Assembly (NCBI GenBank): GCA_001774105.1
Contig: MEYT01000012.1
Location: forward strand, 1 to 32,838
Length of the DNA stretch: 32,838 nucleotides
From: Candidatus Azambacteria bacterium RIFCSPLOWO2_01_FULL_46_26
GTDB taxonomy: Bacteria > Patescibacteriota > Minisyncoccia > UBA9936
Reading direction: 5' to 3'
The position numbers and the translations under genes were made by a program. Below, piece by piece: positions 1 to 32,838 of the stretch. The stretch's first letter is position 1; every line of letters starts with the position of its first letter. The notes under the pieces were generated by a model that ran no database searches, was not told the origin of the DNA, and was given only the letters and a program-made list of their open reading frames with translations.

Positions 1-1
1 C

Positions 2-1036
2 TTTATTCTTCTCAAAAAAGAGATTCAAATTGACAATCACGGCGGGGCGAAGAATGAAGCGCGGATTTTGAACCAGGGGCTTCCTCTTCTTTCCCCTCCC
101 TCCGCCGCGATAAAACTCCCCAAAAAAATAAAAACCGCCGCGAAAGAAGCCCCCGCTTTTAACGTCGGCAACCAAATGCCCCGAACAAACGTTCTTCTTT
201 TGGGCATGAGCGGGCCGGGATACGAAGCGCCGGATTTAACCGACACGATTCTCGTCTTAAGCGTTGATCCATCCGCCGGTTCCGCGACGATGATTTCCCT
301 GCCCAGAGATCTTTACGTTGAAGTACCGGAAATTGAGGAGGGACGGAATTACTATGCCGGCTATTTTACAAAAATAAACGCCCTTTACCAGTTAAACAAA
401 AACAGCAGCGACTCCGAAGAATTCGCCGCGGGCTTGATTAAACAAAAAGTCGGCCAAATAACGGGACTTGAAATTAACAATTATATCTTAATGGATTTGG
501 AGGGATTGAAAGAAATTATTGACCAAATCGGCGGATTGAACGTATTCGTTGAAAAAGACGTTTTTGACCCGAGATTTCCGACAAAAAATTTCGCAACCGA
601 GACATTTGAACTGAAAAGCGGCTGGCGCTGGCTTGACGGACAAACCGCCTTAAGATACATCAGAACGCGGCATGACATTGAAGGGGACTTCGGCAGAATT
701 AAAAGACAGCAGGCCGTGCTTGAGGCGTTAAGAAAAAAAATATTGGGAATGAGCCCGCTCTGGGATTTGCCGAAAATCATTGAAATCGTCCGGACGCTGC
801 GGCGGGATTTCAAAACCGATTTGGACGTTCTGGACATAAAGCGGCTCTGGGACATATCAAGAAAAATTGACTCGTCCTCCAAAATAAAGCATATTGTTAT
901 TGACGCGAATCAGGAAAACGGTCTGCTTGAGGAAAGTACGGCGGTGCTGGGAGGCAAAACAGGATTCATCCTCGTGCCAAAAACGGGAGTGGAGGATTAC
1001 ACAGAAATACAAGACTTCATTCAAAATAATTTATAA
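2..1036 (+). CDS. LytR-CpsA-Psr (LCP) family protein, 5'-truncated at window edge
   Basis: ORF track starts at a TTG (68), but the frame is open to the window edge (FILLKKEIQIDNHGGAKNEARIL...). LCP-type motifs: 'TDTILVLSVDP', 'MISLPRDLYVEVP', 'INALYQ', 'LRYIRTRHDIEGDFGRIKRQQ'. Confidence 0.9.
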   Translation, partial: FILLKKEIQIDNHGGAKNEARILNQGLPLLSPPSAAIKLPKKIKTAAKEAPAFNVGNQMPRTNVLLLGMSGPGYEAPDLTDTILVLSVDPSAGSATMISLPRDLYVEVPEIEEGRNYYAGYFTKINALYQLNKNSSDSEEFAAGLIKQKVGQITGLEINNYILMDLEGLKEIIDQIGGLNVFVEKDVFDPRFPTKNFATETFELKSGWRWLDGQTALRYIRTRHDIEGDFGRIKRQQAVLEALRKKILGMSPLWDLPKIIEIVRTLRRDFKTDLDVLDIKRLWDISRKIDSSSKIKHIVIDANQENGLLEESTAVLGGKTGFILVPKTGVEDYTEIQDFIQNNL

Positions 1037-1054
1037 AATCAAGAGGCAAGAATT

Positions 1055-1648
1055 ATGTTTTTAATCATCGGCCTGGGTAATCCGGGCAAAGAATACGAAA
1101 AAACGAAACACAACGCCGGTTTCAGAACGGTTGATTTTTTGGCCGGGAAATATGATTTGGAGTGGACAGACGAATCCAAAAAATTGCTTTCTGAAGTATC
1201 ATCGGGAAAAATCGACTCTCAAAAAGTTATTCTGGCTAAACCCCTTACGTTTATGAACAATTCCGGCAAAGCGGTCGCGCTCTTAACTAAAAGCTATAAG
1301 CCTTCGTCCCGAGCTCAGGCCGAGGGGCTAAAAGCCGCAAGCTGTTTCATTTTCCACGACGATTCTGATTTGCCGCTGGGAAAGATAAAAATTTCTTTCG
1401 GAAAAAGTTCCGGAGGGCACAAGGGAGTTGAATCAATTATCAAGGCATTAAAAACAAAGGAATTTTGGAGGATAAGAATCGGCATTCAATCGTCCAAAAA
1501 ACATATCCGGGCGGAAAAACTCGTCCTGCAAAAATTCAAGCCGGAGGAAGAAAAAGTTTTCGCGAAAGTCGTCAAAACGGCGGCCGAAGCGGCTGAAACA
1601 ATGATTTTAGAAAGCCCTGAAAAAGCGATGTCGCTGTTCAACAAATAA
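1055..1648 (+). CDS. pth: Peptidyl-tRNA hydrolase
   Basis: N-terminus 'MFLIIGLGNPGKEYEKTKHNAGF', 'PLTFMNNSGKAV', 'HDDSDLPLGKIKI', 'GGHKGVESI'. Purine-rich SD-like AAGAGG upstream. Carries an extra ~14-17 aa segment (see findings). Confidence 0.97.
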   Translation: MFLIIGLGNPGKEYEKTKHNAGFRTVDFLAGKYDLEWTDESKKLLSEVSSGKIDSQKVILAKPLTFMNNSGKAVALLTKSYKPSSRAQAEGLKAASCFIFHDDSDLPLGKIKISFGKSSGGHKGVESIIKALKTKEFWRIRIGIQSSKKHIRAEKLVLQKFKPEEEKVFAKVVKTAAEAAETMILESPEKAMSLFNK

Positions 1649-3639
1649 TGAAGAGGGAGCAAGATGAAACAACAAATGAAATTCTAATTGCCGGGCTTAC
1701 CCCATACTTTCTGGAAAAGCCATTGTTTTGGTTTCGGGAAAATCTGACCAAAATAAAATTATCGGCGAAAACGCAATCTTGGTGGCGGAATCGGACGCTT
1801 TTTTTGAAAAAAGATCAAAAAATCGCGCTGTCGAGTTTTTTGCGGCGGCTGGACGAATTGGGATACGAAAAAGTCCAAAAAAATTCTTTGCCCGGAGAAT
1901 TTTCGCGCCTTGGCGGAACAATCGAGATTTTTCCGATAAATTCAGGCTGTCCGCTCCGAATCGAATTTTTCGGCAACCGGATTGAAAACGTCGCCGTCTT
2001 GCCGAAAGAAATCGGCGACGAAGATCGCCTGCTAATTTTAAACCGAAAAATCGGTTCAAAAAAGAAAGCCGAGCTTCTTAAAAATCTTTTGCCGGGCGAC
2101 TACGTCGTACACGTTGACCACGGCATCGGCATTTATCGGGGAATCACCGTTCAAGACGGAACAAATTATTGCGTCATTGAATACGCGCCGCCGCGGGAAG
2201 GCAAAGAACCGGACCGTCTTTACGTGCCGGAAAATCAACTGGGAAAAATTGACCGATACGTCGGTTTTACCCAACCGAAAATTCATCGCTTGGGCGGAGA
2301 ACTCTGGCTGAAAACGAAAAAACGGATCAAGGAAGATGTTGAAAAATTCGCCAGAGAACTTTTGGAAACCTACGCCAAAAGAGAAATCACCCGCCGGACG
2401 CCTTATCCGCCCGACGATCAAATTCAAAAAGAATTCGAGCAATCGTTCGAGCACATTGAAACCGAGGATCAATTGCAAGCGATCCGGGAAATCAAAAACG
2501 ACATGGAATCGGAACGGCCGATGGATCGTTTGATTTGCGGGGACGTCGGCTTCGGAAAAACCGAAGTTGCTTTGAGGGCGGCTTTTAAGGCGGCGTGGAG
2601 CGGCCGACAGGTAACGGTGCTGTGCCCGACGACGATTTTGGCCGACCAGCATTTCCAGACCTTTCAGGAAAGGCTGAAAAATTTTCCTTTGCGGCTCGCG
2701 GTTTTGAGCCGCTTTGAGTCCAAGAAAAAACAAAGCGACGCCGTCAAAAAAATCGCGGAAGGAAAAATCGACATTATCATCGGCACCCACCGGCTTTTGT
2801 CGAAAGACGTCGTTTTTAAAAATCTCGGACTTTTAATCATTGACGAGGAACAAAAATTCGGCGTCCGGCAAAAGGAAAAATTGAAAAAATTCAGAAATGA
2901 AATCGACATTTTAAGTTTATCGGCGACTCCGATTCCAAGAACCCTGCAATTTTCGCTTTTTGGCCTGAGGTCTTTGAGTTTAATCTCAACCCCGCCGCCG
3001 GGCCGCCGGCAAATCGAAACGAAAATCCTGCCTTACTCGAAAGAAACGATTAAAAAAGCGATTGAAGAGGAACTGAACAGAAAAGGCCAGATTTATTTTC
3101 TGCACAATCGGGTTGAAACAATCGGAAAAGTGGCGCGAAATTTAAAACAACTGGTTCCAAAAGCGAAAATCGCGGTGGCGCACGGAAAAATGTCCGAGGA
3201 AGAATTGCGGCAAGCGATGAACGATTTCAGGCAAAATAAATTTAACGTTCTGGCGGCGACGACAATCATTGAAAACGGCCTTGACCTGCCGCAGGTAAAC
3301 ACTTTAATCGTCACAAACTGCGCGCGGCTGGGCCTTGCCCAAAGCTATCAAATACGCGGCCGAATCGGCCGGTCCCATAAAAAAGCGTACGCGTATTTTT
3401 TCTACGGCGAGCAAAAATTGGAAGGCAAAGCGCTTATGCGGCTCGAGGCCTTAAAGCGGGCGGAAGCCCTTGGGAGCGGCTACCGGCTTGCTGAGGCCGA
3501 TCTTGAAATAAGAGGCGCCGGAAACATCCTGGGCAAACAGCAGAGCGGAAACATCAACCAGATCGGATTAAATTTGTACTGCCACATACTGAATGAGGCG
3601 GTGGAACAAATAAAACAGATTTCGGAAAATATAAAATAG
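1648..3639 (+). CDS. mfd: Transcription-repair coupling factor-like helicase (contracted Mfd)
   Basis: CarD/TRCF RNAP-interaction module 'GDYVVHVDHGIGIYRGI', Walker A 'GDVGFGKTEVALRAA', 'DEEQKFGVRQKEKLK', 'LSATPIPRTLQFSL', 'RGRIGRSHKKAYAYFFY'. TAATG overlap with pth. Confidence 0.93.
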   Translation: MKREQDETTNEILIAGLTPYFLEKPLFWFRENLTKIKLSAKTQSWWRNRTLFLKKDQKIALSSFLRRLDELGYEKVQKNSLPGEFSRLGGTIEIFPINSGCPLRIEFFGNRIENVAVLPKEIGDEDRLLILNRKIGSKKKAELLKNLLPGDYVVHVDHGIGIYRGITVQDGTNYCVIEYAPPREGKEPDRLYVPENQLGKIDRYVGFTQPKIHRLGGELWLKTKKRIKEDVEKFARELLETYAKREITRRTPYPPDDQIQKEFEQSFEHIETEDQLQAIREIKNDMESERPMDRLICGDVGFGKTEVALRAAFKAAWSGRQVTVLCPTTILADQHFQTFQERLKNFPLRLAVLSRFESKKKQSDAVKKIAEGKIDIIIGTHRLLSKDVVFKNLGLLIIDEEQKFGVRQKEKLKKFRNEIDILSLSATPIPRTLQFSLFGLRSLSLISTPPPGRRQIETKILPYSKETIKKAIEEELNRKGQIYFLHNRVETIGKVARNLKQLVPKAKIAVAHGKMSEEELRQAMNDFRQNKFNVLAATTIIENGLDLPQVNTLIVTNCARLGLAQSYQIRGRIGRSHKKAYAYFFYGEQKLEGKALMRLEALKRAEALGSGYRLAEADLEIRGAGNILGKQQSGNINQIGLNLYCHILNEAVEQIKQISENIK

Positions 3640-3649
3640 AATCTAAAAT

Positions 3650-4738
3650 ATGACGAAAGAAACAAAATATTTTAACGCGTTCAATTTGACCGGGGTTCTC
3701 GGACCGTCGGGTTTCCGGAAATTGATTGATTTTTTCCCTTCTTTGGAAAACGCCTGGCGGGCGGGTGTTTCGGAATTGAAACAAGCCGGACTTTCGCAGG
3801 CAACCGCGGAAAAAATCGCGGAAAAAAGAAAAGGGATTGAACCGGAAAAAGAATTAGAAAAAATTGCGAAAGAAAACGTGAGGATTGTCACGATTGCGGA
3901 CGAAAAATATCCTGTCCGGCTTAAACAAATCGCCGATCCGCCGGCCATGCTTTACGTCAAAGGCGAAATTCTTAGCAAGGACGAACTTTGCCTCGGAGTC
4001 GTCGGTTCAAGGCAATATTCAAGCTACGGCAAAGAGGCGGCTTTGAAATTAGCCGGGGAACTGGCGGCTCAAGGAATAACGGTCGTCAGCGGTTTGGCTT
4101 TGGGAATTGACGCTTTTGCCCATCAAGCCGCTTTGAACGCGGGCGGACGGACTTTGGCGGTGCTCGGCTCGGGACTTGGCCGAAAAGTCATTTATCCGGC
4201 GAGCAATCAAAAATTAGCCGAAAAGATCGTTGAGTCCGGAGCGTTAATCAGCGAATTTCCTTTGGAAGCAAGAGCCAGAGTAGAATACTTTCCGATGCGC
4301 AACCGAGTTATCAGCGGCCTTTCTTTGGGCGTACTCGTAATTGAAGCGAAAGAAAAAAGCGGGGCTTTGATTACGGCGAATCAGGCGCTGGAGCAAAATC
4401 GCGAGGTCTTTGCCGTGCCCGGTTCGATTTTTTCGGCAAATTCCGCGGGCACAAACAATTTAATCAAGCAAGGAGCCAAAATCGCCGCCCGAGCCGAAGA
4501 TGTTTTGGAAGAATTAAACATCATGCCGATAAAAGAAAAAAGGACGGAATTTAAAGCGGAAAACCCCGAAGAAAAATTTATTTTTGACCTCATCGCGGAT
4601 TCTTCGGAACCCCTTCATATTGACAAAATCATTATTTTAAGCAAACTTAATGCAGCAATTGTCGGTTCCCGCTTAAGTTTGTTAGAATTAAAAGGACTGA
4701 TAAAAAATATCGGAGGCGGAAATTACATAAAAAAATGA
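3650..4738 (+). CDS. dprA: DNA-processing protein DprA
   Basis: 'YPVRLKQIADPPAMLYVKG', 'LGVVGSRQYSSYGKEA', 'VSGLALGIDAFAHQAAL', 'VLGSGLGRKVIYPASNQKLAEKI', 'NREVFAVPGSIFS..GTNNLIKQGA'. ATGA overlap with topA. Confidence 0.96.
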   Translation: MTKETKYFNAFNLTGVLGPSGFRKLIDFFPSLENAWRAGVSELKQAGLSQATAEKIAEKRKGIEPEKELEKIAKENVRIVTIADEKYPVRLKQIADPPAMLYVKGEILSKDELCLGVVGSRQYSSYGKEAALKLAGELAAQGITVVSGLALGIDAFAHQAALNAGGRTLAVLGSGLGRKVIYPASNQKLAEKIVESGALISEFPLEARARVEYFPMRNRVISGLSLGVLVIEAKEKSGALITANQALEQNREVFAVPGSIFSANSAGTNNLIKQGAKIAARAEDVLEELNIMPIKEKRTEFKAENPEEKFIFDLIADSSEPLHIDKIIILSKLNAAIVGSRLSLLELKGLIKNIGGGNYIKK

Positions 4739-6963
4739 AATTAGTCATCGTCGAGTCGCCAACCAAAGCGAAAACAATTAAAAAATTTTTGGGAAATGAT
4801 TACGTCGTCGAATCCTCTTACGGCCACGTCCGCGATTTGCCGAAATCAACCTTGGGCGTTGACGTTGAGGGTGATTTTCAGCCGAAGTACGTAATTCCGG
4901 TCAAAGCCAAAAATCGGGTGAAAGAATTGAAAGCCGAAGCGAAAAACGCCGAGGGCGTCATCCTTGCCAGCGACGAAGACCGGGAAGGAGAAGCAATAGC
5001 GTGGCACCTCGTTCAAGCTCTTGACTTGAACGAAATAAAAAGTAAAAAATCAAAAATCAAAAATGTCGAAAGAATCGTATTCCACGAAATAACGAAAAAA
5101 GCCATTGAGGAAGCATTAAAGAATCCTCGGGAGATCGACATGAATTTGGTTGACGCGCAACAGGCGCGCCGGGTTCTTGACCGGCTCGTCGGTTACGAGC
5201 TGTCCCCGTTTTTGTGGAAAAAAATAAGATACGGGCTTTCGGCCGGGCGCGTTCAATCGGCCGCGGTCAGGATGATCGTTGACCGGGAACGGGAAATCCA
5301 AAAATTCAAGCCGGAAGAATACCACACAATTTCCGCGGCACTGCGGAAATTGGAAATTCCAAATCCCGATATCCAAATTCCAAACCAATTTGAAGCGATG
5401 TTGAGCAAGATTGGGGAAAAAGCCCTAAAAAAGTTTGATATAAAAACAGAAAAAGAGGCGGAGAAAATTGTAAAGGATTTGGAAAAAGCCGAGTATAAAA
5501 TCGGCAAAATCGAGAAAAAAGAAACACAGAAAAATCCGTCGCCTCCTTTTACGACAAGCACGCTTCAGCAAACCGCGTCTTTGCGATACGGATATTCCAC
5601 AAAACAAACGATGATGCTCGCCCAACAGCTTTATGAAGGCGTGGACATCGGAGAAGAGGGGTCAACCGGCTTAATCACTTACATGCGAACCGATTCTTTG
5701 AATCTTTCCGAGGAATCGCTGGACAAAGCAAAAAATTTCATCGCGGCGAATTTTGGCGAAAATTACATTTTCACGCGGCGCTTTAAGACAAAATCGAAAT
5801 CGGCCCAGGAGGCGCACGAAGCGATCCGCCCGACCGATCCCGCGCGCGCCCCGGAAAGCGTTAAAAAGTTTTTAAATCCGAAACAATATAGACTCTATTC
5901 GCTCATCTGGAACCGTTTTATCGCTTCTCAAACCGCCCCCGCGATTTTTGATTCAACCGCGGTTGAAGTCGGCGCGAAATCAGGAACAGATTATGTTTTA
6001 AAGGCGAAAGGAATGACCTTGAAATTTGACGGATTTTTAAAAATTTATCCTTTAAAATTCAAGGAGGCGCAACTTCCGGAATTGAGCGAAAAAGAAAATG
6101 TGGAGCTCGTGAAAGTTGACGCCGAGCGGCATTTTACCGAACCGCCGCCCCGCTTCAACGAAGCGAGCTTGATCAAAGCGCTTGAAGAAAACGGTATCGG
6201 CCGCCCCTCAACCTACGCCCCGACAATCACCACGATTTTAGAACGCGGCTACGTTGAAAAAGATCAAAACCGCCGATTCACGCCGACCGAAATCGGAATT
6301 TTGGTGAATGACATGCTGGTTGAACATTTTCCGCAGATCGTTGACGTTCAATTCACCGCCAAAATGGAAGAAGAACTTGACGAAATCGCGCAAGGAAAAA
6401 TGAAATGGACGCCGGTCATCCGCGAATTTTACGAACCTTTCAAGGAAAATCTGACTAAAAAATACAAAGATGTCGAGAAGGCGATTGAAAAAACGGACAA
6501 AAAATGCCCGAAGTGCGGAGGCGATATCATCGTCAAATTCGGACGCTTCGGAAAATTTTACGCCTGTTCAAGATATCCGGAATGCAAGCACACCGAACCG
6601 CTTGAAGAGGAAAAAGAAATGGCAAAACAATACGAGGGCGAGATTTGCGAAAAATGCGGCAGTCCGATGGCGCTCAAACGGGGAAAATTCGGGGCGTTTT
6701 TGGGCTGTTCCAAATATCCGGAATGCAGCAACATCAAAAAAATTGAAAAAACAACGGGCGTCAAATGTCCGAAATGCGGCGTCGGCGAAATCATAGAGCG
6801 CCGCTCAAAGCGAGGCCGCGTTTTTTACGGCTGTAATAAATATCCTGACTGCGATTTCGCCTTATGGAACAGACCGGCCGGTGAAAAATGCCCCAAATGC
6901 GGATCGCTTCTTGTTTTTGCAGGCAAAGATAAAATTAAATGTTCGAACAAAGAATGCAACTAG
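4735..6963 (+). CDS. topA: DNA topoisomerase I (type IA)
   Basis: 'MKLVIVESPTKAKTIKKFLG', 'LASDEDREGEAIAWHL', 'GLITYMRTDS', 'GIGRPSTYAPTI', three C-terminal CxxC zinc ribbons. Confidence 0.98.
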   Translation: MKLVIVESPTKAKTIKKFLGNDYVVESSYGHVRDLPKSTLGVDVEGDFQPKYVIPVKAKNRVKELKAEAKNAEGVILASDEDREGEAIAWHLVQALDLNEIKSKKSKIKNVERIVFHEITKKAIEEALKNPREIDMNLVDAQQARRVLDRLVGYELSPFLWKKIRYGLSAGRVQSAAVRMIVDREREIQKFKPEEYHTISAALRKLEIPNPDIQIPNQFEAMLSKIGEKALKKFDIKTEKEAEKIVKDLEKAEYKIGKIEKKETQKNPSPPFTTSTLQQTASLRYGYSTKQTMMLAQQLYEGVDIGEEGSTGLITYMRTDSLNLSEESLDKAKNFIAANFGENYIFTRRFKTKSKSAQEAHEAIRPTDPARAPESVKKFLNPKQYRLYSLIWNRFIASQTAPAIFDSTAVEVGAKSGTDYVLKAKGMTLKFDGFLKIYPLKFKEAQLPELSEKENVELVKVDAERHFTEPPPRFNEASLIKALEENGIGRPSTYAPTITTILERGYVEKDQNRRFTPTEIGILVNDMLVEHFPQIVDVQFTAKMEEELDEIAQGKMKWTPVIREFYEPFKENLTKKYKDVEKAIEKTDKKCPKCGGDIIVKFGRFGKFYACSRYPECKHTEPLEEEKEMAKQYEGEICEKCGSPMALKRGKFGAFLGCSKYPECSNIKKIEKTTGVKCPKCGVGEIIERRSKRGRVFYGCNKYPDCDFALWNRPAGEKCPKCGSLLVFAGKDKIKCSNKECN

Positions 6964-6979
6964 TATAAGATTGAATTTT

Positions 6980-7013
6980 AAGAACGTCCGCCGACTGGCG
7001 GACGTTCTTTTTA
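6980..7013 (+). terminator. Intrinsic terminator after topA
   Basis: AAGAACGTCCGCC-gact-GGCGGACGTTCTT followed by TTTA; perfect 13-bp stem. Confidence 0.88.
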
Positions 7014-7028
7014 TTTCTATCACAAAAG

Positions 7029-7037
7029 TGGTATAAT
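7029..7037 (+). promoter_or_regulatory. Extended -10 promoter for the beta-propeller gene
   Basis: TGgTATAAT (TATAAT at 7032-7037), 13 nt before ATG at 7051; no convincing -35. Confidence 0.6.
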
Positions 7038-7050
7038 AAAAGAAAAAATT

Positions 7051-9132
7051 ATGAAAAAACAAATCAATAAAGAACTTATTTTTGTCCTTGTCTTAGGTCT
7101 GATAGCCGTTTTAACGCTCGGTATCGGTTATAGAACCATAATTCGTGAAGCCGCGCCGGAACCGCCGGCTGCTCCGCCCGAAATTCCTTCGGTTACTCCT
7201 CCGACGGCGACAGCGGAGAAAGGCGTCAAAAAATTCGCCTCGGAGGATGAGTTTAAGAAATATCTTCAGGAAGCGCAAGCTCAAGCCGAATATTTCGGAG
7301 GGTTCGGTTTGGGAATCGGCGGGGAGGTGATGCGCGAAATGATGCCGTCGATGGAAGCTCCCCAGATAATGGAGAAAGCCGCTCCCGCGGCCGCGCCGGA
7401 ACGGGTCTCGGAAACAACGGTTCAGGTTTCAGGGATTGACGAACCCGACATCGTTAAGACCGACGGCCAAGAAATATACTTCGCCTCCCGGTTGACGAGG
7501 ATTGTTGAGCCGATGCCTTTGATGGAGGAGGCGCCGGGAATTTCATTGCCAAAAATAATGCTTCCGATCAGAGAACAGGGAAACGTGAATGCCGTCAAAG
7601 CGTTCCCGCCGGGCGAATTGAAAAAGGACTCCCAAATTGACAAATTCGGAGACCTGCTTTTGAGCAAAAATACTTTGGTGATTTTTTCAGAAAGCAGATT
7701 TTATCCTTATTTCTATCCGTACAAAGATCAGGGAAGAAGCATTGCCGGATACGACGTCTCGGACGCGAAATCGCCGAAAAAGAAATGGGAGATCAAGCTG
7801 GACAAAAATACCCAGATCGCCGGCAGCCGGCTCTATAAAAACAAAATATATCTGGTAACCAAAAACCCCATCGCCGAATCGCGGCCATGCCCCATTCAAC
7901 CGCTAATCATGGAAGACACCCCGACAATCATTGACTGCAAAGAAATTTATCATCCGACAATACCGATTCCTTCTGACACGACTTTCACGGCATCAATCAT
8001 TGATCCGGCTTCGGGAAAGATTGAAAAAAACGTTTCTTTCGTCGGATCTTCGGCTTCTTCGGTTCTGTACGTGTCGGAAAACGCGCTTTATCTAACTTAT
8101 TCTTACAACGAAAGCGCACTCAAATTCATCGCTGATTTTTTCAAGACGAAAACGCAAGACATTGTTCCGGCTTCATTCATCCAAAAACTGGAAAAATTAT
8201 CCGGATACGACATCGGCGAAAACACCAAAATGCTGGAATTTCAGACAAACTGGCAAAAATATCTCACTTCTTTGGACGAAGACGAGCGATTGAAAATAGA
8301 AAACGAATTGTCAAACAGAATGTCGCAATACCACAAAGAACATAAACGGGAATTTGAAAAAACCGGGATTGTCAAAATAAGTTTGGACGACTTTAACGCA
8401 ATCGCGACCGGCAACGCCCCAGGCCGTCCTTTGAACCAGTTTGCGCTGGACGAATACAATAATCATTTGAGAATCGCGACGACCATCGGCCAGAGCGGCT
8501 TCGGATTTTTCGCGGGCCGCGGCGGAAGCGAAAGCGAGAATGATGTCTACGTGCTTGACGAAAAACTGAACATCCGCGGCTCGGTTCAGGGGCTTGGCTT
8601 GACCGAAAGAATTTATTCGGTTCGCTTCATTGAAGACAAGGGCTATGTCGTAACTTTCAGGCAAACCGATCCGCTTTACGTGCTTGATCTTTCCGATCCG
8701 GCAAAACCGGAATTGAAAGGCGAACTTAAAATCCCGGGCTATTCCGCCTATCTAAATCCGATCACCAAAGATAAAATTCTTGGATTCGGAAAAGAAGGCA
8801 GCCAGGTAAAAATTTCGCTTTTTGACGTTTCCCAGCCGACGCAACCGGCGGAAAAAGACAAGTATATTCTTGATGAATACTGGTCCGAGGTGCTTTCAAC
8901 ACACCACGCTTTTTTGCTTGATAAAAAGCATGAGATTTTCTTCCTGCCGGGAGGCAAAGGCGGCTATGTCTTTTCGTACAAGAACGACAAGCTTGAACTG
9001 CGCAAAGCAATCAGCGGCGTTTCCGCCAAAAGAGCCGTCTACATCAACGATTATTTGTACATCATCGCCGAGGACAAAATCACGGTGCTGAACGAAATTG
9101 ACTGGGAAAAAATCAACGAACTGGAACTTTGA
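7051..9132 (+). CDS. Secreted or membrane-anchored beta-propeller domain protein (PF09826-type)
   Basis: N-terminal TM/signal anchor 'ELIFVLVLGLIAVLTLGIGY', Pro/Ala linker, hallmark 'TTVQVSGIDEPDIVKTDGQEIYFAS', then propeller-like repeats. Confidence 0.85.
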   Translation: MKKQINKELIFVLVLGLIAVLTLGIGYRTIIREAAPEPPAAPPEIPSVTPPTATAEKGVKKFASEDEFKKYLQEAQAQAEYFGGFGLGIGGEVMREMMPSMEAPQIMEKAAPAAAPERVSETTVQVSGIDEPDIVKTDGQEIYFASRLTRIVEPMPLMEEAPGISLPKIMLPIREQGNVNAVKAFPPGELKKDSQIDKFGDLLLSKNTLVIFSESRFYPYFYPYKDQGRSIAGYDVSDAKSPKKKWEIKLDKNTQIAGSRLYKNKIYLVTKNPIAESRPCPIQPLIMEDTPTIIDCKEIYHPTIPIPSDTTFTASIIDPASGKIEKNVSFVGSSASSVLYVSENALYLTYSYNESALKFIADFFKTKTQDIVPASFIQKLEKLSGYDIGENTKMLEFQTNWQKYLTSLDEDERLKIENELSNRMSQYHKEHKREFEKTGIVKISLDDFNAIATGNAPGRPLNQFALDEYNNHLRIATTIGQSGFGFFAGRGGSESENDVYVLDEKLNIRGSVQGLGLTERIYSVRFIEDKGYVVTFRQTDPLYVLDLSDPAKPELKGELKIPGYSAYLNPITKDKILGFGKEGSQVKISLFDVSQPTQPAEKDKYILDEYWSEVLSTHHAFLLDKKHEIFFLPGGKGGYVFSYKNDKLELRKAISGVSAKRAVYINDYLYIIAEDKITVLNEIDWEKINELEL

Positions 9133-9166
9133 AAGAAAAACTTTGATGAGAAATAATGCTTAAAGA

Positions 9167-9198
9167 AAAACCCCATTTTTTTGGGGTTTTGTTTTTTT
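9167..9198 (+). terminator. Symmetric (likely bidirectional) terminator between convergent genes
   Basis: AAAACCCC-atttttttt-GGGGTTTT with a T-tract on the + strand and an A-tract upstream (T-tract on the - strand). Confidence 0.8.
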
Positions 9199-9330
9199 TG
9201 ACTTTCTTTTTTTGATGAAGGCGGTCCGTGGCTAATCGGACTCCTCTCAAGCTGTTGGCAAGAGCATGCGCCATTGTCACTACGCCCTCAAATAAAAGAT
9301 TAGCAGCCAAACCGCCTTGTGTCAAAAGTT

Positions 9331-10323
9331 TTAATAACTTGTCGTCGGAGTCAAGTGGTGCGGTCCGCACAATCCGCCGGCCAAAGACCAGATTGCGTAA
9401 TCAAGCCGGAGCATATTGATCTTTTCGTCTCTTATCTTATTTATTTCCTCCATCAACTTTAACATCGCCGTCACCGTTTGAGCGCGAATCTCGATCTCTT
9501 CGTTGCTGCCCAGTTGAATAATCTTCCGATTCCGGATTTTCTCTTCAAGGGAATCCGCGTACTTTAAAATTCCCATTGCTTTAAGCGCGAGCGGAAGCCG
9601 ATAATCGGCCGGCGGGCCAAGCTCGTCGGCGTCTTTGATAAGACACAGTTTTCCGCCGGAACTTAAAGCCCTGCCCTGATAAATCATTGCGCAAAGCCGG
9701 GCTTTCTTGTTAAAGCGCAAAATCTTTCCGCTGCCGGAATGATACGACGAATCCCAATACCCTAAAAAATCCGTAAACAGCCGTTCAATGATTCCGATAT
9801 CCATCACGCTTCGGGAAAAAGCCCTGAAATCGGCTTTTTTGAATAAATTCAAAAAATCGCCGTCATACCTTTCAAGCAAAACATTGCCGAGCTGCCGTAA
9901 AATTTCCAAACGCTCTTTCAATAGCGGAATGGGATTTGTGCCGCGAAAAATGTATTCCAATTCCGCCCGGTCAAGCAATCTCAAATATCTGGCGTTCAGA
10001 ACTGGAATTCCTTCTTCAATTGCCCGCACAAAAGAGGCGCCCAGCGCCAAAGAACCCTGAAATTTCCGGCCTTTCCAGTCAATTTCAAACTTTGAATGGG
10101 GCGGCTTAAAATTGGTGAAAGCAAAATTGACGGAAGTCACCACGCCGACAAATTGAACAAATTTTTCGTCGTCAATCGCCGGCAAAACGTCGGGGAAGCG
10201 CCAGTCGGGAACGGTCAGCGGTAATTTCGCCACCCCCCCGGCGATTCTTTTCAGCGCGGCTTCGTCAATAAAGACAAATTCCGGATTGGAGTAAATGCAC
10301 ATAAAACCTTCCAAAGGCCTCAT
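9331..10323 (-). CDS. Queuosine salvage protein family (Q_salvage/DUF2419, QNG1-like queuosine-5'-phosphate N-glycosylase)
   Basis: Motifs recalled from the family: 'VVTSVNFAFTN', 'WKGRKFQGSLALGASFVRAIEEGIPVLNARYL', 'YIFRGTNPIPLLKERLEILRQLGNVLLERYDGDF', 'FNKKARLCAMIYQ', 'DADELGPPADYRLPLALKAMGILKYADSLEEKI', 'GSNEEIEIRAQTVTAMLKLMEEIN', 'LDYAIWSL...PHH'. SD GGAGG 7 nt upstream of ATG at 10323. Confidence 0.8.
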   Translation of the reverse strand: MRPLEGFMCIYSNPEFVFIDEAALKRIAGGVAKLPLTVPDWRFPDVLPAIDDEKFVQFVGVVTSVNFAFTNFKPPHSKFEIDWKGRKFQGSLALGASFVRAIEEGIPVLNARYLRLLDRAELEYIFRGTNPIPLLKERLEILRQLGNVLLERYDGDFLNLFKKADFRAFSRSVMDIGIIERLFTDFLGYWDSSYHSGSGKILRFNKKARLCAMIYQGRALSSGGKLCLIKDADELGPPADYRLPLALKAMGILKYADSLEEKIRNRKIIQLGSNEEIEIRAQTVTAMLKLMEEINKIRDEKINMLRLDYAIWSLAGGLCGPHHLTPTTSY

Positions 10324-10367
10324 TCCTCATCCTCCGTATAATTTTTAATGAAACTCAAAGAAAAATA

Positions 10368-10390
10368 TCACAATATCAAGCTCTTGTCAA
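10368..10390 (-). promoter_or_regulatory. Minus-strand promoter for the Q_salvage gene
   Basis: TTGACA (complement of 10385-10390), N17, TATTTT preceded by TGA (extended -10). Confidence 0.6.
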
Positions 10391-10412
10391 ATTTAACCCA
10401 ATATTGTACACT
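10384..10412 (+). promoter_or_regulatory. Promoter for rel
   Basis: TTGTCA (10384-10389)-N17-TACACT (10407-10412), 9 nt before ATG at 10422. Confidence 0.75.
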
Positions 10413-10421
10413 ATAACCGCC

Positions 10422-12140
10422 ATGACCATTGAATCTCTGATTCAGAATCTCAAAAATAAAGACGTCAAACAGGCCGATTTGGATTTAATCAACCGGGCTT
10501 ATCTTACCGCGGAGCAGGCGCACCGCGGTCAAAAAAGATTTTCCGGAGAGGATTATATCATCCATCCCTTAAAAACGGCCGATTTTTTGACCCGGCTTAA
10601 TTTTATCGACGCTCCGACGATTGCCGCAGCACTGTTGCACGATACGGTTGAAGATACCGGCCTTCCGCTTGAAAAAATCGAAAAGGATTTCGGCCCCGAA
10701 GTCGCGTTTTTAATCAACGGAATCACAAAACTCGGCAAAATCAAATATCAAGGCGTTGAACGGCGCGTGGAAAATCTGAGAAAAATGTTTTTGGCGATGG
10801 CCGAAGACATCAGGGTGATCCTGATTAAACTTGCCGACCGCCATCACAACATGCAAACCCTGGATTTTGTCCGGAAAGAAAAACAGAAAAGAATCGCCCT
10901 TGAAACATTGGAAATTTACACGCCGATCGCCTATCGGCTCGGAATGGGCGAACTGAAAGGACAGCTTGAAGACCTTGCTTTTCCCTACGCCTATCCGGAC
11001 GAACATCGCTGGCTGATGACTAACATCAAGGAAAAATACCAGCAGCGTCAGGAGTATTTAAAGAAAGTGGTTCCGATGCTGGAACGGGAACTGAAAAAAG
11101 AAAACATAAACGCCGAGGGAATAAATCTGAGGGCGAAACATTATTACAGTTTATATCAAAAACTCCTGAGGCACGAAATGAATCTTGAAAAAATTTACGA
11201 CCTTGCCGCGCTTAGAATAGTTGTTTCAAACATTGACCAGTGCTACGGCGCGCTCGGAGTCGTTCATAAACTCTGGCGTCCGTTGCCGGACAAAATCAAG
11301 GACTACATCGCCCTGCCCAAACCAAACGGTTATCAAAGCATTCACACGACTGTTTTTTGTCTGGACGACAAAATCACCGAATTTCAGATACGGACGAAAC
11401 AAATGCATGAAATCGCCGAGAACGGCATTGCCGCGCACTGGGCCTACTCCGAAGCCGGCAAACCGGACGAAGGAGCGCGGCTTGACGAAAAAAAATTCGG
11501 CTGGGTCCAGCAACTGAGGGAATGGCAGGCCGAAGTCAGCGGAACCGAAGAGTTTCTTGAATCGCTGAAAATAGATTTTTTCAAAAACCGGATTTTCGTC
11601 CTGACCCCGAAAGGCGACGTCATTGACCTGCCGCAGGACGCGACGCCGGTTGACTTCGCTTACCATATTCACTCGGAAATCGGCGAGCAATGCGCCGGCG
11701 CCAAAGTAAACGGAAAAATAGTCCCTCTCAATACTCCCCTGCAAAACAGCGACATTGTCGAAATTCTCATTCAAAAAAACAAAAAACCATCCGAAGGATG
11801 GCTTGATTTCATCAAAACAACTTACGCCAAGAACAAAGTTAAAAAACATTTCCAGAAAAAATTGCATTCTTTCGCCGATCGAACGGTAAAAAACCAGACG
11901 CCCCAAAAAGCTGAAATCAGAATCGTGAGCAGCGACCGCGTCGGCCTTTTGAAAGACATTTCTTCTATATTAAGTTCTCAAAACATCAACATCATAACGC
12001 TGAACACCGACAGCACCGACAATCCGTACCCCGACATCTTCATCACAATCAGCGCCAAGGACAAGCTGAACATCAACCGCCTGGTGCTGAAACTCAAAGA
12101 AGTGAAAGGAGTCGCCGAGGTGGGCTGCAAACTGCTTTAA
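10422..12140 (+). CDS. rel: Bifunctional (p)ppGpp synthetase/hydrolase, RelA/SpoT family
   Basis: HD domain 'HRGQKRFSGEDYIIHPLKTA..LLHDTVEDT', synthetase 'YDLAALRIVV..CYGALGVVHKLWRPLPDKIKDYIALPKPNGYQSIHTTV', TGS 'FVLTPKGDVIDLPQDATPVDFAYHIHSEIG', C-terminal ACT. The ORF-track start (10404) lies inside the promoter; ATG 10422 preferred. Confidence 0.96.
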   Translation: MTIESLIQNLKNKDVKQADLDLINRAYLTAEQAHRGQKRFSGEDYIIHPLKTADFLTRLNFIDAPTIAAALLHDTVEDTGLPLEKIEKDFGPEVAFLINGITKLGKIKYQGVERRVENLRKMFLAMAEDIRVILIKLADRHHNMQTLDFVRKEKQKRIALETLEIYTPIAYRLGMGELKGQLEDLAFPYAYPDEHRWLMTNIKEKYQQRQEYLKKVVPMLERELKKENINAEGINLRAKHYYSLYQKLLRHEMNLEKIYDLAALRIVVSNIDQCYGALGVVHKLWRPLPDKIKDYIALPKPNGYQSIHTTVFCLDDKITEFQIRTKQMHEIAENGIAAHWAYSEAGKPDEGARLDEKKFGWVQQLREWQAEVSGTEEFLESLKIDFFKNRIFVLTPKGDVIDLPQDATPVDFAYHIHSEIGEQCAGAKVNGKIVPLNTPLQNSDIVEILIQKNKKPSEGWLDFIKTTYAKNKVKKHFQKKLHSFADRTVKNQTPQKAEIRIVSSDRVGLLKDISSILSSQNINIITLNTDSTDNPYPDIFITISAKDKLNINRLVLKLKEVKGVAEVGCKLL

Positions 12141-12161
12141 AGATCATCTCTAAAAATCTTT

Positions 12162-13067
12162 TTACGCCTCCATTATTTTATCAATGATGCCGTTCAGCTC
12201 GTCCTGGGAATAAAATCCGATGATGATTTTTCCCTTTTCGCCGCGTTTGTTGATGTTCACTTTAGTACCTAAAATTTCTTCCAAACGGCTTTCAAGCGCC
12301 CGCACTTCCGGGTCTTTCGGCCGGCCGTGAGGGCTTCCGGAGCGAACGGAAGCGAGCTGGCGGGATAACTCTTCGCTCTGACGAACCGACAAATTATTTT
12401 TGAGGATCTCGTCCAAAAAAGCAACCTGCTTTTGAGAATTTTCAACCGCCAGAATAGCCCGAGCGTGGCCTTCGGAAATTTTCGCCTCCCTTAAGGCCTT
12501 TTGAATTTCTATCGGAAGTCCCAGCAACCGCACAAGGTTGGCAATCGCTTCACGGCTTTTGCCGATTTTGTCGGCGACTTCTTTCTGAGAAAAACCGAAT
12601 TCCTTCATCAAACGCTGAAAAGCCAGTGCTTTTTCTATCGGATTCAAATCCCGTCGCTGAATGTTTTCAATCAAAGCCAGTTCGAGTTTCTGGCGCTCGC
12701 CGGCCGAAGTCCTGACAATAACCGGCACCTGCTTCAGCCCGGCCAGTTTGGCGGCGCGCAGGCGCCGCTCTCCGGCGATCAGCTGATATTCAACCCTCAT
12801 TCCAATAGGCGATTCGGTTTCGATTTTCGCCGCGACCAGCGGCTGAAGTATGCCGTATTCGCGGATTGAATTGGCCAATTCGGCCAAACCCTCGCCGTCG
12901 AAATCGGATCTCGGCTGCTGAGGATTCGCCTTAATTTTTTCAATTTCAATGCTGAAAACGGATTCCTTCACTTTCTCCGATTCCACGGTTTTTTTAAATT
13001 TTTCCAATTCGGTTTCCCTGGGAGGAATCAGCGAAGCCAATCCCCTGCCTAAAGTCGGTTTGGTCAT
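12162..13067 (-). CDS. parB: Chromosome partitioning protein ParB
   Basis: 'GRGLASLIP', 'IKANPQQPRSDFDGEGLAELANSIREYGILQPLV', 'YQLIAGERRLRAAKLAG', HTH 'SQKEVADKIGKSREAIANLVRLL'. Confidence 0.96.
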   Translation of the reverse strand: MTKPTLGRGLASLIPPRETELEKFKKTVESEKVKESVFSIEIEKIKANPQQPRSDFDGEGLAELANSIREYGILQPLVAAKIETESPIGMRVEYQLIAGERRLRAAKLAGLKQVPVIVRTSAGERQKLELALIENIQRRDLNPIEKALAFQRLMKEFGFSQKEVADKIGKSREAIANLVRLLGLPIEIQKALREAKISEGHARAILAVENSQKQVAFLDEILKNNLSVRQSEELSRQLASVRSGSPHGRPKDPEVRALESRLEEILGTKVNINKRGEKGKIIIGFYSQDELNGIIDKIMEA

Positions 13068-13071
13068 ATTG

Positions 13072-13105
13072 TTGCGAATTTACGAATTATTGCGAATATA
13101 CGAAT
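13072..13105. repeat. 16-bp direct repeat upstream of parB
   Basis: TTGCGAATTTACGAAT (13072-13087) and TTGCGAATATACGAAT (13090-13105), 15/16 identical, 2-bp spacer. Confidence 0.85.
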
Positions 13106-13890
13106 CAAAATGAAGCGTGCTTAATTTTTTCTTCAAATTTAATTAATTCCTCGGCAAACTGTCTGTAGGCCTTGGCGCCCCTGGAAGACGGCTGATATTG
13201 AAAGATCGTCTGGCCGTGGCTCGGAGCTTCGGCGAGTTCGATGTTCCTCGGAATTATCGCGTTAAACACGTAATAAGGGAAATTACGGCCGACTTCTTTT
13301 GCCACCTCGCGGCACAATTTATTGCGCTTGTCAAACATCGTCAAAAGCGCGCCCATGACTTTCAAATCAACTCCCAAATTTTCCCTGACCAATTCAACGG
13401 TTTTTAATAACTGGCTTAAGCCCTCCAAGGCGTAATATTCGCACTGAACCGGAATTATAACCTCATCGGCCGCGACCAATCCGTTAATCGTCAAAAGACC
13501 CAGACTCGGAGGAGAATCAATTAAAATGTAATCGTAATTGCCGCGGATCCTTTGCAAAAATTCTCTCAAACGGTATTCGCGGCCAGAAACGTTTACCAGC
13601 TCAACGGCCGCGCCCGCCAAATCCGGCGAAGCGGGCATAATTTCGCAGCCAAAGAGCGGGGTTTTTTTAATTATTTCTTCCGGCTGGCAACCGCCGATCA
13701 AGCCGTGGTAAACGCTTCGCTCCAGACGGTGCGGGTTCAAACCGAACCCCGAAGTCGCGTTCGCCTGAGGGTCAAGGTCAAGCAAAAGCACGTATTTTCC
13801 CAGGGCCGCCAAAAATGCCGCCAGATTGACGGCCGTGGTTGACTTACCGACCCCGCCTTTTTGATTGCACAAAGAAATAACTTTAGCCAT
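13105..13890 (-). CDS. parA: Chromosome partitioning ATPase ParA/Soj
   Basis: Deviant Walker A 'NQKGGVGKSTTAVNLAAFLA', 'LLDLDPQANATSGFG', 'YDYILIDSPPSLGLLTIN'. Confidence 0.97.
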   Translation of the reverse strand: MAKVISLCNQKGGVGKSTTAVNLAAFLAALGKYVLLLDLDPQANATSGFGLNPHRLERSVYHGLIGGCQPEEIIKKTPLFGCEIMPASPDLAGAAVELVNVSGREYRLREFLQRIRGNYDYILIDSPPSLGLLTINGLVAADEVIIPVQCEYYALEGLSQLLKTVELVRENLGVDLKVMGALLTMFDKRNKLCREVAKEVGRNFPYYVFNAIIPRNIELAEAPSHGQTIFQYQPSSRGAKAYRQFAEELIKFEEKIKHASF

Positions 13891-13899
13891 TGCATTTTC

Positions 13900-13928
13900 A
13901 ACCTATCATCTTTTTTAAAAATTGACAA
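13900..13928 (-). promoter_or_regulatory. Promoter for parA
   Basis: TTGTCA (complement of 13923-13928)-N17-TAGGTT (complement of 13900-13905), 9 nt before the ATG. Confidence 0.55.
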
Positions 13929-13950
13929 GACGAAATCAAGAATGTAAAAT
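13922..13950 (+). promoter_or_regulatory. Promoter for tRNA-Leu
   Basis: TTGACA (13922-13927)-N17-TAAAAT (13945-13950); predicted start about 8 nt before the mature tRNA 5' end. Confidence 0.85.
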
Positions 13951-13964
13951 GTGAAAACAAACGC

Positions 13965-14051
13965 GCCGCGGTGGCGGAATTGGCAGACGCACAGGACTCA
14001 AAATCCTGCGAGGGCAACCTCATGAGAGTTCAAGTCTCTCCCGCGGCACCA
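13965..14051 (+). tRNA. tRNA-Leu (anticodon CAA), CCA encoded
   Basis: Acceptor GCCGCGG/CCGCGGC + A + CCA, anticodon arm CAGGA-CTCAAAA-TCCTG, long variable arm, T-arm GAGAGTTCAAGTCTCTC; 87 nt. Confidence 0.97.
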
Positions 14052-14085
14052 TTAAAAAAGCTCCGAAAATCGGAGCTTTTTTAAT
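14051..14085 (+). terminator. Symmetric terminator shared by tRNA-Leu (+) and obg (-)
   Basis: ATTAAAAAAGCTCCGA-aaa-TCGGAGCTTTTTTAAT. Confidence 0.88.
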
Positions 14086-14092
14086 GGTAAGA

Positions 14093-15103
14093 TTATTTTT
14101 TCGCTTTTATTTTATTTAAAATACTTTTTACTTTTTCCAAGCTGTCCCAGTTACAAACAGAGACCGCGAAAACGTTTTTGTGAATCTTCTTTAAGGCGGT
14201 GATTTTCTTTTTTATTTCTTCCGCCGGCACCACGTCGCTTTTACTTAGAAATACATATTCGGTTTTTTCCGCCAATTCTTTGCTGTAATGTTCCAGCTCT
14301 TTTTTGATTATTCCATAATCTTTTTCGGGGTTTTCCGATTCCGCGGAAATTAAATGAAAAAGGATTTTCGTGCGCTCAACATGCCGGAGGAATTTTACGC
14401 CCAAACCCTTGCCGGCGGACGCGCCTTCAATGAGCCCCGGAATATCCGCGAGAATAAGTTCGTAATACACTCCCAGGTTCGGCTCCAAAGTCGTGAATGG
14501 ATAACTCGCGACCTTGCTTTTTGCTTTTGTGAGTTCGTTTAACAAGCTGGATTTTCCGGCATTAGGCAGGCCAATCAGTCCGATGTCGGCGATTAATTTC
14601 AATTCCAGTCTGATGTTAAAGCTTTCTCCCGGGGCGCCGAATTGAAATTGCCTCGGGCTGGTGTTTGTTGACGACCGGAATTTAAAATTTCCTTTTCCGC
14701 CGCGGCCGCCGCGCGCAACCGAAATTCTCTGGCCAATTTTTATTATTTCTTCGATTTTTCCCGTTTCAATCCTTCGGCTTTGCTCAGGATTGATGGTGAG
14801 CGAAGCCGAACCATCAAAATTATGAATTACCGTTCCGACGGGAACTTTTAAAACGAGATCGTCTCCGTCAGGGCCGTCGTTGAATTGTCTTTTCCCGTTT
14901 GCGCCGTCTTTCGCTTTGATGTCTTTTTTATACCGGAATTGCGCGAGCGCGCTTAAATCCGAAACCCCTTCAAAGTAAACGCTTCCGCCGTTGCCGCCGT
15001 CTCCTCCGACAGGCCCCAGACTCATCTTGTTTTTATTGAACGCGACCGCGCCCCTTCCGCCGTCCCCCGCCTTTATTTTGATTGTAATGTCGTCAATAAG
15101 CAT
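14093..15103 (-). CDS. obg: GTPase Obg/CgtA
   Basis: 'MLIDDITIKIKAGDGGRGAVAFNKNK', 'GPVGGDGGNGGSVYF', 'GLIGLPNAGKSSLLNELTKAKSKVASYPFTTLEPNLG', 'ADIPGLIEGASAGKGLGVKFLRHVERT'. ORF-track start (15178) is too far upstream and overlaps the ABC-F gene. Confidence 0.97.
   Translation of the reverse strand: MLIDDITIKIKAGDGGRGAVAFNKNKMSLGPVGGDGGNGGSVYFEGVSDLSALAQFRYKKDIKAKDGANGKRQFNDGPDGDDLVLKVPVGTVIHNFDGSASLTINPEQSRRIETGKIEEIIKIGQRISVARGGRGGKGNFKFRSSTNTSPRQFQFGAPGESFNIRLELKLIADIGLIGLPNAGKSSLLNELTKAKSKVASYPFTTLEPNLGVYYELILADIPGLIEGASAGKGLGVKFLRHVERTKILFHLISAESENPEKDYGIIKKELEHYSKELAEKTEYVFLSKSDVVPAEEIKKKITALKKIHKNVFAVSVCNWDSLEKVKSILNKIKAKK
14773..14810. repeat. Palindromic element inside obg
   Basis: TTCGGCTTTGCTCA (14773-14786) / TGAGCGAAGCCGAA (14797-14810): 14-bp arms with one G-U type mismatch, 10-nt loop. 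Confidence 0.85.
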
Positions 15104-15107
15104 AATT

Positions 15108-16616
15108 TTATAGTTTCTCCAAATCAAGGACTTCGTCAATGCGGATTTTACGCACGAATTCAGGCACGTGGCTGACAAGGATCATCGCGCCCTGATACTT
15201 GTCCAGCGCCTCGGCGATAATCGGAATATGGCGAAAATTAATATGATTGGTCGGCTCGTCTAAAATAAGAAGTCCGGAATTTTGAAGCGCGAGCCGAGCA
15301 AAAGCAACCAGCCCTTTTTGTCCTTCCGACAAATTCCCGATTTTTGCGTGAATAATGTCTCCCGTAATAAGAAATCCGGCGGCAACTGACCGCATTTTTT
15401 GTTCATCGCGCTTTTCCATCACGGAAAAAAGAGAATCATACACGGTGTCGTCAAAATTGAGTGTTGAAAAATCTTGGCGGTAATAACCAACCTTTATTCC
15501 TGGAAGCACGGTTGCGCCCGGCGCCTTGCCTTCCGCTATTGATTCAAGCAGCGTGCTTTTGCCTATGCCGTTGGGGCCGGAAAGCAAGAGGTGCTGATTT
15601 TTCTTCAGAGAAATATTTACCTTCCGCGCCGCAGGTGTGTGATTTTTTACCGTGATGAATGAGGTGATGCGCGCAATTTCCCCAACAAGATCCTGCTGAA
15701 CGGGTATAATAAAAGGACGAATCGTTTTATCTTCCTTTCTCACGTCAACTTTCGCTTCCTCAAACCCCTCGGCTTTCGCGCGCATGCGCTTTGCCAAGAG
15801 CCGCAGCCTCCCGCCTTTGTGGGCAAAAAAGTTTGCTTTGTCCTTGTTCTCCTGGATCTTTTTCGCAAGCTGGGCATTTTTGCTGTTTTCTCTTTCTATG
15901 CGAGCGGCGATATCTTTAGCCACATCAAAATAATTCCCCGCGTATTGTTCAATCTTTTTCGTAAACACATCAAGATACAAAACGCCGTCCGTAAACGAAT
16001 TCAAGAAATCAGCGTCGTGCGAAATGACGATAACCGTTTTTGGGTACTTCTTGAGAAAATCCGTGAGATGTTCAATGCCCGCCTTGTCCAGATTGTTCGT
16101 CGGCTCGTCAAGAAGCAAAAGGTCCGGGTTCTGGATAAGCGCGGAGGCAAGAAGAAGCCGGACCTGCTGTCCGCCTGAAAATGATTTAATGATCCTCTCG
16201 TGCGGAGCCCTAAAGGACTGCGGTTTGTTACTAATCGCTTCGCTCTTAGACAAACCGGGAGCGCCAAGATGCACGACCTCAAGGACCGTATCAATCCTCG
16301 GGTCTATGTCGTACACATTCTCAGAAAAGCATCCCCGGAAGAATTCTCTCACCGTGAGATTCATCTGATCGCGGGGGATGACCTGACGCGCCGTCGCAAC
16401 GGAAAGTCCCGCGCCAATACTCAACTTCCCCGAGTCGGGCTCCGCGGCTTTAATCATTAATCCAAAGAGCGTGCTCTTGCCGGCGCCGTTTTGCCCCATA
16501 AGGGCGACTTTCATTCCCCGACGCACCGAAAAGCTCACCTCATCTAAAATAGGATTATTGTGTCCGTATTTAAAAGATACGGCATCAAATCTGACGATGA
16601 TTTCATTTTGAGACAC
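15108..16616 (-). CDS. ABC-F family ATP-binding protein (two ABC domains)
   Basis: Two Walker A motifs 'GQNGAGKSTLFG' and 'GPNGIGKSTLLE', signatures 'FSGGQQVRLLLASAL' and 'LSEGQKGLVAFARLAL', 'LLLLDEPTNNLDKAG', 'LLILDEPTNHINFRH'; no TM segments. GTG start. Confidence 0.93.
   Translation of the reverse strand: MSQNEIIVRFDAVSFKYGHNNPILDEVSFSVRRGMKVALMGQNGAGKSTLFGLMIKAAEPDSGKLSIGAGLSVATARQVIPRDQMNLTVREFFRGCFSENVYDIDPRIDTVLEVVHLGAPGLSKSEAISNKPQSFRAPHERIIKSFSGGQQVRLLLASALIQNPDLLLLDEPTNNLDKAGIEHLTDFLKKYPKTVIVISHDADFLNSFTDGVLYLDVFTKKIEQYAGNYFDVAKDIAARIERENSKNAQLAKKIQENKDKANFFAHKGGRLRLLAKRMRAKAEGFEEAKVDVRKEDKTIRPFIIPVQQDLVGEIARITSFITVKNHTPAARKVNISLKKNQHLLLSGPNGIGKSTLLESIAEGKAPGATVLPGIKVGYYRQDFSTLNFDDTVYDSLFSVMEKRDEQKMRSVAAGFLITGDIIHAKIGNLSEGQKGLVAFARLALQNSGLLILDEPTNHINFRHIPIIAEALDKYQGAMILVSHVPEFVRKIRIDEVLDLEKL
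16221..16257. repeat. Palindromic element inside the ABC-F gene
   Basis: CGGTTTGT-ta-CTAA-TCGCTTCGCTC-TTAG-ACAAACCG; 8+4 bp stem. Confidence 0.8.
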
Positions 16617-16683
16617 GCCTTAGAGCATACCTCATCTTTCCAAAAATAGGAAGCCCTGCTTCAAAATGAGATCCGTTGAGCAA

Positions 16684-18636
16684 TCAAACGAATATATAAT
16701 CTAAAATTTTTCGCTCTAAATCGCCCCCGATGATTTTTATTTTCACTTTATCTCCGACGGAATATTTTCTCTTCCTTCTTGTCCCCACAAGAGAATAGGT
16801 TTCTTTGCTAAAAACGTAAAAATCATCTTTCATGTCTTTGAATTTCACCATGCCGCTGGCCTTGGTTCGCGACTCTTCCACGTATACTCCCCACGTCGTT
16901 ATGCCCGAAATCACTCCTTCAAAAACGTGCCCTGTCTTACCCAGCATATATTCAACCTGCTTGTAAGCAACGGAGGATCTTTCGGCGTCCGTGGCATCAA
17001 TCTCCCGCTGGGACAGTTCGGCCGCGAAATTATGATGCCAAGCGATCTCCTGGCTTCTTAAATGCCCGCCTTTCAAATGCCTTTCCAAAATGCGATGCAC
17101 CAGCAAATCGGCATATCTTCTGATGGGAGAAGTAAAATGAGTGTAATTCTCCAGCGCCAGCCCGTAATGACCGATGTTTCTTATGGAATATATCGCCTTG
17201 GCCATGGATCTCATGGCAACGGTTTTCACCAGCGACTCTTCCGGCTTGCCTTTGATTTTCTCAAAAATTTCATTCAATTCTTTTGATGAGATGTTTTCTC
17301 CTTTGACCTCTATTTCATGCCCCAACATCCTCAAAAGAAACAAAAGCTCGTCTATGGCTTCTTTCTTTGGCGCGCCATGGATGCGGTAGATAGACGCTCC
17401 TTTATTTATTCTTTTTACTTCTCTGCTAAGATATGAGGCCACTTCCTTGTTGGCTAAAATCATAAACTCTTCCACAAGCTTGTGAACGTCAAGCCGCGGC
17501 TTTTGGGCGACGCTTAAGGGCTTTCCTTTCGCGTCAAGCTTGAATTTCACTTCCTCCTTGTCAAAATCAAGCGCCCCCATTTTCATTCTTTTGCCTCTCA
17601 ATATCTTCGCTAACTCGTTCAAACGATTCAGTTCGTCATAATACTCACCCTTTTTTTCATCCAGCGCTTTTTGCGCTTCTTCATACGCGAATCTTTTATT
17701 TGAGTTGATGATCGTCCTCCCGAGCCACGCTTTTTGAATATGCCCGCCTGAAGATATCGTCAAGACGGCCGCGAATGTCAATTTATCCTGGCCGGGATTC
17801 AAACTGCAAACATCATTAGATAAGACCTCCGGCAACATCGGAATGGTCCTGTCAACAAGATAAATAGAAACGCCCCGGCGGCGCGCTTCCTCGTCAAGAC
17901 GGCCGCCCTCCCTTACATAATGCGACACATCGGCAATGTGCACTCCAATTTCAAATACGTCATCGGAAACTTTTTTAAACGAAAGAGCGTCATCAAAGTC
18001 CTTCGCGTCTTCCGGATCTATGGTAAACGTGGTGATTCTTCTGAAGTCCCTTCTTCCGTCGATATCTTTGCGCGGTATGGGTTTTGATATCTTCCCAAGC
18101 AGTTCCGCCTCTTTTTCAACCTTGGGCGGAAATTTCATCTGAAATCCCTTTTCAAGCACGATGGATTCCATCTCCGCGTCATTGTCTCCTTTCTTGCCGA
18201 GCACTTTCACGATCCTGCCTTCCGGATTTTTCTTTGGATCATCCCATTTTATGATCCGTACAAGAACTTTCCAATTGTTGCGGACACGTCCGGACTCGGC
18301 GGGTGAAATAAAAATATCCGTATACATTCTCTTGTCATCCGGAACGATAAAAGAAATGGCGCTTCCTTTTCTTTTGTCCACCGTTCCCACAAATTCCATT
18401 TTCGCCCTCCATAACACCCTGATGATTTCACCGTCAAGCCTTTCCTTTTCTATTTGAGGGAACACGAAAAACTCCACCTCATCGCCATGCAAGGCGGTGT
18501 TTAAAAATTGCGGCTCTATTTGAATATCCATATCAAATTCGGCGGATGTCACATAACCAGTACCCTTGGAAGTTATGCCGATAATCCCTTTTGCGACGGA
18601 TTTTTTGCCTTCTTTTTTCATGATATATTTTTCCAA
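16684..18636 (-). CDS. rnr: Ribonuclease R
   Basis: RNB motifs 'TIDPEDAKDFDDALSF', 'GVHIADVSHYVREGGRLDEEARRRGVSIYLVDRTIPMLPEVLSNDVCSL', 'LALENYTHFTSPIRRYADLLVHRIL', C-terminal S1. Start ambiguous: TTG 18636 or ATG 18621. Confidence 0.96.
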   Translation of the reverse strand: MEKYIMKKEGKKSVAKGIIGITSKGTGYVTSAEFDMDIQIEPQFLNTALHGDEVEFFVFPQIEKERLDGEIIRVLWRAKMEFVGTVDKRKGSAISFIVPDDKRMYTDIFISPAESGRVRNNWKVLVRIIKWDDPKKNPEGRIVKVLGKKGDNDAEMESIVLEKGFQMKFPPKVEKEAELLGKISKPIPRKDIDGRRDFRRITTFTIDPEDAKDFDDALSFKKVSDDVFEIGVHIADVSHYVREGGRLDEEARRRGVSIYLVDRTIPMLPEVLSNDVCSLNPGQDKLTFAAVLTISSGGHIQKAWLGRTIINSNKRFAYEEAQKALDEKKGEYYDELNRLNELAKILRGKRMKMGALDFDKEEVKFKLDAKGKPLSVAQKPRLDVHKLVEEFMILANKEVASYLSREVKRINKGASIYRIHGAPKKEAIDELLFLLRMLGHEIEVKGENISSKELNEIFEKIKGKPEESLVKTVAMRSMAKAIYSIRNIGHYGLALENYTHFTSPIRRYADLLVHRILERHLKGGHLRSQEIAWHHNFAAELSQREIDATDAERSSVAYKQVEYMLGKTGHVFEGVISGITTWGVYVEESRTKASGMVKFKDMKDDFYVFSKETYSLVGTRRKRKYSVGDKVKIKIIGGDLERKILDYIFV

Positions 18637-18720
18637 TCCTCCATCTTATTATAAACAAAATCGGGGTGCATGTATACGCTCCTCAGGATAAAAAGGTAGC
18701 GCTTGAATAATTGCGCCATG

Positions 18721-18748
18721 AAAAAACTCCGATTTTCGGAGTTTTTTT
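18721..18748 (-). terminator. Symmetric terminator downstream of the cytochrome c gene
   Basis: AAAAAACTCCGA-ttt-TCGGAGTTTTTT; reads as a T-tract terminator on both strands. Confidence 0.85.
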
Positions 18749-18759
18749 ATTTTAAAAAT

Positions 18760-19233
18760 TTATTTCGCCAACGATTTTTCGTAAATCATCACTTCTTTGA
18801 TCTGCTGTTCCGTCAGAACCTGGCCGAAAGCCGGCATTGATGAAGGCCTGCCCAGTCCAATGTATCCGCCGGCGCGAATCACCTTTAGGGTCGCTTCGTC
18901 ATTATTGTACGTCATCCACGCGCTCTTTATCGTGAAATTCAAAGGCCGCGGAGACAAGCCAGAGCTGGCCGGTCCGTCGCCCATTCCCTTCTCTCCGTGG
19001 CAAACCGTGCAATACGCCATAAAAACCGTTTTTCCGCGCTCAATTTCCGGAACGCCTACCGCGGGTTGATTAACGGCCGTAGAAGGCGCGGCCGGCGCGG
19101 ATGTTTCGGCACCGCCTTTGTTGTAGCCCGGAAATAAAGCCGTGACTATTAAAAATATAACCGCGGCTTTAATAAAAATGGCCAAAACAACATAAGACCT
19201 GATTTTTAAATCTTCGCCCAATTTTTTACCCAT
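18760..19233 (-). CDS. Membrane-anchored mono-haem c-type cytochrome
   Basis: N-terminal TM 'SYVVLAIFIKAAVIFLIVTALF', haem motif CTVCH in 'GKTVFMAYCTVCHGEKGMGDGPASSGLSPRPLNF', distal Met 'RPSSMPAFGQVLTEQQIKEVMIY'. SD AGGAGAGAAGG before ATG 19233; TTGACG-N17-TATTCT upstream. Confidence 0.9.
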   Translation of the reverse strand: MGKKLGEDLKIRSYVVLAIFIKAAVIFLIVTALFPGYNKGGAETSAPAAPSTAVNQPAVGVPEIERGKTVFMAYCTVCHGEKGMGDGPASSGLSPRPLNFTIKSAWMTYNNDEATLKVIRAGGYIGLGRPSSMPAFGQVLTEQQIKEVMIYEKSLAK

Positions 19234-19271
19234 CAACCTTCTCTCCTGTTAAAGAACGGTGATTTTAAAAT

Positions 19272-19300
19272 AGAATAATACGAACAAAACGAACCGTCAA
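19272..19300 (-). promoter_or_regulatory. Promoter for the cytochrome c gene
   Basis: TTGACG (complement of 19295-19300)-N17-TATTCT (complement of 19272-19277). Confidence 0.6.
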
Positions 19301-19318
19301 GGTCAACTTTTTTAAAAA

Positions 19319-19347
19319 TTGATTTTAAACGAACTTTCTGATAGGTT
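19319..19347 (+). promoter_or_regulatory. Candidate promoter for the 252-aa secreted protein
   Basis: TTGATT-N17-TAGGTT; shares TGATAGGTTG with the parA -10 region. Confidence 0.4.
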
Positions 19348-19388
19348 GTAAATAACTCCTTAAAAACTGAAGAACGGGGAATAAATCA

Positions 19389-20147
19389 ATGAGCAAGCGA
19401 ACGCATTGGGCGCGCTGGCTGACTTTTTTCGGTTTTTTGCTTACGCTGAATCATTCTGAAGCGCTTGCGTCAGATGGCGCGGGTCAAAATATTTTTCAAA
19501 AATTTGACTGGCATCTAAAAAATGAAATTTCCTTGTTGCCGAGTTTTGAGCTTGATAAGGCGTACGGCTCATGGCCTCAAAACAAGGTGAATGAAAGAAA
19601 TCTCGCCTTGCCGGAAAAAGTTTTTTACAAAACAACCACCGATTACCTGAACAATTTGCCGGCCGTGCAAAAAATTTACAGAGGAATCAATCGATTCGGC
19701 AAATTGGAAACCACGCTGGTTTTCGACACGGACATTACTCTTGACCCGAAACTCACTCCTTTGCAAATTCCGCCCGAACCGCCGAACCCAAGGATTGAAC
19801 TGGGCTACGGCAAAAAACAAAAATTCGCGAAAATCGGCGTGAAGCTGAATATGGACAAGCCATTCAGCGCCGAGCCCCTGACGTATCTGCGCCTAAACTT
19901 AAAAACAACCAGCATTCAAGCACGCTTTTCGCCGACCGATCAAAAAACAATTTTTGAACTGACAAGCGAACGGCCGTCAATGAACTTGAAATACGGCATC
20001 AACTACAAAGTTCAAAAACAACAGCTCGACTTTTCCCTATACCGCCTGCTCTCAAGTAATGACATAATCCGAATCACTTCCGGATTTAATTTTGACTCAT
20101 GCGAGTGGAAGGTCCAGATAGTACTTTTTTCTCCGATAAAATTTTAA
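19389..20147 (+). CDS. Secreted protein of unknown function, beta-rich
   Basis: Signal peptide-like N-terminus 'MSKRTHWARWLTFFGFLLTLNHSEALA|SDG', alternating polar/hydrophobic segments, C-terminus 'WKVQIVLFSPIKF'. GGGGA upstream of ATG; intrinsic terminator downstream. Confidence 0.8.
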   Translation: MSKRTHWARWLTFFGFLLTLNHSEALASDGAGQNIFQKFDWHLKNEISLLPSFELDKAYGSWPQNKVNERNLALPEKVFYKTTTDYLNNLPAVQKIYRGINRFGKLETTLVFDTDITLDPKLTPLQIPPEPPNPRIELGYGKKQKFAKIGVKLNMDKPFSAEPLTYLRLNLKTTSIQARFSPTDQKTIFELTSERPSMNLKYGINYKVQKQQLDFSLYRLLSSNDIIRITSGFNFDSCEWKVQIVLFSPIKF

Positions 20148-20148
20148 T

Positions 20149-20185
20149 CCCGCCGCTGACAATAACAGCAACCGGCGGGTTTTTG
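20149..20185 (+). terminator. Intrinsic terminator after the 252-aa gene
   Basis: CCCGCCG ... CGGCGGG followed by TTTTTG. Confidence 0.75.
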
Positions 20186-20192
20186 TTTTCTT

Positions 20193-21827
20193 TTAAAAAA
20201 TATTTTTTAACCGCCTCAAAATCGCGTCCGCTTCCCGCAAGCGGAAGAGTTTCGCGACCAAAAAATAAATCGCCGCGCCTGCAACCGCGGCCGAAAAACC
20301 CTGAATAAACGCCGCCAAAAAAGTTTCTTCGCCCATAACCGCGGTCAAAACATAAAGCAGCGGATAAACGCCGGCGGCCATCGCGGCGGAAGCAATAAGC
20401 ATTTTATAAACCGGCGACGCGATTTCTCCGTAACCAAAGCCGCCCAAACGCGAAGAAAGAAATTTTAACAAAAGCGACGTATTGAACAGCGATGAAACGG
20501 CAACGGCAACTGGCAAAGCAATAATTCTAAAATCGCCGGCGCTTCGCAGTCCGAAAACATCGGCTAAAAAATCTGATAAGAGATTGCCGAACGAAAATAA
20601 ATAAATAAATAAAACGGCGAGAACGACGTTAACGCCGACGCTGACCGCTCCGATGACCGCGGGTGTTTTGGTATTCTGCAGAGCGTAAAACGACTTCGCG
20701 ATCAAAGGGCTTAATCCTTGAGTCAGAACGCCAAAACAAAAAACACCCAAGATCGCCGCCGTCAGCCGGCCGTCAAGACGGCTGAATTGGCCGGTTCTCA
20801 AAACCAAATAAACGATTTGATCGCGCAAGAGGAAAAATAAAAAAGCCAACGGCAGCATAAAAAACACGATCTGACGGAACGTGGCGGAAAATCTGTCCTT
20901 AAAAACATTCAACTGCTTCTTCGCGGCCGCTCCCACCAAAGCGGGAAAAACGGCTGTTGAAAAAGCGACGCCGATTATGCCGACGGGCAGCGATTGAAGA
21001 TTGTCGGCAAAACTGAATATCGTCAGACTGCCCGCTTTCAACGTTGAAATAATGGCCGTTATGACGATTGAATTTATCTGAAAAGTCGCGAGGCCGAGGG
21101 TTCTGGGAATCATCAAACGAAGAATTTTTTTGACTTCCGGAACCCAAAAATCGAGACGCGGGCGAAACTTAAAACCAAACTCCCGAATCGCCGGCAATTG
21201 AATCAAAAAATTCAAAAAGGCGCCCAAAACGACGCCCCAAGCAAGGCCGTAAATTCCGAAAAAATCAACCAAAAACAAAGCGCCGATAATAATGCCGATA
21301 TTGTACATAATCGGCGCCAAAGACGTAATTAAAAAACGGCGAAATGTCTGAAGCAGGGCGGTCAAAAAACTGCTCAAACCGAGAAACAAGGGGCTCAAAA
21401 AAAGAATTCTGGACATCGCGACAACCTCGGCTTTTTTTGACGGATCAAATCCCGGAGCGATAAATTTGTCTATCAGAATCGGAGCGGCTAAAATCAGCAA
21501 AGCGGAAATAAAAATTAAAGAAAAAAGGAGGAAATTCAACGTCCGGGAAGCCGTTTCCCAGCCCCTTTGCTTATCAGAGCGGTAGGTCTCCAAAAAAATC
21601 GGTATAAAAGCCACGGAAATTGATCCAAAAATAAACAGATTAAAGACCAAATCGGGCAAGCGAAAGGCGGCGTAATAAACGTCAAGTTCGTCCCCGGCGC
21701 CGAATCTTCCCGCCAGAATTCTGTCGCGGAGGAGGCCGAGAATCCGGCTCAAAAGAGCAAAAAAGCCGACCAGAACGGCGGCTGAAGCGACGGATTTTGA
21801 TTTTCCGTTTAATAAATTTAAAAGCAT
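20193..21827 (-). CDS. murJ: MurJ/MviN family lipid II flippase
   Basis: 'LLSRILGLLRDRILAGRFGAGDELDVYYAAFRLPDLVFNLFIFGSISVAFIPIF', 'SLPVGIIGVAFSTAVFPAL', 'SPLIAKSFYALQNTKTPAVIG'; many TMs. Confidence 0.95.
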   Translation of the reverse strand: MLLNLLNGKSKSVASAAVLVGFFALLSRILGLLRDRILAGRFGAGDELDVYYAAFRLPDLVFNLFIFGSISVAFIPIFLETYRSDKQRGWETASRTLNFLLFSLIFISALLILAAPILIDKFIAPGFDPSKKAEVVAMSRILFLSPLFLGLSSFLTALLQTFRRFLITSLAPIMYNIGIIIGALFLVDFFGIYGLAWGVVLGAFLNFLIQLPAIREFGFKFRPRLDFWVPEVKKILRLMIPRTLGLATFQINSIVITAIISTLKAGSLTIFSFADNLQSLPVGIIGVAFSTAVFPALVGAAAKKQLNVFKDRFSATFRQIVFFMLPLAFLFFLLRDQIVYLVLRTGQFSRLDGRLTAAILGVFCFGVLTQGLSPLIAKSFYALQNTKTPAVIGAVSVGVNVVLAVLFIYLFSFGNLLSDFLADVFGLRSAGDFRIIALPVAVAVSSLFNTSLLLKFLSSRLGGFGYGEIASPVYKMLIASAAMAAGVYPLLYVLTAVMGEETFLAAFIQGFSAAVAGAAIYFLVAKLFRLREADAILRRLKNIF

Positions 21828-21844
21828 GATTTTAGATGAGGGGT

Positions 21845-24244
21845 TTACCGAATTTCAAACACTCCTCCGAAAAAATAATCCCTGTCCAACCGGCGTTCAA
21901 AACTCATTTCTCCGGCGTTGAACGGCAATTCTTCCGGATATTTAAGCGCGACGTTCAAATTTTTCGGAAAACTTAGCGTCCCGTGAAAATCGCTCGCGCC
22001 GCCCGGCTGTTTCTGAATGAGAACGCCGTAGGTCTGCCGTTCCTTGTTTAAATCAAGTTTAAACGGCAAACGATATTTGTAAGTCATCGTCACCGTTTCT
22101 CCCGGGCTGACGTAAACCCAATTTCCGAAAACCGTCTTGCTGGACTCTTCAAAAATTTCGGTGCCGGAATTTTCGTCTTTTCTCAAAGTATTTTCCGTTT
22201 TTTCCACTTCCGCGTCCCGCTCGAATCCGGCTTTATCATAATCAATCGGCGGAGCGTAAACATCGAGAGTGTGTCCTTTTGCTTCCAAAAGCTCCGAGCC
22301 AGAGGGAACGTAGACCCGAAGATAATTCGTGTTGACCCGATTCCACCAATCGTAAGGTAAATTTCCTCCTTTATGCTCGCGAACTATCGTCACTGTGTCA
22401 ATAACAGAACCGTCTTCGCCGATATCGGAACGGTGCGTTATCGTTTCGTCAATCACCCTGTCGGTCTTATATCCGTTAATGTTGGATGAAACAACGGCCA
22501 GAAAATCTTTGTCGGTGTCTTTGATTTCTCCGGCCCACCCTCTTTCATGAACGAATTTCTCGATTTCCTCGTCAAAAGAAAAAATCATTATGTCTTTTTC
22601 ATTCAAACTTTGATTGAGAATTTTCAAAACTTCCTGCCATTGCTCCAAATCAAGATCGGACAATTTTTCCATGAGCATCGGAAACAAATCGGTCAAAAAT
22701 TGCTTCGGTTTGTTTAGTGTTTTATCGTAATTAATCTCAACTTCAAACTGAACAGCTTCGACGAAATTATCCGCGCCGATCGTCTGGCCGTATTCAGCCA
22801 TCTCGATCGGCCCGGTAATTTCAAGCAATTTTTCCACAACCTTGGGCGTCAGGGCAACGACTTGATCCGGCGTCGGATTGCCGGTCTTTTCAAAAAACCA
22901 GGCGGCTTTGCGGGCCGAAGTCGGAAAATCAAAAAACCAATTGGAATCGTGAGTGCTCCAGGCGGTTGAAATTCTTTGAATCGGCCGGGGCGGGACGACG
23001 TTTACTTTAAGCTGTCCGTCAATGTCGAAAATGCCGTTAATCAAAATATTTTTCAAAAAACCGCGGTCGATTTCAAGCAAGCCGTAAGTGCCGATGAAAC
23101 CGCCGGTGGCCCTAATTTCGCCAGGATTTTGGAAAAGCAAAAGATATTTTTGCGGTTTGTAATGCCCGAGAAGTTTCAGACCGATGTCGGACCAATTTAA
23201 AACCTCGTCCAAAATCCCGCCGACGGGGGCCAATTTTTCTTTCAATTCATTAGCCTCGCCCTGCACGTCGGAAGACAAACCGGAAAATGACGATTTATCC
23301 AGATTTTCCCGCACCGATTTTAAATTGCTTTGGGCCGACTTCAAATTTTCTTTCGCCCGAAAAAGCAGATCGGTAAAAGCCGCGCCGTCATTTTTACTTT
23401 CTGGGTCGGACAAAATAAACTGCAACAAATTTTGGCCGGTGAAAAGCTGGGCCGTTTGAGAAATTTTTTCTCCGGCGACGGAAAGATTTTCTCCGGCTTT
23501 CAGCAAAAACAAGGCCGAAAAAACGGTTCTGTCGGCCAAAAATTCCGGCACATTTTCTAAAATCAAATTCAGCGGCTTGCCCAATTTTTCAATCTCAAAA
23601 AGCGACTGGGAAAAATTTTTCCCGGCAAGAGCAAAACCGATCTCGGCCCGGAAAAAATCACCTTTGAAAATCGAATCGCCGGCCTGGCGTAAATTTTCGG
23701 AGGCGGAAAAGGCCTGAGTCATAAGCTGATCTTTTAACACCCATCCTTTCAGCGCGAAATTAACAAACGGAAAAATAACCGCGGCAAAAACAATGAGCAA
23801 AGCAAAACCAAACCATGATTTAAAAGAGGCGCCGGACTTCGCGCGCTTTGCGACTTCGGCGCGGCTTTGGACGGTTGCCGCGACCGGAGCAAACCGGCCA
23901 TCGAATTTTTTCGGAAACGCGGAATTTTTTTTCACTCCGATCGGGCTGATTGCCGGAACAATCTTGAAATCCTCTCGCCGTGTCCGAAGCTCCTTATCCC
24001 TCTCTTCAATCTCGGAAATTTCCATCAAAATCTGTTCTCTTGAAGGAAAGAGTGCGAAAATCTGCGATTTTTTGATTTCGCCCCGCACTTTTACCCGTAC
24101 GAATTCTGCTTTTGCCCCGCTCAGCGGGAATTTTTCCGCTCGGCTCTCCGGCCGTCGGTCGCGAAGATCAATCACCAAGGGAAGCTTCCCCGGCATTTCC
24201 ATCTTTCTGATGTCTCCGGTATGTTTTAAAATATGTGAACGCAT
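21845..24244 (-). CDS. DUF4012 domain-containing membrane protein
   Basis: 'KYLLLFQNPGEIRATGGFIGTYGLLEIDRG', 'TSARKAAWFFEKTGNPTPDQVVALTPKVVEKLLEITGPI', one TM (SWFGFALLIVFAAVIFPFVNF) after a ~140-aa N-terminal region. Confidence 0.9.
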   Translation of the reverse strand: MRSHILKHTGDIRKMEMPGKLPLVIDLRDRRPESRAEKFPLSGAKAEFVRVKVRGEIKKSQIFALFPSREQILMEISEIEERDKELRTRREDFKIVPAISPIGVKKNSAFPKKFDGRFAPVAATVQSRAEVAKRAKSGASFKSWFGFALLIVFAAVIFPFVNFALKGWVLKDQLMTQAFSASENLRQAGDSIFKGDFFRAEIGFALAGKNFSQSLFEIEKLGKPLNLILENVPEFLADRTVFSALFLLKAGENLSVAGEKISQTAQLFTGQNLLQFILSDPESKNDGAAFTDLLFRAKENLKSAQSNLKSVRENLDKSSFSGLSSDVQGEANELKEKLAPVGGILDEVLNWSDIGLKLLGHYKPQKYLLLFQNPGEIRATGGFIGTYGLLEIDRGFLKNILINGIFDIDGQLKVNVVPPRPIQRISTAWSTHDSNWFFDFPTSARKAAWFFEKTGNPTPDQVVALTPKVVEKLLEITGPIEMAEYGQTIGADNFVEAVQFEVEINYDKTLNKPKQFLTDLFPMLMEKLSDLDLEQWQEVLKILNQSLNEKDIMIFSFDEEIEKFVHERGWAGEIKDTDKDFLAVVSSNINGYKTDRVIDETITHRSDIGEDGSVIDTVTIVREHKGGNLPYDWWNRVNTNYLRVYVPSGSELLEAKGHTLDVYAPPIDYDKAGFERDAEVEKTENTLRKDENSGTEIFEESSKTVFGNWVYVSPGETVTMTYKYRLPFKLDLNKERQTYGVLIQKQPGGASDFHGTLSFPKNLNVALKYPEELPFNAGEMSFERRLDRDYFFGGVFEIR

Positions 24245-24276
24245 AAAAATCGGAATAATTCTATTGTATCACATTC

Positions 24277-25401
24277 TCATTCATTTACTGCCTCTTTATA
24301 TACTTTTAGTGTTTCTTCCGCCATTTTCCGCCAGCTGTATTTTTTTGCCTGCTCGAAACCAGTTTCAATCAGCCGCTTTCTCAACAGAGTGTCGCTCAGA
24401 ACAGAAAAAATCGCTTTTGCCATCTCCCGGTGGTCGGCCGGATTGAAATAAACCGCCGCCCGGCCCAAAATTTCCGGCAAAGAACCGACCGAAGAAGACG
24501 CGACTGGCGCGCCGAAATTCATCGCTTCAAGGCCGACGAGCCCGAACCCTTCGGCAAAAGAAGGAATCGCGAAGACCTCCGCGGCTTTATAAAATAACGG
24601 CAGTTCTTCGTCCGGGATAAAGCCCGGCCGAATAATCCTTGAGCCGAGCTCCGATCTCTCCCACTCCTGCCGCGCTTCGGGATAAAAAGGATCTTCCTTT
24701 CCGCCCAAAACAAGTTCAATGTCCAATTTGTATTCTTTTATCAAAATGCCGAACGCCCGGATTAACCCCGTCAAATTTTTATGATTTCGCCAAACGCCGA
24801 CGTAAAAGATGAACGGCTTTTTAATTCCGTATTTATTTTTCAAATTTTGAATTTGTCCTTCATTTACGCAAACTTTATCCTTCAAGCGAGCCCCTTCGTA
24901 AATTACCGTCATTTTGTCCGGCGAAACCGGATAATGCCTTAAAATATCCTGCTTTGTGTACTCCGAAACCGCGATAATTGTTTCCGCCTTCTTTAAAATA
25001 TTTTTCAGCACGAACTCAAAAGCCAGCCGCCTGTGCCGCGAAGCGCCAACTTTATGGCCGGGAAAATATTTCGGCGTTAAATCATGAATCGTTACAACGC
25101 AAGGCCGCGGATAAAAAAGTGGGGCGTTAAAATGAGGAAAATGCATCAAATCAACTTGTTCCTTTAAAAATTGCCGAGGCAGGATTATCTGCTCTTTCCA
25201 GCCGTACCAGCCGGCCGAAACCCTGATTGTTTTTACTTTCGCGTTGTCGGAAAAAAAGTTGGAATACTCCGGCTCAAGCAAAAAAATCCGGTATTCGTTT
25301 TCCCTGTCCAGTTTCACGATTTCTTCAATTAAATGTTTTATGTAAATCCCGATGCCGGTCTGCGCCGCGCCGTACATTCGGGCATCAATGCCAATTTTCA
25401 T
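24277..25401 (-). CDS. Glycosyltransferase, GT4 family
   Basis: 'MKIGIDARMYGAAQTGIGIYIKHL', 'HFPHFNAPLF', 'VTIHDLTPKYFPG', 'PFIFYVGVWRNHKNLTGLIRAF', 'PSFAEGFGLVGLEAMNFGAPVASSSVGSLPEILG'. Confidence 0.95.
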   Translation of the reverse strand: MKIGIDARMYGAAQTGIGIYIKHLIEEIVKLDRENEYRIFLLEPEYSNFFSDNAKVKTIRVSAGWYGWKEQIILPRQFLKEQVDLMHFPHFNAPLFYPRPCVVTIHDLTPKYFPGHKVGASRHRRLAFEFVLKNILKKAETIIAVSEYTKQDILRHYPVSPDKMTVIYEGARLKDKVCVNEGQIQNLKNKYGIKKPFIFYVGVWRNHKNLTGLIRAFGILIKEYKLDIELVLGGKEDPFYPEARQEWERSELGSRIIRPGFIPDEELPLFYKAAEVFAIPSFAEGFGLVGLEAMNFGAPVASSSVGSLPEILGRAAVYFNPADHREMAKAIFSVLSDTLLRKRLIETGFEQAKKYSWRKMAEETLKVYKEAVNE

Positions 25402-25404
25402 AAA

Positions 25405-26550
25405 TCAGTTATTAGTTAAAACGCGAAGCGTTTCCCGGGCGGTTTTTTCCCAGGAAAATTGCTTGGTTCTTTTCAGGCCCTTTCTGACCAGTTCTCTTCT
25501 AAGGGCAGCGTCGCTCAAAACAAACTCCATGGCCGCGGCCAGCTCGTCGATTTTATAAGGATCAATCATAATTCCGGCGTCTCCGACGATTTCGGGCAGC
25601 GAAGAAGCGTTTGAAGTTATCGTCGGAACGCCTGAAGCCATTGCTTCAAGCGGCGGGAAGCCGAATCCCTCAAAAAAACTCGGGTAAACGAATATTTTCG
25701 CCAAATTATAAATATAAGGCTTATCGACATCATCTATAAAACCGGTAAAAATGATTTTTTCTTTGAATTTTGAGGTTCGGGCGGTTTTGATTATGTCTTT
25801 AAAAAGCCAGCCGAGTCGGCCCGCGATCACCAGCCGCAGATCTTCGTTTTGAAATTGGCCGGCACAGCGTTCAAAGGCCTTAATCAGCGCGATAATGTTT
25901 TTTCTCGGTTCTATCGTCCCGAAGTAAAAAATAAAGTTATCCGGCAAATTATATTTTTTCTTTATGTGCTCGAGTTTCGGATCATTTTGCGGCCGCGGCT
26001 TGAAATTTTCGGCTATGCCGGAATGAATCACGAAAATTTTTTCCGGATTGATTTTCCAAAAATTCACCAAGTCCTGCTTTGTTGAATTTGACACGGCAAT
26101 AATCTTGTCCGCCGCCCTTGCCTGATTTTTGATTCCCAAAGAAAGATGCCACCACCGCTTTCGCGGAGAAAAAAAATTCGGATAATGCCAAAAAGACAAA
26201 TCATGAAAAGTAATCGTCCTTGGACAAGTTTTTGAAAGGGCGGAAATCAGGAAATGCGGACTGAACAAAACGTCAATGCCGCCGAGTAGCCGATCAATTT
26301 TCGGAAAATTAAAAAAATAAGAAAACGGATCAAAAACAAAGCGATTCGGCAGGCGAAATTCTCTCAATTCGGCGTTGGGAGCTTTCAGCCACGGATATTC
26401 AAGCGGGACCTTTGAAAAGGCGTTGTAAAAAAATTTATAACGCGCGTCCGGCTTCAAAGCGACCATGGAATCCAAAAGATTGAGAGCGTACTCCTCAATC
26501 CCTGTGCGGGCGCCTTTTGCCAAAACTCGTATATCAATGCCAATTTGCAT
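25405..26550 (-). CDS. Glycosyltransferase, GT4 family
   Basis: '[26 protein letters not shown]', '[16 protein letters not shown]', '[21 protein letters not shown]', '[37 protein letters not shown]'. Confidence 0.95.
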
Positions 26551-26558
26551 AACACACT

Positions 26559-26598
26559 ACAAACAACTTACAACTTACAACCGTTGTCAGTTGTTTGT
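26559..26598. repeat. Inverted repeat overlapping the 3' end of the Wzz-like gene
   Basis: ACAAACAACT (26559-26568) ... AGTTGTTTGT (26589-26598), perfect 10-bp arms, internal ACAACTTACAACTTACAAC tandem. Confidence 0.8.
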
Positions 26599-27156
26599 TA
26601 AATATTCTTTTACAAACGCTAAAAATATGCCAAGGGCTAAGCCGGTTAACATTCCTAAAAACGCGACAACGCCGGTACGCCGCTCTTCTTGCTCAACGGC
26701 CAACTCTTCGGCCTTAATCGCAAACATCCGGGTTTTACCCAAATAATTAATGGATTTATCGGCTTCCGCCAAAACGGCCTGAGCCAAACGCCGGCCGTCT
26801 TCCTCGCTTTTTGCTTCGTATTTGACTTCCAAAAATTGAGGAGCGAATTTAATTACTTTAAAATTTTTAAAAACCTTTACTTGCGACGAAAGGGATTTCT
26901 GAGCGCTCGGACTTTGAAGCCAGGCGGTCAGCGCCTCGGCCGCGCCGTCCGACGCCTTAACGCTGTAATAAGGATCTTCAGCTTTCAGCGGAGCCGAAAA
27001 TTCGACACTGGAACTGACAAACAAAGGCAAAGAGAACTGAAAAAACCGCTCTTTGGTTGCGGAGAAAAACAAAGCCGAAGCGAATGTTAAAGCGGCGATA
27101 ACCGCAATCAAAATAAAATTATTTTTTAGTATTCGAAAGTAATCGTTATATTGCAT
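26587..27156 (-). CDS. Wzz/YveK-like chain-length determinant protein
   Basis: Two TMs flanking the extracytoplasmic region: 'ILKNNFILIAVIAALTFASALFF' and 'GVVAFLGMLTGLALGIFLAFVKEYL'; 'EEDGRRLAQAVLAEADKSI'. Start at MQYNDYF preferred. Confidence 0.75.
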   Translation of the reverse strand: MQYNDYFRILKNNFILIAVIAALTFASALFFSATKERFFQFSLPLFVSSSVEFSAPLKAEDPYYSVKASDGAAEALTAWLQSPSAQKSLSSQVKVFKNFKVIKFAPQFLEVKYEAKSEEDGRRLAQAVLAEADKSINYLGKTRMFAIKAEELAVEQEERRTGVVAFLGMLTGLALGIFLAFVKEYLTNN

Positions 27157-27160
27157 AAAA

Positions 27161-28258
27161 TTATTTCCACGTTTTAAGTTTTTCTTCAACAAACTCTTTT
27201 ATCTTTTTTTTGAATATCTCCTTATCAAACTTCAGCGCTTCTTGCCGAACAAGCTCCGGCTCAAAGGACGAGCGTTCAAATTTTTCGAGCGCTTTAATAA
27301 GCGCGGCCGGAGTCTGTTCTTCAAAAAAAAGACCGCTTACTCCCTCTTTCACGGTTTCCAGCGCCCCGCCGGATTTAAAGGCAATCACCGGCTTGCCGCA
27401 CGCCATTGCCTCCACCGCCGTGATTCCGAAATCCTCCTCTTGAGGAAAAATCAGAGCTTTGGCTCCGGCCAAATATTCGCTTAATTTTTCGTCGCCGTCA
27501 ACCTTTAAAAATTCAACGTTGGTTTTCGCTTTAAGCCGCAAACCTTTTTCGGCCGGGCCGCGGCCGATGATTTTCAAGGGCTGTTTGAACGAATTAAAGG
27601 CCTCGATCGCTATATCAAACCGCTTATAAGGCAGAAGCCGTCCGACCATCAGAAAATATTTTCCTGAATCCTTTTCGGCGGCCGAAAAATTTGAAACGTT
27701 CACCGGCGGATAAACGACTTCCGAATCCGCTCCGTAATATTTTTTAATTCTTCTTTGAACGAACTTGGAGTTGGCGATGAAATAATCAACCCTGTTGGCG
27801 GCTTCCCGATCCCAAATTCTGATGTAGTTCATAAAGAACGGAATGAATTTTTTCACCAAAGACGGATAATAAAACTCTTCAATGTATTTATGGCTGTCGT
27901 CCCATGCGTAGCGAATCGGAGTGTGGCAATAAGAAACATGCAGAGTGGACGGTTTGGTGACAATGCCTTTGGCGTAGCTTGCCGAATCGGACAAAACGAC
28001 GTCGTACTTGGACAAATCAAATTGCTCCGCGGCAAAAGGCATCAGCAAAGGAAAAAGGCGGTGGCGGCTGCGGCTGAACGGCAATTTTTGCAAAAACGAG
28101 GTGTAAATTCTGCGGCCTTTAAACCGCCCATGCGTCAATTTTTCGTCGTAAAGCAAAGTGTAAATCGGCGCTTTCGGCCAAATCTCCAAAAATGCCTCAA
28201 GCACCTGTTCGGCTCCTCCGCGTTCAATAAGATAGTCGTGAACTAAAGCAATTCGCAT
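27161..28258 (-). CDS. Glycosyltransferase, GT4 family
   Basis: 'MRIALVHDYLIERGGAEQVLEAFLEIWPKAPIYTLLYD', 'SYCHTPIRYAWD', 'YFLMVGRLLPYKRFDIAIEAF', 'FPQEEDFGITAVEAMACGKPVIAFKSGGALETV'. Confidence 0.95.
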   Translation of the reverse strand: MRIALVHDYLIERGGAEQVLEAFLEIWPKAPIYTLLYDEKLTHGRFKGRRIYTSFLQKLPFSRSRHRLFPLLMPFAAEQFDLSKYDVVLSDSASYAKGIVTKPSTLHVSYCHTPIRYAWDDSHKYIEEFYYPSLVKKFIPFFMNYIRIWDREAANRVDYFIANSKFVQRRIKKYYGADSEVVYPPVNVSNFSAAEKDSGKYFLMVGRLLPYKRFDIAIEAFNSFKQPLKIIGRGPAEKGLRLKAKTNVEFLKVDGDEKLSEYLAGAKALIFPQEEDFGITAVEAMACGKPVIAFKSGGALETVKEGVSGLFFEEQTPAALIKALEKFERSSFEPELVRQEALKFDKEIFKKKIKEFVEEKLKTWK

Positions 28259-28260
28259 AT

Positions 28261-29676
28261 TTATTGTTTGTGTTTCTTAAACAGCACCGCGAATGGCGTT
28301 TTAAGCATAATTTTAAAATCGAGCGCCAGCGACCAATTTTCAATGTAATAAGCGTCAAGCTTCACCTCTTCTTCAAAATCCAAATCCGAGCGTCCGGAAA
28401 TTTGCGCCAAACCGGTGATTCCCGGTTTCACGTTGAACACAACTTGATGTCGCCTTTCATATTGAGCGACCTCCTTGGGCATGTGGGGTCTGGGACCGAC
28501 CAAACTCATCTCGCCTTTTAAAACATTAAAAAACTGCGGCAGTTCGTCCAAACTGGTCTTCTCCAAAAAACGTCCGATTTTTGTTCTCCTGGGATCGTTC
28601 AAAATTTTAAAAACCGGACCAGGCTTGCTTTTTTCATCCCGCAGCCGTTCCTCGTATGTGTCGGCTTTTCCGGCGTTCGGATAATAAGGGCCGGTGCAAT
28701 ATTCAAATTTCATCGAACGGAATTTATAAGTGTCAAAAACGCCTTTTTGTCCCACCCGTTGATTGCGGTATGTCACCGGTCCCGGCGAGTCTAGTTTTAC
28801 GGCCAAAGCGATGAGCGCCATCAGAGGGGCGAAAAATATTATGCCGAAAAGCGAGCCGATGACGTCAATGATTTTTTTTATTATTTTTCCCCATCCTTCA
28901 AGCGCCGTTCTTTTCAATTCAATCAAAGGCAGACCGGTAAAGGTGTCGACGCCGACGTTGGTCGTCAAGGCCTGAAAGAGATTCGGGACGTATTTGAAAG
29001 TCAGGCGCGTTTCGTTGCAGAAATCAATAAGTTCAAGCACTTTCTCTTTCGGATAATCCGGATCGGCCAGAATCACCTCGTCAATTCCGGGATTGTCGAC
29101 CGCTTGCCGGACTTCGGCGATGTCCGGCTGAAAAAGATGTTTAACAATTTTATAGCCCGAAGCCGGCTCGGTTTCTATTTGTTCAACGATCAACCGACTT
29201 AAATCGTCTTTGCCTATCACCAAAACCTTGTGGCTTCCGAAATCATAATGCACAAGGAGGTATTTTTGAACTTGCCGCATAATTATCCGGCCAGCCATCA
29301 CGAACACGACGGCGAAAAACCAGGCGACCAAAATTATAAACCGCGAATCAAAAAACTCCCCCCTTAAAAAGATGAAGACGACCACGGCCATAAAACCGGC
29401 CGCCGAAGCCGTAACCAGCCCAAAAAATTCTTCAATCGTGCTTCTCGTTATTTTTAATTTATAAAGCCCGGCCAGAGCGAAAATTATAAGCCATAAAGGA
29501 ATAATAAGCGAAAGAATCAAAAGATATTCCCGCAAGGGCAAATTAAAACGAACCGGCAAAAAACCGCTGATTAAAGAACCGGTTCGCAAAAAATAAGCGG
29601 TCAGACCGGCCGCGAAGAGCATCAAAAAATCCGTCGGCACAAGAAGAGCGCTGAAAATGAGTTCCGAGCGTTTCAT
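28261..29676 (-). CDS. Polyprenyl-phosphate sugar-1-phosphate transferase (exopolysaccharide priming enzyme)
   Basis: N-terminal TMs, nucleotide-binding-like middle domain 'KVLVIGKDDLSRLIVEQI', C-terminal 'VKLDSPGPVTYRNQRVGQKGVFDTYKFRSM', 'SLDELPQFFNVLKGEMSLVGPRPHMPKEV', 'VKPGITGLAQISGR'. Confidence 0.95.
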   Translation of the reverse strand: MKRSELIFSALLVPTDFLMLFAAGLTAYFLRTGSLISGFLPVRFNLPLREYLLILSLIIPLWLIIFALAGLYKLKITRSTIEEFFGLVTASAAGFMAVVVFIFLRGEFFDSRFIILVAWFFAVVFVMAGRIIMRQVQKYLLVHYDFGSHKVLVIGKDDLSRLIVEQIETEPASGYKIVKHLFQPDIAEVRQAVDNPGIDEVILADPDYPKEKVLELIDFCNETRLTFKYVPNLFQALTTNVGVDTFTGLPLIELKRTALEGWGKIIKKIIDVIGSLFGIIFFAPLMALIALAVKLDSPGPVTYRNQRVGQKGVFDTYKFRSMKFEYCTGPYYPNAGKADTYEERLRDEKSKPGPVFKILNDPRRTKIGRFLEKTSLDELPQFFNVLKGEMSLVGPRPHMPKEVAQYERRHQVVFNVKPGITGLAQISGRSDLDFEEEVKLDAYYIENWSLALDFKIMLKTPFAVLFKKHKQ

Positions 29677-29693
29677 ATATTGTTTATGTTGTT

Positions 29694-29722
29694 ATTGTAT
29701 GTGAAAGGAAAGGTAAAATCAA
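29694..29722 (-). promoter_or_regulatory. Promoter for the glycan cluster
   Basis: TTGATT (complement of 29717-29722)-N17-TACAAT (complement of 29694-29699), 17 nt before the ATG. Confidence 0.7.
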
Positions 29723-29732
29723 GGATTAATTT

Positions 29733-29790
29733 CCCGCATAATCAAGTTATATGCGGGATTAAAAATGACCGCTTAAAAGCGGTCATTTTT
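29733..29790 (-). terminator. Tandem hairpins downstream of rnpB
   Basis: AAAAATGACCGCTT-aa-AAGCGGTCATTTTT (29761-29790) directly abutting rnpB, then CCCGCATA...TATGCGGG (29733-29757). Confidence 0.8.
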
Positions 29791-30226
29791 GCCGGCGAAC
29801 CTGTAAGCCGAATTCTGTGGTCGCCTAAGGCGACCGATGATCATTTATCTGGGCCCGCGATCGCTCGCGGGCTCAAGCGAGCTACTTTTCGTCACCCCGC
29901 CGAGGCGGGATGGTTTGCTCTTGCACCGGATAGGGTTTGCCGTCGCTTATCGTCACCGATAAGGAAAAGATATAGCTCCTTAAAAAGGAACACTATCTTA
30001 CTTTTCACCTTTCGCCCCGTTGAAACGGGACTAGTATCGTCTCTGTGGCACTTTCCCTGGGCTTGGCTTTTAAAAAATTTTTGTCTTAAGAACAAAACTT
30101 TTTTAGAAGTTACTCCCGGTTGCCGTTAGCAACTATCCGCTTCTCCGCCGAAGGGCGGAGGGTGTTCGGACTTTCCTCTATCTTCCGACACAATATCGGA
30201 AAACAGCGATCATCCGGTTCACCGGC
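29791..30226 (-). ncRNA. rnpB: RNase P RNA (bacterial class A-like)
   Basis: On the minus strand: 'GAGGAAAGTCCGAACA', 'CGGATAGTTGCTAACGGCAACC', 'GGGAAAGTGCCACAGAGACGATAC', 'CGGTGCAAGAGCAAACC', 'CCCAGATAAATGATCATCGG', 'CACAGAATTCGGCTTACAGGTTC'. P1 pairs GCCGGTGAACC with GGTTCGCCGGC. Promoter TTGACT-N16-TAATAT upstream. The ORF-track calls here (29680-30129 +, 29892-30095 -) are spurious. Confidence 0.96.
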
Positions 30227-30274
30227 AATATAATATTACCAGAAAAATGAAAAAAGTCAAGAGCTTGCTCCGCG

Positions 30275-30706
30275 TTAAAACAAAGTTGACGTCGCCTGAT
30301 CCAGCGTTTTATTGACCAGCGCGTCGGCTTGAGCGTTCTGCTCCCGCGGAACGTGCTTAAAAACAATTGATTTAAAATATGTCTTGAGATTCCAGACGTG
30401 GCGGAAAAGGAGCCAAAGCCGTTCCTCGTGAAATTCATATTCGCCGCTCATCTGCCTGACCGCGAGTTCCGAGTCCATCCGTACTTCAACGTCGGTCTTT
30501 AAACATTCTTCTTTGCCGAGCAACGCCTTGGCTTTTTTCAGCGCGTGAATCACGCCTTCATACTCGGCCTCGTTGTTCGTCCGTTTATCCAAATACTCTC
30601 CTTTTTCAACAACCCTGCCGCCCGGCAAGCGTAATACGAAGCCGATGGCCGCCGGACCCGGATTGCCTCTTGAGCCGCCGTCGGCGTTGATAATAAGTTT
30701 CGCCAT
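30275..30706 (-). CDS. Ribonuclease HI family protein
   Basis: 'INADGGSRGNPGPAAIGFVL', 'NNEAEYEGVIHALKKAK', 'VRMDSELAVRQMSGEYEF', 'HVPREQNAQADALVNKTLD'. Confidence 0.94.
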   Translation of the reverse strand: MAKLIINADGGSRGNPGPAAIGFVLRLPGGRVVEKGEYLDKRTNNEAEYEGVIHALKKAKALLGKEECLKTDVEVRMDSELAVRQMSGEYEFHEERLWLLFRHVWNLKTYFKSIVFKHVPREQNAQADALVNKTLDQATSTLF

Positions 30707-30709
30707 AAT

Positions 30710-31513
30710 TTAAAACCTTGATTTCAAATATCCTATCCGCCTCAGCCAATAATCGTTCTCCCACTCCCAAAGGGTCTTCGCGGCCAGAAACGCTTTGATG
30801 TCGTCGTAAAAATAAGGAAACTCTTTAAGCTCAACCTCTCCCGTCAAATCCCCCCATTCGTGCTCCGACTCCGGACAAACCGGAACGCCGTTTGACTTTC
30901 CGTTTCTTATTTTGCTCCGGCCGCCCTTTTCACGCAATTTCGCTCCGCATTTCCGGCAAATTTTCTGCTGGTCAATACGCAAAATCCAGCGCGTTTCAAT
31001 CTCCCTGGGAAGAGCAAGCGCGCGCCTGATTTCAAACTCCTGCAGAGCGTTAACATACGCCGCGGTTTGCAGGTTATAATCCGAGTAAAAATACGCCGAT
31101 GTTTTTATGTCCAAAACGCCGAATTTTCCGCCGAAAGAGGCCAGCGCGTCCACGGTGCCGGCGTAGCGCTGGCGCGCCGACCAAACCCGCCGTTCAATGA
31201 AATCCGGATGAAAAACCACCCCCCACGTTTCCCTGAATTCGTTGACCGCGTCTATCGCCGGCCTTATCCGCTCCGGGATTTCCGTTTTTTCGCCGAGCAG
31301 AAGTTTTCCAACGATTTCATGAATGAGCGATCCTTCAACCGCCGATTTGTTCTTCACCTCTTCGGCCGAAGAATAACTGTCCATTTCTTTAAAAAACATT
31401 TCCAAAGCCGGCTTATTTTTAATTTCAAGAATCCTGGTCACCCGAGGATACCAGACTCCGTTGATTTCATATCCGCACGTCTCTTTAAAATTTTCGATGT
31501 TTTGATAGCGCAT
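30710..31513 (-). CDS. PD-(D/E)XK nuclease superfamily-like protein with CxxC segment
   Basis: 'GSLIHEIVGKLL', 'YAGTVDALASFGGKFGVLDIKTSAYFYSDYNLQTAAYVNAL' (D...DxK...QxxxY), 'CRKCGAKLREKGG...CPESEHEW'. Confidence 0.75.
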   Translation of the reverse strand: MRYQNIENFKETCGYEINGVWYPRVTRILEIKNKPALEMFFKEMDSYSSAEEVKNKSAVEGSLIHEIVGKLLLGEKTEIPERIRPAIDAVNEFRETWGVVFHPDFIERRVWSARQRYAGTVDALASFGGKFGVLDIKTSAYFYSDYNLQTAAYVNALQEFEIRRALALPREIETRWILRIDQQKICRKCGAKLREKGGRSKIRNGKSNGVPVCPESEHEWGDLTGEVELKEFPYFYDDIKAFLAAKTLWEWENDYWLRRIGYLKSRF

Positions 31514-31530
31514 AAAGAAAAAAACTTGCC

Positions 31531-32697
31531 TTAATTATTTGTATAATACCCCAAACTTTCCAAACCGGGCAATTTGTTTCCGCTTAAAAATTCAAGCAGA
31601 GCGCCGCCGCCGGTTGAAACATGGTTGAATTTATCCGTTAAATTCAGCTTGCCCAAAACCGCGATCGTTTCTCCGCCGCCGACGATTGAATAAGCGGAAC
31701 TCGTGGCAACGCTTTGGGCGATAAAATACGACCCTCTGGCGAATTGTTCCACTTCAAACAGCCCGATGGGGCCGTTCCAAATTATTGTCTTGGCGTTGTG
31801 AATAATTTTATCAAAAAGCACCAAGCTGTCCGGCCCGATGTCGAAAATTTTCTCGCCATTTTTCACTCCCCCAACCCCGCAAACTCTCACCGGCCTTTCC
31901 CCGGACTCGGAGGATGAAACGATGACGTCCACCGGCAAATGAAGCTTTGGGCTCGTTATTTCAACCTTTTTTAACGGCTCAATCATCTCCTCTTCAACGA
32001 AAGATTTTCCCACGCTTAACCCCTTTGCCTTCAAAACCGTGTTGGCCAAAGCCCCGCCGAGAATCACGTCGTCGGCCAAATTTAAAAACCGTTCTATGAG
32101 TTTGATTTTCGTCGAAATCTTCGCGCCGCCGACAATCACGGCAAGGGGCCTGTCCGGGGAAGTCGTTGCCTGCTCCAAAACGTTAGTTTCTTTTTCCAAA
32201 AGGAGGCCGGCGTATGAAGGTAAAAATTTCGTAATGCCAACAACCGAGGCGTGGGGACGATGACAAACGCCAAAAGCGTCGTTTACGTAAATTTGAGCCA
32301 AGTGAGCCAATTTTTCGGCAAACTCAAGATCGTTCTTTTTTTCTTCCGGATGCCTGCGAAGATTCTCCAAAAAAAGAATCTGCCCGTTTTTCATAGCCCT
32401 TACCTTTTCTTCGACTTGCTTGCCGGCGCACTCGCCGACAAATCGCACTTTCTTTTTAAGCAATTTTTCCAAACGCCGGCTGACCGGCCGCAAACTTTCC
32501 TTTCCATCGCCCAAATGGCTGGCAATGATAATCTTGGCCTTATTTTTTAAAAGATGCTTTATCGTCGGCAAAGCCGCGCGGATTCTAAAATCATCGGCGA
32601 TTCTCGTCGTCCCGCCTTTTTTAACCAAGACGACATTGAAATCAACCCTGAGCAAGACCTTTTTATTTTTAACATCGGCGGATTTAATCGTCAACAT
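31531..32697 (-). CDS. pgk: Phosphoglycerate kinase
   Basis: 'KKVLLRVDFNV', 'RIRAALPTIKHLLKNKAKIIIASHLGDGK', 'FLENLRRHPEEKKND', 'YVNDAFGVCHRPHASVVGI', 'AVIVGGAKISTKIKLIERFL', 'TIIWNGPIGLFE', 'SIVGGGETIAVL', 'HVSTGGGALLEFLSG'. Start moved from 32778 to MLTIKSADV at 32697. Confidence 0.96.
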   Translation of the reverse strand: MLTIKSADVKNKKVLLRVDFNVVLVKKGGTTRIADDFRIRAALPTIKHLLKNKAKIIIASHLGDGKESLRPVSRRLEKLLKKKVRFVGECAGKQVEEKVRAMKNGQILFLENLRRHPEEKKNDLEFAEKLAHLAQIYVNDAFGVCHRPHASVVGITKFLPSYAGLLLEKETNVLEQATTSPDRPLAVIVGGAKISTKIKLIERFLNLADDVILGGALANTVLKAKGLSVGKSFVEEEMIEPLKKVEITSPKLHLPVDVIVSSSESGERPVRVCGVGGVKNGEKIFDIGPDSLVLFDKIIHNAKTIIWNGPIGLFEVEQFARGSYFIAQSVATSSAYSIVGGGETIAVLGKLNLTDKFNHVSTGGGALLEFLSGNKLPGLESLGYYTNN

Positions 32698-32704
32698 AGT
32701 TATA

Positions 32705-32710
32705 AGTATA
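32705..32710 (-). promoter_or_regulatory. -10 element for pgk
   Basis: TATACT on the minus strand exactly 7 nt before the pgk ATG; weak -35. Confidence 0.45.
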
Positions 32711-32727
32711 ACAACTTTCGTGAAAAT

Positions 32728-32760
32728 TAAAAATCCCTTGTTTAAGCAAGGGATTTTAAA
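32728..32760 (-). terminator. Intrinsic terminator between the window-edge gene and pgk
   Basis: TTAAAAATCCCTTG-tttaag-CAAGGGATTTTAAA; minus-strand read ends in TTTTTAATTTT. Confidence 0.8.
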
Positions 32761-32785
32761 GAATCTTAACGCGGACAAAAGAATT

Positions 32786-32838
32786 CTATCCCATCAAGTC
32801 CTTTTTCTTTTCTTCAAACTCTTTCTTGTCGATTTCGC
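32786..32838 (-). CDS. C-terminal fragment of a CDS entering from the right edge (SHOCT-like tail)
   Basis: Minus-strand frame reads ...EIDKKEFEEKKKDLMG*, resembling the SHOCT C-terminal motif; followed by an intrinsic terminator. Confidence 0.4.
   Translation of the reverse strand, partial: EIDKKEFEEKKKDLMG

What the first reader, a model, noticed from the sequence alone, without database searches (positions are those of the whole stretch)
9331..10323. Queuosine-salvage (QNG1/DUF2419-type) enzyme in a probable CPR genome
The protein matches the Q_salvage family along most of its length. The characterised eukaryotic members are queuosine-5'-phosphate N-glycosylases that release queuine. An ultra-reduced, probably episymbiotic bacterium carrying this gene would imply scavenging of queuine from host or community tRNA turnover rather than de novo preQ1 synthesis. 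No tgt, que genes or queuine transporter appear in the window.
Basis: partly seen in the sequence, partly recalled or inferred. Interest (0 to 1): 0.68.

Follow-up and report, generated by a model that had tools for sequence, protein, structure and literature searches.

The report
Queuine-salvage enzyme in a Parcubacteria genome
This very small, probably host-dependent bacterium carries a gene for an enzyme (Qng1) that frees the tRNA building block queuine from nucleotide debris, and its genome also has the enzyme that puts such a base into tRNA but none of the tested genes for making it, so it probably lives on queuine recycled from its neighbours.

Summary
In detail: window 9331-10323, on the MINUS strand, encodes a 330-aa protein with a strong Q_salvage match (E 1.4e-48). 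Its predicted structure superposes on crystallised Qng1 (TM 0.88-0.92), and K199, D231, D298 and W302 of the Sphaerobacter enzyme are all kept. The genome is Parcubacteria-type (727 kb). [quoted passage not shown] No QueA, QueG, QueH, QueC, QPTR or QueT was found. The Tgt pocket loop lacks the valine thought to exclude queuine. The best reading is direct queuine salvage, Qng1 followed by Tgt, as in eukaryotes. In five relatives of the same class, and one in another class, qng1 lies directly beside tgt. Two points complicate it. The window's gene belongs to a divergent clade sitting at an old topA-qng1-relA locus, with changed residues near the active site. And 7 of the 16 clade genomes checked have no tgt, yet six of those keep the catalytic residues. 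The importer is unknown. It is a new member of a known family, with an open question about what the tgt-less members do.

The parts
9331..10323 (-). qng1: queuosine-5'-phosphate N-glycosylase-type (Q_salvage, DUF2419) protein, 330 aa
   Evidence: Pfam PF10343 E 1.4e-48; PDB StQng1 E 7e-37; AlphaFold model pLDDT 91.2, TM 0.88-0.92 to StQng1
10331..10335 (-). GGAGG ribosome-binding site, 7 bases before the ATG
   Evidence: read directly from the sequence
9706..9708 (-). codon of K206, equivalent of StQng1 K199 (K199C was crystallised with queuosine)
   Evidence: alignment; PDB titles
9604..9606 (-). codon of D240, equivalent of StQng1 D231 (D231N was crystallised with Q-5'-MP)
   Evidence: alignment; PDB titles
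9400..9402 (-). codon of D308, equivalent of active-site D298
   Evidence: alignment; D298 named as active-site residue in PMC11592518
9388..9390 (-). codon of W312, equivalent of active-site W302
   Evidence: alignment; PMC11592518
4735..6963 (+). topA (DNA topoisomerase I): left flank of the conserved qng1 locus
   Evidence: PF01131 E 3e-127; shared locus
7051..9132 (+). beta-propeller protein between topA and qng1 (also beside qng1 in G072)
   Evidence: PF09826 E 9e-112
10404..12140 (+). relA/spoT: right flank of the conserved qng1 locus
   Evidence: PF04607 E 6e-38, HD_4, TGS, ACT

Best explanation
The gene encodes a Qng1-type N-glycosylase that hydrolyses queuosine-5'-monophosphate (or queuosine) to queuine and ribose-5-phosphate. 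Because the genome has tgt but no enzymes found for making or finishing queuosine, the freed queuine is most likely inserted directly at G34 of tRNA-Asp, -Asn, -His and -Tyr by its own Tgt. This is direct salvage as in eukaryotes, with the precursor taken up by an unidentified route from host or community RNA debris. Shown here: family, fold, catalytic residues, presence of tgt and G34 tRNAs, absence of the tested que genes, tgt-qng1 gene pairs in relatives. Inferred: the exact substrate, Tgt's preference for queuine, and uptake.
For: Q_salvage match E 1.4e-48. Structure model close to StQng1 and human QNG1, TM 0.83-0.92. K/D/D/W quartet kept. Full-length tgt in G000 at C11:16257-17393, TIGR00430 equivalog 522 bits, with the catalytic Asp motifs TDSGG and FDC. 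No QueA, QueH, QueG or QueC. tRNA-Asp GTC, Asn GTT, His GTG and Tyr GTA cut by a contig end. tgt and qng1 are immediate neighbours in G014, G044, G188, G232 (twice) and G208 and in G319 of another class; under a rough chance model (2 in 800 per genome, relatedness ignored) that is about 6e-10. Tgt pocket loop GG-SLG lacks the valine of the preQ1-type GGLAVG, which PMC11570991 proposes excludes queuine. Loops of type GGx[LM]G occur in 17 of 19 Qng1+ tgt+ genomes against 7 of 29 Qng1- tgt+ ones (Fisher 2e-5; family level 0.0016; motif chosen after looking).
Against: Among 55 relatives, Qng1 does not predict tgt: 6 of 9 Qng1+ and 30 of 46 Qng1- genomes have tgt. Eight of 30 Q_salvage+ genomes have no tgt, including 3 of 3 in family f36 and 2 of 2 in f43. 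Positions near the catalytic Asp and one otherwise invariant Trp differ from the characterised enzymes (W76 to T70, F229 to P238, Q236 to L245). No QPTR or QueT importer. The G000 motif GGSLG is not exactly the published queuine motif GG[LS][AS]G. The genome is 94% complete, so any single absence could be a gap.
Confidence: 0.72

Rival explanations
1. A related nucleotide N-glycosylase of the same family whose main job in this Parcubacteria clade is not feeding Tgt: it cleaves Q-5'-MP or another 7-deazaguanine or modified nucleotide from scavenged RNA, to recover ribose-5-phosphate or clear a dead-end nucleotide. Any use by Tgt would be secondary.
For: 7 of 16 genomes of the window's clade lack tgt, and six of these keep the K/D/D/W quartet. 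Clade-wide pocket changes at W76, T227, F229, Q236. The locus topA-qng1-relA is old and not linked to tgt in most clade members.
Against: G014, in the same clade, has qng1 directly beside tgt. The one tgt-less member that has lost K and W (G072) looks like decay after tgt loss. Draft genomes may miss tgt. Fold and catalytic residues match Qng1 closely.
Confidence: 0.18
2. The enzyme makes queuine but the Tgt of this genome still takes preQ1, so tRNA carries preQ1 from uptake and the qng1 gene serves another purpose or an indirect (QueL-like) route.
For: Bartonella has a tgt-only genome whose Tgt prefers preQ1 (PMC11570991). G233 has a St-like Qng1 with a preQ1-type Tgt loop.
Against: The G000 Tgt lacks the blocking valine and has a shortened loop. 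No QPTR or QueT preQ1 importer was found in G000. QueL was not tested.
Confidence: 0.08
3. Binning or assembly artefact: the gene does not belong to a Parcubacteria genome.
For: The genome is a 50-contig draft.
Against: The same gene order topA-(propeller)-qng1-relA is found in other Parcubacteria genomes, including named Terrybacteria and Patescibacteria records. GC content of the gene is that of its surroundings.
Confidence: 0.02

Closest known systems
Qng1 / DUF2419 of Sphaerobacter thermophilus (PDB 7u07, 7u91, 7ulc, 7u5a)
   Same: Whole-length fold (TM 0.88-0.92, rmsd about 2 A), 30% identity, K199/D231/D298/W302 all kept
   Different: Different deep clade (100/100 split); invariant W76 is T70; T227, F229 and Q236 next to the catalytic D231 are changed
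Human QNG1 (PDB 7ugk)
   Same: Same fold (TM 0.83-0.87, 27% identity) and catalytic quartet
   Different: As above; human cells use a two-subunit TGT, here a bacterial single-chain Tgt
Chlamydia trachomatis direct queuine salvage (Tgt + QPTR)
   Same: tgt without the genes that make queuosine (PMC11570991)
   Different: Chlamydia imports queuine with QPTR; here Qng1 is present and QPTR is not found
Clostridioides difficile QueK/QueL indirect salvage
   Same: Also frees queuine from a queuosine derivative (PMC11130926)
   Different: QueK belongs to an unrelated protein family and QueL remakes preQ1; QueK and QueL were not searched here

Membership tests
Qng1 (Q_salvage, PF10343) | Pfam Q_salvage match above the curated cut-off over most of the length | tested here: met
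   166 bits against 25, residues 49-315 of 330
Qng1 (Q_salvage, PF10343) | Qng1 fold (DNA-glycosylase-like) | tested here: met
   AlphaFold pLDDT 91.2; TM 0.88-0.92 to all StQng1 structures; next are DNA glycosylases at E 0.025 or worse
Qng1 (Q_salvage, PF10343) | Catalytic/active-site residues K199, D231, D298, W302 | tested here: met
   K206, D240, D308, W312 by alignment
Qng1 (Q_salvage, PF10343) | Base- and phosphate-binding residues as in the characterised enzymes | tested here: inconclusive
   Residues invariant in the St/human-like clade differ (W76 to T, Q236 to L; F229, invariant in 11 of 12, to P); their contact role could not be checked (structure paper not held, coordinates not available)
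Qng1 (Q_salvage, PF10343) | Hydrolysis of queuosine-5'-monophosphate to queuine | not testable with these tools
   needs an enzyme assay
Direct queuine salvage pathway (tgt only) | Bacterial tgt present | tested here: met
   G000:C11:16257-17393, 498.8 bits; TIGR00430 522 bits
Direct queuine salvage pathway (tgt only) | No enzymes that make or finish queuosine | tested here: met
   QueA, QueH, QueG, QueC not found in G000, 94% complete; QueD, QueE, QueF not tested
Direct queuine salvage pathway (tgt only) | Tgt pocket adapted to queuine (GG[LS][AS]G instead of GGLAVG) | tested here: inconclusive
   GG-SLG: valine absent and loop shortened, but not the exact published motif
Direct queuine salvage pathway (tgt only) | tRNAs with GUN anticodons and G34 | tested here: met
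   Asp GTC, Asn GTT, His GTG; Tyr GTA at a contig end
Chlamydia-type salvage (Tgt + QPTR) or ECF-QueT-type salvage | Importer of family QPTR or QueT | tested here: not met
   no PF02592 or PF06177 in G000; so it is not filed under these import systems; UPS, MFS and HlyIII-type transporters not tested

The most novel reading that the evidence does not exclude
The Parcubacteria clade at the topA-relA locus is a variant nucleotide glycosylase with a remodelled pocket that has a role independent of tRNA queuosine, for instance breaking down 7-deazaguanine or other modified nucleotides from host RNA to regain ribose phosphate, and is kept under selection even where tgt has been lost.
Probability: 0.22. 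Interest if true: 0.7.

Novelty: new member of a known kind. Interest (0 to 1): 0.45.

Why it matters
[quoted passage not shown] No paper in the held library mentions queuosine together with Parcubacteria or Patescibacteria, and the single hit with Candidate Phyla Radiation is about DPANN archaea. In the 55-genome sample of this class most genomes have tgt (36) while QueA is rare (3), so host-derived queuine, or an unfinished modification, may be common in these tiny genomes. That would make a translation-level dependence on the host testable by measuring Q in their tRNA and by finding the missing importer. The tgt-less members raise the question of what Qng1 does without Tgt.

Tried and rejected
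A scan of genome contigs with the single protein found no relative, and the 12-row alignment was not conserved enough to use; a four-row alignment gave three named Parcubacteria-type loci. Co-occurrence of Qng1 with tgt as support: rejected, there is none in the sample. Short pocket loop in general as a queuine marker: only p = 0.065; the finer GGx[LM]G motif is significant but was chosen after looking. The Fisher value printed used wrong counts and is replaced. QueC-like hits in relatives mostly match one short N-terminal stretch of much longer ORFs and are probably other ATP-pyrophosphatases; none is in G000. Structure prediction of the four-cysteine relatives failed (pLDDT 40) and is not used. 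A transporter gene shared by the tgt-qng1 neighbourhoods was looked for by eye: none is common to them. The Qng1 structure paper and the queuine-lyase paper are not held.

Full report
OBSERVATION. The finding's interval holds one long ORF on the minus strand, 10323 down to 9331, 330 aa; the plus strand of the interval is broken by stops. The ATG is preceded by GGAGG at seven bases. Pfam Q_salvage PF10343 matches residues 49-315 at E 1.4e-48, 166 bits against a cut-off of 25. Against solved structures the best sequence matches are Sphaerobacter thermophilus Qng1 (E 7e-37) and human QNG1 (E 8e-33). An AlphaFold model from 12 relatives has mean pLDDT 91.2 and pTM 0.90; it superposes on all StQng1 structures with TM 0.88-0.92 and rmsd 1.9-2.2 A, and the next hits, DNA glycosylases, are at E 0.025 or worse.

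ACTIVE SITE. PDB titles show that K199C of StQng1 was crystallised with queuosine and D231N with queuosine-5'-monophosphate. PMC11592518 names D298 and W302 as active-site residues. By alignment these are K206, D240, D308 and W312 of the window protein, all conserved.

THE ORGANISM AND ITS PATHWAY. The window is contig C12 of a 727-kb, 50-contig genome, 94% complete. The nearest named records with this protein are Patescibacteria, Parcubacteria GWA2_38_13b and Terrybacteria, so the CPR guess is right; that the class is Paceibacteria is inferred from those names. The genome has one tgt at C11:16257-17393 (498.8 bits; equivalog TIGR00430 522 bits). It has tRNA-Asp GTC, tRNA-Asn GTT and tRNA-His GTG, and a tRNA-Tyr with GTA cut by the start of contig C48 (read by eye). 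Families not found in it: QueA, QueH, QueG, QueC, QPTR/Vut_1, QueT. QueD, QueE, QueF, QueK, QueL and other candidate transporters were not tested. By the logic of PMC11570991 and PMC11130926 such a genome is predicted to salvage queuine directly.

TGT POCKET. PMC11570991 reports GGLAVG in preQ1-type and GG[LS][AS]G in queuine-type bacterial Tgt, with the valine proposed to block queuine. The G000 Tgt has GG-SLG-KSKED: one residue shorter, no valine. In the class sample GGV[AS]VG, GG-EFG (two of the three QueA+ genomes) and GGx[LM]G loops can be told apart. GGx[LM]G occurs in 17 of 19 genomes with true Qng1 and tgt and in 7 of 29 with tgt but no Qng1 (Fisher 2e-5; 11 of 13 against 7 of 25 at family level, p 0.0016). 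The motif was picked after looking and the test ignores the tree, so this is support, not proof.

GENE NEIGHBOURS. tgt and qng1 are adjacent, often touching, in G014, G044, G188, G208 and twice in G232, and in G319 of another class (L155). Under a simple 2-in-800 chance per genome this is about 6e-10 (relatedness ignored). The window's own gene sits elsewhere: between topA (plus a beta-propeller gene) and relA/spoT. The same locus is found in G008, G049, G051, G040, G241, G071 and G085 with both flanks, in the named records L125 and L127, in G072 with relA and the propeller gene, and in G093 and G063 with the relA side visible. This places the gene firmly in the Parcubacteria chromosome and argues for old vertical inheritance with many losses: 30 of 286 class genomes have a Q_salvage match, three of them only the four-cysteine relative, and 17 of 380 across the phylum match the 12-row alignment.

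TWO CLADES AND TGT-LESS MEMBERS. A maximum-likelihood tree splits the family. One clade holds StQng1, human QNG1 and the tgt-adjacent forms of G044, G188, G208 and G232. The other holds the window protein, the other topA-relA forms and G014, which lies beside tgt; two four-cysteine rows also fall there on a very long branch and may be misplaced. At positions invariant or nearly so in the first clade the second differs: W76 (T70 in the window), F229 (P238), Q236 (L245) and T227 (G236); the last three are within five residues of the catalytic D231. Eight of the 30 Q_salvage+ genomes have no tgt: G008, G040, G051, G063, G072, G085, G131, G138. Seven of these are among the 16 four-cysteine-free rows of the window's clade; the other nine (G000, G014, G019, G049, G071, G093, G134, G152, G241) have tgt. 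All three f36 genomes (95-97% complete) and both f43 genomes (91-98%) lack it, which is unlikely to be missing assembly alone. Six of the seven keep K, D, D and W; G072 has lost K and W, as expected of decay. So either these cells use queuine in another way or the clade has another substrate.

MECHANISM, STEP BY STEP. (a) Uptake of queuosine, its phosphates or RNA fragments: inferred, importer unknown. (b) Qng1 cleaves Q-5'-MP to queuine and ribose-5-phosphate: inferred from family, fold and catalytic residues. (c) Tgt exchanges G34 for queuine in four tRNAs: inferred from tgt, pocket loop and tRNAs. (d) No further tailoring is needed: follows from the absence of QueA, QueG and QueH.

VERDICT. 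The finding is a real Qng1 family member in a Parcubacteria genome with a tgt-only queuosine pathway. It is a new member of a known family. Literature: searches for queuosine with Patescibacteria and with Parcubacteria gave no paper; with Candidate Phyla Radiation one paper on DPANN archaea. Only open-licence papers are held, so prior mention elsewhere cannot be excluded.

Noticed in passing
L009:1054-2028 (-), L053:1087-2064 (-), L054:1354-2337 (+): A divergent Q_salvage-like protein in G036, G159 and G060: weak Pfam match over the N-terminal half only, catalytic K/D/D/W kept, and an invariant C-X7-C-X2-C-X5-C near the C-terminus resembling the iron-sulphur loop of endonuclease III/MutY (resemblance recalled, not tested). 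These genomes have preQ1-type Tgt loops; G036 also has QPTR. Structure prediction failed.
   Followed up: partly
window 18763-19236 (-): A single small cytochrome c protein (PF00034 E 3e-10, CTVCH motif) in a Parcubacteria genome, a group usually held to lack respiratory chains.
   Followed up: no
window 7051-9132 (+): A beta-propeller protein (PF09826) with a hydrophobic N-terminus lies between topA and qng1; a relative also lies beside qng1 in G072 (L041).
   Followed up: partly
G004, G039, G050 (L033, L032, L031): Three relatives have QueA but neither QueG nor QueH was found, so they may stop at epoxyqueuosine or use an unknown reductase.
   Followed up: no
G232:C1:569125-571108 and 595796-597708 (L084, L083): One 680-kb single-contig genome carries two separate tgt-qng1 gene pairs about 25 kb apart.
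   Followed up: no
L041:1318-2337 (+), genome G072: A Qng1 relative in a tgt-less genome with the catalytic Lys changed to Asn and the active-site Trp to Leu: possible decay after tgt loss.
   Followed up: partly
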